64,000 nucleotides of DNA from Balneolaceae bacterium. Lineage in GTDB: Bacteria > Bacteroidota > Rhodothermia > Balneolales > Balneolaceae. Numbering within the stretch: the first letter of the stretch is position 1; each line of letters starts with the position of its first letter. The stretch lies in NCBI GenBank assembly GCA_034521495.1, contig JAXHMK010000009.1, positions 1-64,000 of the forward strand. Direction: 5' to 3'. Both the position numbers and the translations under genes were made by a program. The notes under the pieces were generated by a model that was not told where the DNA came from, did no database searches, and worked only from the letters and a program-made list of their open reading frames with translations. Positions 1 through 64,000 of the stretch are shown piece after piece.

Positions 1-1917
1 CATGCCGCTGTCGAAATTTGTATCGATCAGACCAACATGATAACCGTACCAGTTCATCGCTTCGCCAGGCTGAAGAAAAAACTGCTCAGATACACCATTT
101 CGATAGAGCTGAACGGTAACCCTTTCGTTGATCTCCGTACTATCTTTCTTCTCAGAAGAGATACCCATGAAGTGCCCGGGATATGGAGTTGATTTCAACA
201 TTCGTGAAAAGACAAGGCTGAAGTCACGGAATTGAAGTGTATCTCCGTGCATCAGGTTTCTGCGCACGGCATTGGCATCATACCCTAACGGTTCATGCTC
301 AGCCCAATCCTCTCGTTTTATTACATTTTCAGGAAGCCTGGCAGAATCCCTTATGGCTGATTCAATAACTTCTGTTTTGATCGGCTCAGAAAGCTCACCC
401 TCTACTCCCGCACGATTTACCCCGGAAACGACAATATCGGACGGACGCTTCATCCCTTCTCCTCCAAAAAAATCGATCTCACGATGAAAAGCGGGATAGT
501 ATTCCACTTCCCATTGCCCATTTAATTTTGTTCTCACAAGCCACCATTGAATATCATCTCCATTTTGTGGTTGAAGAGTTAGCGACCAGTAAGAGTTAAA
601 ATCGTGAAATGTAACCGCCGGTGCATCCGGAACAGTTGTTGAGATCCAGGGGGATGCAGGAATCAGTGATGGATATGCATTCGGCCCGGCGGCAAGAATT
701 TGGTTGAAATCATCGGGGTTTTCCATGAACGTTTTCATGCTGAAGTGAACGGCACCGGTTACATTCGGAAATGCCCGTGATGTATATAATTGGCCGGTGA
801 TTTCATTCGCCGGCCATGATGATAAAATTCGGCTAGTAAACAGTCCCGGCCAGATATGCCGGTTGTAATCGTTCTGCTCCACCCACCAATCCAGCATGAT
901 GGGAAACGGCTGCCCAACCTGATCCAGACGATAATAGATCTGAGGTGTAAAATAATCCACCCAGCCCTCCTTCAGCCAGAGCCGGGCATCGGCATAGAGT
1001 TCATTGTAAGCATCGAATCCGGTAGTATACTCAGGATAACCCGGCCGCCAGATTCCAAACGGACTGATCCCAAATTTTACGTGAGGTTTTACTTGTTTGA
1101 TCTCTTCAGACAGTTCTCTCATCAATGTATCCACATTACTTCGCCGCCAGTCTTTCCGGGAGAGTGTGGTACCCTTTTCAACGGCTCTTTGCCAGCTTTC
1201 GGTATCCGGAAAATCGGCTCCATCAGCGTAGGAGGGATAGGGATAGAAATAATCGTCAAAATGCACGCCGTCGATATCATAGCGCTCAACCACATCTAAA
1301 ATGACATCGATTGTATGCTGACGAACCTCAGGAATGCCGGGATCGAGCCAAAGATAATCGCCATATTCATGAACCCAATCGGGTTGAATTTTGCTGATAT
1401 GATCGGGCGAAATTTCTGATTTATCTGAAGGATGGCCGGCACGATAGGGATTGAACCAGGCGTGTAATTCCATTCCCCGTTTATGAGCTTCTGTTACAGC
1501 AAACTCAAGCGGATCATATGCAGGCAATGGCGGTTGTCCCATTTTCCCGGTCAGGTAGTACGACCAGGGTTCATGGGGTGAGGGGTAGAGAGCATCAGCC
1601 GCAGGACGAACCTGGAAAATGATGGCGTTGAAATTCAATGCAGCAGCACGATCCAGGATGTCAATCATCTCTTCTTTCTGTCTGTCCACGGGCAGGCCGG
1701 GCTCAGAAGGCCAGTCGATATTTGCAACAGTAGCCACCCAAATGGCCCGAAATTCACGGTTTGGTTTGAGACCGTCAACCTGCTGAACCGATGGTTTTTC
1801 AATCTCTGGTGGTTGTTGTTCCTCAACGATAGATTCGGTGGACCGACAACTTAGTATAGTCAGCCATAGAATTGGTAACAGAAGAAATAAACGAATCTTC
1901 AAAAGCCCTGATATCAT
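1..1917 (-). CDS. GHL10-type glycoside hydrolase-like lipoprotein (3' end beyond window)
   Basis: I translated this from the reverse strand, starting at the ATG at 1915-1917. It stays open to the left edge, so the C-terminus is missing. Residues 1-24 form a lipoprotein signal with lipobox Cys24 (LTILSC). The mature part begins with the REFRAIWVATVANIDWP segment, followed by FNAIIFQVRPAADALYPS and GMELHAWFNPYRAGHP, which are hallmarks of the glycosyl-hydrolase-like 10 (DUF187) TIM-barrel family. Around residues 420-530 the protein becomes beta-rich and Fn3/Ig-like (PDAPAVTFHD, IVVSGVNRAGVEG). The last visible stretch I do not recognise. Family members are envelope proteins suspected to act on glycans or peptidoglycan; the substrate is unknown. 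It is probably an outer-membrane or periplasmic lipoprotein. Confidence 0.85.
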   Translation of the reverse strand, partial: MISGLLKIRLFLLLPILWLTILSCRSTESIVEEQQPPEIEKPSVQQVDGLKPNREFRAIWVATVANIDWPSEPGLPVDRQKEEMIDILDRAAALNFNAIIFQVRPAADALYPSPHEPWSYYLTGKMGQPPLPAYDPLEFAVTEAHKRGMELHAWFNPYRAGHPSDKSEISPDHISKIQPDWVHEYGDYLWLDPGIPEVRQHTIDVILDVVERYDIDGVHFDDYFYPYPSYADGADFPDTESWQRAVEKGTTLSRKDWRRSNVDTLMRELSEEIKQVKPHVKFGISPFGIWRPGYPEYTTGFDAYNELYADARLWLKEGWVDYFTPQIYYRLDQVGQPFPIMLDWWVEQNDYNRHIWPGLFTSRILSSWPANEITGQLYTSRAFPNVTGAVHFSMKTFMENPDDFNQILAAGPNAYPSLIPASPWISTTVPDAPAVTFHDFNSYWSLTLQPQNGDDIQWWLVRTKLNGQWEVEYYPAFHREIDFFGGEGMKRPSDIVVSGVNRAGVEGELSEPIKTEVIESAIRDSARLPENVIKREDWAEHEPLGYDANAVRRNLMHGDTLQFRDFSLVFSRMLKSTPYPGHFMGISSEKKDSTEINERVTVQLYRNGVSEQFFLQPGEAMNWYGYHVGLIDTNFDSGM

Positions 1918-2307
1918 TTGATGAAGTTTTTATTGGGTTGAAATATCAAAAATTATTGACCAAATGATAAGGTTTTTTTGCGAACGGAGTAACCACGGGG
2001 ATAAATATTCATAATCAAAAATATCTCTGCGCCATTTCAGATGATTCTATCAGAAAAGGGAAGGTTCAAGAATTAGCGGGGGCAGCAGGATTGTTCTCTC
2101 AATATTCGTGGATCAAATAGAAACGTATTGCATAAAGATCCAATCATTTTAAAAATGAAGTTTCCAACAAATATGTGTGACAGAACTGATAATAATATTT
2201 CGCATTAGTTATTAGAGATAGGATGGAGATGATTGATTTAGATATTCAAAAACTTTTCTACTCCAACCTTTTTAATGCCAGAGAGACTTAGAAAAAGGAA
2301 TTAAATT
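1918..2307. other. Intergenic region without a gene
   Basis: This 390-base stretch lies between a leftward and a rightward gene, so it should hold two divergent promoters. I see AT-rich sequence but no convincing promoter consensus, RNA gene or repeat shared with other parts of the window. Confidence 0.5.
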
Positions 2308-2763
2308 ATGAGATCTAATTATTTGCGAATTCTTACCATAACAATTTTTCTGCTAACACTAATAGTGACATCATGCAAGGATTCAACCAGTTCTGAAAGT
2401 TCATTCATCGAAATTACTGACAGTTCATATTCTGTTGTTCAATTAAATGGATGCGACATTGATTCGGGTGCTTCAGCCACACGGTTTCAATTTGTATTGA
2501 ACTTTGATTCAAGTTCAGGAGTAGATATTAGTGGAATTGAGTTCGACATTTTATTTGAAAGCGGTACGGAAGGTGAAAATATTTTTGAAGATGACTTTGA
2601 AGTCGTTGGACAATCACTTGAATTTGACTTCTGCTTTAGATTTGGAAGTTCTTCATCATGGATTGAAATCTATCCATCTATTCTGGCTAATAATGAGGAG
2701 TTAGTAAGTAATGAAATTACGATCAGGATAGAGAGGCCGGAGGATGCCAATAAAAATTCATAA
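2308..2763 (+). CDS. Small lipoprotein of unknown function
   Basis: The 151-residue product starts with a lipoprotein signal (MRSNYLRILTITIFLLTLIVTSC, lipobox Cys23). The mature part is acidic and Ser-rich, and looks beta-stranded (GASATRFQFVLNFDSSSGVDISGIEFDILFESG), as in a small Ig- or DUF-like sandwich. It ends in a short charged tail. I do not recognise the family. It stands alone: the left neighbour points away and the right neighbour converges on it after about 260 bases. An envelope location is likely from the signal; no function can be given. Confidence 0.7.
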   Translation: MRSNYLRILTITIFLLTLIVTSCKDSTSSESSFIEITDSSYSVVQLNGCDIDSGASATRFQFVLNFDSSSGVDISGIEFDILFESGTEGENIFEDDFEVVGQSLEFDFCFRFGSSSSWIEIYPSILANNEELVSNEITIRIERPEDANKNS

Positions 2764-3027
2764 TAGATTGATTTTGATTATTCATCAAGATGATCAAATA
2801 ACTGATTTTTAAATCACATTCGGGATTCTCGGCCTATCTTTTGACTTAAATGTGGTTAAACCAATTACTTTTTCCTTATTTCCAAGTCAGCTGTAGCAGA
2901 CGGTAATAGATACCTTTTCCATTATCTAAGGCCTTTTTGTAATCTTACTTTCCGAAATCTATCAGATGTAATCTAAAGTGCCACAAACCGCTAAACAGTT
3001 ACAATAAATTCCAATAAGGAGAGTCCA

Positions 3028-6000
3028 TTATTTGATCACACTTACCCTGACACTTTTTTGATAGGCAGACCCAGCTTCAGGCGTGACAGTTAACCGCAGA
3101 ATGTATATTCCCGACGATAAACCACCAGAATTCCATTCTTTAGTAAAGGTACCAGCAGACTGCGAATCGCTAAGGATCAATTTAATTTTACGACCCAGGA
3201 GATCAAAAAGTTGAAGGGTTACATCGGCCTCTTCTGCAAGTTGATATCGTACATTCCCGGCCTCCCGCATAGGGTTTGGAAAGGGGTTATACAGCTTGAA
3301 CTCGTCTGGTGTAGCCGATTGGTCGAAGTAGATCCATTCGGTGTAATTAGATGGTGCTGAAGTCAACGAGTCAGAGTTCACGGCTTTTACAAACCAGCGC
3401 TGGTCAAATTCACCGGACGGCAGATTGGTAATCGAGGCGTCCGCGTAGCTGTTGGTTTCTGATGTGCCAATTAATTCAACGGGTTGTTCGGATTGATCGG
3501 AGCGGGCCCTCAACTGTTTCCAGATTTCATAAAAAGCGATATCCCCCCCGGGCTCATTCCAGCTTAAAACAGCTGCGGGTCCTGCAGCTCGTTCTTCTAT
3601 AGAAACGGAGAGATTTTTGGGCGCATCAGGTGCGGTACTGGATTGCAGATGTACCGTATAATCAGAATCCTGCATCCAGCTATCACCATCCATTCTGAAT
3701 CTTGAAAACCCGATGGTTTGATTTGCCAGGAGGGCAATTTCAATTTCACTTAGTGGTCCGGATTGAATGTTTAGTGAGCGATTATTTTCAGTTGTATCAG
3801 CCGCAAAAACGAACAGGTCGATCGTTTCCGGGTCAACTCGGTATGTGATATAACTCAAATCTCCTGAATTTGATACAAATTCAGGCTCAGAAGATGGTGT
3901 GTCTTCAAGAATATTCAGAATACTTGCCGTTGTAAATCGGTTGGATTCCTGGTCGCTGAGATATGATTTTCTTATTACTGGATATGGCATTTTTTCTCCA
4001 TCAACCCGATTTTGAGCTTCCTGTATCTGAACTGTTTCAATCTCCTCATCATAATTTCCGAAAAGAGGAACTGTATACAAAAAAAGTCGATGGGAAGGAC
4101 TTGTAAATGGCTGAGCTGAAAAATCCCAAAGGAACCAACCGTTTTCAGTATCAGATTGATCGCTGTTGCCGTAGTATCGCATCACAAAGTCATTACGACC
4201 CGAAACGGCTGCAATATCATTGATGTCGATCAGGTAGGGGTTCTCTCCCTTCACAAATATAATGGAACGGTTGTAGGTAGAAGAAGAACCCGAAGGAGAG
4301 TCAAAATTCAATTCAACCTGACCAGATATCAGTTCCACATTTTGAGCCGGATTTTGATAATCAATGTCCGCTTCATTGTGAACGCTTACTTTCCTTGTCT
4401 CGGTAATGGAAGCAAATGGACTTTCAAGCCCGCCCTCATTCTGGTAGGTTACAAAATCGAACGTAGTTTCGATATCGGATGCATCATACTGCATGGTATT
4501 CGTGTAGAGGTATCCGTTCCAAGTGCTGTTGGTTTGAGGATTCCCACTGTCGTAACCTCCATCCGTGAGAAATGAAAATTCATCCAAATAGTAGAGCAAT
4601 TGCAGTTGATCGGGTTGTTCGTGACCTTCGCCGCTGGTGATTGATTTCCCTTTTTCGCCCACCAGCGCAAGATAGTGCTGTTGGTTTGATGTATCCGTAT
4701 GCCGAATGATGAATTGCTGATCTTCGGGGTTTGTAAGAGATTCAATGTCAGAACTACTGCTATTGTTGATTGGAATTGCCGCTTCAACCAGGTAAAACTG
4801 GTCTTCATTTTCTGTTTCACTATGGTGTTCGGAGAGATTATCAAAAATTGTTGTAAACATTCTGCCAACTTGTTCGTCTCCATACTCGCCGCTCCAACGT
4901 AGTAAATTGGCGGCTTGGATGGGCCGCTTGTTGCTGTCATCAAGTGCTGGCAGGGAACCATCAGGGGTTGAAAGATCGGCCAGCCATCGGACGGGATTCA
5001 GAAACCAATCATTAAAAAAGGGATCGAACGACTCATCAAGATCTTCATTAATACGAATAGCGTGCCAGAAGATGATGGCGTCCTTCAATACAAAATCCAA
5101 ATAGAACGGGCCTTCCGCCCAAAACCGGCTGCCGTTTGCGGTTTGATACATCCAATATCGTCCCCTCTGGTCATCTGATGGCTCACTGGCTTTTCTTCGG
5201 GCAGTTGAAATATAATCGTCCAGGGTGTCCCAGCTCTTCCTGTGTTGCAGTTTGGGCACTCATGGATGCATAAGCGAGGGCAAAATATCCCTTCATAGGG
5301 CGATTCCCGGCTTCAAGATGATCCTCCGTTACTGTAAAAAGGCCGCCCACACCATACTCTCTTTTTAAACCATTATTAAAAAGAATATCAATATCAGCCC
5401 TGAAGCGATTCATCAAATCTGTTTTTTCCTGTTCTGTAAGGAGCGAAGAATCATCCAGTCCATAATGTTGGTACGCATTTTCTGTGGCCAAGTAGAGATC
5501 CAGCGCTCGTGCCATATTATTAAAGGAGCGGATAGCATTCAGGTAGTCATCAAACGGTTGATCTCCCGGTAATTTTCGAACCAATTTATCATTTGATGTT
5601 AGAGAATTAATGGCATTCGTCAATTTATCAATCACCATTGAGTGCTCGCCTATAGTAAGGCCGTAAGTATTCTTAGACTGCTCAGAATCGATCCCGTTTT
5701 GTTCTAATACGAGAGATGCCAGCGTTTCGAAAGCCAGGTATTGCAATATATTGGTGGTGTATTCAATCTGGCCCACATCAGGATTCAAAGAGATTGGGTC
5801 TTTCGCCTTCTCCAGAATCTGCGATACTGACAGATAAGCTGAACTATTTTTTGAATCCATCGCCTCGTTTAAAATCTGCTGTAGTCCCAGTCCGCGTTCC
5901 CCCTCATTCGAAAAGCCTGAAATAGAAAGCCCCGGGCGCATCGAAATAACTGATGCGTCATTCAGAAATCGATTGTTGGACTTATTTTCCGGAACATCAG

Positions 6001-6070
6001 TAATAATTTGTCCCATAGCTGTTGGAGTAAAATAAAGTAGAAGCAAACAGCCTAAATAGATCTTTTTCAT
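3028..6070 (-). pseudogene. Secreted heparinase II/III-like protein with T9SS sorting domain, frameshifted
   Basis: Two overlapping reading frames make one protein. The N-terminal part (6070 down to about 5230) starts with a signal peptide (MKKIYLGCLLLLYFTPTAMGQ) and has an alpha-helical region like the alpha/alpha toroid of polysaccharide lyases. The C-terminal part (about 5240 down to 3028) has SGEGHEQPDQLQLLYYLDEF and FLTDGGYDSG, resembling the heparinase II/III beta-sandwich. It is followed by an Fn3-like domain (APKNLSVSIEERAAGPAAVL) and a T9SS type A sorting domain (FKLYNPFPNPMR to SGIYILRL). Removing one G from the CTGGGAC run near 5232 joins the frames as TQEELDTLDDYIS. The joined protein would be about 1,013 residues. 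It would be exported and then sorted by T9SS, probably to degrade an acidic polysaccharide. The frameshift may be genuine or a sequencing error. The substrate is inferred only at family level. Confidence 0.75.
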
Positions 6071-6127
6071 CCGATAAATTTTTTAGTGATGTTCATTCAG
6101 AATATATGAATTCAACAGAATGATGAT

Positions 6128-6258
6128 AGAAGGCTTTGCAAAACTCTGACCGTCATCCTGAACTTGATTCAGGATCTCCAGATACTGGCTATAAAGGCGA
6201 ATGGAGAATCTGAATTGAGTTCAGATTGACCAATAACCACGGTTTTGCAAAGCCCTCT
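6128..6258 (-). repeat. Family A dispersed repeat, copy 1
   Basis: This roughly 130-base intergenic element is bounded by inverted ends containing GGCTTTGCAAAAC and GTTTTGCAAAGCC. Inside is a self-complementary core (CCTGAACTTGATTCAGG). Near-identical copies lie at 20578-20707 and 27610-27739, and a version with the same ends but a different core at 27057-27182. It carries no ORF, and looks like a small non-autonomous palindromic element. The rest of 6071-6385 shows no gene. Confidence 0.85.
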
Positions 6259-6385
6259 GATAGATAATTCTAATTAATGATTGATTCTAAATTTATTTTA
6301 AGAAACAGGTTCTATCAGATGTGGAACGATTTATCAATGCTGTGGTTTTTTAAATGCGAACAATGAGTTTAAATAATAGACAAAA

Positions 6386-7057
6386 ATGAGTTATACAGTA
6401 GAAATAACATCCATCGAGCAAGTAACACACGACGTTAAATAATTCACATTTGAAAAACCGGATGGCTACTCCTTTACACCCGGCCAGGCAACGGAGGTTT
6501 CCATCAATAAAGAGGGATGGAAAGATGAAAAACGACCGTTTACATTTACCTCATTGAATGAAGATCCAGAGCTGGAGTTTGTTATCAAGATCTATGAAGA
6601 TCACGATGGTGTAACTAATCAAATCGGTAAACTGGAAGTTGGTGACGAATTTATTATTGATGACCCGTGGGGAACCATCCAGTATAATGGCCCCGGTGTG
6701 TTTTTGGCTGGCGGAGCCGGTGTAACACCGTTTATTGCCATATTCAGAGATCTGCACAAAAAAGGGAAGTTGAAAGGAAACCGTTTGATTTTTTCCAACA
6801 AGAGCTCCAATGATGTAATCCTCCAGGAGGAGTTCGAAGAGATGCTCGGTAATGATTTTATATCCGTTCTGACTGATAAAGATGCAGAGGACCATACATT
6901 CCTGGATGGTTTTATTGACAAAGATTTCTTGGCCGAACAGATTGATGATTTTGACCAGCCGTTTTACGTTTGTGGTCCTATGGCTTTCAATGAAAATATG
7001 ATGAAATATCTGAAAGAGTTAGGCGCCAATCCGGATAGTCTCGTATTTGAAGAGTAA
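6386..7057 (+). pseudogene. Flavodoxin/ferredoxin reductase-like gene with in-frame TAA
   Basis: Reading from the ATG at 6386 gives MSYTVEITSIEQVTHDVK, then TAA at 6440-6442, then FTFEKPDGYSFTPGQATEVS in the same frame through to 7057. The full frame would encode about 223 residues. It shows the FAD-binding RPFTFTS motif, the NAD(P)-binding GPGVFLAGGAGVTPFIAI segment and the terminal YVCGPMAF motif of the ferredoxin-NADP reductase superfamily. Restarting at ATG 6554 would lose most of the FAD-binding domain, so a functional short form is unlikely. A single base change (for example AAA to TAA) explains the stop. It could be a pseudogene, a sequencing error or, much less likely, readthrough. 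Family members transfer electrons between NAD(P)H and flavodoxin or ferredoxin. Confidence 0.75.
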
Positions 7058-7384
7058 TTGTTTGATCATCGTATTCCACTGGATTTGAAATAAGTGCATT
7101 ATTTCCAAAAACAGATCTCAATGTAGATTTGTCCATCGGCAAAGATCCGAATAGATCGGCATCATCTGTCGGTTTTATGATCTGCAACTATTGCCGATAG
7201 AGCAGAAACAACATCCCCATCCAAAAGAGCCGGGATCTCTGAAGTAGATTTAGGAAAGCAATCAATAAGCTCACTCGCGGTGTGATTGTAGCGTACTGCA
7301 CTGCCAAAAAGGGTACTTTGTATGACAAAATTCCTGGATGAATCATCCTGACACTGTAGTTAATTGGCGCAAACCAGATAGTTA
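7058..7384. other. Intergenic region with possible decayed coding remnant
   Basis: No intact gene is present. On the reverse strand, from about 7380 to 7090, protein-like sequence can be read if one stop (TAA) and one frameshift are ignored: it contains FVIQSTLFGSAVRYNHTASE and, in the shifted frame, DADLFGSLPMDKSTLRSVFG. I do not recognise the parent family. It may be the tail of a degraded gene, or chance. Confidence 0.35.
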
Positions 7385-7801
7385 TCAGCCTCTGCTGGTG
7401 ATCTCTATAACTCCGTTCCTTCCCTCATGCCCATACAACATAGTGGCTTTCGATAATTTGATCACACGAACAGCCTTGACATTTTGCATATTTAGCATCG
7501 TATAAATATTTGAAAAACTTCTGCCGGCTCGAACACCATCAATTACAAATAAAGGACGCGTATCTGATTGCAGGAAAGTAGATGATGAGCCGCGAATGGA
7601 GATCGTTGCCGCACGCCCCGATCCCTGAACTCTCACGCCACTCAGCCGGCGCAGGTAGATATCGAGTCCAAGATTAGGATTGTCAACCATAATTTCGGTT
7701 CCGGCTTGCTGAGAGTTGTTGGAAGAATATGAACCAGTACTGGCACAGCCTGTAAAGAGAAGCAAAACTGTAATGGAAAGGAGAGGGATGAAGTATTTCA
7801 T
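7385..7801 (-). CDS. Lipoprotein consisting of a TonB plug-like domain
   Basis: The product has 138 residues. Residues 1-19 are a lipoprotein signal ending at lipobox Cys19 (LLLFTGC). The rest matches the plug domain of SusC/RagA-type TonB-dependent receptors: LDIYLRRLSGVRVQGSGRAA, TISIRGSSSTFLQSDTRPLF, VIDGVRAGRSFSNIYTMLN and ending in KATMLYGHEGRNGVIEITSRG. No beta barrel follows: a stop codon comes directly after the plug. Such stand-alone plug lipoproteins are seen in Bacteroidota-type genomes, but their role is not established. It is probably anchored in the envelope. No receptor or SusD partner is encoded nearby. Confidence 0.8.
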   Translation of the reverse strand: MKYFIPLLSITVLLLFTGCASTGSYSSNNSQQAGTEIMVDNPNLGLDIYLRRLSGVRVQGSGRAATISIRGSSSTFLQSDTRPLFVIDGVRAGRSFSNIYTMLNMQNVKAVRVIKLSKATMLYGHEGRNGVIEITSRG

Positions 7802-7919
7802 GATCTTAATATTAATATCTCATATATATGTATAGTAATACTGTATTTGCCTTCTCGCAAGTGATGCTACAATTGAGGTACGTCTTAATGAAAAGTATTT
7901 TAATTTTGTTCAAATATTA

Positions 7920-8156
7920 TCAAGTAATTCTCACCTCTTCGTCCAATTCAATAGATTGAACTGATTTGTGCTCTGCAAGTGAGAGAATTTTTGAGCCTTT
8001 CAACTCAGCCGAAAGAATATTGTCCATCAACTTATTGGCTTGTTCAAGTTTTAGATCATCTGCATTCGTTCCCTCTTTAGTTACGATAAGTACTCTGTAC
8101 GATTTTTCAGGATACTTGCGAATAGCATTTTCAAGATCGGTTTGAATATTTTTCAT
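7920..8156 (-). CDS. Stand-alone subtilase propeptide (I9)-like small protein
   Basis: This 78-residue protein lies 68 bases downstream of the subtilisin-like protease and on the same strand, so the two are probably one operon. It has no signal peptide. The pattern YRVLIVTKEG, then ILSAELKGSKILSLAEHKSV and QSIELDEEVRIT follows the strand-helix-strand layout of the inhibitor I9/subtilase propeptide fold. It also resembles the protease's own N-terminal region (ISSIELDDEEHSKLA, VLAVEEDTEVHI). I infer that it is a detached intramolecular-chaperone or inhibitor domain acting on the neighbouring protease. This is a fold-level similarity by eye and could be wrong. Confidence 0.65.
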   Translation of the reverse strand: MKNIQTDLENAIRKYPEKSYRVLIVTKEGTNADDLKLEQANKLMDNILSAELKGSKILSLAEHKSVQSIELDEEVRIT

Positions 8157-8224
8157 ATCAATTTGGATTACAGAAAAGTAAGGTGCCCATAGGTAACGGG
8201 CACCTTACCGATTTATGTTTATAG

Positions 8225-9625
8225 CTACGCTGTTGCCAGGTCACAGTTTATCAAACCATAACCGTGTGGTTCATCGAATCCGGCAGCACCAAGATCTGAT
8301 GCTGATGCCGTAATTCTGCGTTCAACATTTATGGGGCTGATACCCGGATACTTCTCATAAAGAAGTGCAGCAAGACCGGCTACGTGAGGACATGCCATAC
8401 TGGTTCCGGTTTTTTCGTCATAACCATTATTCAACACAGTGGAATTGACGTCAACTCCGGGAGCTACTACGGTAACCCGATTCCACTCGGAATGATCTCC
8501 GTCACGTGATGAAAAGCTGGCTATGTTACTGCTTTGATTAACAGCACCAACTGCAATCGGACTTGCATTAGAGTTCGATCTCTGGTAAGCATTAGCCGGT
8601 GAACCTACCCAGGGGAAGGAACTGCTGTTTCCTGAGTTTCCGGCAGATGTAACAACAGTTACACCAGCTTCCTGGCACTTTCTAACCGCATTGGCATAGG
8701 CCGTACTTGGGGCTGTTGAACTACCCAGACTCATACTCGCAACCTGTATATCATTTTGAATACACCAGTCCATGCCTGCAATAACCCATGATGAGTACCC
8801 GCTGCCAGAGTCTGAAAGCACTTTTACGGCATAGAGACTGCACAAAGGGGCAACTCCAACCACGCCGATAAAATTGTTCCTGGCACCGATGATTCCTGCA
8901 CAGTGCGTACCGTGGCTGTGCCCGTCGTCGTAACTGGATACACCACTTACAAAAGATGCACCGCCCGATATGGTAAGGTCGTTATGATTCGCGATTCCCG
9001 TATCAAGAACGGCAACTTTCACGCCACTTCCCTTGTAGCCCCTGTTCCACGCTGCGGGTGCATTGATCATGCTGATATTCCAGGGTACCGGTTGCTTTCG
9101 CAATACGGGTGGTCTCCAGGGGAATGGTTTTCTTGGAATGGGTCTTAGAATTGGGTTTCGGGGTACTGGTAAAACCGGTCCATATCCTCCACTTCCAGAA
9201 GTTTGTTCTCTTGTTCCCATTTGAAGCATCGATGAGAAAAGGTCCATCATGGCATTTCGGTAACCTTCGTCGTACGAACCATTTGTGTCGTAACCGGCTT
9301 CGCTGATGGAGCTGTTGAATCGTTCCAGTTGCTCTTCTTCTGCCGAGAGCTCAAGAATATGAACTTCTGTATCCTCCTCAACAGCTAATACTTCTTTCTT
9401 TTTTGCCAGTTTGGAATGTTCCTCATCGTCCAGTTCAATAGAACTGATTCCAAGTTTTGAAAAGTGAAGGACATCATCTTTTTTAGGGGTGGAGTCGGTC
9501 TCCATAAACGAGACGCCCTCTTTGGTTTTGCTTTTTGTTACACCAAGTATACTGCTTGCTTTAGACGAATCTATGTCCTGATCCGCATATGTAACCAAGT
9601 ATCTCTTTCTTTTTTTCTGATTCAT
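8225..9625 (-). CDS. S8 subtilisin-like serine protease, no signal peptide
   Basis: This 466-residue protein has the complete subtilase catalytic set: Asp208 in VAVLDTGI, His238 in HSHGTHCAG, oxyanion Asn330 in TSAGNSG and Ser409 in GTSMACPHVAG. Residues 1-92 look like an I9-type propeptide, and residues 145-180 form a Pro/Arg-rich linker. There is no signal peptide, lipobox or T9SS tail, so it is either intracellular or exported by an unusual route. The start is supported by AGGAG placed 8-9 bases before the ATG. The small I9-like protein follows downstream. The domain order (propeptide, linker, peptidase) suggests autoprocessing. The substrate is unknown. Confidence 0.9.
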   Translation of the reverse strand: MNQKKRKRYLVTYADQDIDSSKASSILGVTKSKTKEGVSFMETDSTPKKDDVLHFSKLGISSIELDDEEHSKLAKKKEVLAVEEDTEVHILELSAEEEQLERFNSSISEAGYDTNGSYDEGYRNAMMDLFSSMLQMGTREQTSGSGGYGPVLPVPRNPILRPIPRKPFPWRPPVLRKQPVPWNISMINAPAAWNRGYKGSGVKVAVLDTGIANHNDLTISGGASFVSGVSSYDDGHSHGTHCAGIIGARNNFIGVVGVAPLCSLYAVKVLSDSGSGYSSWVIAGMDWCIQNDIQVASMSLGSSTAPSTAYANAVRKCQEAGVTVVTSAGNSGNSSSFPWVGSPANAYQRSNSNASPIAVGAVNQSSNIASFSSRDGDHSEWNRVTVVAPGVDVNSTVLNNGYDEKTGTSMACPHVAGLAALLYEKYPGISPINVERRITASASDLGAAGFDEPHGYGLINCDLATA

Positions 9626-9962
9626 TGGTTTATCTCCTGTTTATTTTTTTCCTACTCTGTCGGCTTTTCGGATTCCGCCCTCTGGATAATTGAGCGATCA
9701 ATTACACAGAATTATCCCAAGTTTTTGTGAGTTGTATCCCGTTTGAAAAGCCTTAGTAGAATTAAAACAGTCCGGTACTATTTAAAAATCGCGTAAACCT
9801 AAATACCGAATTGATCTGAATAAAATCAAATCAAATATTAATAAATTTTAATCTGTTTATATGTATGAACCGGATAAACCGAAAACCTTACAATTTTTTT
9901 AAAAATTTATTTTGCGAAGAGGTATGAATAGAAAAAAACCGGTATGCTCTGAATAAATAAAA
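9626..9962. other. Intergenic region, AT-rich, upstream of protease
   Basis: About 340 bases separate the protease start from the end of the NYN gene, both leftward. It holds the AGGAG ribosome site of the protease, long A/T runs and one copy of the ATGAACC-N14-CCTTACA motif listed separately. No gene longer than about 20 codons is convincing here. Confidence 0.5.
9863..9892 (+). promoter_or_regulatory. Conserved motif ATGAACC-N14-CCTTACA, copy 1
   Basis: This block differs at four positions from the copy at 20354-20384. It shares the two conserved boxes and exact 14-base spacing with a third copy at 11851-11878 on the other strand. Spaced boxes of this kind suggest an alternative sigma factor promoter or a regulator site. 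No gene directly downstream on this strand is evident. Function is inferred only from the recurrence. Confidence 0.35.
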
Positions 9963-10700
9963 TTACTTTCGTTTGTCTTTTACATAGATCACTTTGGAAT
10001 GTCCATCCCCAACTTTTCTCTCTTCCATTTCAAAAAGTCCGATGGCATCTATCAATTCTCCAAGTTTTTTATACCCGTAATTTCGGGGATCAAAACCCGG
10101 AGACTGTTTTGCAATATAACTGCCTACCGGTGCCAGGTGCGCCCATCCGCTCTCATCGGAAGATGCTTCGATGGCATTTCTTACCAGGTTAACAAGCTTT
10201 GTATCTTGTTTTAAATCTTTTGCGGGACGTTTTTTTCTCTGCTGTTTATCATCATCCTCTTCTGCTAATACCTCCGTGTAAATAAATTTATCGCAGGCAG
10301 CAACGAATGGATCGGGTGTTTTCTTTTCACCGAATCCATAGACTACAAGGCCGGCCTCCCGAATACGAGCTGCAAGTTTGGTAAAATCGCTGTCGCTGGA
10401 AACAAGGCAAAATCCATCGAATTTGTCTGTATAAAGCAAGTCCATTGCATCAATGATCAGGGCACTGTCTGTTGCATTTTTACCCCGGGTATATCCAAAT
10501 TGCTGTATGGGCTGAATAGAGTGTTCAAGTAAAACCTCTTTCCATCCCCGAAGCTGGGGCTGCGTCCAGTCTCCATAAATTCGTTTTACATTTGCAGTTC
10601 CGTATTTGGCAACTTCTGCAAGTAAATTTTCTGTGATAGATGGCTGGGCGTTATCGGCATCGATCAGAATGGCAAGTTTTTGTGTAGAACCTGTATCCAT
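9963..10700 (-). CDS. NYN (PIN-like) domain protein with LOTUS/OST-HTH domain
   Basis: The protein has 245 residues. Residues about 8-150 are a NYN domain of the LabA/DUF88 type. The acidic residues of the PIN-like active site are visible in LAILIDADNAQPS, ATDSALIIDAMDLLY and LVSSDSDFTKLAARI. After a Lys-rich linker (QQRKKRPAKDLKQD), residues about 165-240 resemble an OST-HTH/LOTUS domain (WAHLAPVGSYIAKQSPGFDP, YGYKKLGELIDAIGLFEM), a fold that binds RNA such as G-rich sequences. Together they suggest a cytoplasmic RNA-directed nuclease or regulator. The biological target is not known. It stands alone. Confidence 0.88.
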   Translation of the reverse strand: MDTGSTQKLAILIDADNAQPSITENLLAEVAKYGTANVKRIYGDWTQPQLRGWKEVLLEHSIQPIQQFGYTRGKNATDSALIIDAMDLLYTDKFDGFCLVSSDSDFTKLAARIREAGLVVYGFGEKKTPDPFVAACDKFIYTEVLAEEDDDKQQRKKRPAKDLKQDTKLVNLVRNAIEASSDESGWAHLAPVGSYIAKQSPGFDPRNYGYKKLGELIDAIGLFEMEERKVGDGHSKVIYVKDKRK

Positions 10701-10862
10701 TGGAATGATTTGATTCTTTCTCGGCTTATTTTATTAAATTATACTGAATCACAAGATAATATTTTTCATCGGTTTTACAGTGAATAAGTAATAAATTGTT
10801 GATTCTGGATGAAAAAATGAAGTCCTTTTAAGTACGTAAGTTTTTAATTAAATCAATATAGT

Positions 10863-11033
10863 ATGCCTAAGTGTGAAATTTATCAGGACGTGAAAGGAGA
10901 ATGGAGATGGCGGCGAACCAATAAAAAAGGTGACATTCTCGCTCATGCCACTGAAGGCTTTGAGAAAAGAGAAGATTGCGAAAAAAACGGCAAAGAAGAA
11001 GGCCCATGTACCAGTTATAAACTGAAGGTCTAA
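10863..11033 (+). CDS. DUF1508 (YegP-like) small protein
   Basis: A 56-residue ORF starts at the ATG at 10863 (MPKCEIYQDVKGEWRWRRTN). It contains the WRWR and NGKxxG pattern of the DUF1508/YegP family, small proteins that fold as a compact alpha/beta unit, often in tandem. Here there is a single unit. The stop at 11031-11033 is immediately followed by the end of the convergent hydrolase gene. The ORF on the opposite strand here is a shadow. The function of the family is not established. Confidence 0.8.
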   Translation: MPKCEIYQDVKGEWRWRRTNKKGDILAHATEGFEKREDCEKNGKEEGPCTSYKLKV

Positions 11034-11034
11034 A

Positions 11035-11838
11035 TCAGCTGTTCTCACCTGGTTCAAAATAAGCACGCAATATAGAGGCGAACTGTTTTGGTTTGTCCAA
11101 AAAAGCGTAATGACCGGCCCCGTCTATTTCAACGAGAGCACTCCGTTTCAACAACGCTTCAAATTGCTTTCCCTGATATAGGGGTGTTGCTGTATCATTC
11201 TCTCCCCAAATTAAGAGTATCTCATGTTTAACTTGCGGAACCAGTTGATCCAGGTGCTCATTTACGCATGCAACAAACGTCTCTCTCATCACCCCGGATA
11301 ATTTTTGATAGTCGGAAGAGCCAAGACTTTTCCAGAGAGAAGTTTGTCGTAACTTAGTAAGTCCTTTCTCCCGGTACTGTTTAGGCAACAGGGTAAACGG
11401 AAGTTTCAATGTTTTTGCAGTGTATTTTTTCAGATAATAATTAGTGGTCCGCTTAGGTTTCAATCCGGCCGCACCTGTAAAAACCACTTTATCTATTTTT
11501 GAAGAGACCGTTGGCCGGGTTAACAATTTCAGGGCAACACGAGCTCCGAAAGAGTGCACAATTAGGTCAATCGACTCATCTGGAAGAATGTTTTTGATAA
11601 ACTCTTCTATAAGATCAACAAAATCATCAACACGCCAGGGTGAATTTGGTTCAGGTGAGTTTCCAAATCCGGGAAAGTCAACAAGATAACTTGCTCTGAT
11701 ATCCTGCAGCTGTTTTGCCATCGGCATCATTACTTTTGAGTCGCTCCCCCAGCCATGCAAAAGCAGAACTGATTTACCGTTTCCAGTTGAGTACCATGCC
11801 AGTCTTCCTTTCTCAGAATCAAAAAAATTTGGGTCCAT
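11035..11838 (-). CDS. Alpha/beta hydrolase
   Basis: The product has about 267 residues and the classic hydrolase-fold landmarks. An oxyanion-hole region is seen in LLLHGWGSDSK, a nucleophile elbow in DLIVHSFGARVAL (Ser), an acid in LLIWGENDTATPL (Asp) and a catalytic His in IDGAGHYAFLDKP. A cap region lies between the nucleophile and the acid. It resembles BioH/MhpC-type esterases, but the substrate cannot be told from sequence. I prefer the ATG at 11836-11838 over the GTG two codons earlier (11844). A copy of the ATGAACC-N14-CCTTACA motif lies 12 bases upstream of this ATG, in the same orientation. The gene ends one base after the convergent DUF1508 gene. Confidence 0.9.
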   Translation of the reverse strand: MDPNFFDSEKGRLAWYSTGNGKSVLLLHGWGSDSKVMMPMAKQLQDIRASYLVDFPGFGNSPEPNSPWRVDDFVDLIEEFIKNILPDESIDLIVHSFGARVALKLLTRPTVSSKIDKVVFTGAAGLKPKRTTNYYLKKYTAKTLKLPFTLLPKQYREKGLTKLRQTSLWKSLGSSDYQKLSGVMRETFVACVNEHLDQLVPQVKHEILLIWGENDTATPLYQGKQFEALLKRSALVEIDGAGHYAFLDKPKQFASILRAYFEPGENS

Positions 11839-11850
11839 TCGCACTAATCT

Positions 11851-11878
11851 TGTAAGGGATTTAAAAAATCAGGTTCAT
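11851..11878 (-). promoter_or_regulatory. Conserved motif ATGAACC-N14-CCTTACA, copy 2, upstream of hydrolase
   Basis: Read on the reverse strand, ATGAACC and CCTTACA are separated by exactly 14 bases, as in the copies at 9863 and 20354. Here the motif lies just upstream of, and in the same orientation as, the alpha/beta hydrolase start. That position fits a promoter with a GAACC-like -35 box (as in some ECF sigma promoters) and TTACA as -10. This is an inference without expression data. Confidence 0.4.
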
Positions 11879-11969
11879 AAATATAAAGAACCTCTATTGG
11901 TTTGGACAGTTAGAACAAGTTATTAAAAACAAATATAGAACCGCTGGATTTTAAAAAAAGGGAAGATTT

Positions 11970-12494
11970 ATGAAGAGAAGAATATTTTTCTTACTCGAAA
12001 AACTCGAGATCAAAAGAAGCGAAAGAATTGCAATTTCTGCACTACTGATTTTATTAGTGATACTGAGTGGAGCGCTCACTTTTAGCAAACCATATGCTAA
12101 TTACAGCGAAAAAGAGTATGCCAAACTTGAAAAAGTTTTTAAAGAGAAAAGTGAGCAGATCGAACAGGAAGAGGAACGAATTCTGGCCCGATATCAGCCA
12201 GGTCGTGATCTGCCCGTTTCGATCTCCGTCAGAAATGAGGAGAGTCCATCAATAAATTTGTCGGATACAACTCAACAAACAGATGAGAAAAATGAAGTTG
12301 CTGAAATTATTAATATCAATACGGCTACCAATGAACGCCTCCAGGAACTACCGGGTGTGGGGCCGGCCTATGCAGAGCGGATTATCAATTGGAGAAAAGA
12401 AAATGGATCGTTCACATCCAAAGATCAATTGCTTGAAATTAAAGGAATTGGTGATAAAAGATTGGCCCGAATCAAGCCGTTAATCACTCTTTAA
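11970..12494 (+). CDS. Membrane-anchored helix-hairpin-helix protein, ComEA-like
   Basis: This 174-residue protein has one hydrophobic segment at about residues 20-40 (IAISALLILLVILSGALTFS), then a charged coiled linker. Residues about 112-174 contain two helix-hairpin-helix motifs: NINTATNERLQELPGVGPAY and the following KDQLLEIKGIGDKRLARI. This layout is that of ComEA-type DNA receptors and of generic HhH proteins found in Bacteroidota. It could take part in DNA uptake or in DNA binding at the membrane. No other competence gene is near, so the name comEA is not assigned. It is probably monocistronic and lies 104 bases before porX. Confidence 0.8.
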   Translation: MKRRIFFLLEKLEIKRSERIAISALLILLVILSGALTFSKPYANYSEKEYAKLEKVFKEKSEQIEQEEERILARYQPGRDLPVSISVRNEESPSINLSDTTQQTDEKNEVAEIININTATNERLQELPGVGPAYAERIINWRKENGSFTSKDQLLEIKGIGDKRLARIKPLITL

Positions 12495-12598
12495 ACAGAT
12501 GATAAAAAAGTATTAAAAACATGTGGATCTTATTTTTAAACCGACCCTGTTTCCCTATTTTTTAAATCAAACAAATAAAAGAAGTAATCAGGGTTCAG

Positions 12599-14146
12599 AT
12601 GTCTAATAAAATTTTATGGGCTGATGATGAGATTGACCAGCTAAAATCTCACATCATCTTTCTCCAAAATAAAGGGTTTGAGGTTACCCCTGTCACCAAC
12701 GGCAGGGATGCTATCTCTTTGATTAAGTCTCGTACGTTCGACATTGTTTTCCTTGATGAACAGATGCCCGGAATGGACGGCCTTGCCACTCTTGAACAGA
12801 TCCAGCAGCTACAACCTTCACTGCCTGTTGTAATGATTACCAAGAGCGAAGAGGAATCGATTATGGAGGATGCGATCGGGAATAAAATCTCCGATTACCT
12901 GATTAAACCCGTAAATCCAAACCAGATTCTTCTCACTATTAAACGAATTCTTGATAAACGAAGAATTCAAAATGAGAAGGCTGCTCAAACGTATCTGAAA
13001 AGTTTTAAAAAACTATCTGCTAAATTTAGTGAGGATACAAGCTGGCAGGAGTGGATCGATATTTATAAACAACTTACACATTGGGAGTTGAATCTTGAAG
13101 CGGGTGATGAAGGACTGCAACAGGTTCTGCAGGATCAGTTTCAGCAGGCAAACCAGGCATTTGGTAAATTTATAAAAATGGAATACCGTGGTTGGCTGAA
13201 AACACAGGATAATGAGCACCCGGTCTTAAGCCCAAACCTGCTTGAATGGAAAGTCTTTCCCCTGTTGAAGGAGAATAAAACCGTAGTTTTTTTCCTGATT
13301 GACTGTATGCGCTACGATCAGTGGCTGCTATTTCAGAGTATGCTGAATGAATATTTTACTATCAATACAGATTTTTATTATTCGATTCTTCCAACGGCAA
13401 CGCCATTTTCACGGAATGCAATTTTTTCCGGTTTATACCCGCTGGAAATTCAACGCCGATATCCCGATCTGTGGGAGATGGGGCAGGAAGAGAGTTCACT
13501 CAACCGACATGAGGAGGTCTTGCTGAAAAGATACTTAAATCGAAACGGGCTGCCTGAACAGGTGAAATACGAGAAGATCATCAACCCGGAAGATGGAAAT
13601 AGAATTGTGGATAAGATTTCGAATTATACACAGACACAGTTTTCAACGATTATTTATAATTTTGTGGATACACTGGTTCACAGCCGGTCCGATTCTGAAG
13701 TTTTAAAACAGCTTGCCCCCGATGTTTCTGCGTTCAGATCGCTTACTGAAACCTGGTTTCAACACTCATCTCTCCTCAGAATGTTTAAAGAACTGGCCAG
13801 GGAAGATGTAACTGTTGTGGTTTCCACAGACCATGGATCCATTCGGGCTATGCGTGATACAAAAGTATTTGGAGATCGTGATGCTGCGACGAACTTACGT
13901 TACAAATATGGCCGAAATCTCCGGGCGCAGGACAGTGCCGCTATTTATATCGATAAACCCCACACCTACCAGTTGCCCGTGGAGCCTCCCGCAAATTCTT
14001 ATATCATCGCTAAAGAGGATTACTACTTTGTGTATCCCACCAATTACAACAAATTTCAAAATCGCTATCGGGATACATTTCAGCACGGAGGTGCATCGAT
14101 GGAGGAGATGATTTTGCCCGTTGCAACGATGAAACCCCGCGAATGA
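12599..14146 (+). CDS. porX: PorX-type response regulator with PglZ domain
   Basis: The 515-residue protein starts with a CheY-like receiver domain: phospho-acceptor Asp53 in [11 protein letters not shown] and Lys103 in [10 protein letters not shown] helical linker follows, then a PglZ/alkaline-phosphatase-like domain with [13 protein letters not shown] and [10 protein letters not shown], where metal-binding acidic and His residues are conserved. Length and domain order match PorX, the regulator of type IX secretion in Porphyromonas. There PorX works with the sensor kinase PorY and hydrolyses cyclic or linear oligonucleotides through PglZ. No sensor kinase is encoded nearby, as is usual for porX. 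A T9SS-sorted protein elsewhere in the window fits this role. Confidence 0.9.
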
Positions 14147-14150
14147 TAAA

Positions 14151-14573
14151 ATGAAAACGGTTCAAAGCTGCAGTCCTGAAGAGACGATTCGTATTGCGAA
14201 GAAATTTGCTCAAACTGTGGAACGGGGGGATGTCATCTGCCTGGAGGGAAATCTTGGAGCCGGAAAAACTCATTTTGTACGAGGTTTTGTACAGGGGTTG
14301 GGACTTTCGGGTGATGTTGTCTCTTCGCCTACGTTTACCCTCATTAATGAGTACGATGGAGAACTACCGGTTTACCATTTTGATTGTTACCGTCTTGAGC
14401 ATGTTGAGGAAGCTCTTGAAATTGGAGCAGAAGAATATTTATATGGCGACGGCGTTTGCGTAATCGAGTGGCCGAATCGGATTACAGAGATATTGCCACC
14501 TACCTCAAAGCATGTTACCTTTAGCATCACTGGAAAGAATAAACGCGAGATTAGTTTCAACAATAATTTATAA
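14151..14573 (+). CDS. tsaE: tRNA threonylcarbamoyladenosine biosynthesis ATPase TsaE
   Basis: The 140-residue length is typical. It has a Walker A loop at about residues 33-40 (GNLGAGKT) and the family segments SSPTFTLINEY, FDCYRLE and VCVIEWP. TsaE is the ATPase that works with TsaB and TsaD to make t6A at position 37 of ANN-decoding tRNAs. tsaD is in this window at 47.3 kb. The gene follows porX by four bases, and its stop overlaps the start of the next gene (TAATG), so translation is probably coupled. Confidence 0.93.
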   Translation: MKTVQSCSPEETIRIAKKFAQTVERGDVICLEGNLGAGKTHFVRGFVQGLGLSGDVVSSPTFTLINEYDGELPVYHFDCYRLEHVEEALEIGAEEYLYGDGVCVIEWPNRITEILPPTSKHVTFSITGKNKREISFNNNL

Positions 14574-14857
14574 TGGCAACACAAAACCGGCGACTCTCTT
14601 ACCGATTAGATCTTCTTCCGGTTATCTATCCCTACCACCGGCGGGCAACGAATATTGTACAGTTGGGTGACCTGGTGTATTACGGCCCATCGCCGGAGTA
14701 TTACGGTATAGGTGAAGTAGTGAGTGCCGAGGGAAATTTTTGTGTTGTAGATTTTCGCGGAACCGGATTACTTGGAATCCAAAAAGATGTTTTTTCCAAC
14801 AAATATATTATTCCCATCCATAAGTTGAATTTGGGGCATTTGCTCAAATCGACATAA
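14573..14857 (+). CDS. Hypothetical protein downstream of tsaE
   Basis: This 94-residue product overlaps the tsaE stop by one base (TAATG), so it is very likely expressed from the same transcript. It has no signal peptide or membrane segment. The centre (VQLGDLVYYGPSPEYYGIGEV followed by VVDFRGTGLLGIQKDVF) looks like a small beta barrel of the SH3 or Tudor type. The family is not recognised. No function is proposed. Confidence 0.65.
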   Translation: MATQNRRLSYRLDLLPVIYPYHRRATNIVQLGDLVYYGPSPEYYGIGEVVSAEGNFCVVDFRGTGLLGIQKDVFSNKYIIPIHKLNLGHLLKST

Positions 14858-14925
14858 ATTCTCTGCACCCTTCAAGGAGTAATCTTTAATGATTTTTTTG
14901 CTGATAAAGTATTATTTATGTAAAA

Positions 14926-14942
14926 TACACGAAAATCGTGTA
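14926..14942. promoter_or_regulatory. Palindromic operator of the VapBC-type pair
   Basis: TACACGA and TCGTGTA form a perfect 7-base inverted repeat with a 3-base AAA spacer, 12 bases before the antitoxin start codon. Type II antitoxins usually repress their own operon through such a palindrome. An AT-rich -10-like TTTATGTAAAAT adjoins it. Confidence 0.65.
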
Positions 14943-14954
14943 CACTAAATTATT

Positions 14955-15173
14955 ATGAAGAATATTACATTTTCAGCGGACGAATCTTTGATTCAAAAAG
15001 CTCGGGATAAAGCCCGAAAGGAAAACACATCTTTGAATAAAAGGTTTAGAGAGTGGTTGGAAAGGTATGCATCTCGGGGTGAAAGAGAGGAAGAGATTGA
15101 AGCTATCCTTTCAAAGTTTAGTTATGCAAAGCCAGGCCGGTCATTTACTCGGGATGAATTGAATGAGCGATAG
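14955..15173 (+). CDS. VapB-type antitoxin
   Basis: The product has 72 residues. Residues 1-8 (MKNITFSA) would give the beta strand of a ribbon-helix-helix DNA-binding fold, followed by helices (DESLIQKARDKARKENTSL). The C-terminal tail (SYAKPGRSFTRDELNER) is the typical flexible toxin-neutralising part. The last 11 bases overlap the toxin gene, and a palindromic operator lies just upstream. Antitoxin and toxin therefore form an autoregulated type II module. Confidence 0.85.
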   Translation: MKNITFSADESLIQKARDKARKENTSLNKRFREWLERYASRGEREEEIEAILSKFSYAKPGRSFTRDELNER

Positions 15174-15585
15174 ATATTTTCTTGATACTAATATCATAGT
15201 TTATTCCTTTGATGTAAGTGATCCCCAGAAACAGAAGACTGCAAAGAAGTTAATTACAGATGGGCTCATTCAGAATCAAGGTGTTATCAGTTATCAAGTT
15301 GTTCAGGAATTTATAAATGTATCAACTCGAAAATTTGAGACTCCATTATCCATAAAAGATTGCCGACAGTATGTTGATTCAGTTCTTGATCAGATGTGGG
15401 AAGTGTATTCAAGCAAAGATTTGGTGTATTCAGCTTTTGATATACATGAAAGATGGCAATACTCTTTTTATGATTCTCTGATTATTGCCGCCGCTATCGA
15501 AGCATCATGTAATATTCTCTACTCAGAAGACCTACAGCACAAACAAAAAATATACTCGCTCCAAATTCTCAATCCATTTGTTTAA
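15163..15585 (+). CDS. VapC-type PIN-domain toxin
   Basis: The 140-residue protein is a PIN domain. The first acidic residue is Asp8 in RYFLDTNIIVYSFD. Further acidic positions are in GVISYQVVQEFINVS and in FYDSLIIAAAIEASC, and the fold closes with ILYSEDLQHKQK. PIN toxins are Mg-dependent ribonucleases that cut tRNA or rRNA. The gene starts inside the antitoxin gene with an 11-base overlap. All expected acidic residues seem present, so the toxin is probably active. Confidence 0.88.
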   Translation: MSDRYFLDTNIIVYSFDVSDPQKQKTAKKLITDGLIQNQGVISYQVVQEFINVSTRKFETPLSIKDCRQYVDSVLDQMWEVYSSKDLVYSAFDIHERWQYSFYDSLIIAAAIEASCNILYSEDLQHKQKIYSLQILNPFV

Positions 15586-15685
15586 GTCATGAAGGTTCTA
15601 CTTTGAAAGGGAAGAGCAAGCAAGGATTGATCAAGGAGGGGATGGCATATGAATTCTTCATTTAGCTCCCATCTAACATCCCTCT

Positions 15686-15733
15686 GAATTTCTCAAGAAC
15701 AATTGAGAAATTCTGTCTCCCTTCGAAGGGAGA
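15686..15733. terminator. Convergent hairpins between vapC and symporter genes
   Basis: Two stem-loops lie side by side: an 11-base perfect stem GAATTTCTCAA/TTGAGAAATTC with a 6-base loop (15686-15713), and the perfect palindrome TCTCCCTTCGAAGGGAGA (15716-15733). They separate two convergent genes, so a bidirectional transcription end is plausible. There is no strong T run, so they could also be REP-like repeats. Confidence 0.45.
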
Positions 15734-15734
15734 T

Positions 15735-17135
15735 TTAATCACTCATCCTAAATCGCCCATAAACCCAAAGCAGAATCGCTAAAAAGAGTCCGGGATAGAA
15801 AGGCTCAAGACCATAAAATGCATACCCGCTTTGCGGCTGTGGAATAACGGTTCCTAAAATCAGCCAGGTCAGAGAGACCAATGTACAACCAATGATTGAC
15901 GCATAAACGATTCTGGCTGGAAACTGGAATGGTTTTAGATAGATTCCCAGAACCGGGATCAACAATCCGGGAATAAATACCGACCCGATGACATACCACA
16001 GATCAATCACACTTGGATAGATAATAATCAGGATGATACCAATAATTGCCGAAACCAAAATTCCAATCCGGGTTAACAGATTCGGCCGAATATTTGGGAA
16101 ATATTTAACAAGATAGTCTCGCCCAAGGGTTTGTCCTGAGATGAAAAGATAGCTATCCAACGTAGACATGATCGTTGCTAAAAGAGAGAGAAAGAAGATC
16201 CCCTTCAAACCAACGGGCAGAATTTGATCGGCTAAAAGAGGATAAGCTAAAACGGGTTGATCAAGCCCTTCACCCAAAATGGCAAACGCATACATGCCGG
16301 CAAAACAGGTCAGGAAATCAAAGGCAACCCAAAACGCAATGGACCAAAAAATTCCTCTCTTAGCCGTTTCAGGAGATTCCGCTGCTGCCGCCCGCTGATG
16401 AAAACTGGGATCCACAAAGGTCCACAGTGCGATAAAAAACCACACAAGAATATATTGCAGCGAATGGCCGCCGGTGATATCCATATGCCCACTTGGCAGT
16501 TCATTTATAAGAATACCAAATCCGCCAAATTCGGAAATGGCAAAAATCAGCAGAATGATAAAACCGGCAAACATGAGGACGACCTGCAAAATATCCGTTC
16601 GGATAACCGCGCCGAATCCCCCGATAATGATATAAAGAACCGAGAACAGGGCAACCAGCGAGGCATAGAGTAGAAAAGGGGCATCTCCGCCAATGAGAAA
16701 CTGGAAAATCAGGCCAAGCATTAGAATATAAGGGGCAGGGCTGACCAGGATAAAAATGGGCAGGGCACTAATGCGCCCCGCACGTTCACTATACTGGTTG
16801 GCAACAGCTTCAGGGATTGTCAGGGCTTTGTTCAGCCGAATTTTTCCGGCGAGGAATACGGCAAAAATGGCTGAGAAAATATAAAATGGTGCTCCCAGGA
16901 TAAGCCATTGTGAAATACCAAATTGGTAACTCCATTCCCCAACTCCCAGGATTCCTCCATACCAAGTAGAAACAAGTGTAGCTACAAAAGCTGGAAGTGT
17001 AACCTTTCGTCCGCTAAGCAGAAACTGTTCTTCTGTCTCTTCCGAATTCCATTCCTTTTTCCAACTAATCCAGATAAGAAACAGGAAGTAAAAAGCAATA
17101 AGAGACCAATCGAAAATTGTAAAACCTGAAGACAC
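15735..17135 (-). CDS. Sodium:solute symporter (SSS family)
   Basis: The 466-residue integral membrane protein shows about 12-13 hydrophobic segments and the SSS core: FLLSGRKVTLPAFVATLVST, LVSTWYGGILGVGEWSYQFG, IGGFGAVIRTDILQVVLMF and LLATIMSTLDSYLFISGQTL. SSS proteins couple uptake of small solutes to sodium. The gene lies 11 bases downstream of the thiamine pyrophosphokinase gene on the same strand. A thiamine or thiamine-precursor substrate is therefore a reasonable guess, since some SSS members are predicted thiamine transporters. No TPP riboswitch was seen upstream of the pair. Substrate identity remains inference. Confidence 0.85.
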   Translation of the reverse strand: MSSGFTIFDWSLIAFYFLFLIWISWKKEWNSEETEEQFLLSGRKVTLPAFVATLVSTWYGGILGVGEWSYQFGISQWLILGAPFYIFSAIFAVFLAGKIRLNKALTIPEAVANQYSERAGRISALPIFILVSPAPYILMLGLIFQFLIGGDAPFLLYASLVALFSVLYIIIGGFGAVIRTDILQVVLMFAGFIILLIFAISEFGGFGILINELPSGHMDITGGHSLQYILVWFFIALWTFVDPSFHQRAAAAESPETAKRGIFWSIAFWVAFDFLTCFAGMYAFAILGEGLDQPVLAYPLLADQILPVGLKGIFFLSLLATIMSTLDSYLFISGQTLGRDYLVKYFPNIRPNLLTRIGILVSAIIGIILIIIYPSVIDLWYVIGSVFIPGLLIPVLGIYLKPFQFPARIVYASIIGCTLVSLTWLILGTVIPQPQSGYAFYGLEPFYPGLFLAILLWVYGRFRMSD

Positions 17136-17146
17136 GAAATTGGAAT

Positions 17147-17761
17147 TTAATGATGCGTAAGGAGAAGAAGGTCTCCTTTTTTGAATTTAATTTCGACCGT
17201 TTCTTCCACCGCTTCATTGGAACTGCCGTCACGGATGCCGTTTTCGAGCGCTTCATCCTTTAAAGGATATTTTAATCCCCTGGTTGTTATCCCTTCCACT
17301 TTTCCGGAGAGAGGGAAGAGAGAGATCATGGTGCCGATTTTAAAAGTTTCCCGAAAAGGAGATTGGATAATTTTTATCGTAGTGTAATTATCGATCAGCT
17401 CAATCGACTTAAAATGTGAATCGTACTGAAGAAGAACAGAGAGATTTTTCAAGGTATGATCGAGACGTTTTCCCGTAGCGCCGAAAACAGTGACCTCACT
17501 CACAGATTTTCGTAATACATGGGAGAGAGCTTTTTCAAGATCGTTGGTTTCCTGATCTTCGTCTTTAATAACAAGCGCCTCTTCATTACCGGAAACGTTG
17601 TAGCTATCCAGGTCACCGATGATGACATCCGGCTGAATACCCAATTCAATGGCCCGGTTAGCCCCGCCATCTGCAGCAATTAGAAGATTTCCATCAAATA
17701 ATTCTCGCTCGATTATTGTTTTTTTTGGAATATCGCCATCGCAAAGTATAACTGCCTTCAT
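17147..17761 (-). CDS. Thiamine pyrophosphokinase
   Basis: The 204-residue protein carries the landmarks of bacterial ThiN/TPK: VILCDGDIP at the N-terminus, AADGGANRAIELGIQPDVII followed by GDLDSYN, DQETNDLEKALSH and FGATGKRLDHTLKNL. A small beta-sandwich domain follows (ISLFPLSGKVEGITTRGLKY). The enzyme transfers pyrophosphate from ATP to thiamine in the cytoplasm to form thiamine pyrophosphate. It is first in an operon with the SSS symporter. About 260 bases lie between it and the divergent nrnA gene. That gap contains no convincing gene and no TPP riboswitch. Confidence 0.92.
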   Translation of the reverse strand: MKAVILCDGDIPKKTIIERELFDGNLLIAADGGANRAIELGIQPDVIIGDLDSYNVSGNEEALVIKDEDQETNDLEKALSHVLRKSVSEVTVFGATGKRLDHTLKNLSVLLQYDSHFKSIELIDNYTTIKIIQSPFRETFKIGTMISLFPLSGKVEGITTRGLKYPLKDEALENGIRDGSSNEAVEETVEIKFKKGDLLLLTHH

Positions 17762-18020
17762 GTAAATGATAATAGATGAATAACTGTTAAGAATCCATTG
17801 ATTAAAAATGTTTGCTATCTATGCAAAGAAACTTCATTTTTGAACGTTCTAAAAAATTTGGTTTAATGCGTTGAAAAACAACGTGCCGATGTGACCGGAG
17901 GAATTTCCAGGTTTAAAATCTTACACCAGGTAGCTAATAATCCAAAAAAGGTTCAAACATCTGTGAATGTACATGTCAACATCACCAAAAATAGTGATTA
18001 AGGATTAAGTTTGAGAAATT

Positions 18021-19013
18021 ATGTTTTCTGAGTTTATCAAAAAAATCAAGAATTACAGCCACATTGGGGTCTTCTCGCATATTCGTCCTGATGGAGATTG
18101 CATTGGTTCGCAAGTTGCACTTAGTTTGTGGTTGCAAAAAAACGGGTTTGAAGTAACTGCATTTAATGAAGATGAAATTCCAATGAATATGCAGTGGCTG
18201 ACAAGAGCTGTTGATATTGAGAACCCAACGGAGGAAAAGCTTGCTGAGTGTGATCTGCTTGTGATGGTAGATGGAAATGCACTTCACCGGTTCGGACAAG
18301 TTGCGGAGTGGCTTGAAGGTAAATCGTTGCCAATTTTTATGATTGACCATCACCCGAATCCCTCTGATGAGTTTGATATAACAATATCGGTTGATAGTGC
18401 CTCTTCGACCTGCGAATTGATCTACGGATTGTATGAAGAGAACGATCCTGCCCAGTTAGATGAAGCCTCTGCTAAATCTCTTTACACCGGAATAATTACA
18501 GATACCGGCTCTCTGCAGTTTGAAAGTGTTACCCCGCGAACAGTAGCTATTGTTTCAGAACTTCTTGACAGAGGCCAGTTCCGGCCAAACGAGGTGATTG
18601 AAGTGATCTATTCGAATAAAACACTTCCTCAAATGAAGCTTCTCAGTATGGCACTGGAAACCATTCAGCTTTTTGAGGATAATCAAATTGCAGTGATGAG
18701 CGTTACAAAAGAGATGCTTGAAGAAACCGGCACATCCAATGCCGATTGTGAAGGGTTTGTTAAATATCCTTTGAGCATCGCAAATATTAAAGCGGCTATC
18801 CTTGTCAAAGATTTTCATGATGAGGGCATACGTATCAGTCTTCGCTCAAGAAGTAATGTGGATGTAAATATTTGGGCCAAAGAACTGGGAGGTGGCGGTC
18901 ATAAAAAGGCGGCAGGTGCCTGGCACGAAGGGCCGCGAAAAAAAGCTATTGAAGACCTTGTTAAAATCGGAGCCAAACAGCTTAAAGATCTTGAAACGAC
19001 CACTGTTTTATAG
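18021..19013 (+). CDS. nrnA: DHH-family phosphoesterase, NrnA-like
   Basis: The 330-residue DHH/DHHA1 protein has the metal-binding motifs HIRPDGDCIGS, VMVDGN, IDHHPNP and ITDTGSLQF, and the C-terminal DHHA1 motif GGGGHKKAAG that grips the substrate. This set and length match NrnA, which degrades nanoRNA from the end and dephosphorylates pAp. The gene overlaps the start of the following htrA-type gene by about 23 bases. The two are therefore probably co-transcribed and translationally coupled. Confidence 0.9.
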   Translation: MFSEFIKKIKNYSHIGVFSHIRPDGDCIGSQVALSLWLQKNGFEVTAFNEDEIPMNMQWLTRAVDIENPTEEKLAECDLLVMVDGNALHRFGQVAEWLEGKSLPIFMIDHHPNPSDEFDITISVDSASSTCELIYGLYEENDPAQLDEASAKSLYTGIITDTGSLQFESVTPRTVAIVSELLDRGQFRPNEVIEVIYSNKTLPQMKLLSMALETIQLFEDNQIAVMSVTKEMLEETGTSNADCEGFVKYPLSIANIKAAILVKDFHDEGIRISLRSRSNVDVNIWAKELGGGGHKKAAGAWHEGPRKKAIEDLVKIGAKQLKDLETTTVL

Positions 19014-20199
19014 CAGCCTTATTTTCTTATTGATTTTCCTGGGTTGCTCAAACCCGGATGAAACGGCAGAAAGCAGCGGCAATTCAGAAGAACAACCGTT
19101 TTCTGCTGCTTACCTTGAGCAAAATTCACCGGAAGAGATCATCAGTGAACCTGAAAATGATACTCCGGAAATTTCTGAATCCGTAGATGTGAACCGCTCC
19201 AATGCCATCACAAATGCGGTAGAAAAGGCCAGCCCTGCAGTTGTGAGTATTGCAGTAACCTCTCCGAGAAATTATCAATCGGCCCAGGAGGAATTTTTCC
19301 GCTTCTTTTTTGGCAATCCACCACGGGATAACAGCAGTATGGGATCAGGATTTTTAATTAGTGAGGATGGTTTGGTAGTTACAAATCAGCATGTGGTGGG
19401 AAGAAATCCTAATGAAATTACCATTTCCACAACGGAGGGAGAGTCGTACGATGCTGAGTTGATCGGCAGCGATGAGCTGACAGATATCGCCCTGCTTCGT
19501 ATTCAATCCGACCATGTTTTCCCTTTTGTGGAGTTTAGTGATTCTGATGAGATCATGGTTGGTGAATGGTCTATTGCGCTGGGAAATCCATTTGGTTTGT
19601 TTGATGATGGAAAGCCAACGGTAACGGTTGGAGTTGTCAGTGCAAAAAATCGTGATTTTCGTCCCGACCCCAACAACCCGCGTACGTATATAGATATGAT
19701 TCAGACGGATGCAGCAATTAACCGGGGGAATTCGGGCGGACCGTTGTTAAACAGTAATGGTGAAGTGATCGGTATCAATACATTTATCTATACCGGGGGT
19801 ACCAGCTCCGGTTTTGTAGGCCTGGGATTTGCCATTCCAAGCAACCGGGTTGAAAAAATTATTTCCCAACTGCTTACAAGCGGCAGTGTAGTTTTGGATT
19901 ACGATCCCGGAATGGAGTTTACCTCCATGACCGAACAACTTGTCTATCGTTACAGGCTTCCGTACGTAAGCGGACTGCTTGTTACAAGTGTAAATAGAAA
20001 TGGGCCCGCCTACGAATGTGGTATTATGCCGGGCGATGTCATCGTTCGAATAGGGGAAGAACGCGTTTCGAGTAAAATGCATGCAATGGCACTACTGCGA
20101 GAATATGAGGAGGGCGACCACATGCATGTGGAGTTGTTGCGTGATGGGGAACTCTACAAAACCGAAATGGTACTTCGCCAAAAGGTTGCCGCTGAGTAG
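18991..20199 (+). CDS. HtrA/DegP-type lipoprotein protease with PDZ domain
   Basis: I chose the TTG at 18991 because it puts a clean lipoprotein signal at the N-terminus (MKRPLFYSSLIFLLIFLGC, lipobox Cys19). Longer readings put this signal internally and overlap nrnA by over 100 bases. The 402-residue product has a trypsin-like domain with His134 (VVTNQHVVG), Asp165 (DELTDIALL) and Ser248 (RGNSGGP). One PDZ domain follows, with YVSGLLVTSVNRNGPAYECG. It is probably an envelope protease and chaperone for misfolded proteins. The active site looks complete. A hairpin terminator follows. Confidence 0.88.
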   Translation: MKRPLFYSSLIFLLIFLGCSNPDETAESSGNSEEQPFSAAYLEQNSPEEIISEPENDTPEISESVDVNRSNAITNAVEKASPAVVSIAVTSPRNYQSAQEEFFRFFFGNPPRDNSSMGSGFLISEDGLVVTNQHVVGRNPNEITISTTEGESYDAELIGSDELTDIALLRIQSDHVFPFVEFSDSDEIMVGEWSIALGNPFGLFDDGKPTVTVGVVSAKNRDFRPDPNNPRTYIDMIQTDAAINRGNSGGPLLNSNGEVIGINTFIYTGGTSSGFVGLGFAIPSNRVEKIISQLLTSGSVVLDYDPGMEFTSMTEQLVYRYRLPYVSGLLVTSVNRNGPAYECGIMPGDVIVRIGEERVSSKMHAMALLREYEEGDHMHVELLRDGELYKTEMVLRQKVAAE

Positions 20200-20242
20200 T
20201 TCCGTTTCGGATCCCTTGCTCAGTAGATTTGCTAAAAAAATA

Positions 20243-20286
20243 AAAAAAGCCGCGGAATCGGGTTCATTACCATTCCGCGACTTTTA
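20243..20286 (+). terminator. Rho-independent terminator after the htrA-type gene
   Basis: A stem built from CCGCGGAAT and ATTCCGCGA encloses a 13-base loop. It is preceded by an A run and followed by CTTTT, which suits termination in both directions. It lies 44 bases after the protease stop. Confidence 0.75.
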
Positions 20287-20354
20287 CAGCTCTTGATCTC
20301 TTATGCCCTCTATTGATGAAGGGAAATAACCTCCTTCTTAATCAATAGTCACTT

Positions 20355-20384
20355 GTATGAACCGAATTTTCCGAAAACCTTACA
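20355..20384 (+). promoter_or_regulatory. Conserved motif ATGAACC-N14-CCTTACA, copy 3
   Basis: This copy matches the one at 9863 except at four positions inside the 14-base spacer region, and keeps exactly the same spacing of the two boxes. It is followed by AT-rich sequence and no gene until rluD about 430 bases on. A promoter for an untranslated RNA or a regulator binding site are both possible. Confidence 0.35.
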
Positions 20385-20577
20385 GAAAAATTTAAATTTT
20401 TGGAAAAAAAGCTTTCTTCGTAGTTAATCCGGATTATTCACTAAGAAATTTGGTTGTGAACAAGGCGAAGTGGAAATGGTGACGGAAGGGTACTGGAGTA
20501 CCCTGAGCAAGCCCTTTTCACTTAAACGCAGTACACGATAAAATTTCGCAGTCCCAAACTGTCACTACTCAAATTTG

Positions 20578-20707
20578 AGAGGGCTTTGCAAAACCGTGGG
20601 TATGCGTCAATCTGAACTCGATTCAGATTCTCCATTCGTCTTTATAGATAGTATCAGGAGATCCTGAATCAAGTTCAGGATGACGGTCATAGTTTTGCAA
20701 AGCCTTC
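20578..20707 (+). repeat. Family A dispersed repeat, copy 2
   Basis: This element is bounded by AGAGGGCTTTGCAAAACC and GTTTTGCAAAGCCTTC inverted ends. Its core holds ATCCTGAATCAAGTTCAGGA and CTGAACTCGATTCAG palindromes. It is nearly identical to 27610-27739 and inverted relative to 6128-6258. The preceding stretch 20440-20570 holds another hairpin (GGGTACTGGAGTACCC) but no gene. Confidence 0.85.
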
Positions 20708-20801
20708 TTTGAGTTACCTGTAATTTTCGATATATGAAATAGTATCATTGACTTAATTCTATTTTATACTATTTCGTGAATAATCCGGATTATATTTTTG
20801 T

Positions 20802-20810
20802 TATTTTTGC
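20802..20810 (+). promoter_or_regulatory. Possible Bacteroidota-type -7 element before rluD
   Basis: TATTTTTGC fits the TAnnTTTGY consensus of the -7 box used by the primary sigma factor of Bacteroidota. It lies only four bases before the chosen ATG of rluD, which would make a leaderless transcript. No clear -33 TTTG box at the usual distance was found, so support is weak. Confidence 0.3.
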
Positions 20811-20814
20811 AGAT

Positions 20815-21834
20815 ATGCTCATAGAAAAAGAACATTCCCAAAAAACAGAGTATTTACTGGAAGTTCCGGATGGTCAGCACACCGATATTCGGCTTGATAA
20901 ATACATCACCTCTTTTATACAAAATGCCAGCCGGACCAAAGTTCAGAAAGCGATCAAAGATGGATATGTTTTGGTGAATGGAATACAGCAGAAATCGTCT
21001 TATATCATGCAGCCGGGCGATAAAATTGAAATTTCGCTGCCAAAACCGCCTCCCCAGGAAGCTAAACCCGAGGAGATGGATCTGAATATTGTGTATGAAG
21101 ATGAGCACCTGTTGCTGGTAAATAAAACAGCTGATATGGTTGTTCATCCCGCTTATGGAAACTGGACGGGAACTCTTGTGAACGGACTACTATACTACAC
21201 AAATGAAAATTTATCGCAAACGGATAAGGATACTGTTCGTCCCGGAATTGTGCACCGGCTGGATAAAGATACCAGTGGATTACTTGTAGTTGCCAAGGAG
21301 GATGAAACCCACAAAAAGTTATCCAGGCAGTTTGCTAAAAAGAAGCCGGAACGTAAATACTGGGCCATTGTCTGGGGAGATCCGCCGGATGAGGGAACTA
21401 TTGAAGGAAATATCGGGCGCTCGCCGCGAGACCGAAAAATTATGACGGTTCTGGAGGAGGGCGGAAAATCTGCTGTTACACATTTCAAAAAGCTGGAAAG
21501 TTTTGATCATCTTGCACTGCTCGAAATACAGCTTGAAACAGGGCGGACCCATCAAATTAGAGTACATATGAAGCATGCCGGCTATTATGTTTTTGGAGAT
21601 CCAACCTATGGGGGCGATTCTGTTCGATACGGCCCGAATACCGGTTCAAGAAAAAAAATGTTTCAAAATATGTTTGCCACACTGGAACGGCAGGCACTTC
21701 ATGCCAAAACACTTGGTTTTAACCATCCTGCTACGGATGAATATGTAGAATTTAACTCTCCGCTCCCCGCCGATTTCCAGGAAGTTCTGGACAAACTGCG
21801 GGAAAATTGTAAACCTACTTCAAACTATGTCTGA
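20815..21834 (+). CDS. rluD: RluD-type 23S rRNA pseudouridine synthase
   Basis: The protein has 339 residues from the ATG at 20815; an upstream in-frame GTG at 20776 would add 13 unconserved residues. An N-terminal S4 RNA-binding domain (IRLDKYITSFIQNASRTKVQ, KAIKDGYVLVNG) precedes the RluA-family catalytic domain. The catalytic Asp lies in GIVHRLDKDTSGLLVVAK, and GRTHQIRVH is also present. RluD makes pseudouridines in helix 69 of 23S rRNA. The stop overlaps the gldC start by eight bases. A family-level match is certain; the exact target uridine is inferred. Confidence 0.88.
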   Translation: MLIEKEHSQKTEYLLEVPDGQHTDIRLDKYITSFIQNASRTKVQKAIKDGYVLVNGIQQKSSYIMQPGDKIEISLPKPPPQEAKPEEMDLNIVYEDEHLLLVNKTADMVVHPAYGNWTGTLVNGLLYYTNENLSQTDKDTVRPGIVHRLDKDTSGLLVVAKEDETHKKLSRQFAKKKPERKYWAIVWGDPPDEGTIEGNIGRSPRDRKIMTVLEEGGKSAVTHFKKLESFDHLALLEIQLETGRTHQIRVHMKHAGYYVFGDPTYGGDSVRYGPNTGSRKKMFQNMFATLERQALHAKTLGFNHPATDEYVEFNSPLPADFQEVLDKLRENCKPTSNYV

Positions 21835-22162
21835 GAAATCAAAAAAAATTAATATCGAAGTACTTCTTGATGAACAAAATGTGCCCGAAGAGATCAAATG
21901 GTCGGCTACCGACTTGCAGGGGCATGAAGAAACAATCTGCCGGGCGATGCTTCTTTCTTTGTGGGATCATCGAAATAAGGATACCCTGCGGCTCGATCTG
22001 TGGACCAAGGAAATGACCGTTGATGAGATGAAAATCTTTTTCCACCAAACACTGGTAACCATGGCAGATACGCTCGAAAACTCCACAAACGACTCCCGAA
22101 TCAGCGGCGATATGCGTGATTTTTGTGCGTATTTCGCCGAAAAAATGGAAATTGCGGAATAA
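21827..22162 (+). CDS. gldC: Gliding motility protein GldC
   Basis: The 111-residue protein matches GldC over its length: INIEVLLDEQNVPEEIKWSA, then LLSLWDHRNKDTLRLDLWT, then KEMTVDEMKIFFHQTL. GldC is a small cytoplasmic protein first found in Flavobacterium gliding clusters; it is also common in non-gliding relatives. It starts within the 3' end of rluD, so the two genes are coupled. Its exact role is unknown. It fits the Bacteroidota-type background with PorX. Confidence 0.88.
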   Translation: MSEKSKKINIEVLLDEQNVPEEIKWSATDLQGHEETICRAMLLSLWDHRNKDTLRLDLWTKEMTVDEMKIFFHQTLVTMADTLENSTNDSRISGDMRDFCAYFAEKMEIAE

Positions 22163-22589
22163 GATTTGGTCAAAAGTTTAAAGTTTAGTTCTTCAAAATT
22201 TCCTTTGAGAATTGTTTTTATATTGACTGGTGGTTACTGGAAGCAGAGCTTCCGGGCTTGCGTTCCGAAGGAAGACCTTCGAATTGAGTAAAGCAATGAG
22301 AAACCTTAAACCCCTGACTAGTGTAGCAACCAGTAAATTAATATAGTGTCAGGATCAATAAATCAATTCAATAGTCAACTTGAAAAGAGGCCACAAAAAC
22401 ACAAATAATTTTGTGATTTCGTGTTTTTGTGGCTACCCGATTGGCTATACTTTTTTAAAGATTGTAACACCAGCGCAAGTTTGTAACTTGTGCGGGGATG
22501 GTCCAAGTTTCAAACTTGAATCAGTTAGGTGTGAAGACATTCTGAACGAGCCTTAGACCTTGAACCTTAAACTTTAAACAGTACTACGA
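22163..22589. other. Hairpin-rich intergenic region between gldC and accA
   Basis: No gene is seen in these 427 bases. They hold a two-hairpin repeat (22239-22286, listed separately), a perfect 13-base stem GCCACAAAAACAC/GTGTTTTTGTGGC (22390-22433), GCGCAAGTT/AACTTGTGC (22473-22493) and CAAGTTTCAAACTTG (22504-22518). All are self-complementary repeats of REP-like character. One of them may end gldC transcription. Confidence 0.6.
22239..22286 (+). repeat. Two-hairpin (GAAGC-GAGCTTC) repeat, copy 1
   Basis: The first hairpin is GGAAGCAGAGCTTCC, and the second TTCCGAAGG...CCTTCGAA, ending in TTGAGT. The same order occurs near 47202-47251, 62951-62996 and 63087-63134. Confidence 0.75.
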
Positions 22590-23552
22590 ATGCAGTATCT
22601 CGATTTTGAACAACCTATCGCGGAACTGGAGAAAAAAATTGATGAATTGAATGATCTTTCCGTGAGTGATGAAGTATTGACGCCGGAGATTAATCGGTTG
22701 CGTAAAAAGGCCGACCAGCTGCGAAAGTCGATTTTTTCAAACCTTACCCGGTGGCAGAGAGTTCAGTTAGCGCGTCACCCCGACCGCCCCTACACCCTCG
22801 ATTACATCGACTTAATGACGGATGAGTTCATTGAACTCCACGGGGATCGATATCACTCAGATGATAAAGCGATGATCGGAGGGCTGGCTACAATTGACGG
22901 CCAATCAGTGATGATTATCGGCCAGCAAAAAGGAAGAGATACAAAACAGCGTCAGTATCGAAATTTTGGCATGGCCAATCCCGAAGGATACAGGAAGGCC
23001 CATCGATTGATGAAAACGGCCGAGAAGTTTGGTATTCCGGTGGTAACCTTATTAGACACACCCGGCGCTTATCCCGGTCTTGAGGCTGAGGAGAGAGGAC
23101 AGGCCGAAGCTATTGCAAAAAATTTAAAAATGATGTCCGTACTGGAAGTTCCGGTCATATCCATTGTAATTGGTGAAGGAGCCAGCGGCGGAGCCATTGG
23201 AATTGGAGTGGGCAATGAACTGTACATGATGGAAAATACATGGTATTCGGTGATTTCGCCTGAATCCTGTTCATCTATTTTATGGAAAACGTGGGAGTAT
23301 AAAGAACAGGCGGCATCGGCATTAAAGCTCACGGCTAAAGATCTTCTTGAAATGAACATTATAGACGGCATTATTGAAGAACCTCTTGGCGGTGCTCACC
23401 GGGATTTTGAAAAATCAGCAGAGGCCGTGAAAGAACAGATTCTTAAAAGCCTGAAGAGATTAAAAAAAATGAAACCTGCTAAACTGATCGACCAGCGTAT
23501 TGAGAAATATTCGGCTATGGGTGTCTGGGTTGAAGCCGATCAAAAAGGTTGA
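22590..23552 (+). CDS. accA: Acetyl-CoA carboxylase carboxyltransferase subunit alpha
   Basis: The 320-residue length is that of AccA. Characteristic segments are [18 protein letters not shown] at the N-terminus, [18 protein letters not shown] and [20 protein letters not shown]. The acyl-CoA-binding region is [16 protein letters not shown]. With AccD it moves the carboxyl group from biotin to acetyl-CoA to make malonyl-CoA for fatty-acid synthesis. accD is not in this window. A thioesterase gene follows after nine bases, so the block through cdsA may be one lipid-related transcript. Confidence 0.95.
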
Positions 23553-23561
23553 CTATAACAT

Positions 23562-23996
23562 ATGATCCGGTTTCCTGAGAAAAATCCCGTTGTTCGGTAC
23601 AATTACGAGTTGAGAAGCCGGTACGGAGAGACAGATCAGATGGGATATGTCTACTACGGGCGATATCTCGAATATTTTGAAGTAGCCCGAACAGAGATGA
23701 TTCGATCTCTGGGCATACCCTATTCCCGGCTCGAAGAGGATGGCTTCATGCTTCCGGTTGTGTACGCACAGTTAGCTTACAAAGCACCCGTTCATTACGA
23801 TGAGTTAATGACGATTGAGGTTTCAGTTTTTGAGAAACCGATGGTTCGCCTGGATACATACTACCGGGTGTTAACCTCCAGGCTCCAAAAACCTCATGTA
23901 TTGGGTCAGGTTACGCTCTGTTTTACAGATACCGAAGATCGAAAACCTTGCAGAGCTCCCGAATATTTTAAGAATCTTATGGATCAACAGGCATGA
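23562..23996 (+). CDS. Acyl-CoA thioesterase, YbgC/FcbC hotdog family
   Basis: The 144-residue hotdog-fold protein has the family signature YGETDQMGYVYYGRYLEYFE, with the Asp that is catalytic in 4HBT-type enzymes. It continues with VVYAQLAYKAPVHYDELMTI. Such enzymes hydrolyse acyl-CoA thioesters in the cytoplasm; the preferred chain is not predictable. It lies just after accA and before small membrane genes, which suits a lipid metabolism context. Confidence 0.88.
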   Translation: MIRFPEKNPVVRYNYELRSRYGETDQMGYVYYGRYLEYFEVARTEMIRSLGIPYSRLEEDGFMLPVVYAQLAYKAPVHYDELMTIEVSVFEKPMVRLDTYYRVLTSRLQKPHVLGQVTLCFTDTEDRKPCRAPEYFKNLMDQQA

Positions 23997-24002
23997 TCTT
24001 CT

Positions 24003-24455
24003 ATGAAGAACGCAGCAAGTTACTGGTTGCTATTTCTTGGGTTGTCTATCCTGTTGATTTTATCACTCGGCGGCGGACTTTGGGGGGCAGAACAGAGTAT
24101 CGGCCATTGGACGGGGAAGCTGTTTGAAAATGTTTGTCATCAGGACCCGGCACGTTCATTCTCATTTAACGGAACGCCAATGGCGGTAAACAGCCGCTGC
24201 TTTGGTGTTTTTACCGGTCTTTGGATTGGCTGGCTTATGATTCCGGTTCTTATTCTCTTCACTTTGAAAAAAATCTGGACAAACTGGTTGCTTTTGCTTG
24301 CAGTGATGCTTCAAATCATCGATTATATGGGCAACCATATTTTATGGGAAAACAGCAATATCTCAAGAGTTGTTTTGGGTTTACTGCTGGGGATAGCAGT
24401 AGCCGTATTTCTATCGGATTTATTTAAACGTAAAAGAAAAATCAGTAAATCATGA
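24003..24455 (+). CDS. DUF2085 membrane protein
   Basis: The 150-residue protein has about four hydrophobic segments. Between the first and second is the DUF2085 hallmark ENVCHQDPARSFSFNG followed by NSRCFGVFTGLWIGW, with conserved Cys, His and Arg residues. The C-terminus is Lys-rich and cytoplasmic (KRKRKISKS). Its stop overlaps the next start by four bases, so expression is coupled. The function of the family is not established. Confidence 0.82.
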   Translation: MKNAASYWLLFLGLSILLILSLGGGLWGAEQSIGHWTGKLFENVCHQDPARSFSFNGTPMAVNSRCFGVFTGLWIGWLMIPVLILFTLKKIWTNWLLLLAVMLQIIDYMGNHILWENSNISRVVLGLLLGIAVAVFLSDLFKRKRKISKS

Positions 24456-25030
24456 ACGAAGACGAAAGCACACAGGAGTTATCATTTCAAGATTATTTAC
24501 CATCTATTGGAATTGTTGGGCTCATCTTTAGTTTGGTCAGTTTTGTTGTTGGATTGTTTTTCGGGTATCAACAGATCAATGCAGAGCCAACCGGTTCAAT
24601 CATGTCTCCAATGATGTTTAGCGGAGTTGTGATCTGCCTGGTATCGGCCCTGGCGGGATTACTTGCTGTTTGGCATTTCACGCGGGAAGTCACTCCATTT
24701 TTAACGCTCGGGCAGGGGGCACTTATTGGGTTTATGACGGGTGCTGTAATTGTTTTATTCAGCGTTGTTTTTAACGAGCTGTGGATTATGTTATTCGATC
24801 CCGAGTATACCACAAAAATTATGGATGCCACCATTGCCAATATCGAAGCGATGGAGATGCCCGAAGCAAACAAACAGCAGATGATAGATGCAATGGCAGA
24901 TTCAGTGGCCGGCGGACAATCTATCTGGCAGCAAATCTTTTGGGGTATACCTGTTACCGGGCTTTTAAATCTTGTAACCGGCCTGATTGGTGTGAAGATA
25001 TTTGGCGAGAAGAAAGAAGAGACATTTTAA
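24452..25030 (+). CDS. DUF4199-type membrane protein
   Basis: The 192-residue protein has an N-terminal cytoplasmic stretch (MNEDESTQELSFQDYLPSIG) and about four membrane segments, for example GIVGLIFSLVSFVVGLFFGY and GQGALIGFMTGAVIVLFSVV. A helical loop between the third and fourth (MDATIANIEAMEMPEANKQQ) is typical of the DUF4199 family common in Bacteroidota. It overlaps the DUF2085 gene by four bases. Function unknown. Confidence 0.72.
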   Translation: MNEDESTQELSFQDYLPSIGIVGLIFSLVSFVVGLFFGYQQINAEPTGSIMSPMMFSGVVICLVSALAGLLAVWHFTREVTPFLTLGQGALIGFMTGAVIVLFSVVFNELWIMLFDPEYTTKIMDATIANIEAMEMPEANKQQMIDAMADSVAGGQSIWQQIFWGIPVTGLLNLVTGLIGVKIFGEKKEETF

Positions 25031-25039
25031 CAAACAGGT

Positions 25040-25966
25040 ATGAATCAATCATCTGAAGAATACTCATTTACTCCAACGGTCGTTCATTCCTGGGCAGAAC
25101 GGAATGGCTTTGCGCATTGGGTTATTGCACTTATCTGGCTCGTTGTTGTATTAATCCTGTTCCAGCTTGTAGCCGCAATTGTGTTTGTAGGTTTGCTTAT
25201 GGCAACCGGCGGAGAGATTGACCCGGCCAATGCTATGGCATCTATGACCGAGAATATTGATCTGCTTTTCATAGGAAATTCAGTGGGACAGATTCTATTT
25301 CTGGGTTTGGCTACATTTGTTATTGTTCGGTTAAACACCGGAAGCGAAAGCAAGCGGTCTTTTTTAAGAATTCAATGGAATAACCAGGTGCTAAAATACC
25401 TGTTGATGGGCGGCCTGCTGATTATCGTTATTCAGCCGGTTATCATCTATCTTGGATACTTAAATTCCCTGATACCAATACCGGAGATGTTTAGCGATCT
25501 GCAGGTTTCTCAATACGAAATGATCGAAGATTTTTTGAGTACGGATGGAATCATCTGGTTTGGTTTGTTAAATATCGCCCTTGTCCCCGCTATTTGTGAA
25601 GAAGTTCTGTTCCGTGGATATATTTTACGTGCCTTCGAGAAAAGCTGGGGCCCTGTGATTGCCGTTTTAATTTCAGGGTTGGTATTCGGCATGTTTCACA
25701 TCCAGCTTGGAAATATTTTACCGCTTGCAACACTTGGAGTCATTCTTGCTCTTATGACCTGGCTGAGCGGAACCCTCTGGCCCGCTGTTGTTGCTCATTT
25801 TATAAATAACGGTGCAGCAGTTTTGGTCGGTTCGCAATACCCGGAACTTCTTTTCCAGGAGATATCAGCCGATACGTTACCGCCGCTTTGGGTACTTGTG
25901 GCAAGTATAATTTTCTCCATATTAATCGTGTACTGGATGATTAATAAATCTAAGCAGTTGAAATAG
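25040..25966 (+). CDS. CPBP-family intramembrane protease
   Basis: The 308-residue protein has about eight membrane segments. The CPBP (Abi/CAAX-protease-like) motifs are present: EEVLFRGYILRAFE, then FGMFHIQLGN, then AHFINNG, which supply the Glu and His residues of the proposed active site. Bacterial members cleave or modify membrane peptides; several act in bacteriocin immunity or envelope maintenance. The gene sits nine bases after DUF4199 and 11 bases before the DUF2007 gene in a rightward block. Substrate unknown. Confidence 0.88.
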   Translation: MNQSSEEYSFTPTVVHSWAERNGFAHWVIALIWLVVVLILFQLVAAIVFVGLLMATGGEIDPANAMASMTENIDLLFIGNSVGQILFLGLATFVIVRLNTGSESKRSFLRIQWNNQVLKYLLMGGLLIIVIQPVIIYLGYLNSLIPIPEMFSDLQVSQYEMIEDFLSTDGIIWFGLLNIALVPAICEEVLFRGYILRAFEKSWGPVIAVLISGLVFGMFHIQLGNILPLATLGVILALMTWLSGTLWPAVVAHFINNGAAVLVGSQYPELLFQEISADTLPPLWVLVASIIFSILIVYWMINKSKQLK

Positions 25967-25977
25967 ATCAGAGGTTC

Positions 25978-26259
25978 ATGTTACGAGGATCAGAACCGAA
26001 TAAAATTAAAAATTGGGTTTGTATACTGGAGAGAGGTACGGAGTACGAAGTTGAGCTTGCCAAGAACTATCTGTCTAATCTAAAAATTCCATCGAACATC
26101 CTGTCTAAAAGAGATTCTTCGTACAGCCTCAATTTTGGTGAGATGTCGATGGTGTACCTCTATGTTCCCAAAGAGTTCGAAAAGAAAGCCCGAAAAGCGC
26201 TGGCTGAGCTGAACGAGCAGGAAGATGATTTCGACTTGAATGAAAACAGGGAAGATTGA
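25978..26259 (+). CDS. DUF2007-type small protein
   Basis: The 93-residue product has the layout of the DUF2007 'putative signal transducing protein' family: WVCILERGTEYEVELAKNYL followed by LKIPSNILSKRDSSYSLNFG and VYLYVPKEFEKKARKALAEL. The fold is probably ferredoxin-like. The C-terminus is acidic. It overlaps the cdsA start by four bases. The role of the family is not known. Confidence 0.75.
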   Translation: MLRGSEPNKIKNWVCILERGTEYEVELAKNYLSNLKIPSNILSKRDSSYSLNFGEMSMVYLYVPKEFEKKARKALAELNEQEDDFDLNENRED

Positions 26260-27056
26260 AAGAACTAACGAAAAGAGTTCTCTTTGCTGTACCGGCTGCT
26301 GCTATCATGTTGTATATAACATGGATTGGCGGACTCGCCTTTGAACTATTTTTTGGAGCCATTGCTCTTTTAACTATTTGGGAAATTCATTCTGTTTGGA
26401 AACAAACAGATGTCAAAGATCTTTTTTTTATCTCAATGTTGATTGCCGGATCTGTCTGGTTTTTTGAGAAACTGCCCTTCTGGAGTGTGATGGCAATTTC
26501 CTTAACTGTTTTGGTCTTTTTTATAATCTCTTTTTTTGTCAGCCGGAAACAATTTTCAAAACGATTATTTGCTACTCTTTTTACAGGAATATACGCTCCG
26601 GTGGGTTTTTTGATGATTGTAAATATCCGGAATATGGGAGATACTCTGGATGGATTTTGGCTGGTTTTGTCTTTCTTTTTGATGATTTGGGGGAATGACG
26701 TATTCGCATATTTTGGAGGAAAAACATGGGGAAAAACACCGCTTGCACCTACTATCAGTCCCAATAAAACACTGGAGGGATTTTGGTTTGGATTTTTAGG
26801 GACAGCAGTTGGTTTTTTGATAGCTTTTGGAATTGCAAATCCCTATCCATTCCCCCTTTGGACGATCTTACCGGCAGTAATCCTCATTGGATTTTTGGGG
26901 CCTGTGGGAGATATCACTGAAAGCCGCCTGAAACGGATGGCAAATGTCAAAGATTCCTCATCAATTCTGCCCGGCCATGGTGGTTTTTTTGACCGGTTTG
27001 ATTCCATGATTCTTACCGCACCTTTTATCTATTTTCTTTTCTATTTGTTGATTTGA
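26256..27056 (+). CDS. cdsA: Phosphatidate cytidylyltransferase
   Basis: The 266-residue protein has about eight membrane segments and ends with the CTP-transferase signature SRLKRMANVKDSSSILPGHG followed by GFFDRFDSMI. The middle carries WGNDVFAYFGGKTWGKTPLA, also typical. CdsA makes CDP-diacylglycerol from phosphatidic acid and CTP in the inner membrane, for phospholipid synthesis. It is last in the block that starts at accA. A repeat begins directly at its stop codon. Confidence 0.93.
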   Translation: MKELTKRVLFAVPAAAIMLYITWIGGLAFELFFGAIALLTIWEIHSVWKQTDVKDLFFISMLIAGSVWFFEKLPFWSVMAISLTVLVFFIISFFVSRKQFSKRLFATLFTGIYAPVGFLMIVNIRNMGDTLDGFWLVLSFFLMIWGNDVFAYFGGKTWGKTPLAPTISPNKTLEGFWFGFLGTAVGFLIAFGIANPYPFPLWTILPAVILIGFLGPVGDITESRLKRMANVKDSSSILPGHGGFFDRFDSMILTAPFIYFLFYLLI

Positions 27057-27182
27057 AGAGGGTTTTGAAATACCGTGTGTATTTCGACTTCGCTGCGCTC
27101 TTTTAGGACGTCAGTTTGAGCGCAATGAGGAGGTACGACGAATGAAGTCGAAAACAAATGATTGCTTCTGCAAAGCCCTCTT
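27057..27182 (+). repeat. Family A-like repeat with different core
   Basis: It starts immediately after the cdsA stop with AGAGGGTTTTG and ends with CAAAGCCCTCTT. These are inverted ends related to those of the family A copies. The core is unrelated to the other copies and contains CGACTTCGCTGCGCTC and an inverted GAATGAAGTCG. No gene is inside. Confidence 0.55.
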
Positions 27183-27335
27183 GAAATTTTGTGTGATTCA
27201 TAAATGTGGACTGAAAAGTGAGATTGGCCAAAAAGAATGTGGAAAAACGATAAACTAAATTTTTGTCATACCAGACCAGAAAGAGATCCTTTTTGGACAG
27301 CTTCAAAAAGGGGTGTTAGTTTCGTTTTATTCTCG

Positions 27336-27450
27336 TCTCGGTGCTCTGCTCCGAGATGATGGTCAGGGCTGCTCTGCTGCCCGTATGTAGCCAATATACG
27401 GCGGAGCAGAGCAACGACTGCATTCTGTTTCACAGCAGAGCGGTGAAACA
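27336..27450. repeat. Cluster of hairpins with shared GCTCTGC loop
   Basis: Three stems with unrelated sequence carry the same loop word: TCTCGG-tgctctgct-CCGAGA (27336-27356), GGGC-tgctctgct-GCCC (27366-27382) and TGTTTCA-cagcagagcgg-TGAAACA (27426-27450, loop in reverse orientation). A further CGTAT/ATACG stem lies between. Constant loops on changing stems are typical of REP-like intergenic elements. No ORF is supported here. Confidence 0.65.
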
Positions 27451-27609
27451 AGGGAATAAGGTTTTTTACTTATTCTTAAAGCGTTGTCTATAAATTTTCA
27501 CGTCACTTATTTCAAATAAATAATTTTCGGGATAACTTCTCAAAAGCAATCGGATGATTATTTTGCAAAAAAACAATGGTGGTTATTATTGTGAGTGGCA
27601 ATTACGCTA

Positions 27610-27739
27610 AGAGGGCTTTGCAAAACCGTGGTTATTAGTCAATCTGAACTCGATTCAGATTCTCCATTCGCCTTTATAGCCAATATCTGGAGATCCTGAA
27701 TCAAGTTCAGGATGACGGTCAGAGTTTTGCAAAGCCTTC
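27610..27739 (+). repeat. Family A dispersed repeat, copy 3
   Basis: It has the same ends and core as 20578-20707 with few differences. It lies in a 935-base gene-free gap (27057-27991) that is almost entirely repeats: this copy, the hairpin cluster, and a GC-rich hairpin CCCCTCTCCC-acgc-GGGAGAGGGG at 27825-27848. Confidence 0.87.
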
Positions 27740-27991
27740 GCTAAAAGATTATATCAAATTTGTACATGTTTAGCGCTAAAAACATCCGGTTCCAGGCCAT
27801 TTATCGTATCGCCCTCACCCCCAACCCCTCTCCCACGCGGGAGAGGGGCGAAGGGGAGAGGGAGAAACAACGGTCTGTGCCAAGAGATTGATTTTTTTGT
27901 TTGTCAGACCGCTAAACAGGTACTCAAATTCATTTGATATAGCTTATCATTCAACGTGGATTGATTTGAAAGAAAGAGATGTTATAAAAAT

Positions 27992-28897
27992 ATGGATACA
28001 AAAAAGATAATAATTACCGGCGGAACAGGATTTATTGGTTCGTACTTATGTACAGAACTTCTCAAACAGGGGCATTTCATTTCGATTATTACGCGCTCAC
28101 CTGAGAAATATTCAGAAGAACAGTCAAAAAATCTTCGATATATTGGCTGGGATGATAATTTATCCAAGTCGATGGCCGAAACGGATGTTGTTATCAATCT
28201 GGTGGGGGAAAGCTTATTTGGAAAACGGTGGACAGAAAGTGTAAAGAAATCGATCTACAATAGCCGTATTGAATCCACTAAAAAGCTTGTAGAGGCCATG
28301 GAAAAATCCGATTCCCAACCCGATCTGTTTATATCGGCCTCGGCGGTTGGTATTTACGGAGACAGCGGAGATAAGCTGTTAGATGAGTCATCGCCAACCG
28401 GGAATGATTTTCTGGCAAATGTTTGCAAAGATTGGGAAAAGGAATCGAAGAAAGCGGAAAAACTGGGTGTTCGGGTTGTAAATCCCCGGCTTGGAATAGT
28501 AATGGAGAAAAACGGTGGATTTTTGCAAATCATGAAACTGCCTTTTCTTTTCTTTGTGGGAGGCCCCATTGGTGATGGCAATCAATATTTTCCATGGATT
28601 CATATGGACGACCTGGTTCGTGCATTAATCTACCCAATCGAAAAGAAAGATCTGACCGGCCCTTATAATGTTTGCTCGCCGCAACCGGAGCCTATGAATC
28701 GTATGGCTGATGCTTTGGGGAATGTATTAAACCGTCCGTCATTTTTCAGAGTGCCTGAATTTGTGATGAAAACCATTCTCGGTGAAGCTGCTCAACCGGC
28801 ACTTGCAAGTCTGAATGTGCAGCCAAAAGTTCTTCAAATCTCTGGTTTTGAATTTAAATTTGAAGATGTTGAAGAAGCACTGGCGGATATTTTTTAA
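27992..28897 (+). CDS. TIGR01777-family epimerase
   Basis: The 301-residue protein begins with a Rossmann dinucleotide motif (IITGGTGFIGSYLCTELL) and has the family segments NLVGESLFGKRWTESVKKSI, SASAVGIYGDSGD and FPWIHMDDLVRALIYPIE. The C-terminal DUF1731 region is RPSFFRVPEFVMKTILGEAA. This is the YfcH/TIGR01777 branch of short-chain epimerases, cytoplasmic enzymes of unknown substrate. It ends three bases before the convergent lipoprotein gene. Upstream is the long repeat-filled gap. Confidence 0.9.
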   Translation: MDTKKIIITGGTGFIGSYLCTELLKQGHFISIITRSPEKYSEEQSKNLRYIGWDDNLSKSMAETDVVINLVGESLFGKRWTESVKKSIYNSRIESTKKLVEAMEKSDSQPDLFISASAVGIYGDSGDKLLDESSPTGNDFLANVCKDWEKESKKAEKLGVRVVNPRLGIVMEKNGGFLQIMKLPFLFFVGGPIGDGNQYFPWIHMDDLVRALIYPIEKKDLTGPYNVCSPQPEPMNRMADALGNVLNRPSFFRVPEFVMKTILGEAAQPALASLNVQPKVLQISGFEFKFEDVEEALADIF

Positions 28898-28900
28898 CCT

Positions 28901-31567
28901 TTATTCTGAACTTCTTCTCTCTGTAAAATTGATCGTCCAGCACTGCAATCCATTCCTGGTTCGGGCGATAATCTCTTGTCGTCCATTTCCTAAAAAATCA
29001 CTAATTACAGGATTACTCATTCCGGTAGTTGGAAGTTCGCCATGACGTTCACCACTTAAAATGTCCCACGCGTATAATCTGCCAAAATCAGCCAGGGCAA
29101 TCAGGTCATCACGCTGGTCGCTGTTGATGTCCTGGATAATTGGCGGAGTAGTTGCAGATGAGGGTTGTCCCATCGATTGTGTGAACTGAAGCTGGCCAGA
29201 ATCGTCATACAGAAATACAGAACCATTTGTAGCCTGAACTAATATCAGGTTTCTTCGTTCAAGCTCCTCTGTCTCTGTAGAAATAAGTGTTTCATAGTGA
29301 GAAGGTGTTACATTTAAGCTGCTGTTGGCAACCTGTATAGATTGAACAGTTAAGGGATCAGATGAAACCAGGTTTGCCAGCGGATCAGAAAACAGCGGAG
29401 AAGGCCCAACACTGTAAAGGTTTCCATTAAGGCCTGAACCGAGGATGGTATCATTATAGGAGAGAGGAGAACCCTGAACCTGAGAAGTTAAAAATACCGG
29501 GAAATTTTCTCTCAGATCTCCGTTCACATTCCATGCATGAAGAGTATTCTCGGAATAAGCAAACAGCGAACGTTGATTGTTGATTTCTGCGATTAATGGT
29601 TTTGATTCAACAACAGAATTCGTTGACCGGGGCCAGCCGTTGATCTCCTGTCCGCGTGCATTCAGAATATGTATATAGCGATCGGCCGTAGCTACAACAA
29701 TCTCTGCTACTCCATTTCCTGTAATATCTGTGATCGTTAAGGGTGTTGAAATATCTTCCTCCAGCCGGATGGGGAAATTTGGTAAAATAGTACCGGATTG
29801 ATTCCATGCATACACTTTATTTCCCGCTGCCTGCATAATGATGTTTTGATTGTTGCCATACCAATCGTAAACAACAGGTGGTCCAACCGGGGAGTCATTT
29901 TCGGTAGTAGCTTGCAGAATAACTGTTCCGTCTGTTGCCAGAGCATAAACGTACCCGTTTTCAGTTGTAAAGATTACCTCATTTCGGGGACTCCCGGTAA
30001 TATTAGCCAAAACCGGCGGACCACTGATTTCAGCCCCGTTTAGAGGAAATACCCACTGCTCGGTGTAAGGGGAATTTTCAGCCTCCTGTTCGAAAGATGT
30101 AAGACGAACATCCACAGTGTTTGTGCCCGGTTCAAGTCGAGTTGATATCACAAACTCATCGAGAGTACTTAGGAGGTTGCTGATATAATTTTGAGGAAAA
30201 AGCCACGGTTGGATATAGGTGCCAAAATCTGCTGCTTTAATATAATGAAGGGAGCTCAGTGGATTTGGCAGTGAATTTCGAATGGTTGAATAGCCATCTT
30301 CATAATAGACCACCCGTCGCCGGGCAGCATCTCCGCCAATACTTTCAGCAAGACCTTTTCGCTGGGCCAGAGCTACGGTATTCTCATAAACTGTGATATA
30401 AAAATCTTCAATCGGAAAAATATCAGACCCGATAAGTTTACCAATCAGGGTGCTGTTTACGAAGTAGGTGGTTTCATCTTTAATTACGTACTCTTGCTCG
30501 GTCAGCCGGTCAAGCACAGATCGAACTGCGCTGGAATCCTGAATGCTGCGCAGGAACAAATATTCACTGGAACTGGACGGGCCTGAGTTGGCAAAAGCCA
30601 CAAAAGCTGCTTCATTTCCAAGATTTTGTTGAATAGTGTGCCAGTCACTTGGTGTGGATTGAATATACTGGTCGAGTTCATGTTCAGGTTCAAAATCTTC
30701 AGATGTTTGCAATACCTGCTGGTCGACTCGAAAAATACTAAACCCGGCGGCGTTTACAGGGATATAACGGTCGAGAGAAAAACCGTTTGCTGGTTGTGTC
30801 ATGTAACGAACCAATGAGGAAGTACTGTCTTGAATTTCCATGGTACCTTGCAATTGCCACTGGAAATCCTCTTCAACAGATTGAGTTTTCTGAAACGATA
30901 TCGGCGAAGATCCGGCGAAAATATCGTTGAGAAAAGGCCGGTTGATTACCTGTGAAACCTGCTGAACCCATTCATCCATATTTTCTGTATTCATTATTAC
31001 AGAGCCGGGTGAAAGGTGATCGCTGTGTAGCTCTAAAACCTCTTCAGTACCGATCAAGGTGCGTAAAATACTTTCAAGGCCAATACTTGATTGCGAAAAA
31101 AGAGTCCATTTTTCAAAACGAACCATAAACAGAATTCGCTCTCCCAAAAAGAGCTTTTCAATAGTGTACCCCTTGAACTCATATTGGTTCTGTTGATATT
31201 GTTCCTGGTATATCTCTGTGAGTGTTTCAGGAAGTCCGTTTACGGTTTGAGTAATCCAGACAGGGTGCCAATCGTTTGAACTGCTTGGGTGTAGTAAGAG
31301 TGCCTCAACAGGAATCTGTTGATCGGTATGTTCCTGTAAATTTGTAATGAGTTGCATAGCTGATGGCGTAATATCATCCAGAAGAGGTGCATAAGGCAGA
31401 GATAGCAATTGATCAACAGAGCTATCTGTGCCTGGAACAACCACAAAAAAAGTTGATTTCGGTACGAACTCAGACCAATGTTCTGTGGTTGGTTGAGTAC
31501 ATGAAGAGATGAGCAAAACAGTAATCAGCGAAAAAAATGTCAGTCGGTTTTTGAGATTCACCGTCAA
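28901..31567 (-). CDS. Large lipoprotein: DUF3352-like domain plus beta-propeller
   Basis: The 888-residue protein starts with a lipoprotein signal (lipobox Cys23, LLISSC). Residues about 35-510 resemble DUF3352-type proteins: FVPKSTFFVVVPGTDSSVDQ, EKWTLFSQSSIGLESILRTL and later paired repeats of similar layout. Residues about 525-885 form repeated beta-propeller blades of the FG-GAP/PQQ-like kind, such as ANITGSPRNEVIFTTENGYV, DITGNGVAEIVVATADRYIH and DINSDQRDDLIALADFGRLY. It is probably a surface or periplasmic scaffold. No catalytic motif was seen. The divergent BatA-type gene begins 105 bases upstream. Confidence 0.75.
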   Translation of the reverse strand: MTVNLKNRLTFFSLITVLLISSCTQPTTEHWSEFVPKSTFFVVVPGTDSSVDQLLSLPYAPLLDDITPSAMQLITNLQEHTDQQIPVEALLLHPSSSNDWHPVWITQTVNGLPETLTEIYQEQYQQNQYEFKGYTIEKLFLGERILFMVRFEKWTLFSQSSIGLESILRTLIGTEEVLELHSDHLSPGSVIMNTENMDEWVQQVSQVINRPFLNDIFAGSSPISFQKTQSVEEDFQWQLQGTMEIQDSTSSLVRYMTQPANGFSLDRYIPVNAAGFSIFRVDQQVLQTSEDFEPEHELDQYIQSTPSDWHTIQQNLGNEAAFVAFANSGPSSSSEYLFLRSIQDSSAVRSVLDRLTEQEYVIKDETTYFVNSTLIGKLIGSDIFPIEDFYITVYENTVALAQRKGLAESIGGDAARRRVVYYEDGYSTIRNSLPNPLSSLHYIKAADFGTYIQPWLFPQNYISNLLSTLDEFVISTRLEPGTNTVDVRLTSFEQEAENSPYTEQWVFPLNGAEISGPPVLANITGSPRNEVIFTTENGYVYALATDGTVILQATTENDSPVGPPVVYDWYGNNQNIIMQAAGNKVYAWNQSGTILPNFPIRLEEDISTPLTITDITGNGVAEIVVATADRYIHILNARGQEINGWPRSTNSVVESKPLIAEINNQRSLFAYSENTLHAWNVNGDLRENFPVFLTSQVQGSPLSYNDTILGSGLNGNLYSVGPSPLFSDPLANLVSSDPLTVQSIQVANSSLNVTPSHYETLISTETEELERRNLILVQATNGSVFLYDDSGQLQFTQSMGQPSSATTPPIIQDINSDQRDDLIALADFGRLYAWDILSGERHGELPTTGMSNPVISDFLGNGRQEIIARTRNGLQCWTINFTERRSSE

Positions 31568-31671
31568 TCGAATAATAAGTTTGTTAGGGATGGGTTATTA
31601 CCATAGCTTAATTATGCTCTGGTAGATTTGTTCCAATTTTGCGAGTATTAAGGTAAAAAACTTTTCGCTAA

Positions 31672-33780
31672 ATGAGCTTTCTTAATCCTTTTTTTCTATT
31701 TGCGCTACTTACGGTTGCCGTTCCGTTATTGATCTACCTTCTTAATATAAGAAAACCGAAAAAAGTGAGATTTTCGACCCTCGCTTTTTTCGATTCTCTT
31801 AAGTCTACTGCTCTCAAAAAAATTCGTATTAAACGGTGGCTGCTTTTAGCGATCCGTTGTTTGGCGATTTTGGCTCTTGTGTTAGCTGCTTCACGACCTT
31901 TTTTACCCCCCGAATACGGTTGGTCGAGCAACAATCAACCAAAAGCGATTGGTATTCTGATTGACAACAGCCCGACTATGAACCGTGTTGACCGTAATGG
32001 CCCCTACAGCGAGCAGGCAAAAAACACCGCCCGGGAAATTTTATCGATTGCCGGAGACGATGACCGCATCTTAATGGATGTAACCAATGGTGGTTCTCTG
32101 AATGTACCCCTGATTTCAAAACGAGCCGCGATGAACCGGCTGGAAGATGTAGAAACTGTAAATGCGGGAAACTATCTGGTGGACAGGCTTCAATCGGTAG
32201 CCGGGCGGCTGATGGAAGCAGATCAACCCAATAAAATTCTCTACCTGATTACAGACGGCCAGGAATCGCAGTTTTCGGAATTTGAAGAGAGTGAATCTGT
32301 TATTGACGATATTAATGTTCAGGTGCTAACAGTTGGAAGCGGCGAAGCACTGAATCTTGGGTTTGAGAATGTTGAGATTGAATATGGCGGGATGTCACAA
32401 GCGGGAAATGTACAATTACGTGCCAACGTAATGAATGAGGGAAACCAGCCTGCTGCAAACCAATTTATCAATCTCTATCAGAGTGGCGAACTTATCACGC
32501 AGCAAGCGTTTAATCTTGAGGCGGGATCAAGCCGGGAGTTTTTGTTTGATCTGCCGGTGGGCGGTCAGGATTCACTACATGTTGAACTGCTACTTGAAGG
32601 AGATGAACTCTCCTTTGATAATCGATATTATGCTGCCATTGAGCTGCCGGATGAGAAAAATATTCTGGTCTTTAATCAACAGCCCGAAACAGCCAATTTT
32701 CAATCGTACCTGTTGCCGATGCTTGAGATTGCATCAGATGAATCCGGACGGATGAACATTCAGTTTGCAAACATCAATAATTTCCAGATTTCAGAATTAA
32801 GTCAATACAATGCTGTCATTTTAGATGGAATACGCCAGATTCCTGATTATCTATCTGAACCACTGATTGATCATGTACAGGCAGGGGCCGGGTTGCTTTT
32901 TATGCCGGCTGCGAATGGAGATCTGAGCAGTTATAATCGCCTGTTGAATTTTAGTAATGCCGGGCGGTATTCTGATGTGATTGGCAGCTATGGATCTTTC
33001 GAACCGGTGGACAGGATGGCTGAGCCGACGGAAGGACACCCGATTATGGATCAAATATTTGAAAAACCCGAGGATGAAGAGATTCGCCTGAATGTTCCCG
33101 AACTGTTCTTCTATTACGAAATTGAGATGGGAAATCAGTCATCAGGATTTTCCATTCTGCAAACGCGAACCGGAAATCCGCTTTTGGTAGAAAATAGAGT
33201 GGGGAGCGGGAAAATGATCTATTCGGCAATTGGAAGTGATCCCGGGTGGTCGAACTTTCCCGTCAAACCATTTTTTGCTCCATTATTCTACAGAACCGCA
33301 GATTATTTGGTACAAGGTGAGGAAGCAACGTTGCAAGTTCATGAGTTAGGTAAGCCGTTTCAAATTGAGTTGAATGAAAATTCCGAAAGTATTCAACTGG
33401 TTAAAGATGGAGAAACAATTTTGCCGGAAGTGCAGCAGACATTCCGGGGTGCGCGTGTAACGTATCATGCAACCGAATGGGAACCCGGTTGGCTGAGGTT
33501 GCAAACAAACAATCAGGCAAAACTATTTTCGGTAAATCAAAATGCAATGGAATCCATTTTGAGTTCGTTAAATGAGGAGCAACTGGCAAACAATCTCAGT
33601 GCACTTTTTAGCAGTGTTTCTATTGTTAAAGGCGGTGCTGAGAATGCTCAACTGGAAAGCGAACTTGAATTAGCATCATTTGGCCGCGAAATTTGGTATT
33701 GGTTTGTTTTAATTGCAATCATTTTATTACTATTAGAGTTATTGGTATCCCGTTATTATAAAGCAGAAACCTTCGAATGA
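31672..33780 (+). CDS. BatA-domain and VWA protein
   Basis: The 702-residue membrane protein has the BatA N-terminal double membrane segment (FLNPFFLFALLTVAVPLLIY and KRWLLLAIRCLAILALVLAA). Next is a VWA-like domain (AIGILIDNSPTMNRV, with a MIDAS-like Asp-x-Ser-x-Thr, and ILYLITDGQESQF). A long extracytoplasmic region and a final membrane helix (YWFVLIAIILLLLELLVSRY) complete it. Related genes lie in Bat operons of Bacteroidota near MoxR and DUF58 genes; those are not visible here. Its stop overlaps the next start by four bases. Confidence 0.85.
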   Translation: MSFLNPFFLFALLTVAVPLLIYLLNIRKPKKVRFSTLAFFDSLKSTALKKIRIKRWLLLAIRCLAILALVLAASRPFLPPEYGWSSNNQPKAIGILIDNSPTMNRVDRNGPYSEQAKNTAREILSIAGDDDRILMDVTNGGSLNVPLISKRAAMNRLEDVETVNAGNYLVDRLQSVAGRLMEADQPNKILYLITDGQESQFSEFEESESVIDDINVQVLTVGSGEALNLGFENVEIEYGGMSQAGNVQLRANVMNEGNQPAANQFINLYQSGELITQQAFNLEAGSSREFLFDLPVGGQDSLHVELLLEGDELSFDNRYYAAIELPDEKNILVFNQQPETANFQSYLLPMLEIASDESGRMNIQFANINNFQISELSQYNAVILDGIRQIPDYLSEPLIDHVQAGAGLLFMPAANGDLSSYNRLLNFSNAGRYSDVIGSYGSFEPVDRMAEPTEGHPIMDQIFEKPEDEEIRLNVPELFFYYEIEMGNQSSGFSILQTRTGNPLLVENRVGSGKMIYSAIGSDPGWSNFPVKPFFAPLFYRTADYLVQGEEATLQVHELGKPFQIELNENSESIQLVKDGETILPEVQQTFRGARVTYHATEWEPGWLRLQTNNQAKLFSVNQNAMESILSSLNEEQLANNLSALFSSVSIVKGGAENAQLESELELASFGREIWYWFVLIAIILLLLELLVSRYYKAETFE

Positions 33781-34364
33781 ATATCTCAACTGACATACAC
33801 AGTCTCTTTGTACTACTTCTTGCTATGTTTACATTGGGAGCCACATTTTTGGCTGCTTACACTACGGCAAATGCTTTCCGATTGAGAAATATCCGGCTTA
33901 GCTGGCGATCCGGTAAGTTAAAAGGGTATCCGCTGTTCTCTACACTGTTTTTAGGATTTACCGGTTTTGTGGGTTCTATTGTAACCTACTTCGAAATCAG
34001 CCAGGTTTATACCGTACTGGGTTGCTATAGCTGGATGGGCGTATGCTGGTTTATGTCGAGCTATTTTACCAGTAAGTCGTACATTACAGACCATGGAATT
34101 GTAAAAAATATCAACGACCCGTCTCAAACTATCGCGTGGCATCAAATTAATGATTATGTAGAAAAGCCGGCCTCGAGAGGCTCAGAATATGTTTTTATAT
34201 ATCGTGATCAATCAGAGAGAATTAACGAAATGAAGCTTATTCGCCTTGAACTCTTTGTACCCGACAGGAATATCCATAAATTTAATAAGATCATCGATCT
34301 GAAGATTGGCAAGACAATGACACCCGTTGCCGACTCCTCTTTCGATTTCAAGGCATTTGAATAA
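33777..34364 (+). CDS. Membrane protein with PH-like cytoplasmic part, unknown function
   Basis: The 195-residue protein has three hydrophobic segments in its first half (about residues 8-30, 50-72, 76-95). The soluble second half looks like a PH-like fold: SYITDHGIVKNINDPSQTIA, then WHQINDYVEKPASRGSEYVF. It overlaps the BatA-type gene by four bases (ATGA), so it is probably co-translated with it. I do not recognise the family. Confidence 0.65.
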   Translation: MNISTDIHSLFVLLLAMFTLGATFLAAYTTANAFRLRNIRLSWRSGKLKGYPLFSTLFLGFTGFVGSIVTYFEISQVYTVLGCYSWMGVCWFMSSYFTSKSYITDHGIVKNINDPSQTIAWHQINDYVEKPASRGSEYVFIYRDQSERINEMKLIRLELFVPDRNIHKFNKIIDLKIGKTMTPVADSSFDFKAFE

Positions 34365-34391
34365 AAAAAGATCAATTAAGGAGTTTAGAAT

Positions 34392-35663
34392 TTGTTAGAA
34401 GAGATAAGAAAACCCTCACTGGAGAAAGAAAAGGCGGTATTGGTAGGCCTTTTCGGTCCTGATACTCCCCGCTGGCTGGCAGAAGAGTATCTTGATGAGC
34501 TGATGTTACTGGCTGATACAGCGGGTGCAGATACCGTTCATAAAGAACTGCAAAATCGTCCGCATCCGGATCCTACTACCTATATCGGAAAAGGAAAGGT
34601 TAAACAACTGAAACAGATCTGTGCTGATAAAAACGCCGATCTTATCATTTTTGATGATGATCTGACCGCGACCCAGATTCGAAATGTCGAAAAAATAGCC
34701 AAAGTTAAAGTACTGGACCGAAGCGGGCTGATTCTGGATATTTTTGCATCGCGGGCCAAAACAGCAGCGGCCAAAACACAGGTTGAGTTGGCTCAGCTGC
34801 AATATCTGCTTCCCCGGCTGACGAGGTTCTGGACTCACTTGTCTCGTCAGAAAGGTGGTATTGGTACGAAAGGCCCCGGTGAAACTCAGATTGAGACAGA
34901 CCGCCGTTTGATAGGTAAGAGAATAACAACACTTAAAGAAAAGCTTGAAAAGTTAGACCGGCAGCGGACGACTCAACGAAAAGGCCGCGAAAATAATACG
35001 AGAGTCTCTCTGGTGGGATACACGAATGCCGGCAAGTCCACCCTGATGAATGCCTTGACAGAAACCAATGTGCTGGCAGAAGACAGGCTTTTTGCCACCC
35101 TGGATTCAACTGTACGGCGCTTGGATCTGGAAAATCATGAAGTACTTCTTTCCGACACTGTTGGATTTATTCGAAAACTGCCGCATGATTTGATTGAAAG
35201 TTTTAAATCTACCCTGGATGAAGTTCGCGAGGCAGATGTTTTGCTTCATGTGGTTGATGCTTCCAGCAGACTGGTGGATGATTATATTGAGGTTGTTGAA
35301 GATACCCTGGAGGAGATGGGAATTCATCAACCCAATAAAATGCTTGTGTTCAACAAGATAGACCTATTAGAACCCGAAAAATTGATCGGGCTAAAGAAAG
35401 AGTTCCCTGATGCCACATTTGTATCCGCCATCCGCGGAATTGGTCTTGGAAAACTGGAGGATGAACTCGAAAATCTGATTGAAGAAGATTACGTCGATTT
35501 TTCTTACAATGTACCGATGTCTCATTATAAAGCTGTGGCGTATTTACACGAGGTTGCTGTGGTGAATAAAGAACAATACGAAGGAAATAACGTTTCAATT
35601 GCAGGAAGTACCTCGAAAGCTGATCGTGATCGGTTTGAATCGATGCTTGCTGATATCAACTAA
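34392..35663 (+). CDS. hflX: GTPase HflX
   Basis: The 423-residue protein starts at TTG (34392), supported by AAGGAG eight bases before. The N-terminal HflX domain has [20 protein letters not shown] and the family motif [20 protein letters not shown]. The G domain has G1 GYTNAGKS, G3 DTVGF and G4 NKID. HflX is a ribosome-associated GTPase that splits stalled 70S ribosomes under heat or antibiotic stress. A CBS protein gene follows after 11 bases. Confidence 0.95.
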
Positions 35664-35674
35664 TTTTAAATATT

Positions 35675-36343
35675 GTGTTAGCTAAAAATCTTATAAATAC
35701 AGATTTCAAACCGCTGGAGCCATCCAGTACCATCTCTACTGCATTGGCAAAGATGGATGCATGGCACTCCTCAAGCATTCCCATTGTGGAACCGACAACC
35801 AGAAAGAATGTTGGACATATTTTATTTGATGATATCTCCGACATTACGGATGAAAAGCAAACCATCTCGTCGATCGATTTTCGAGAACCGGTTTCAATAT
35901 TTGAAGATCAACACGTTTTTGAGATTGTGCGGCAGATGTTACAGCACGAAGTTCGTTTGTTGCCTGTTGTTGATTCCTCTGAAACTTATCTTGGAATTAT
36001 CGAGAAAAGACAGGTGCTTGAGGCACTCTCAACCATGTTAAATATTGCTACTTCCGGCTCAACCATAACGGTGAAACTTCCGCAATCCGATTTTACGATC
36101 TCGGAGTTGGTTCACCTGATTGAAACGGAAGGTGCTAAAATTCTTGGATTAACGGTTGAACGACCTACGGGCCTTGAGGAATCATTGAAGGTGTCGCTCA
36201 AAATCAGCCACGAAGATACATCAGCTGTAACATCCTCGCTGCAACGGCACGGATATGTAACAACTACAGAGAATCGCAATGACCTGTTGCAGGTTGATCT
36301 CTCCACCCGTGCCGATGAGCTGTTGCGTTACCTCGATGTGTAA
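35675..36343 (+). CDS. CBS-domain protein
   Basis: The 222-residue protein starts at GTG. Two CBS motifs occupy about residues 1-130 (PSSTISTALAKMDAWHSSSI and SIFEDQHVFEIVRQMLQHEV). An ACT-like region follows (VHLIETEGAKILGLTVER). CBS pairs usually bind adenine nucleotides and tune partner proteins. No catalytic domain is attached. It follows hflX by 11 bases and so may be co-expressed. Function unknown. Confidence 0.8.
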   Translation: MLAKNLINTDFKPLEPSSTISTALAKMDAWHSSSIPIVEPTTRKNVGHILFDDISDITDEKQTISSIDFREPVSIFEDQHVFEIVRQMLQHEVRLLPVVDSSETYLGIIEKRQVLEALSTMLNIATSGSTITVKLPQSDFTISELVHLIETEGAKILGLTVERPTGLEESLKVSLKISHEDTSAVTSSLQRHGYVTTTENRNDLLQVDLSTRADELLRYLDV

Positions 36344-36440
36344 GACAAAAATGGCCAAATTATTATATGTGGGAACAAATTAGGTTGAGTGCTATATTTC
36401 AGAATACAACAATCAATTTCTGAGCTATTTAGATGTTTTC

Positions 36441-39428
36441 ATGAGTAGAAACCTAATTTCAATCTCCATTTTCGTTTTTCTGCTGATCTGTGCCGGTACA
36501 GGTGCTGCCCAAAATCAACAGAACTCTCCCGATGAAACATTTCAAACCGGCCTTACACTGTTCGAGAAAGGTCTGTTTACTGAGTCCATTCCCTACTTTG
36601 AAAGAGTAACCGAGCAGGGTTCGAATTCGCTTATCAAGGAAACAGCTGCGTACTACCGGGCGCGTGCGCTTATCAGGATCGACTCTACCGGCACGAACCG
36701 GTATGTAGATGATTTTCTCCAGGCTCATCCCGGCAGCAACCAGACAGCAGTTCTGCTGAGAGATGTAGCAGAAAAACATCTGAAAGCAAAAAATTACGAA
36801 GAGGCGATCCGCCGAATGGATGAAGCTCTGAATTTTCCACAGACGTATGATGATAAAGCTGAGTTATATTACACGCTTGGGGAAACGGCTGCTGAAGCGG
36901 GTAATTTTGACCTGGCCCGAGATTATTTCCTGGAACTGGATGATACGCACAGCAGAAGTGTTTGGGCGCCGAGGGCACTCTATGCACGTGGACGGCTCTT
37001 TCTCGAAGAGGAAAATTATCCGCAAGCGTCACAGGCATTTGAATTGTTGAGAGAACGGCATCCCCGGAATGCTATGACCCGGAGGATTGGTACGGCTTTA
37101 GGAGAATCCTATTATCAGCAGAGGAAATTTGAAGAAGCGATTGAAGCTTTCCTCGATGCTCTGCCTTACCTGGATGATGAAAACCGGGCCAAAGCTGTAT
37201 ATCTGACTGCAGAAAGTTACAACGCTTTGAATAACTACGAAGATGCCACAAGATTTTACCGGCGATATCTGAATTCAATTGATGACCCGGAACAATCCCG
37301 CATTGCTCACTATGGACTCGGTTGGGTGTTCCATAAACAAGATATTTACCACTGGGCGGCTCGGTCGTTTGGGGAAGCTTCTTCGGGAGACGATGAGATT
37401 GCGATCAAAGCTCAATATTACGAAGCTGTCAACCAAAAACTGGCGGGCCGTTATGAGGAAGCATTGGAATCATTCCGGGAGTTTGGTGAACGGTTTCAAG
37501 AAGGTTTATTCCAGGAACAGGCAAGGTTTGAGTGGGCGATAACAGCGTTTGAAATGGGGTTGTACAATGAGGCGATTGAAGTTCTTCTGCCGCTTGCACG
37601 TGAATATGAAACACTGGAAAACCCGGGACAGATTCTAACATTTTTAGGAGAAGTGTACTACGCCAATAACGAATACACGCGTTCGATGGAAACCTTTCAG
37701 CTTGCCGAAGAGATGACAGATTTAGATCCGGCATTGAAGCGGCAGGCAAGATTTCAGCTGGCATGGGTACTTTACTATAACCAAGCCTATGCGCAGGCCC
37801 AGCCAGACTTTGAACGGGTTCATAATGAGGCACCGGATTCTGAATTGGGCAGTGAAGCCCTGTTCTGGAGTGCTGATGCCAATTTTCAGATTCAAGAATA
37901 TGGTCGGGCTGCACAACAGTTCGATGCATTCATTCGGCAATATCCGGATCATGAATTGGTTGGAGCAGCCAAATACAGTTTGGGTTGGACCTATTTTAAA
38001 ATGGGTGATTTTGCCAATGCCACCGCTCCGTTAATCGATTTTTTGAATAATTACGAACCACCGCCAATTGTGCTTTTTCCGTATGAAACGGATACCAGGC
38101 TTCGGATTGGGGATGCTTTCTTTGCACAAGGAGAGTATCAACAAGCACTTGAATATTACCGGGCCACTATTGGTGCCGAACCGGGAGGCGATTATGCGAT
38201 GTACCAGGTTGCGAACAGTTTTTATCGGATGAACCGGAATTTTGAGGCAGTCACTGAATTTCGGCGGTTACTCAGAATCTATCCCTTTAGTAGCTTGCGG
38301 GAACAAGCGGCTTATAATATTGCGTATGTATACCTGAATACGGGGAATTATGATCAGGCGATCGAAGAGTTTCAGTCGGTAATCTCCAGGTACCCTGATA
38401 CTGAATGGGCAGCCCGGGCACAGTACAATATTGGTGATTCTTATTACAATGCGGGTCAATACCAGGAGGCCATTGAAGCTTACCGAACCGTTCTGGAAGA
38501 ATATCCCAGGAGTGATTATATCATCGAAGCAATAGACGGAATTGAGTATGCGCAACTATCCGCTGGAAATGAAGATACCAGCACAGATGTACTTGAAGAC
38601 TTTTTAGGTGATAATCCAACATCTACGACGGCAGACCGATTAAGATTTCGCCAGGCTGAAAATGTATTTCGGACTGGAAATTATGAAGCAGCCGTACGCG
38701 AATTTCGTCAATATTTAAGAGTTACCAACAATCGCGAGTTGATGCCTGATGCTTATTATAATCTGGCAGATGCCTATACCCGAACGGATAGCCTGGCACA
38801 AGCATCGGATGTTCTTCAAACACTGGTGAATGAATTTCCCAATTCTGAGCAAACTGCGCCGGCGCTTGCCGAACTTGGCCGGATTCAAAACGAGATGGGC
38901 AACTACAATCAATCACTGCAATACTTTCAACAGTTGCTGGAGAAAGATGAACGATACCAGCAGGAAGCGTACCTCGGCATTGCAAACGCTCAATTAGAAC
39001 TTGGAAATATAAATGAGGCCCGACAGAATTTTGAACGTGTGCTGTCTATCAATTCAGAAAACGGTGCAGCCAGAGTTGGGCTTGGTAAAGTTCTTATGCA
39101 AGACGGCAGACACGATGAAGCCCGGCGATTCTTCCAGTTGGTTGTAGAAAATAATACAACAGAAATCGGTGCAGAAGCTCAATATTTGTTGGGCGAGTCG
39201 TATCTGGCAGAGGGTGACAGGGAATCTGCATTAGAGGCTTTTTCTCGAGTAAGTGTACTCTTTGAAGCATTTTCTGTATGGGTAGCCGAAGCTCAATACA
39301 AAACGGCAGAAATTTATATTCGCCAGGGAGATCGCGGGCAAGCCCTGAACCTGCTCAATTCTATCGTAGAAACATATCCTGATACTCCCGGGGCTCAAAA
39401 AGCAAGACGTTTACTGCAATCCAATTAA
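36441..39428 (+). CDS. Secreted TPR-repeat protein, 995 residues
   Basis: A signal peptide covers about residues 1-23 (ISIFVFLLICAGTGAAQ). The rest is an array of about 20 or more tetratricopeptide repeats, for example YDQAIEEFQSVISRYPDTEW followed by AARAQYNIGDSYYNAGQYQE and GNYEAAVREFRQYLRVTNNR. No enzyme domain is present. Such long periplasmic TPR solenoids serve as scaffolds for outer-membrane or secretion complexes. The gene lies about 100 bases after the CBS gene and ends three bases before aroA, so it may be co-transcribed with aroA. The specific partner is unknown. Confidence 0.85.
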   Translation: MSRNLISISIFVFLLICAGTGAAQNQQNSPDETFQTGLTLFEKGLFTESIPYFERVTEQGSNSLIKETAAYYRARALIRIDSTGTNRYVDDFLQAHPGSNQTAVLLRDVAEKHLKAKNYEEAIRRMDEALNFPQTYDDKAELYYTLGETAAEAGNFDLARDYFLELDDTHSRSVWAPRALYARGRLFLEEENYPQASQAFELLRERHPRNAMTRRIGTALGESYYQQRKFEEAIEAFLDALPYLDDENRAKAVYLTAESYNALNNYEDATRFYRRYLNSIDDPEQSRIAHYGLGWVFHKQDIYHWAARSFGEASSGDDEIAIKAQYYEAVNQKLAGRYEEALESFREFGERFQEGLFQEQARFEWAITAFEMGLYNEAIEVLLPLAREYETLENPGQILTFLGEVYYANNEYTRSMETFQLAEEMTDLDPALKRQARFQLAWVLYYNQAYAQAQPDFERVHNEAPDSELGSEALFWSADANFQIQEYGRAAQQFDAFIRQYPDHELVGAAKYSLGWTYFKMGDFANATAPLIDFLNNYEPPPIVLFPYETDTRLRIGDAFFAQGEYQQALEYYRATIGAEPGGDYAMYQVANSFYRMNRNFEAVTEFRRLLRIYPFSSLREQAAYNIAYVYLNTGNYDQAIEEFQSVISRYPDTEWAARAQYNIGDSYYNAGQYQEAIEAYRTVLEEYPRSDYIIEAIDGIEYAQLSAGNEDTSTDVLEDFLGDNPTSTTADRLRFRQAENVFRTGNYEAAVREFRQYLRVTNNRELMPDAYYNLADAYTRTDSLAQASDVLQTLVNEFPNSEQTAPALAELGRIQNEMGNYNQSLQYFQQLLEKDERYQQEAYLGIANAQLELGNINEARQNFERVLSINSENGAARVGLGKVLMQDGRHDEARRFFQLVVENNTTEIGAEAQYLLGESYLAEGDRESALEAFSRVSVLFEAFSVWVAEAQYKTAEIYIRQGDRGQALNLLNSIVETYPDTPGAQKARRLLQSN

Positions 39429-39431
39429 ATC

Positions 39432-40727
39432 ATGAAAAAAGCTGTTCACCCGGTAGCCAGGCTATCCGGAAACATTGTACCACCCCCCGACAAATCTATT
39501 TCTCACCGATCCGCCATGTTCGCGGCGCTGTCATCCGAGGATAGCCTCATCCAAAACTACTCTTCTGCGGCAGATCCGCAAAGTACCCTTGAGTGTTTAA
39601 GACAGTTGGGCGTGAAGGTGCATCAAAATGGCTCAACTGTAAAAGTTTCGGGTGTTGGAAGAGATGGTTTTCAAGAACCAGACAAACCGCTGGATTGCGG
39701 AAATTCCGGTACAACGATGCGTTTGCTGAGCGGAATTGTAGCCGGAGCCGGAGTGAAGTGCAGTATGATTGGTGATGAATCTCTCTCCGCACGAACCATG
39801 AAACGAATTATCGATCCGCTGCAAAAAATGGGTTGCAAGATTGATGGAAAAGAGGGGGTTTATGCACCGCTTGAAATCGATCCGCATGACGGAGTAAAAG
39901 GAATGAGATATCCCTTGCCGATTGCCAGTGCTCAACTTAAATCATGCGTCTTGCTGGCGGGATTGTTCGGCGAAGAGCCGACCGAAGTGATTGAAGATGT
40001 ATTGAGCCGAGATCACACCGAACGGCTTCTTCAACTGGAAACAGAACCGTATGGATCGGGCAAAATTATTCGAAGCAGCTGGGATCATGTTATCCCACCG
40101 CAAAATTATAGTGTGCCCGGTGATTTTTCCGCAGCCGCTTTTTGGCTGGTAGCCGGTTCCATCCATAAAAATGCAGAGATCAATCTGAATGGAGTTGGTG
40201 TTAACCCAAGCCGTGATGCAGTTTACCATATCCTTGAGGAGATGGGTGCTTCATTCAAAAAGACAAACAATCGGCTGGCTGGAAAAGAACCTGTGTCCGA
40301 TCTCTATGTAGAATCTTCAGATCTTCAACCGATCAATCTGAATCCGGCGCTTATACCCAACTGTATCGACGAACTTCCAATCCTGATGGTAGCCATGTGC
40401 TTTGCTGAAGGAACATCTGTTATAACCGGGGCTGAAGAACTTCGGCATAAGGAAACCGACAGACTCTCGGCTATGGCTGAGATTTTGAATTTAGCCGGGG
40501 CAGATGTAGAGCTTCAAAAAGATGGAATGATCATTCACGGAAAGAGAGATTTTAAGCCGGCATCAGCTACCTATCCTACCTATCACGATCACCGCATGGC
40601 CATGGCAGCAGCCGTGCTTGCTACCAAGGGAACTGACACCTCTGCAATTACTCATGCAGATTGTACTGCCATCTCTTATCCAAATTTTTGGAATCATCTG
40701 CAGACTTTAAGTGATTCTGCGATCTAA
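39432..40727 (+). CDS. aroA: 3-phosphoshikimate 1-carboxyvinyltransferase
   Basis: The 431-residue EPSP synthase has the expected motifs: DKSISHRSAMFAALSS at the N-terminus, LDCGNSGTTMRLLSGIVAGA (signature 1), LPIASAQLKSCVLLAGLF and the C-terminal KETDRLSAMAEILN (signature 2). It joins shikimate-3-phosphate and phosphoenolpyruvate in aromatic amino acid synthesis. The length is normal. No other shikimate genes are in the window. Confidence 0.95.
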   Translation: MKKAVHPVARLSGNIVPPPDKSISHRSAMFAALSSEDSLIQNYSSAADPQSTLECLRQLGVKVHQNGSTVKVSGVGRDGFQEPDKPLDCGNSGTTMRLLSGIVAGAGVKCSMIGDESLSARTMKRIIDPLQKMGCKIDGKEGVYAPLEIDPHDGVKGMRYPLPIASAQLKSCVLLAGLFGEEPTEVIEDVLSRDHTERLLQLETEPYGSGKIIRSSWDHVIPPQNYSVPGDFSAAAFWLVAGSIHKNAEINLNGVGVNPSRDAVYHILEEMGASFKKTNNRLAGKEPVSDLYVESSDLQPINLNPALIPNCIDELPILMVAMCFAEGTSVITGAEELRHKETDRLSAMAEILNLAGADVELQKDGMIIHGKRDFKPASATYPTYHDHRMAMAAAVLATKGTDTSAITHADCTAISYPNFWNHLQTLSDSAI

Positions 40728-40839
40728 ACTGGCATGAGGTCACATTTCTAAGGTTTTCTATGTCAATACGTCAGTGAAGTATCGGCCCGGGATACGTTGG
40801 CATTGAGGTTGCTAAACATATAGTAAAAATGGTGAAAAA

Positions 40840-41271
40840 ATGAGCAATCTGAATATTGACATAGAAAAACAACTTTCAAGACTCGGCAAAGATATCCAGG
40901 GTTTTGTTGAACGAATGGTTCCGCTGAATGTGGAAGCAGGAGATTTTAAACCCGATTGTGATATCGTTGAAAGTGAAAACTTGTATTCACTTTATATGGA
41001 TCTGCCGGGTATGAAAAAGAAAGAGATTAGCATCACCTTGAAAGACAGAATTCTCACTGTAAGTGGCGAGCGAGAACTGTTTCTTGAAGATGATGAAATA
41101 TTGAAACGTTCAGAAAGAACTCAGGGATCTTTTTCACGATCATTTGCACTCCCTGAAAATGCAGATGTATCATCTGTAACCGCCACATTTAAGGATGGGG
41201 TGCTCCATGTGAAAATTTCAAAAACAGGGTTGGAAAGCGATGACGATTCGCAATCCATTCCCATTAAGTAA
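40840..41271 (+). CDS. Small heat-shock protein (Hsp20/alpha-crystallin)
   Basis: The 143-residue protein has the alpha-crystallin domain from about residue 45: DCDIVESENLYSLYMDLPGM, KKKEISITLKDRILTVSGER, FSRSFALPENADVSSVTATF and DGVLHVKISKTG, ending in IPIK with an IXI-like tail. It holds unfolding proteins in the cytoplasm. It lies 45 bases before dnaK, which suggests a heat-shock unit. No CIRCE palindrome was found upstream. Confidence 0.92.
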   Translation: MSNLNIDIEKQLSRLGKDIQGFVERMVPLNVEAGDFKPDCDIVESENLYSLYMDLPGMKKKEISITLKDRILTVSGERELFLEDDEILKRSERTQGSFSRSFALPENADVSSVTATFKDGVLHVKISKTGLESDDDSQSIPIK

Positions 41272-41316
41272 GAATTTTAAAACGAATAAAAATTAAGACA
41301 AGATAGGTAGATTATT

Positions 41317-43269
41317 ATGGGTAAGATTATTGGAATTGACTTAGGTACTACAAACTCGTGCGTTGCCGTAATGGAAGGGAACGAGCCAGTAGTTATCCAG
41401 AATTCGGAGGGTGGAAGAACAACTCCTTCAGTCGTCGCTTTTTCTAAAGATGGCGAGCGATTGGTTGGTGCTCCCGCCAAAAGACAGGCTATTACAAATC
41501 CTGATAAAACCGTTTCCTCTATTAAGAGATTTATGGGGCGGATGTATAATGAGGTCAAAGAAGAAATTGACCAGGTATCATACAAGGTGGTAAAGTCTGA
41601 TGATGACAACACCGCCCGGGTTCAAATTGAAGACAGAAAATATGCCCCGCAGGAGATCTCTGCGATGGTACTTCAAAAAATGAAGCAAACCGCAGAGGAG
41701 TATCTCGGTGAGAAAGTAACGGAAGCTGTTATTACAGTGCCGGCTTACTTTAACGATGCACAGCGTAAGGCAACTCAGGAAGCCGGGAAAATTGCCGGAC
41801 TTGAAGTAAAACGAATTATTAACGAGCCAACAGCTGCATCACTTGCATACGGTCTCGATAAAAAAGAAAAAGATCAAACCATCATTGTGTATGACTTTGG
41901 TGGCGGAACGTTTGACGTATCTGTTCTGGATCTCGGTGAAGGTGTTTTTGAAGTAAAATCATCTGCCGGTGATACCCACCTTGGTGGTGACGACTTCGAC
42001 CAGAGAATTATTAAATATCTGGCTTCTGAATTTAAAAAAGATGAAGGCATTGATCTGAAAGAAGATCCAATGGCGATGCAGCGATTGAAAGATGCCGCTG
42101 AGAAAGCCAAAATTGAGCTTTCCAGTTCTCAGAAAACAAATGTAAACCTGCCGTTTATTACTGCAACGGATTCAGGACCGAAGCACCTGAACATCGACCT
42201 TACTCGAGCCAAGTTTGAGCAATTGGTTGATGATCTTGTGAAGAAAACCATTCAACCGTGTGAGAAAGCACTGAAGGATGCAGGTATTTCCAAAAACGAT
42301 ATTCATGAAGTTATCCTGGTTGGTGGTTCAACCCGAATCCCGAAAATTCAGGAAGTTGTGAAAGAGTTCTTCGGGAAAGATCCAAGCAAAGGTGTAAATC
42401 CCGATGAGGTTGTAGCTGTAGGTGCTGCTATACAGGGTGGAGTTATGACAGGAGATGTTGACGATGTAGTTCTCCTCGACGTAACACCGCTTACACTTGG
42501 TATTGAAACACTGGGTGGCGTAATGACGAACCTGATTGAATCCAACACAACGATACCGACCAGCAAGAAAGAAACATTCTCTACAGCTGCGGACAATCAA
42601 ACCAGTGTTGAGATTCACGTACTGCAGGGTGAACGTGCCAAAGCTCAGGATAACAGAACGCTTGGCCGATTCCACCTTGACGGAATTCCACCGGCACCAC
42701 GCGGTGTACCACAGATTGAAGTTACATTCGATATGGATGCAAACGGTGTGCTGAACGTAAGTGCAAAAGATAAAGGCACCGGAAAAGAGCAAAGTATTCG
42801 AATTGAATCTTCTTCAGGATTGAGCGAAGATGAGATAGAGAAAATGAAAAAAGCTGCCGAGGAGCATGCCGAGGAAGACAAGAAAGTCAAAGAGAGAATC
42901 GAAACTCTCAACAAGGCAGACTCCCTTATCTTTTCAACAAGAAAGCAGCTTGAAGAGCACGAAGATAAGATCTCAGAAGACAGTAAACAGAAGATCGAAG
43001 ATGCCCTGACGAAACTTGAGGAAGCTCATGAGCAGGAAAATATCGACGAACTTGAACCTGCAATGGAAGAGTTGAACCAGGTTTGGGCAGCTGCTTCTCA
43101 AGAGATCTATCAGGCTTCTGAAGCTCAGCAACAACCTGGTGCAGGTGCCGGAGCAGAAGGCGGTCCGTCACAAAACGGATCAGGTGAAAGCGAAGGATCT
43201 GCTGAAGGGGATGATGCTGTAGATGCCGACTTCGAAGTTGTGGATGAAGACGAAGACGATAAGAAGTAA
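41317..43269 (+). CDS. dnaK: Chaperone DnaK (Hsp70)
   Basis: The 650-residue protein starts [20 protein letters not shown]. It has the Hsp70 phosphate motifs [19 protein letters not shown] and [20 protein letters not shown], then the substrate-binding domain ([20 protein letters not shown]) and a helical lid. The C-terminal tail is acidic and Gly/Ser-rich (EDEDDKK). It is an ATP-driven folding chaperone in the cytoplasm. dnaJ and grpE are not adjacent. A hairpin terminator follows. Confidence 0.97.
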
Positions 43270-43297
43270 GCATTATTGATTCCCTGAATATAATTGA

Positions 43298-43336
43298 AAG
43301 CCCTCTGTTATATCTACAGGGGGCTTTTTCTTTTTT
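43298..43336 (+). terminator. Rho-independent terminator after dnaK
   Basis: The stem AAAGCCCTCTG pairs with CAGGGGGCTTT (one wobble), with a 9-base loop, and is followed by a T run (TTTTTCTTTTTT). It lies about 30 bases after the dnaK stop. Confidence 0.85.
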
Positions 43337-43392
43337 ATAAGCTCATCATAAAAATTGTATTTTATGGCTTATCAAATTACTGATTGTGCATT

Positions 43393-44970
43393 GTGAGTTT
43401 TACAGTTAAAAATACTGATTTTTTGATTGTCGGTAGTGGAGCTGCCGGTTTAAATGCCGCTCTTGAGGCAGCCAAATATGGCGAGGTATTTCTTGTTACT
43501 AAGTCTACCCTGGATGAAAGCAGCAGTTACTGGGCTCAGGGAGGTGTGGCAGCCGTTCTTGAAGAGTCCGATTCGTATGAAAATCATATTTCTGATACGC
43601 TGGAAGCAGGCCGGGGATATTGCAACCGGGAAGCAGTGGAAATTTTGGTAAAAGAGGGATCTGAAAGAGTTAAAGAGCTGATTGATAAAGGAATGCCTTT
43701 TGAAAGAACAGGCGGCCATTTAAACCTTGGGATGGAAGGCGGCCACTCAAATCGACGAATTTTACATGCGAACGGTGCCGCAACCGGGAAAGCTCTGGTG
43801 GATTTTTTAATCTCTAATATCCAGGAAAACGATCGGATTACTGTTGCAGAAAATGTATTTGTGTATGATTTAATCAGTGAAGAGAACCGATGCTTTGGAG
43901 CTCTTGCTTATCTTTATGAAGAGAATAAAGTTCTGCAGATCCAGAGTAAGGCAACAGTTCTGGCCACGGGCGGCTATTCAGGTTTATACACCAGAACAAC
44001 CAATCCACATACGTCGACCGGAGATGGTTTATGGCTTGCTCTCAATCATGGAGCGATTTTAAAAGACCTGGAGTTTATCCAGTTTCATCCAACTGTATTT
44101 TATAGCTCAAATGGAGAGGGATTTCTGATTAGTGAAGCCGTTCGCGGGGAAGGTGCCAGGCTTTACAATACTTCCGGCGAGCGATTTATGGAGAAATATC
44201 CGAATGGTGAATTATCGCCCCGCGATGTAGTATCGAGAGAAATATTTAATCAAATTTCGGAGCAGGATAAAGACTTTGTGTTTCTTGATTTGACCCATCT
44301 GGACGATTCAAAAATCAGAGATCGATTTCCGGGATTGATCAAAAGGATTGAAGATCGTGGAATTGATATCACGAAAGAGGGGATTCCGGTGGCTCCTGCA
44401 GCACACTATTGTATCGGCGGAATTGAAACCGATTTGGATGGACAAACAAATATTGAGGGTCTTTACGCTGCCGGGGAAGTTGCGGCAACAGGCGTGCATG
44501 GTGCCAATCGCCTGGCGAGCAATTCTCTGCTTGAATGCCTTGTATTTAGCAAACGTGCAATCGAGCATGCAAGTAGTTTAAGTGAGAGCAACCGGATGAT
44601 TGGTATTACAATGAAACCGTTTACGCTTTCTCCGGATTTAGAAGAGCCATTTATGGTTCAGAAGAAAACCGTTACATCTCTGTTGAATCGTTTTGCGGGG
44701 ATTGAGCGCGATGACTCCGGCTTGCACCAGGCGTTTGATCAGATCAGCCACGAACTTAAATCACCTCTTTATCATCAGGGAAATGAATATTTCTTTTTGC
44801 GGATGAAGGAGATGGTAAATATTGCTGAGTTGATTGTTGTAGGGGCCTTGAACAGGAAAGAGAGCCGGGGTGTGCATTTTAGAAAAGATTTTCCCGAACC
44901 GGACGATTCTTACAAAGAACCAATGCGATTTTATAAAAACCGTTACAACAAAGTTCAGGCTGTTTCATGA
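43393..44970 (+). CDS. nadB: L-aspartate oxidase
   Basis: About 525 residues from the GTG at 43393; an upstream TTG would add three residues. The FAD-binding motif is DFLIVGSGAAGLNAALEA. Flavoprotein segments follow: SSYWAQGGVAAVL, RRILHANGAATGKALVDFLI, LEFIQFHPTVFY and LYAAGEVAATGVHGANRLAS. The enzyme oxidises aspartate to iminoaspartate, the first step of de novo NAD synthesis. It overlaps nadC by four bases, and nadA follows after a repeat. Confidence 0.93.
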   Translation: MSFTVKNTDFLIVGSGAAGLNAALEAAKYGEVFLVTKSTLDESSSYWAQGGVAAVLEESDSYENHISDTLEAGRGYCNREAVEILVKEGSERVKELIDKGMPFERTGGHLNLGMEGGHSNRRILHANGAATGKALVDFLISNIQENDRITVAENVFVYDLISEENRCFGALAYLYEENKVLQIQSKATVLATGGYSGLYTRTTNPHTSTGDGLWLALNHGAILKDLEFIQFHPTVFYSSNGEGFLISEAVRGEGARLYNTSGERFMEKYPNGELSPRDVVSREIFNQISEQDKDFVFLDLTHLDDSKIRDRFPGLIKRIEDRGIDITKEGIPVAPAAHYCIGGIETDLDGQTNIEGLYAAGEVAATGVHGANRLASNSLLECLVFSKRAIEHASSLSESNRMIGITMKPFTLSPDLEEPFMVQKKTVTSLLNRFAGIERDDSGLHQAFDQISHELKSPLYHQGNEYFFLRMKEMVNIAELIVVGALNRKESRGVHFRKDFPEPDDSYKEPMRFYKNRYNKVQAVS

Positions 44971-45821
44971 TTTTTACTGAAGTTTCAAACAAGGATTGGC
45001 TTGATGATCTTATCGACGTAGCACTGGCAGAAGATATTGGTGGCGGCGATGTGACTACAGATGCAATTATAGATGATCAGAAGAAAGCCAAAGCAGTATG
45101 GGTGGCTAAACAGGATGGAGTTGTTACGGGATTAAATGTTGCAAAATTTGTCTTCCAAAAACTGGATGAAAAGATGAACTGGAAACCGCTTATTAAGGAT
45201 CCTGCTCCAGTTAAAAATGGTGATTTGATTGTTGAAATTACCGGAAATTGCAGATCTATTTTAACAGCAGAACGAACGGCATTAAATCTTGCTCAGCGTA
45301 TGTCCGGTATTGCCACAAAAACGGCTGAGATTGTGAAGGAACTGGATGGATTTTCAACAAAAATTTTAGACACCAGAAAGACAGTCCCCGGATTGCGAAG
45401 ACTTGATAAAATGGCCGTTGAAGCGGGTGGCGGTACAAATCACCGCATGGGACTGTACGATTTGGCAATGATTAAAGACAATCATATAGAAGCTGCTGGC
45501 AGCATTGCGGCGGCTGTTAAGCGGGTACGGTCAGATAATCCCGATATCAGAATTGAAGTGGAAACCACGAATATTGATCAGGTTGGGGAAGCTTTGGATG
45601 CAGGGGCAGATATTATTATGCTTGACAACATGAGTTTAGTTGATATGCGTAAAGCTGTTGATGTTATCGGGAATCGTGCACAAACAGAAGCTTCCGGCAA
45701 CATTACAAAAGGCAATATTCGTGAAGTTGCTGATACCGGAGTCAATTTTATCTCGGTTGGTGCGTTAACTCATTCCGTCAAGGCATTTGATATCAGCCAG
45801 CGAATCACAGAAATTTTTTAA
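44967..45821 (+). CDS. nadC: Nicotinate-nucleotide pyrophosphorylase (carboxylating)
   Basis: The 284-residue protein is NadC over its full length: ALAEDIGGGDVTTDAI, ERTALNLAQRMSGIAT, KILDTRKTVPGLRRLDKMAV, HRMGLYDLAMIKDNHI and IEVETTNIDQVGEALDAGAD. It turns quinolinate and PRPP into nicotinate mononucleotide with loss of CO2. The start overlaps the nadB stop by four bases, giving translational coupling. Confidence 0.95.
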   Translation: MIFTEVSNKDWLDDLIDVALAEDIGGGDVTTDAIIDDQKKAKAVWVAKQDGVVTGLNVAKFVFQKLDEKMNWKPLIKDPAPVKNGDLIVEITGNCRSILTAERTALNLAQRMSGIATKTAEIVKELDGFSTKILDTRKTVPGLRRLDKMAVEAGGGTNHRMGLYDLAMIKDNHIEAAGSIAAAVKRVRSDNPDIRIEVETTNIDQVGEALDAGADIIMLDNMSLVDMRKAVDVIGNRAQTEASGNITKGNIREVADTGVNFISVGALTHSVKAFDISQRITEIF

Positions 45822-45848
45822 TTAAGTGACCTTGAAGAGTGCAAAGGA

Positions 45849-46006
45849 GACTTTCAAAAAAAAGGATGTTTTAATAATCTCAGAACTCAATTTTGTCATG
45901 CCGGACCCCGATCCGGTATCTCCATATTTGATTGAAGATTGGAGATTCTGTCCCAAGGACTCCTTTGGAGAATCGAGTTCAGAATGACATCCTTTTTTGG
46001 ACAGTC
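45849..46006. repeat. Family B inverted-end repeat between nadC and nadA
   Basis: The ends are inverted: GACTTTCAAAAAAAAGGATG at the left and CATCCTTTTTTGGACAGTC at the right. The core has a GACCCCGATCCGGTATCTCC segment and self-complementary stretches. A partial relative (GATCCTTTTTGGACAGC) lies at 27285-27301. No gene is inside. An imperfect hairpin (CTTCAGGGATCCCGG and CTGGGAACGCTTGAAG) follows near 46050-46090. Confidence 0.65.
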
Positions 46007-46115
46007 TCACAAGGTACTTCAAGAGTTACGCTTTTAGCATAAATGCGAACGCTTCAGGGATCCCGGAAAAGTTCTGGGAACGCTTGAAGGTTTTTACAAT
46101 ATCACAATTACAAAT

Positions 46116-47066
46116 ATGGAAACCGTAGTAAACGAAGATTTAACCACCGAAATTCTTGAGCTTAAGGAGCAGCGAAATGCTGTAATCCTGGCTCATAACT
46201 ATCAAATTCCCGAAATTCAGGATATAGCAGATTATGTTGGCGATTCGCTGGGATTATCTCATCAGGCCGCTGAAGCAGAGGAAGATGTAATTGTCTTTTG
46301 TGGCGTTCACTTTATGGCCGAAACCGCATCGATCATCTCACCGGATAAAACCGTTTTAATTCCGGATCTCGAGGCAGGTTGCTCGCTGGCTGACAGTATC
46401 ACAGTTGATCAGCTCAGGGAGTGGAAAGCTCAACATCCCGGAGCCGTTGTGGTTTCGTATGTGAATACTACAGCAGCAGTGAAATCCGAAAGTGATTACT
46501 GCTGCACGTCATCGAATGCGGTGGGTATTGTGGAGTCAATTCCCGAAGATAAAGAGATTCTGTTTTTACCGGATAAATTCTTGGGAGCCTATGTGGAGAT
46601 GATCACCGGCCGCGAGCTAAATATCTGGGAAGGAGCCTGCCATGTGCATGAGAGAATTGGTGAATTAAACCTTGCCGAGAAACAGAAGGAATATCCCGAT
46701 GCAGAAATATTGATTCATCCGGAATGTGGTTGTTCAACATCCTGTATGATGAAATCTGCTATGTATTTTGATTGTAAAGACGGTCATGTGCACTCCACGA
46801 GTGGTATGTTGAATCGTGCGAAGGAATCGGAAGCAGAAGAATTTGTAGTGGCAACAGAGACCGGAATTCTTCACCGAATGGAGAAGGAAAATCCCGGGAA
46901 GAAATTCTATGCAGCCAACGAAGAATCCGTTTGTGATTACATGAAGATGATTACGCTCGATAATCTTCGCGATGCGCTCAAATACAAACAGTTTGAAGTG
47001 AAGGTTCCGAAAGAGCTGGCCGAAAAAGCCAAAGTACCGATCGATCGGATGCTGCAGGTAGGGTAA
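46116..47066 (+). CDS. nadA: Quinolinate synthase
   Basis: The 316-residue protein shows the NadA pattern: AVILAHNYQIPEIQDIADYV, VFCGVHFMAETASIISPDKT, CCTSSNAVGIVESIP and HPECGCSTSCM, which provide the Cys residues for the [4Fe-4S] cluster, and a C-terminal ATETGILHRMEKENPGK. It condenses iminoaspartate with dihydroxyacetone phosphate to quinolinate. Together with nadB and nadC this completes the de novo route to NAMN. It is separated from nadC by about 290 bases of repeat sequence, so it may have its own promoter. Confidence 0.95.
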   Translation: METVVNEDLTTEILELKEQRNAVILAHNYQIPEIQDIADYVGDSLGLSHQAAEAEEDVIVFCGVHFMAETASIISPDKTVLIPDLEAGCSLADSITVDQLREWKAQHPGAVVVSYVNTTAAVKSESDYCCTSSNAVGIVESIPEDKEILFLPDKFLGAYVEMITGRELNIWEGACHVHERIGELNLAEKQKEYPDAEILIHPECGCSTSCMMKSAMYFDCKDGHVHSTSGMLNRAKESEAEEFVVATETGILHRMEKENPGKKFYAANEESVCDYMKMITLDNLRDALKYKQFEVKVPKELAEKAKVPIDRMLQVG

Positions 47067-47135
47067 TATGCAAACATCTGAGTTGACTCAGGATACCTGA
47101 CAATACGATGTGAGATTCTGAATCAAGTATACTCG

Positions 47136-47251
47136 TTCCGAAGCTCCTGCTTCGGAATGACATATAGAAGCTCTGCTTCTCTGAAATTTTTAACTATTGA
47201 AAAGAAGCGGAGCTTCTTCAGGTAATACGATCCGAAGGAGACCTTCGGATC
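47136..47251. repeat. Cluster of four hairpins upstream of tsaD
   Basis: Four perfect stems lie in a row: TTCCGAAGC/GCTTCGGAA (47136-47157), AGAAGC/GCTTCT (47166-47180), AAGAAGC/GCTTCTT (47202-47218) and GATCCGAAGG/CCTTCGGATC (47229-47251). The last two form the two-hairpin repeat seen also at 22239, 62951 and 63087. The tsaD start follows after 21 bases. Confidence 0.75.
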
Positions 47252-47272
47252 GAGAAAAGTACATTAAATTAT

Positions 47273-48259
47273 ATGACCATCTTAGGTATCGAATCATCCT
47301 GTGATGAGACAGCTGCTGCAGTGTGGGCAGACGGAGAGATTTTATCGAATGTGATAGCTTCTCAAACAATTCACGAAAAATTTGGCGGAGTTGTACCGGA
47401 ACTCGCATCGAGAGCTCATCATAAAACGATCTGGAAAACAGTAGACCAGGCTCTCAGGGAAGCGGAAATTTCTCTGGATCAGGTTGATGCCATTGCCGTT
47501 GCACAGGGACCGGGGTTAATTGGTTCGTTATTGGTAGGGCTCAGCTTTGCGAAAGGATTATCAATCTCTCAGGATTGTCCGATTATTGGTGTGAACCATA
47601 TTGATGCACACATGTATGCCAATTTTATTGAGCATGAGGAGGTGTATCCGTTTGTGGCCTTAATTGTCTCAGGAGGACATACCCGGCTGGTTCATGTGGA
47701 TGAAATTTTTTCGCACAAGGTACTCGGTAAAACCAGGGATGACGCCGCAGGAGAAGCATTCGATAAAATTGGAAAGCTGCTGAATCTTGACTATCCGGCC
47801 GGGCCGGTTATCGATAAACTTTCAAAAGAAGGTGATCCATCTTTCCACGATTTTCCGCGTTCTATGATTAATAAAGGATTGGATTTTAGTTTTTCCGGGT
47901 TGAAAACAAGTGTTCTCTATTACACACAGGATAAAGGAGAAGAATTTATTCAAGCGCATTTGAATGATATCTGCGCGAGTGTTTCGGCGGCGATTACAGA
48001 GGTACTTCAAACCAAATTAAAAAGAGCTGTAAAAAAGACAGCAGTTGAGAATGTAATGGTAGCAGGAGGTGTTTCAGCAAATTCAATGCTGAGAGAAAAA
48101 GTTGAATCAATAGCTCAAAAAATGGGATTGAATCTCATGATCCCCTCCATTCAATATTGTACTGATAATGCGGCAATGATTGCCATTACAGGTGCGTTAA
48201 AAGCAAGAGAGGGAAAGTATGATGATTTACAAATCAAACCATTTGCAAGATTGGCTTAG
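47273..48259 (+). CDS. tsaD: tRNA threonylcarbamoyltransferase TsaD
   Basis: The 328-residue Kae1/TsaD protein starts MTILGIESSCDETAAAVWAD. It carries GGVVPELASRAHHKTIW, whose two His bind metal, GPGLIGSLLVGLSFAKGLS, LIVSGGHTRLVHV and VMVAGGVSANSMLRE. It transfers the threonylcarbamoyl group to A37 of tRNA, with TsaB and TsaE; tsaE is at 14.2 kb. Hairpin repeats occupy its upstream region. Confidence 0.95.
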   Translation: MTILGIESSCDETAAAVWADGEILSNVIASQTIHEKFGGVVPELASRAHHKTIWKTVDQALREAEISLDQVDAIAVAQGPGLIGSLLVGLSFAKGLSISQDCPIIGVNHIDAHMYANFIEHEEVYPFVALIVSGGHTRLVHVDEIFSHKVLGKTRDDAAGEAFDKIGKLLNLDYPAGPVIDKLSKEGDPSFHDFPRSMINKGLDFSFSGLKTSVLYYTQDKGEEFIQAHLNDICASVSAAITEVLQTKLKRAVKKTAVENVMVAGGVSANSMLREKVESIAQKMGLNLMIPSIQYCTDNAAMIAITGALKAREGKYDDLQIKPFARLA

Positions 48260-48568
48260 ACTGAAGAATTGTAGTGACTGGTTCAAGTGTGCTCCGTAAG
48301 AGGTCTCTTAGGCAATCTTGTGGGAGTTAATGGGTTATTCGAGACTTCGTCAGAGATACGGTTCTCGATTATAGATTCATCATCAGTTCTTATCAAAAAC
48401 AACGAGAGAATTCATTCAAAAAGGGAATTAAAACGTTTATTATACACACATAGCTTTATTTGCAAAAAAGTTCGAAATTGAGGGCTTGCGTTTTTATCAT
48501 ATTTAAACAAGCAGAACTTCGTTTAAATAGATGTAGTTTAGTAACATATGAGGTAGATTTTCGATTGT
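48260..48568. other. Intergenic region between tsaD and the RelA/SpoT gene
   Basis: These 309 bases contain a short hairpin (CCGTAAGAG/CTCTTAGG, 48294-48312) and AT-rich sequence that may serve as the promoter of the stringent-response gene. A 64-codon open frame at 48287-48481 shows no recognisable protein features. Confidence 0.45.
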
Positions 48569-50818
48569 ATGGCAAATGTGGATACAGATATCCGTGAACA
48601 GGTAGATCAATTTGAGCTCGACAAGAAACAGGCGAGCGGCTTACGGGGATTGTTGCGTCAATGTCACAAGCACCTGGAAGAGACGGATGATGAGTTTATT
48701 ACCAGGGCTTTCAAACTTTGTTGTAAATCGCATGAAAACGTAAAGCGTGCATCCGGCGAGCCGTATTATCAGCATCCGCTTGAGGTTGCAAAAATTATGG
48801 CGGAGGAGTTCAACCTGGATGATCTCTCTGTAGCCGCCGCGCTTTTGCATGATACCGTAGAAGACACCAGCGTTACACTTGAAGATATTGAAGAGCTGTT
48901 TGGATCTACTGTAAAACATATCATCGACGGTCTTACCAAAATTACGGGTGTATTTGAAAATCGTGATACAAAACAGGCAGAAACGTTTATGAAGCTTCTG
49001 CTGTCGATGGCGGAAGATATTCGGGTGGTATTGATTAAATTTGCGGACCGTCTTCATAACATGCGTACGATCCAGCATCTGCCAAAACAGAGGCAGTTGA
49101 ATAAGGCAACAGAGACAATAGAATTGTATGCGCCGTTGGCTCACCGGTTCGGGCTGTTTAAGATCAAGAATGAATTTGAGGATCTCTGTTTTAAGGTGAT
49201 TGATCCGAATTCGTATAAATTCCTGGTTCGAAAACTGAGGGAGAAGCGTGAAGCGAGAGAGGCGTTTATTGAAGAGTTCATGAAACCCATCAAAGAGGAG
49301 CTCGAAAACCAGAATTTCTCATTTGAAATTAAGGGTCGCCCGAAGCACATCTATTCCATCTACCGGAAGATGCAGACGCAGCAAAAGCCGTTTGAAGAGA
49401 TTTACGACCTGTTTGCCATTCGAATTATTCTTGAAGATCCACACACGAAAGAGGATTGCTGGAGAGTCTATTCCGTAATAACCGATTGGTACACGCCGAT
49501 TCCGAAACGGTTTCGCGATTTTATTTCAGTTCCCAAAGCCAATGGATATCAATCCCTTCACACCACGGTAATTACCAAACAAGGGCGGAAAGTGGAGGTT
49601 CAGATTCGAACCCGAAAGATGGATTATATTGCTGAACAGGGACTGGCTGCACACTGGAAGTATAAAGAAGGCAGCAGTGGAGACAGTGGTGAGCTTGATA
49701 AATTTGTGAACTGGGTACGGGATGTTCTGGACACACCGCGACCGGATGCTGCCACCGAATTTGTGAAGGACTTTCAACTAAACCTTTACCAGGATGAGAT
49801 CTACGTATTTACTCCCCAGGGAGAATTGAGGACTCTTCCTAACGGTGCTTCCGTAATAGACTTTGCTTTTGATATTCACAGTGAGATTGGTGAACGGGCC
49901 GTATCAGCCAAAGTAAATGGGAAAATGGCTCCCTTGCGCCAAAAATTAAATATTGGAGACCAGGTAGAAATTATCACGGGTAACAAGATCAACCTGAATG
50001 CCGACTGGATGGAGGTCGTGGTTACGCACAAAGCGAAAGCCCGGATCCGCCAGTATATTAAACAGAAAGAGAGACGCGTAGCCAATGAGGGTAGAGAAGC
50101 GTGGGAGAAACGGGCATCAAGAGGTAAAGTGGAAATTTCTGATCAGGAGCTTACCAAAATTGCCAAACGATTTAAGTTTAACGATGCACAGGAGATGTTC
50201 TACGAAATTGGCTCTGGTGCATTCGATGTAAATGAACTCTACCGGATCGTTAAACAGTTGAAGAGTAAAGGCAGGTTTGATGATGAAGAGGAGGATGATC
50301 AAACTAAAAAACTATCTACAGAAGAGATTACCAAGGAGTATTATACAACTGCACGATCTGTTGGCGACGGGAAAGCACTTCTTGTAGAAGGCCAATTAAG
50401 CGATGTAAAGTATTCGTATGCAAATTGTTGTAATCCAATTCCGGGCGATAATGTAATTGGATTTATCAGCCGAAACGGAGATGTAAAAATTCACCGGTCG
50501 AACTGTAAAAATGCCCATCACCTGATACGAACAGAGAGCGAACGAATTGTGGATGTCTCCTGGGCAAAAAATATTGAAGAACAATTCCTTGGGGCCATAA
50601 AAGTGATTGGAGAAGACAGGGTGGGACTTGTGAATGACCTTACAGAAGTTCTCTCCAAATCGATGCAAACAAATATGAAGAGCATAAATGTAAGCAGTGA
50701 AGGGGGGATGTTTGAAGGAATTATTACAGCTCATGTAAACGATCTGAAACACCTCGAAAAAATTATACAAAAGATCGAAAAAGTTGATGGTATTAAGACG
50801 GTGATGCGCTATGAGTGA
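48569..50818 (+). CDS. RelA/SpoT-type bifunctional (p)ppGpp synthetase/hydrolase
   Basis: The 749-residue protein has four parts in order. An HD hydrolase domain keeps its metal motifs (YYQHPLEVAKI, ALLHDTVEDT). The synthetase domain has IYDLFAIRIILED and SVPKANGYQSLHTTVI. A TGS domain follows (EIYVFTPQGELRTLPNGASV) and a C-terminal ACT domain (IKVIGEDRVGLVNDLTEVLS). Both catalytic centres look intact, so it should make and degrade the alarmone. The zinc-finger-like region includes NCCNPIPGDNVIGFISR. It acts in the cytoplasm on ribosome or starvation signals. Confidence 0.95.
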   Translation: MANVDTDIREQVDQFELDKKQASGLRGLLRQCHKHLEETDDEFITRAFKLCCKSHENVKRASGEPYYQHPLEVAKIMAEEFNLDDLSVAAALLHDTVEDTSVTLEDIEELFGSTVKHIIDGLTKITGVFENRDTKQAETFMKLLLSMAEDIRVVLIKFADRLHNMRTIQHLPKQRQLNKATETIELYAPLAHRFGLFKIKNEFEDLCFKVIDPNSYKFLVRKLREKREAREAFIEEFMKPIKEELENQNFSFEIKGRPKHIYSIYRKMQTQQKPFEEIYDLFAIRIILEDPHTKEDCWRVYSVITDWYTPIPKRFRDFISVPKANGYQSLHTTVITKQGRKVEVQIRTRKMDYIAEQGLAAHWKYKEGSSGDSGELDKFVNWVRDVLDTPRPDAATEFVKDFQLNLYQDEIYVFTPQGELRTLPNGASVIDFAFDIHSEIGERAVSAKVNGKMAPLRQKLNIGDQVEIITGNKINLNADWMEVVVTHKAKARIRQYIKQKERRVANEGREAWEKRASRGKVEISDQELTKIAKRFKFNDAQEMFYEIGSGAFDVNELYRIVKQLKSKGRFDDEEEDDQTKKLSTEEITKEYYTTARSVGDGKALLVEGQLSDVKYSYANCCNPIPGDNVIGFISRNGDVKIHRSNCKNAHHLIRTESERIVDVSWAKNIEEQFLGAIKVIGEDRVGLVNDLTEVLSKSMQTNMKSINVSSEGGMFEGIITAHVNDLKHLEKIIQKIEKVDGIKTVMRYE

Positions 50819-50899
50819 TTTCTCCTATGTTCCATAGGTACAAACACTTATATCGATTATTTGGCAAGAAAATTCTATGTTCTTACTGCAAATCTTGTT

Positions 50900-50908
50900 A
50901 TTTTTGTT
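50900..50908 (+). promoter_or_regulatory. Possible -7 element upstream of the HU/IHF gene
   Basis: TATTTTTGT matches the TAnnTTTG core of Bacteroidota primary promoters and lies about 60 bases before the HU/IHF start. No TTTG box at the expected -33 distance was found. It is a weak call. Confidence 0.25.
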
Positions 50909-50966
50909 GATGTTATAGTGTTCGATATTAATTAGACAGAGCGACTAAAAAAAAGAATAAAATAGG

Positions 50967-51290
50967 ATGGTTACTTACACAAAACGTGATATTGTACGCG
51001 CAGTTGCTGATAAAATGGATGTGCCCCTAAACCAGGCAGAACCATGGGTAGAATCTGTTATCGAATCTTTAAGAGACAAGATGATGGCTGCCGATCCTAC
51101 CTGTAGAATTGAGCTCAGAAATTTTGGGGTGTTCGAGGTAAAAGAAACAAAAGCGAAACCAAAAGCACGTAACCCCAAAACCAACGAAGTGATCTACGTA
51201 CCGGCTCACAGAAAGACACATTTTAAGCCGAGCAAAAAGCTGAAGAAGTTCTTGAAAAAACCTCTGAGCGAGGTGAAAGGAGACGATTGA
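50967..51290 (+). CDS. HU/IHF-family DNA-binding protein
   Basis: The 107-residue protein matches HU/IHF: MVTYTKRDIVRAVADKMDVP at the N-terminus, IELRNFGVFEVKETKAKPKA, and the DNA-contacting arm ARNPKTNEVIYVPAHRKTHF. The Lys-rich tail (KPSKKLKKFLKKPLSEVK) is longer than in a minimal HU. It bends and packages DNA. It ends immediately before ruvX, whose ribosome site (AAAGGAG) lies inside this gene. Confidence 0.92.
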   Translation: MVTYTKRDIVRAVADKMDVPLNQAEPWVESVIESLRDKMMAADPTCRIELRNFGVFEVKETKAKPKARNPKTNEVIYVPAHRKTHFKPSKKLKKFLKKPLSEVKGDD

Positions 51291-51722
51291 TTGTCTGAAT
51301 TCGGTAGAATTTTAGGTGTGGATGTGGGCAGTAAACGAGTGGGTTTAGCCCGAACCGATCTGCTCAGAACAAATGCAAATCCATTTGGCACCTTTCCGCC
51401 GGATCAATCCATCAGGGAGATAGAAAAGCAGGTACAAACAGAAGGTCCTGTGAAGGCCATCGTTGTAGGGTGGCCTTTAACCCCTCAGGGAGATCCCACT
51501 GATGCTACTGAGTTAGTAAAGAATTATATTCAATCTCTGAAAAAAAAATTCAGAGATATTAAAATCTACAAAATGGACGAACGTTACACCTCGCGCCAGG
51601 CTTTAAAGTTATTGGTTGATGCAGGTGTACCTAAAAAGAAACGTAGCGAAAAGGGAAGGGTAGATCAGGCTGCAGCAGCCTTGATTTTACAGCAGTTCCT
51701 GGAAGCACATCCCGAAATTTAG
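51291..51722 (+). CDS. ruvX: RuvX/YqgF Holliday junction resolvase-like RNase
   Basis: The 143-residue protein starts at TTG (51291), with AAAGGAG eight bases before supporting that codon. The RNase H-like fold is visible in ILGVDVGSKRVGLARTDLLR, VVGWPLTPQGDPTDA, KMDERYTSRQALKLL and KGRVDQAAAALILQQFL, with the acidic residues of the active site. Family members process the 16S rRNA 5' end and may resolve junctions. It directly abuts the HU/IHF gene and precedes def by two bases. Confidence 0.92.
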   Translation: MSEFGRILGVDVGSKRVGLARTDLLRTNANPFGTFPPDQSIREIEKQVQTEGPVKAIVVGWPLTPQGDPTDATELVKNYIQSLKKKFRDIKIYKMDERYTSRQALKLLVDAGVPKKKRSEKGRVDQAAAALILQQFLEAHPEI

Positions 51723-51724
51723 AA

Positions 51725-52285
51725 ATGTCAGTTTTACCTATAGTTACATACAACGACCCAATTCTAAAACAGAAAACCGAACCGGTCTCAGAAAATAGTG
51801 AAAAGCTTCAGACCCTGATTGATAACATGTTTGAAACCATGTATCAAGCCAGCGGAGTTGGACTTGCAGCTCCTCAGATTGGAAAATCCATACAGCTTTT
51901 TGTGATGGATGCGGATTCCATAACCGAAGAGGTAGATGATGAGCCGAACATCGGGCCTGTCACATTGATCAATCCGGAAATCATAAAAGAGGATGAAGAA
52001 AAAGTAAAACTTGAAGAGGGGTGCCTGAGTATTCCGGAGGTGAGAGATGATGTTTCAAGGCCCAAATCCATAACGGTGAGGTATAAAGACCGGGATTTCA
52101 ACGAGCAAACCATGGAGACATCAGGCTGGATAGCAAGAGTGATTCAGCATGAGTACGATCATCTGCAGGGTGTACTTTTCCTGGATTATCTGAGTGCATT
52201 TAAACGGAGACTTCACAAATCTACTCTCAAAAAAATTGACAAGGGCAAACTGGAAACAGATTATCCACTGGTTTCTAAATCGTAG
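51725..52285 (+). CDS. def: Peptide deformylase
   Basis: The 186-residue protein has all three PDF motifs: GVGLAAPQIGKS, EEGCLSIPEV (metal Cys) and IQHEYDHLQGVLF (metal His pair and catalytic Glu). It removes the formyl group from nascent proteins in the cytoplasm. fmt follows after eight bases, the usual order. In this window fmt is frameshifted. Confidence 0.96.
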   Translation: MSVLPIVTYNDPILKQKTEPVSENSEKLQTLIDNMFETMYQASGVGLAAPQIGKSIQLFVMDADSITEEVDDEPNIGPVTLINPEIIKEDEEKVKLEEGCLSIPEVRDDVSRPKSITVRYKDRDFNEQTMETSGWIARVIQHEYDHLQGVLFLDYLSAFKRRLHKSTLKKIDKGKLETDYPLVSKS

Positions 52286-52293
52286 GTACAATC

Positions 52294-53218
52294 ATGCGGT
52301 CACTCAATATTGTTTTTATGGGATCGCCCGATTTTGCGATTCCCAGCCTTGAAAAAATTCATGAATCGAAGCATAATATCCTCGCTGTTGTCAGCAATCC
52401 TGATAAACGAAGGGGAAGAGGCCGAAAACCAGCACCTACGCCGGTTAAAAAGAGGGCAATTGAACTGGATCTCCAAACGATTGATGTTGATGATTTGAAC
52501 TCAGATTCGTTTCATAATCAACTCAAAGAGTTAAAACCGGACCTTTTTGTTGTTGTAGCATTTCGAATTTTACCGGCCTCTGTTTTAGAGATTCCCTCTA
52601 TTGGTTCTGTGAATCTGCATGCATCACTATTACCAAAATACCGGGGAGCTGCACCCATCCACTGGGCGATTATCAAAGGAGAAAAAGAGACTGGCTGTAC
52701 TGTATTTTTTCTGGATAAAAAAGTGGATACAGGAAAAATTATCGCACAGAACCGAACAGTTATCGATCTGTTTGAAACAACCGGAGATGTTTACAATCGT
52801 CTTAAAAAATCGGGTGCAGATCTGTTGGTTCAATCGATCAATCGAATAGCAGATGGAACTGTTGAACCAACACCTCAAAATCACGAACTGGCAACACCGG
52901 CGCCAAAACTCTACAATGAAAATACACACATTGATTTTAGTAAGCCCGCGAAAGAAGTTCACAATTTTATTCGTGGGACTGAGTCCCTTTCCTACAGCAT
53001 GGTGTAGCTATGATGAAAAAAAAATGAATATTTATAGATCAAAACCAGCTGATGATGTGAAACTAAAACCGGGTAAACTTCATTTTAAAGATGGAAAGTT
53101 ATTTGTTGGCTGCGGAGATGGTGCCATTGAAATTGTAACACTGCAACTACCCGGCACAAAAAGAATGGCCGGTAAGGAATTTGCGAATGGATATGATCTT
53201 GATATTCAATTACAATAG
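52294..53218 (+). pseudogene. fmt: Methionyl-tRNA formyltransferase, frameshifted
   Basis: The first frame (52294-53007) is a good Fmt catalytic domain: NIVFMGSPDFAIPSLEKI, LFVVVAFRILPASVLEIP, VNLHASLLPKYRGAAPIHWA and AIIKGEKETGCTVFFLDKKV. It ends early at TAG after SYSMV. The next frame continues the protein exactly where it should: RGLSPFPTAWCSYDEKKMNI through the C-terminal domain to 53218. Removing one G from the GGG at 52975-52977 (CGTGGGACTG) restores a 307-residue Fmt of normal length. Fmt formylates initiator Met-tRNA, and def lies just upstream. Because Fmt is nearly universal, a sequencing error is quite possible; real loss is the alternative. Confidence 0.85.
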
Positions 53219-53373
53219 GGTATAAAAACCGTTTTTGTTGCGGTTGAATCGATGATTAAAAAAAAGATGTTTTTGACAGTGGGAAGTTGACTAAAACAAC
53301 TTTTTTTGAGATATACCCATCAAGTATTTTAACGAGATAAAAAAAATATAATAAAGATTAAATATAGGTAAAC

Positions 53374-54069
53374 ATGGAGCTTTCACCTTTATTACAAGCT
53401 GCCCGGGATGGAAATTTAAAACAAGCTAATGAGCTTATTGAAGAGGGAGCAGATATTAATGAAACCAGTAAAAATGGATCTTCGGCTTTAATTTATGCTG
53501 CTGAAGGGGAACACATGGAGGTTGTAAAGTATCTGATTGAACATGGCGCGGATCCCGCCATTCAAACCAAGATGGGAGGAACAGCTCTCAACAGGGCCGC
53601 TGAGAACGGAAACATCGAGATGATGAAGTATTTGTTGGATAACGGTACACCAATTGGAGATTTAGCCTTGATTGTAGCTGCCCGCGAAGGTAATCCGGAG
53701 GCGGTAAAAGTATTAATTGAATCCGGTGCAGATGTTAATGCAAAACAGAGATGGGGGCAAACAGCATTAATGCTTGCCGCAAGAGAAGGGCATTCTGCTG
53801 TGGTAAAACTTCTGCTCGATTCAGGAGCAAACGTTCGGAAAAAAGATAAAAATGGCGATACTGCACTCAACATTGCGATAGATAACGATAATTCTGATAT
53901 AGCCATACAGTTACGCCGGGCAGGTGCAAAAGCTCAAATTAAACAGAGCAGCCCTGTACAGGAGGAAGAAGATGAAGAGGATGATGTGGGAGACGATACT
54001 CCGGATGTAGATGAGCTAATCTCGGACGATGAGATGCCGGATGATGTAGATCTTGACGAAGATATTTAA
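53374..54069 (+). CDS. Ankyrin-repeat protein
   Basis: The 231-residue protein contains about six ankyrin repeats from residue 3 to about 190, for example NGSSALIYAAEGEHMEVVKY, AENGNIEMMKYLLDNGTPI and RWGQTALMLAAREGHSAVVK. It ends in a strongly acidic tail (EEDEEDDVGDDTPDVDEL, then a last DDVDLDEDI). There is no signal peptide, so it is probably cytoplasmic. It should act as a protein-binding scaffold. No partner can be named from context. Confidence 0.88.
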   Translation: MELSPLLQAARDGNLKQANELIEEGADINETSKNGSSALIYAAEGEHMEVVKYLIEHGADPAIQTKMGGTALNRAAENGNIEMMKYLLDNGTPIGDLALIVAAREGNPEAVKVLIESGADVNAKQRWGQTALMLAAREGHSAVVKLLLDSGANVRKKDKNGDTALNIAIDNDNSDIAIQLRRAGAKAQIKQSSPVQEEEDEEDDVGDDTPDVDELISDDEMPDDVDLDEDI

Positions 54070-54124
54070 AAAAGTATTCTCACATCTTAATATATTGTAA
54101 AACTAAGTTTTAACTGTAATTAGA

Positions 54125-54156
54125 AGCGCTTTCAATTTCCATAAAAATGGAAAGGG
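54125..54156. promoter_or_regulatory. Palindromic sites upstream of gap
   Basis: GAAGCGCTTTC resembles the imperfect palindrome bound by LacI/CcpA-type regulators. It is followed by a TTTCCAT/ATGGAAA hairpin. Either could regulate the glycolytic gap gene downstream. Support is weak. Confidence 0.3.
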
Positions 54157-54233
54157 AACAAATAAACAGTTATTTTGAGATGATTAAAAGAATACAATCA
54201 AATCAACTAATTTGAATTGAAACGGAGTAATAA

Positions 54234-55235
<1,002 letters not shown>

Positions 55236-55255
55236 ACAAACTCGTTCGTAATTAT

Positions 55256-55293
55256 TGAAACCCGTTTCGGAGTCATTCGAAACGGGTTTTTTT
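55256..55293 (+). terminator. Rho-independent terminator after gap
   Basis: AAACCCGTTTCG pairs perfectly with CGAAACGGGTTT across an 8-base loop and is followed by a T run (TTTTTTT). It lies just after the gap stop. Confidence 0.92.
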
Positions 55294-55324
55294 ATCTGCA
55301 AAAATTTTTCTCTTTATTGAATCT

Positions 55325-57823
55325 ATGGAGACACTCAAAAAAGATCCGGACACCTCTAAAAACAAATCCTTTATGATAGATGTGGAGGGGATGCATTGTG
55401 CTTCTTGCGTATCGAGAGTTGAAGATGCTATTAAAGAAGTTCCGGGTGTGACCGATACATCGGTGAATTTGGCTACTGAAAAAGCAAAGGTGTCCTATCA
55501 AAAAAAATTGGATACCCAAAAGATTGTGGAAGCCATTGAAAATGCGGGTTATAATCCCAGGCTGGAAACTCTTCAGATTGATGTAAAGGGGATGAGTTGT
55601 GCATCTTGTGTTGGAAATGTAGAAAGTGCCATTAAAAATACGCCGGGTGTAAAAGAGGTTTCTGTGAATCTGGCTACTGAAAAAGCAACAGTGCAATTTT
55701 ATTCAGGAGCAACGAATGCCTCAAAGATTATAGAATCTATTCAGGATACAGGTTACCAGGCAGAACTGATCACTCCCGAAGATGACCGGCTTGATAGAAA
55801 AAAAGAGGAGAAAGACCGGGAATTAAAAGATATAAAACGTTCTCTTATCATTGCTGCGGCTTTTAGTATTCCTATCTTTTTGATTGAGATGGCATCTCAT
55901 TTTATAACGCCGGTAGGGAACTGGCTGGAAAGCACGGTCAGCTCACAAAACCTGTACTACCTGTTTTTTGTATTGGCAAGTGTAGTTCAGTTTGGCCCCG
56001 GTTTGAGATTTTACAAAAAAGGCTGGCCGTCTTTGGTGAAAGGAACTCCGGACATGAACTCTCTTGTGATGCTGGGTACCACTGCCGCCTATGGATATTC
56101 AGTTGTCGCTACTTTTCTGCCACAACTACTGCCAAGCGGAACGGTGAATGTCTATTATGAGGCCTCGGCCGTTATTGTGACGCTTATTTTGGCCGGCCGA
56201 TATATGGAAGCCATCGCTAAAGGGCGGACCAGTGAAGCGATTAAGCGGCTCCTGAATCTTCAGGCCAAAAATGCACGGATTGTACGAAACGGACAGGAGA
56301 TGGATCTGCCGGTTGAAAATGTACAGATTGGCGATACTGTTATTGTTCGACCCGGTGAGAAAATTCCGGTAGATGGTGAAGTGGTAGATGGCGAATCTTA
56401 TATTGACGAGTCGATGATTTCCGGTGAGCCGATTCCGGTTCAGAAGACAAAGGGTGATGAAGTCATAGGAGGAACCATCAACAAAAATGGAAGCCTTTGG
56501 TTTAAAGCGACAAAAATAGGGGCGGATACGGTTCTGGCTCAAATCGTGCAGATGGTTGAGGAAGCTCAGGGATCCAAACTGCCCATTCAGTCGATGGTGA
56601 ATAAAGTGACCCACTACTTTGTTCCGACGGTGATTACACTGGCAATCATTACATTTGGAATATGGTTAATCTGGGGCCCCGACCCTGCGCTTACGTTTGC
56701 ATTGGTAAATGCGGTAGCTGTTTTGATTATCGCTTGTCCATGTGCAATGGGTTTGGCTACACCTACGTCTATCATGGTGGGAACCGGGAAAGCGGCTGAA
56801 ATGGGAGTGCTGTTCCGTCAGGGTGATGCACTTCAGGCCCTTCGAAATACAGATACGATTATTCTCGATAAAACCGGTACCCTCACAAAAGGTCAGCCCG
56901 AATTGACCGATCTGCAAACAGTGAATGGCTTCGATTCCAGTCAAATACTACAATGGGTGGCTTCGGTGGAGAAAAGCTCTGAACATCCCATCGGGGAAGC
57001 GATTGTTCAGGCAGCAAAAGAGAAAGAGTTAGACTTGGTTGAGGTTTCTGATTTTAACTCAAGAACCGGTTTTGGTATTGAAGCTGTCGTTGACGGAAAA
57101 CAGATTTTAATTGGGGCAGACCGATTGATAAGAGACGCCGGCTTACACCTGAGCCAGTTTGAAGAGAAAGCAAACGGGTTGTCTGATGAAGGGAAAACAC
57201 CCGTTTATGTTGCAGTTGATAATAAGGTGGCTGCGATATTAGCTGTGGCCGATTCCATCAAAGAAACCACGCCAGCGGCTATCCGGGCATTGCATGATCT
57301 GGATCTTGAAGTGGTGATGCTGACAGGCGATAAAGAGCAAACTGCACGGGCAATTGCCAATGAACTTGGTATTGATGATGTGATTGCAGAAGTGTTACCG
57401 GATGGCAAATCGAATGCGGTGAAACAGCTCCAGGAACGAGGCAAGAAAGTGGCGTTTGTGGGAGACGGCATCAACGACGCACCCGCACTTGCCCAGGCTG
57501 ATGTGGGAATTGCCATTGGAACCGGAACGGATATTGCCATTGAAAGTGCCGAAGTGGTCCTCATGTCAGGCGATCTTCGAAACGTACCGAATGCCATTGC
57601 GCTTTCTCAATCCACCATTCGAAACATCAAAGAGAACCTGTTCTGGGCGTTTATCTACAACATTATTCTAATTCCCCTGGCTGCCGGCGCACTCTATCCG
57701 GCGTTCGGAATTCTTCTCTCTCCAATCTTTGCTGCCGGAGCGATGGCCGTTTCAAGCGTGTTTGTGCTGGGAAATGCGTTACGGTTGAAGCGGTTTCGTC
57801 CGCCGATGATGGCTGTGAGTTGA
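55325..57823 (+). CDS. copA: Copper-exporting P-type ATPase
   Basis: The 832-residue P1B-type ATPase has two N-terminal heavy-metal domains (GMHCASC at about residue 21, GMSCASC at about residue 94). About eight membrane segments follow, with the metal-binding CPC in [18 protein letters not shown]. The catalytic [18 protein letters not shown] and [20 protein letters not shown] motifs are intact. This set matches Cu(I) exporters. It would pump copper out of the cytoplasm. No metal regulator or chaperone gene is adjacent. Confidence 0.94.
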
Positions 57824-57924
57824 TTCCAAAGTCCTCTTGCCAGTCGCGTTTTTTCTTCGGGGAGAGGGGATTTAGGGGTGGTGTTAAAACAATTTTATAA
57901 ACTCTGTGACAAACCTATGGAATT

Positions 57925-58068
57925 TTAAGCCTGAGATTGATCTCTTTTTACCCATTTCTTAACGAGTTGACTGGCTTCACTGCTCGAGTGCAGATTATCG
58001 GATTCGGCATCTTGAATTCCTTCGTCAATGGCTATTTTCTCATCGTCAGTTAATTGTTGCTGTAGCAT
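57925..58068 (-). CDS. Antitoxin-like small ORF without visible toxin
   Basis: A 47-residue reverse-strand ORF reads MLQQQLTDDEKIAIDEGIQD and ends in a Lys-rich helix (SQLVKKWVKRDQSQA). The acidic helix, then a Ser-rich stretch and a basic helix resemble the short antitoxins of RelE/ParE systems (EGI-D motif). No toxin ORF follows on that strand before copA ends. It starts five bases after the decayed membrane gene. It could be an orphan remnant or chance. Confidence 0.4.
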   Translation of the reverse strand: MLQQQLTDDEKIAIDEGIQDAESDNLHSSSEASQLVKKWVKRDQSQA

Positions 58069-58072
58069 GCTT

Positions 58073-58494
58073 TTATTTTTTATACACATACCCAAATATC
58101 TGAATAACTATAAAGGTTCCCGTTAATCCCGTTATTGAAGCAATCAGATCGAACGTATCATAGACGTTGTTCCCTCCAAGGTTATGAAATTTTAGTTCCT
58201 GGGATAGAACATATATTGCAGCTATAACAACTGCACAAATATGGATCTGTATATCCTTAATCGTGCTCGTTTTTTTGATAAATGATTGATGTATCTGTAA
58301 GAGAATTCCAGTCAGGAGAAGAGTCCCTATTATTGCTTCTAATAAATTTGGGATGGAGTTGGTAAGTATTAATACAAATCCTGACCATTCATTTTCTAAT
58401 ATCCAGGGCCTTAGTACAGCTTGTTCAGGATAAACAATAGGATAGATACGCCAAATAAGTATCTAACATATTTTTTTATCTGTATCTCTTTCAT
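58073..58494 (-). pseudogene. Small membrane protein gene, frameshifted (VanZ-like?)
   Basis: Reading leftward from the ATG at 58494 gives MKEIQIKKYVRYLFG. The frame that carries the rest reads LIWRIYPIVYPEQAVLRPWI, EAIIGTLLLTGILLQIHQSF, IHICAVVIAAIYVLSQELKF and DTFDLIASITGLTGTFIVIQ and stops at 58073. One missing base near AGATAC would join them into about 140 residues with roughly four membrane segments. The end (DLIASITGLTG) is reminiscent of VanZ-like proteins, but the match is weak. Whether the gene is truly broken or this is a sequence error cannot be told. Confidence 0.55.
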
Positions 58495-58549
58495 AAGTTA
58501 TCAACCCGAAAAACTAAGTTCCAAATTTCACCTGATTTCATCTCTGATA

Positions 58550-58918
58550 TTAGTCAGATCCAGAATCAATCCACCCCAAATGTGTATGCTTAAAACTGTC
58601 CACAAATTTTAGTCCATATCCGATAATCCTGTCCAGGCTTGAATGGCCAAACAGGATAATGCCTGCCAGTTCGAGCCATGCATTCCCAAGATACCATCCG
58701 AGGCATAAAACAAGAATCGCCACAGCTTTGTGGTGGAACAGGTTGTACGTCCATGCTCCAACTTGGTTTCCTGCAAGGTAGCCAAGCATTCCAATATCAG
58801 GAGCGAGAATCAGCAGGGCGTACCACCACCATGCAAAGTCAGTCATGCTAAAAAGAACAATAGAAAAGCCGAACATGGCAATTTCTTCGAGTTTAATGAG
58901 GTTTTTCATAGTGCGCAT
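58550..58918 (-). CDS. DUF4260 membrane protein
   Basis: The 122-residue product fits the DUF4260 family: KNLIKLEEIAMFGFSIVLFS, WWWYALLILAPDIGMLGYLA, YNLFHHKAVAILVLCLGW and GHSSLDRIIGYGLKFVDSFK followed by HTHLGWI. It has about three membrane segments. The role of the family is unknown. A hairpin lies between its start and the next gene to the right. Confidence 0.85.
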   Translation of the reverse strand: MRTMKNLIKLEEIAMFGFSIVLFSMTDFAWWWYALLILAPDIGMLGYLAGNQVGAWTYNLFHHKAVAILVLCLGWYLGNAWLELAGIILFGHSSLDRIIGYGLKFVDSFKHTHLGWIDSGSD

Positions 58919-58951
58919 TTGTTAAATACTAAGCTCCGCGTTTCACCGCGC

Positions 58952-58990
58952 CCTCAGCGGTTTAATTAATAACCGCAGTGAACGCTGAGG
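58952..58990. repeat. Hairpin between DUF4260 and beta-lactamase-like genes
   Basis: CCTCAGCG and CGCTGAGG form the outer stem; GCGGTTTAATTAATAACCGC forms an inner one. Both flanking genes point left. It may terminate the beta-lactamase-like gene or be a dispersed repeat. Confidence 0.5.
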
Positions 58991-59006
58991 AACGCTGAGA
59001 AATGAA

Positions 59007-60299
59007 TTAATCATCAATCGCCTGGAACACCAACTGCCGGAACTTCCAGCCGGTTTGGTCTCCGGTTGGGCCTTGGGTTTGTTTGAAGATCAGGCCAATT
59101 AGATTTTCATTTGGATCCGCAAAATACTGGGTATTGAAGTATCCTCCCCAATCAAATGTGCCGAGGCTTCCGCGGCCGCCCATCGCTTCGCCTTTTTCGT
59201 CAATCAAACCGAACGCCAGTCCGTAATCGGTACCGCCGTCGCCCAAAAGATCACCGACTTGGTTTTGCATCATAAAGTTGACCGTGGTTCTGCTGAGGAG
59301 TCGTGTTCCGTCGTACTCACCGTTATTCAAATACATCTGCAGGAATTTGGCGTAATCTTCAACGGTACTGGAGAGGCCGGCCCCGCCTGAGAAGAATGTC
59401 ATTTCGCCCGTTCTTGGGTAATCGGGATCGTAAAACGTAACAGGGTAGGGTTCCCAATCACCATTCTCATCTTTGCGCTGCACGGTAACCAATCTGTCAT
59501 GCTTAGATTCGGGAAGGTAGAACCAGGTATCATCCATGCCAAGCGGATCAAAAATGTGTGTTCTCAAATACTCATCAAACGGCATGCCGGAGATCTCCTC
59601 AATAAAATATCCCAGTACATCCAGGCCTTCGCTGTAGGTAAATTTTGATCCCGGCTCATGATGAAGCGGAAGTTTGGCGAGTTTGGTTATGCTCTCTTCA
59701 ATGGTGATATCTTCTGTGGTAAACAGATCCGTTACACCGGCTTTTTCATAGATCATCCGCATGCGTTCATCACCGTCAATCACGCCATAACCAATTCCGG
59801 ACGTGTGAGTGAGAAGATGACGAATGGTAATCTGATTTTCAGCAGGAACTGTTGTATAGGTAGTATCTTCGGAATTAAACGTATCCAGGATTTGAGCATC
59901 GCCGAAAATTGGGAGGTATTCAGAAATGGGGTCATCCAACCTGAACAATCCCTTTTCCCATAACATCATCACAGCCGTCGAGGTGATCGCCTTGGTTTGG
60001 GATGCAATTCGGAAAATGGTATCTGTTTGTAACTCACGACCGGCTTGGTTATCCGCCATTCCAAACGCTTTTTTGTAAACGATTTCTCCATCTCTGGCTA
60101 CAAGCGCTACGGCACCGGGAATTTGGTTTTGGTCGATGGCATTTTGGATCATATCATCGATTCGGGAAAGGCGCTCGTCAGACATCCCCGCATCTTCAGC
60201 AACTCCCTCAGCAAGAGGCGGCGAGTAGAGGATCGATTCGGTTTGGGCGTAGCTATTAAATGAAGAGAAGACAAAGATTATGGCAATCAGGTATCGCAT
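59007..60299 (-). CDS. Serine beta-lactamase-like hydrolase (class C/esterase type)
   Basis: The 430-residue protein starts with a signal peptide (MRYLIAIIFVFSSFNSYAQ). The catalytic Ser-x-x-Lys is in FRIASQTKAITSTAVMMLWE, the Tyr motif in GSKFTYSEGLDVLGYF. The family's PGAVALVARDGEIVYKKAFG and MPFDEYLRTHIFDPLGM segments are present. Proteins of this group include class C beta-lactamases, esterases and D-aminopeptidases; an esterase or peptidase is more likely than resistance. It is probably periplasmic. Confidence 0.88.
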   Translation of the reverse strand: MRYLIAIIFVFSSFNSYAQTESILYSPPLAEGVAEDAGMSDERLSRIDDMIQNAIDQNQIPGAVALVARDGEIVYKKAFGMADNQAGRELQTDTIFRIASQTKAITSTAVMMLWEKGLFRLDDPISEYLPIFGDAQILDTFNSEDTTYTTVPAENQITIRHLLTHTSGIGYGVIDGDERMRMIYEKAGVTDLFTTEDITIEESITKLAKLPLHHEPGSKFTYSEGLDVLGYFIEEISGMPFDEYLRTHIFDPLGMDDTWFYLPESKHDRLVTVQRKDENGDWEPYPVTFYDPDYPRTGEMTFFSGGAGLSSTVEDYAKFLQMYLNNGEYDGTRLLSRTTVNFMMQNQVGDLLGDGGTDYGLAFGLIDEKGEAMGGRGSLGTFDWGGYFNTQYFADPNENLIGLIFKQTQGPTGDQTGWKFRQLVFQAIDD

Positions 60300-60384
60300 A
60301 TTAGTGGGTTTTTGTTAGACAGTTATTCTCCACTAATATAGCAGAAAAAATGAATCAGTTAAGATCAAATGCAAATTCTGAAGC

Positions 60385-60540
60385 TTAACTGCCCAACGCC
60401 TGCTCCACATCTCCAAGAATATTCTCGGCACTTTCCAGGATCACAGCAATCCGTATCAAATCCGGAGTATTTACATCTGCCTGGTGCTCGTCTTCAGTCA
60501 GTTTGGAATGTGTGGTGGATTTACGATCTGTAACTTGCAT
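60385..60540 (-). pseudogene. Duplicated 3' end of the methionine PLP-enzyme gene
   Basis: A 51-codon open frame reads MQVTDRKSTTHSKLTEDEHQ and ends ESAENILGDVEQALGS. From residue 8 on it parallels the last 45 residues of the intact PLP enzyme, which has STTHSKLTEEERQAVGITPG and ends NSEDIIGDVEQALEN. Aligned by hand without gaps, 99 of 124 bases agree. The fragment lies directly behind the toxin gene, two bases after its stop, and retains frame and stop codon. It is probably a relic of an integration that duplicated or brought in a second copy of the gene's 3' end. Confidence 0.8.
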
Positions 60541-60541
60541 T

Positions 60542-60853
60542 TTACTGACGTAAAGCATCAGTTAATTTTTCAAATAGTTGAGATGGGTCTTGTCTGTTAT
60601 CCCAGACCAATAAGATTTTGATGTATTTGGAATTGCTCCTGTAAAACAGAGAAACTGATTTATGGATTAGTAGTTGTCGAAACTCACTGTTTTTAAAGGG
60701 TGGGGCTATTTCCGGATTGTGTTGTATTTGCTCAATCCGATAATCCAGTTGATTTAAAAATTTATCTGCTACCTGGCTATCCCAAAGTTCTGTAATGAAA
60801 TTTACAGTCTCTCCCAGTGATTTTATCCCGACTGGCGTCCAAACGACTTTCAT
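60542..60853 (-). CDS. RelE/ParE-type toxin
   Basis: The 103-residue protein has the RelE/ParE layout: VVWTPVGIKSLGETVNFITE, LNQLDYRIEQIQHNPEIAPP, SEFRQLLIHKSVSLFYRSN and IKILLVWDNRQDPSQL. RelE proteins cut mRNA on the ribosome; ParE proteins poison gyrase. The sequence does not decide between them. The start overlaps the antitoxin stop by four bases. The gene is followed at once by the duplicated PLP-enzyme fragment. Confidence 0.87.
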   Translation of the reverse strand: MKVVWTPVGIKSLGETVNFITELWDSQVADKFLNQLDYRIEQIQHNPEIAPPFKNSEFRQLLIHKSVSLFYRSNSKYIKILLVWDNRQDPSQLFEKLTDALRQ

Positions 60854-61062
60854 CGTTGCCTGTTTAGAAGGTCTCTTGAACTCGTATGTTCAATGCAATC
60901 TTCTTCTTTGGTTGCATCTGAAATCTCAAGAAGTTCCACGATTTCTTTGGGTAATTCACTGAGAGTTGAGCTTCGAAAATCTTCTATTTGGTCAATTACA
61001 GATTCATCTTCCAAATTTGTGATCCAGTTGATAAGCGATATTTTCTTTTGTTCAATCGTCAT
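60850..61062 (-). CDS. Antitoxin of the RelE/ParE-type pair
   Basis: The 70-residue protein is acidic and helical (MTIEQKKISLINWITNLEDE followed by SVIDQIEDFRSS), with a basic C-terminus (SSRDLLNRQR). This is typical of short antitoxins paired with RelE/ParE toxins in Bacteroidota. It overlaps the toxin by four bases. A small palindrome TAAATA-A-TATTTA (61073-61085) lies just upstream and may be the operator. Confidence 0.82.
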   Translation of the reverse strand: MTIEQKKISLINWITNLEDESVIDQIEDFRSSTLSELPKEIVELLEISDATKEEDCIEHTSSRDLLNRQR

Positions 61063-61109
61063 AACGGAAATATAAATAATATTTATTCTGACAACAATTG
61101 GCGAAAATA

Positions 61110-62282
61110 TCAGTTTTCCAACGCCTGCTCCACATCTCCAATAATATCCTCACTATTCTCAAGCCCCACCGCAATCCGAATCAAGCCGGGAGTAATTCCC
61201 ACGGCCTGGCGCTCCTCTTCGGTCAGTTTGGAATGGGTGGTTGATGCGGGATGAGTCACAATCGTTCGGGTATCGCCCAAATTGGCAGAACGCGACATCA
61301 TGTTAATTTTATCGATGAATGATTTGGCTCTGTCGAATCCGCCATCGATTTCAAAGCATACCACTCCGCCGCCGCGTTTCATCTGTTTTTTGGCAAGCTC
61401 CAACTGCGGATGATCCTTATGATGCGGATACTTCACAAAATTCACATCGTTGTGATCGCCCAAAAAATTGGCCAAAGCTTCGGCATTGTCGCAGTGACGT
61501 TCCATGCGAACCGGGAGGGTTTCCAGGCTTTTGCTGAACAACCAGGCATTAAACGGGGATAGAGCCGGACCAGTATTCCGCGTAAAGAACTCGATCTCTT
61601 CCATATATTTTTCACTCCCCAAAATCACTCCGCCGATGGCACGTCCCTGTCCGTCGATAAATTTTGTGGCGGAATGCTGAACCAGGTCGGCTCCAAACTC
61701 AATCGGGCGTTGCAGGTATGGTGTTGCAAAACAGTTGTCCACAACAAAAATTAAGTTATGAGCCTTGGCTAATTTTCCAGCCCATTCAAGGTCAATCAAA
61801 TCCAATCCCGGGTTGGACGGCGTTTCCAGGAAAAGCATTTTTGTATTTTCCTGAATGAGAGATTCCCACTTTTCAGGTTTGTTGACATCTCCATAGGTGT
61901 GCGTAATTCCCCACTTCGGGAGAATCTGGCTGAGAATTTGATGAGATGATCCAAACAGCGATCGCGAGGCCAGCACATGATCGCCTTGCTCCAGCAGCGC
62001 AGCCAAACAACCGAAGATCGCCGCCATTCCCGAACCCGTGGCCACACCTGCTTCTGCTCCTTCCAGCTTGCACATTTTCCTGATAAATTCATCCGTATTG
62101 GGATTGGAGTAACGGCTGTACACATTTCCCTCAACCTCTTTGGCAAACAGTGCACGGGCATGCTCGGCAGATTCGAAGGTGAAACTGGAGGTCATGTATA
62201 ACGGAGTGGAATGCTCACGTTCACCGGTTGTTTCGGTTTGTGTTCGAATCGCTTCAGTTTCGAAATTTTTCTTTTTTGACAT
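61110..62282 (-). CDS. Cys/Met metabolism PLP enzyme (O-succinylhomoserine sulfhydrylase type)
   Basis: The 390-residue protein is a gamma-family PLP enzyme: EAIRTQTETTGEREHSTPLY, VYSRYSNPNTDEFIRKMCKL, the PLP lysine in LVQHSATKFIDGQGRAIGG, and the terminal THPASTTHSKLTEEERQAVG. The pattern is closest to MetZ/MetY sulfhydrylases, which make homocysteine from acylated homoserine and sulfide. Cystathionine gamma-synthase or lyase cannot be excluded. A second copy of its 3' end lies beyond the adjacent toxin-antitoxin pair. Confidence 0.9.
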   Translation of the reverse strand: MSKKKNFETEAIRTQTETTGEREHSTPLYMTSSFTFESAEHARALFAKEVEGNVYSRYSNPNTDEFIRKMCKLEGAEAGVATGSGMAAIFGCLAALLEQGDHVLASRSLFGSSHQILSQILPKWGITHTYGDVNKPEKWESLIQENTKMLFLETPSNPGLDLIDLEWAGKLAKAHNLIFVVDNCFATPYLQRPIEFGADLVQHSATKFIDGQGRAIGGVILGSEKYMEEIEFFTRNTGPALSPFNAWLFSKSLETLPVRMERHCDNAEALANFLGDHNDVNFVKYPHHKDHPQLELAKKQMKRGGGVVCFEIDGGFDRAKSFIDKINMMSRSANLGDTRTIVTHPASTTHSKLTEEERQAVGITPGLIRIAVGLENSEDIIGDVEQALEN

Positions 62283-62312
62283 CTTTCAGGACGCAGGGTT
62301 CAGATTTTGTAC

Positions 62313-62395
62313 AACGGGCAGCCTGCCCGTTACTGATAGATTAAAATGAGATTAATATCTAAAACAAAGATTTGGAGCCGGTCAAGCTGACCGGC
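62313..62395. repeat. Two short palindromes upstream of the PLP-enzyme gene
   Basis: AACGGGCAG/CTGCCCGTT (62313-62331) and GCCGGTCA/TGACCGGC (62377-62395) are perfect stems with 1- and 3-base loops. They lie between two leftward genes and may end osmC-type transcription or be REP-like repeats. Confidence 0.5.
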
Positions 62396-62406
62396 GTACT
62401 AATTCC

Positions 62407-62823
62407 TTAGTTATTAACAACCTCAAAGCTGGTCGTAATTTTCGCAGTCTTTTCCAGTGTTTTAGAGACAGAACAGTACTTATTGACTGACAAATCTATC
62501 GCTCGTTCGGCTTTCTTTTCATCCACATTGCCTGTAAAAATATAGTGCATGTGAATCGCTTTAAATTCCGAGTAGGTACCAACTTTTTGGCGATCACCGG
62601 TCACTTCAACGGTTATATCATCCGGGTTTTGTTTCTGTTTTTTTAGAATTCCAACAATGTCGATGGTTGAGCATCCGGCAGCCGCGGCGAGTAACATCTG
62701 CATGGGGCGAAATCCGCCGTTGATCCCTCCGATATTGGCCGATCCATCCATTTGAAGGGTAGCACCGTCCTCGTTTGTTGCCTCCATGTGGACGGCATCG
62801 TTAAGTCGTTTTACTTTAATCAT
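62407..62823 (-). CDS. OsmC-family protein
   Basis: The 138-residue protein matches the OsmC/Ohr superfamily: GGFRPMQMLLAAAAGCSTID, with the redox Cys in AAGCSTIDI, and a C-terminal CSVSKTLEKTAKITTSFEVV carrying the second Cys. Such proteins detoxify organic peroxides or related compounds in the cytoplasm. The exact subfamily (OsmC versus YhfA-like) was not decided; the N-terminal pattern favours the YhfA-like group. Confidence 0.88.
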   Translation of the reverse strand: MIKVKRLNDAVHMEATNEDGATLQMDGSANIGGINGGFRPMQMLLAAAAGCSTIDIVGILKKQKQNPDDITVEVTGDRQKVGTYSEFKAIHMHYIFTGNVDEKKAERAIDLSVNKYCSVSKTLEKTAKITTSFEVVNN

Positions 62824-62950
62824 TTTAGAAATTTGATTGCTTAATTAATACAAGTAAGAAGATAGGGATTCTTGACTTGATGATGAAAGGAGGGGATGGA
62901 TTGATTTGATTCCGAGTAAACGAAGTATCAGGTTAGTTATCCGTTTTACG

Positions 62951-62996
62951 GGAAGCAGAGCTTCCAACTGGCTGTGCCGAAGGGGACCTTCGGCAC
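62951..62996 (+). repeat. Two-hairpin repeat, copy 3
   Basis: GGAAGCAGAGCTTCC is followed by GTGCCGAAGG/CCTTCGGCAC. The stem bases of the second hairpin differ from the other copies, and their partners differ in a matching way. A further hairpin built on CCCCTTCC/GGAAGGGG (about 63022-63061) separates this copy from the next. Confidence 0.78.
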
Positions 62997-63086
62997 AAGT
63001 AACCCCGGAAAGTTTAGACTTCCCCTTCCTTGTTCCGTTCTTCTGCGGAATAGGGAAGGGGATTGAGGGGATGGGTCAGAAAAACG

Positions 63087-63134
63087 GGAAGCGGAGCTTT
63101 TAACTGGGCGATCCGAAGGAGGATCTTCGGATCG
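63087..63134 (+). repeat. Two-hairpin repeat, copy 4
   Basis: GGAAGCGGAGCTTTT is followed by CGATCCGAAG.../CTTCGGATCG and ends in AGT. It lies 25 bases from the end of the arsS-type gene and 90 bases from copy 3, in the same orientation. Together with copy 3 it fills the gene-free stretch 62824-63158. Confidence 0.75.
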
Positions 63135-63158
63135 AGTATTAAACGAGTAGCTCAAGTG

Positions 63159-64000
63159 TTAAGTAGTTGTCCCACCACAGCTGCTGCCGGCTCCGGCTGT
63201 GCATCCAAAGCAATGCTGATTGGTTTTGATTTCACGATCATTGAGGCTTTCCAAATCCCAATCTTTGATGTGCTGTGGAGAACCATCCTCGGTTTTCATC
63301 TTCAGCATCTGGTTGAAATCGCAATCGTAGAGAGTTCCGTCCCAGCCGATGGAGATCGTATTTCTGCACATTACACCTTCGGCTGCAGCAGGATTGAATG
63401 ATGTGACAAGTTTCTCCATATATTCATCCAAATTCCCGCTTGTGACGAGGAAATTCAGATACCGGCTGATCGGCAGGTTCGTAATTGTAAACAGATCATT
63501 AAATACTATTCCATGATCTTTCCATAAACGATCTTTGTATTGCTGTTTGAGTGATTTCTGGTCACCCGGGAGAAATGCCCCCACGGGATTGTAGACAAGA
63601 TTTAATTCTAAACCGGTATCCTCTTTCCCGTATCCTATCTCATTCAGAATTTTCAGCACCTTCATCGATTTATCGTAGGTGCCTTCACCGCGCTGGGCAT
63701 CGGTTCTTCTTTTGTTATAAAATGGAAGAGAGCAGGTAATCTCCACACCACGATCTGCCATAAACTGCGGCAGATCCTCAAACTTTCGTGTATCCAAAAT
63801 GGTGAGATTCGAGCGGACAATAATATGTTTATCCAGTTTCGATGCCTCATCCACAAACCACCGGAAGTGGGGATTCATCTCGGGAGCTCCACCGGTCAAA
63901 TCAACTGTTTCGATATCAGAATGTTTGAGAGCTTCGAGGCAGTATTCAAGCGTCTCTTTGGTCATGATCTCCTCCCGATCCGGCCCGGCATCCACATGGC
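63159..64000 (-). CDS. arsS: ArsS-type radical SAM protein (5' end beyond window)
   Basis: The gene enters from the right edge. The first residues visible, reading CHVDAGPDREE, complete the end of a radical SAM CxxxCxxC cluster motif. The rest has TVDLTGGAPEMNPHFRWFVD, IIVRSNLTILDTRKFEDLPQ, ELNLVYNPVGAFLP, GWDGTLYDCDFNQM and the Cys-rich terminus HCFGCTAGAGSSCGG. This set is characteristic of ArsS, which adds the adenosyl group of SAM to methylated arsenic in arsenosugar synthesis. Some family members carry selenocysteine; here the terminal positions are Cys codons. The partner ArsM is not in the window. Confidence 0.85.
   Translation of the reverse strand, partial: HVDAGPDREEIMTKETLEYCLEALKHSDIETVDLTGGAPEMNPHFRWFVDEASKLDKHIIVRSNLTILDTRKFEDLPQFMADRGVEITCSLPFYNKRRTDAQRGEGTYDKSMKVLKILNEIGYGKEDTGLELNLVYNPVGAFLPGDQKSLKQQYKDRLWKDHGIVFNDLFTITNLPISRYLNFLVTSGNLDEYMEKLVTSFNPAAAEGVMCRNTISIGWDGTLYDCDFNQMLKMKTEDGSPQHIKDWDLESLNDREIKTNQHCFGCTAGAGSSCGGTTT

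Follow-up and report, generated by a model that had tools for sequence, protein, structure and literature searches.

Gene content of the locus

The window analyzed here is the whole stretch of 64,000 nucleotides from a Balneolaceae bacterium (assembly GCA_034521495.1, contig JAXHMK010000009.1, positions 1 to 64,000), and the genes of interest lie on its minus strand. Read in the direction of transcription, the row consists of a NYN-LOTUS gene, a subtilase gene, a 68-bp gap containing a hairpin, a gene for a protein of 78 aa and a Plug gene. A first-pass annotation had singled out the subtilase and the small gene as a protease with a separate propeptide-like partner; the coordinates, strand, protein lengths (466 and 78 aa) and spacing that it gave all proved correct. 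The features are as follows.

9963-10700, minus strand: NYN-LOTUS gene (Pfam), first of the row in transcription order
8225-9625, minus strand: S8 subtilase, 466 aa, no signal peptide (Pfam S8; hydropathy)
9350-9625, minus strand: I9-like N-domain of the protease, aa 1-92 (approximately 7-92), ending VEED-TEVHIL (hhalign)
9098-9349, minus strand: linker of the protease, aa 93-176 (alignment; dN)
8177-8209, minus strand: hairpin with T-rich tail, terminator- or attenuator-like (scan; 14 pairs; z -5.77)
7920-8156, minus strand: stand-alone I9-fold protein, 78 aa, no signal peptide (AF2 model, profile comparison)
7385-7801, minus strand: Plug-domain lipoprotein-like gene, 138 aa (Pfam Plug, 9.7e-12)

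The last gene of the row encodes the Plug domain of a TonB receptor alone, with no barrel. Homologues of it adjoin the small gene in genome G015 and also in G020 (two copies) and G010, two genomes in which the small gene occurs without the protease.

A subtilase with an I9-like N-terminal domain

The 466-aa protein covers the Pfam Peptidase_S8 profile in full (1-288 of 288, E 3.1e-54). Residues 2-272 of mature subtilisin align with its aa 178-464, and the catalytic domain spans about aa 177-466. The complete catalytic set described earlier was found again: the protein has the D, H, N and S motifs, and these do not vary among four homologues. With a full domain and the catalytic Asp, His and Ser, the protein belongs to S8. 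A structural model of the protease, built from four close homologues, was useless (pLDDT 31).

The protease was also said to possess its own I9-like N-terminal domain, and profile comparison agrees: residues 7-90 align with the I9 profile and score 21.8, a value that none of 300 shuffles attained, albeit by a narrow margin (best shuffle 19.1). The Pfam I9 score of this domain lies under the cut-off (18.6 of 21.2 bits; E 0.003 over aa 62-90), and a PDB sequence search with the domain returned no I9 chain. Because the N-domain ends in VEED-TEVHIL, cleavage after L92 is plausible by analogy. A linker of about 84 residues separates the N-domain from the catalytic domain and is the fastest-evolving part of the protease, with a dN of 0.187 between G000 and G015 versus 0.047 for the N-domain and 0.058 for the catalytic part; within this otherwise fast-evolving region, a SYxxGYxxAxxDxFS stretch is conserved. 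The homologue in G121 (403 aa) has no linker. The protein is not an ISP by the usual mark of that group, a propeptide of 16-20 residues with LIPY/F: an I9-like domain of about 90 aa and then the linker precede the catalytic part, and neither LIPY nor LIPF occurs in the 466-aa translation.

Several other identities and modes of spread were considered and rejected. PADLOC and NCBIfam searches for a defence system yielded a general subtilase match alone. The partner of IetS is an AAA ATPase; resemblance of the protease to IetS (E 3.9e-8) is confined to the catalytic domain, and the flanks in the window are the NYN-LOTUS and Plug genes, so that IetAS was set aside. As to plasmids, the small protein had no plasmid match. 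As to phages, 63 phage records match the protease at below 60% identity with none covering 80% of it, the best 20 of the 63 cover its catalytic part alone, and no viral-contig relative was found.

The 78-aa protein has an I9-like fold

Structure prediction of the small protein, modeled from a nine-row alignment, gave the I9 fold that the pairing had presupposed (AF2 pLDDT 87, pTM 0.76). When the model was compared with known structures by VIA-align, ranks 1-20 were all subtilase propeptides or proforms, with Z scores of 9.1 for 3afg (ProN-Tk-SP), 6.0 for 1spb_P and about 6 for the Tk-subtilisin propeptide, while the inhibitor POIA1 (1v5i_B) stood at rank 22 (Z 5.4). Unrelated ferredoxin-like folds reach a Z of about 5 from rank 21 down, and fold alone is therefore no proof of function. 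Foldseek likewise placed subtilase prodomains or proforms in rows 1-20, the best at E 0.017 and none below 0.001. The best viral match to the model was an uncharacterised Orpheovirus protein of 92 residues (A0A2I2L405 in BFVD; Foldseek E 3.2e-4), perhaps a viral stand-alone I9 protein.

At the sequence level the relationship is faint in single searches and clear between profiles. The profile of the small protein scored 33.2 (hhalign, 29 columns aligned) against the I9 domains of 29 proteins from the same order, a score that none of 300 column shuffles reached (maximum 21.0); this alignment comprised 29 of 30 fetched I9 loci (L054-L083), as L078 gave none. Against the N-domain of the protease itself the score was 28.6, again beyond all 300 shuffles (maximum 18.3). 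The small protein misses the Pfam I9 gathering cut-off (13.4 vs 21.2 bits), and is therefore called I9-like here by its fold and by profile comparison, not by the Pfam rule. Of its ten homologues, six find I9 with an E value of 1 or lower (best 0.0058), and no non-I9 family is matched by more than one of the ten. In PDB sequence searches the single protein found no I9 chain, and its top matches, to formate dehydrogenase (E 0.014), were taken as chance; its profile found one I9 chain, 8c4x_B (E 0.2), ranked below three unrelated chains.

The two proteins had been linked by a shared IELD-E-V-I pattern. This motif is partly out of register between them: IELDEEVRI of the small protein (69-77) does pair with a segment of the protease, namely VEEDTEVHI (82-90), but not with the protease IELDDEE (63-69) that resembles it by eye.

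The C-terminus of the small protein is conserved. E70 and D72, which form an E-x-D motif, are invariant (10/10), the protein ends at position +6 after D72 in 11/11 (the G010 fragment included), and P4 is Val in 9/10. The free tail of the 78-aa protein is thus the six residues EEVRIT. In the propeptide of BPN', Glu69 and Asp71 are described as the helix caps (PMC6993865), and the title of 1SPB gives a prosegment of 77 residues, from which it follows that BPN' and the small protein alike carry a six-residue tail. In POIA1 and yeast YIB2, inhibitory strength is reported to be set by six-residue tails (PMC10580911).

Predicted location, expression and selection

Hydropathy, taken as the maximum of an 11-aa window over the first 45 aa, bears out the earlier view that the protease has no export signal: the maxima were 0.55-1.15 in the five pair proteases and 1.95-3.29 in control subtilases with I9 from the same order (n = 27 of 30 I9 loci; L075 was set aside and two had no long enough ORF). 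Six stand-alone small proteins also have no hydrophobic N-terminus (maxima 0.53-1.15). From these N-termini we infer a cytoplasmic location for the pair.

All four gaps between the two genes within the genus (4/4) contain a hairpin with a T-rich tail (z -3.6 to -5.8). The stems are identical in G016 and G019 and otherwise differ, giving three stem sequences in the genus; the G121 gap has no hairpin (z -0.26). A terminator-like hairpin between the genes makes equal co-expression unsure and weakens a simple operon picture. It may set the level of the inhibitor below that of the protease, or it may end the protease message.

The small gene is real and under purifying selection, as both close pairs give it a dN/dS of about 0.14 (0.197/1.364 in G000-G015 and 0.017/0.125 in G016-G019). 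This ratio, together with homologues in 11 genomes, rules out a chance ORF. Its rate relative to the protease varies, with a higher dN in G000-G015 (0.197 against 0.076) and a lower one in G016-G019 (0.017 against 0.030).

Distribution of the pair and of its parts

The N-domain of the protease was found in 4/98 relatives, plus G121 from another genus of the family; named records with it include Rhodohalobacter sulfatireducens WB101. Among 395 genomes drawn from the phylum there was no further case bar one chance match, and the match in G385 (E 0.0015) was dropped since reading the locus revealed no such gene. The small gene lies directly downstream in 5/5 proteases with readable downstream DNA (G000, G015, G016, G019 and G121), at distances of 68-85 bp. 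A sixth protease of the type, in L045, is outside this count as its stretch ends inside the gene. The small protein itself occurs in 11 of 128 genomes searched in the order: beside the protease in 5, alone in 2 (G020 and G010, the latter cut by the contig end) and fused to an amidohydrolase in 4. A weak match in G030 (E 0.0097) was dropped, the locus being without such a gene. The anticipated conservation of the pair hence holds from one side only: the protease was never seen without the small gene, across two genera, but 6/11 genomes with the small protein are without the protease. The pair is rare and was seen in one bacterial family.

Subtilases are encoded elsewhere in the six protease-less genomes (11 matches). 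Seven have readable N-termini, all signal-like (maxima 2.51-3.44), so no other signal-less subtilase target was seen among the 7 judged of 11 matches. The remaining four were unjudged for a signal: contig ends truncate L126 and L130, in L127 the neighbouring gene was taken, and L134 is without the catalytic front.

Detached I9 proteins are not unique to the pair within the family; the signal-less pair is. Stand-alone I9 proteins with lipoprotein-like N-termini occur in G014 and G013 (123 and 129 aa), and G119 encodes a 190-aa stand-alone protein with two I9 matches (genes at L115 3093-3464, L116 2-391 and L117 124-696). No subtilase was recognised beside these genes in the fetched DNA. In G202, from another family of the phylum, an ORF for a 107-aa stand-alone I9-like protein with a longer tail (L052 6342-6665, E 0.0011) lies between biosynthesis genes, and no subtilase was recognised within 13 kb; this ORF was left out of the 11. 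G109 (L114 2868-3924) has an apparent frameshifted subtilase, with I9 and catalytic parts in different frames, and this candidate has the same response-regulator and hydrolase genes close by. G121 has a gene with a Hint-like C-terminus (L039 1950-3614; Pfam Hom_end_hint 1e-4, under the cut-off) whose end lies 11 bp upstream of the subtilase, so that the pair there may belong to an operon of three genes.

Fusion to a predicted exported amidohydrolase

In G002, G004, G007 and G025, the I9-like domain is fused to the C-terminal end of an amidohydrolase predicted to be exported (L018 8278-10218; L017 2225-4162; L019 7384-9324; L020 5478-6377). The four fused forms make up one clade (100/99) and stop exactly where the stand-alone proteins do. 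Orthologues of the amidohydrolase without the domain are present in seven genomes of the genus, and G019 carries an amidohydrolase of this plain kind together with the protease and the small gene, all three consecutive on a single strand. One history that would fit begins with the pair behind the amidohydrolase, goes on to loss of the protease and ends with fusion of the small gene to the enzyme in front, its free C-terminus being kept. The fused domain, being predicted to be exported, cannot meet a cytoplasmic protease.

A candidate second brake on a cytoplasmic subtilase

We consider it likely that the 78-aa protein is a dedicated stand-alone I9-type inhibitor, serving as a second brake on a self-inhibited cytoplasmic subtilase. 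The I9-like prodomain of the protease probably folds and blocks the newly made enzyme in cis. By analogy, the small protein would bind and inhibit the protease directly, occupying in trans the surface of the catalytic domain that the prodomain covers. E70 and D72 would cap two long helices of that domain, and the EEVRIT tail, with Val at P4, would lie product-like in the S4-S1 cleft. As the protease has an I9-like N-domain of its own, the partner would add a second lock to an existing one, catching those molecules that have lost their prodomain. The usual P1 residue is large, and the Thr found at P1 in the window and in G015 speaks against this reading.

The pair also lends itself to other interpretations. 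The small protein could be a free-moving I9 module acting on other proteases, self or foreign, with its adjacency to the subtilase due to shared inheritance instead of a working partnership; its stand-alone occurrence in G020 and G010, its fusion to the amidohydrolase in a single clade and its faster evolution than the protease in G000-G015 all point that way. Yet every protease with readable downstream DNA is accompanied by the small gene, even in the other genus with its 403-aa form, and the stand-alone proteins have no signal peptide, which makes foreign or extracellular targets unlikely for them; we regard this account as unlikely overall. Rather improbable, in our judgement, is that the small protein serves mainly as a trans foldase for the subtilase and not as an inhibitor. 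Mesophilic bacterial I9 propeptides are described as obligatory chaperones as well as inhibitors (PMC10580911), and conservation of the pair suits such a role, but the protease already has its own I9-like N-domain, the small protein is kept without the protease in 6/11 genomes, and a conserved free tail at +6 fits occupancy of an active site better than folding alone.

A protease that leaves the cell by an unrecognised route as an antibacterial effector, with the small protein conferring immunity, seems very improbable. In the case of emfourin, it has been proposed that protease-inhibitor operons act as effector-immunity pairs (PMC9505478), and a Hint-like gene sits directly upstream in G121; still, reading the ORFs of the fetched loci by eye revealed no delivery domain or secretion genes beside the pair, and the protease retains a prodomain of inhibitory type. 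A dedicated inhibitor of the neighbouring subtilase remains our preferred reading. More tentatively, the pair might be a bacterial cytoplasmic counterpart of the Plasmodium SUB1-ProM system whose plug, in one clade and after loss of the protease, was captured by an exported amidohydrolase with its inhibitory C-terminus intact, yielding a cell-envelope enzyme with a protease inhibitor built in.

Comparison with known systems

Bacterial protease genes adjoining inhibitor genes are known, and differ from the present pair in enzyme class or inhibitor fold. Spi and staphostatin have folds unrelated to I9; protealysin is a metalloprotease, and its inhibitor emfourin is unrelated to I9. SpeB-Spi of Streptococcus pyogenes and staphopain-staphostatin do resemble the present case in that the protease gene adjoins that of a specific inhibitor, and Spi is described as a propeptide analogue (PMC2873492), but SpeB and staphopain are cysteine proteases and the present enzyme is an S8 subtilase. 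Protealysin and emfourin of Serratia are an intracellular bacterial protease and inhibitor encoded in one operon (PMC9505478). Bacillus Isp1 and IPI (BsuPI) combine a cytoplasmic subtilase with an inhibitor protein, as proposed here (PMC3901451; PMC6220982); IPI, however, is Ig-like in fold, and the propeptide of ISPs has 16-20 residues with LIPY/F, whereas here prodomain and partner are both I9-like.

A limited search of the open-licence PMC literature, by title and abstract start, found no bacterial stand-alone I9 partner. To our knowledge, none of POIA1, yeast proteinase B inhibitor 2 and Arabidopsis SPI-1 is coded beside its protease. These three are named as the well-characterised stand-alone I9 proteins (PMC6993865), and like the 78-aa protein they are small and have a single domain of I9 fold, but they are eukaryotic, as are all the stand-alone I9 proteins that we found in print (POIA1, the yeast proteinase B inhibitor, SPI-1, TgMIC5 and SUB1-ProM; PMC6993865). 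A close parallel is SUB1-ProM of Plasmodium, described as a potent and selective inhibitor of SUB1: a stand-alone propeptide-like gene syntenic beside subtilase genes, as here, which has the capping residues and P4 Val in common with the small protein (PMC6993865). SUB1-ProM is eukaryotic and acts in the parasitophorous vacuole, whereas the present pair is bacterial and signal-less, with a full-length tail. If a bacterial protease that carries an I9-like prodomain also has a separate I9 partner, the two would make a compact natural system for asking why cells need plugs both in cis and in trans, and how a propeptide becomes an independent inhibitor; in the fused clade, the module has moved onto an unrelated enzyme with its free C-terminus in place. 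Set against the known I9 inhibitors, the device is of a familiar kind and its setting is new.
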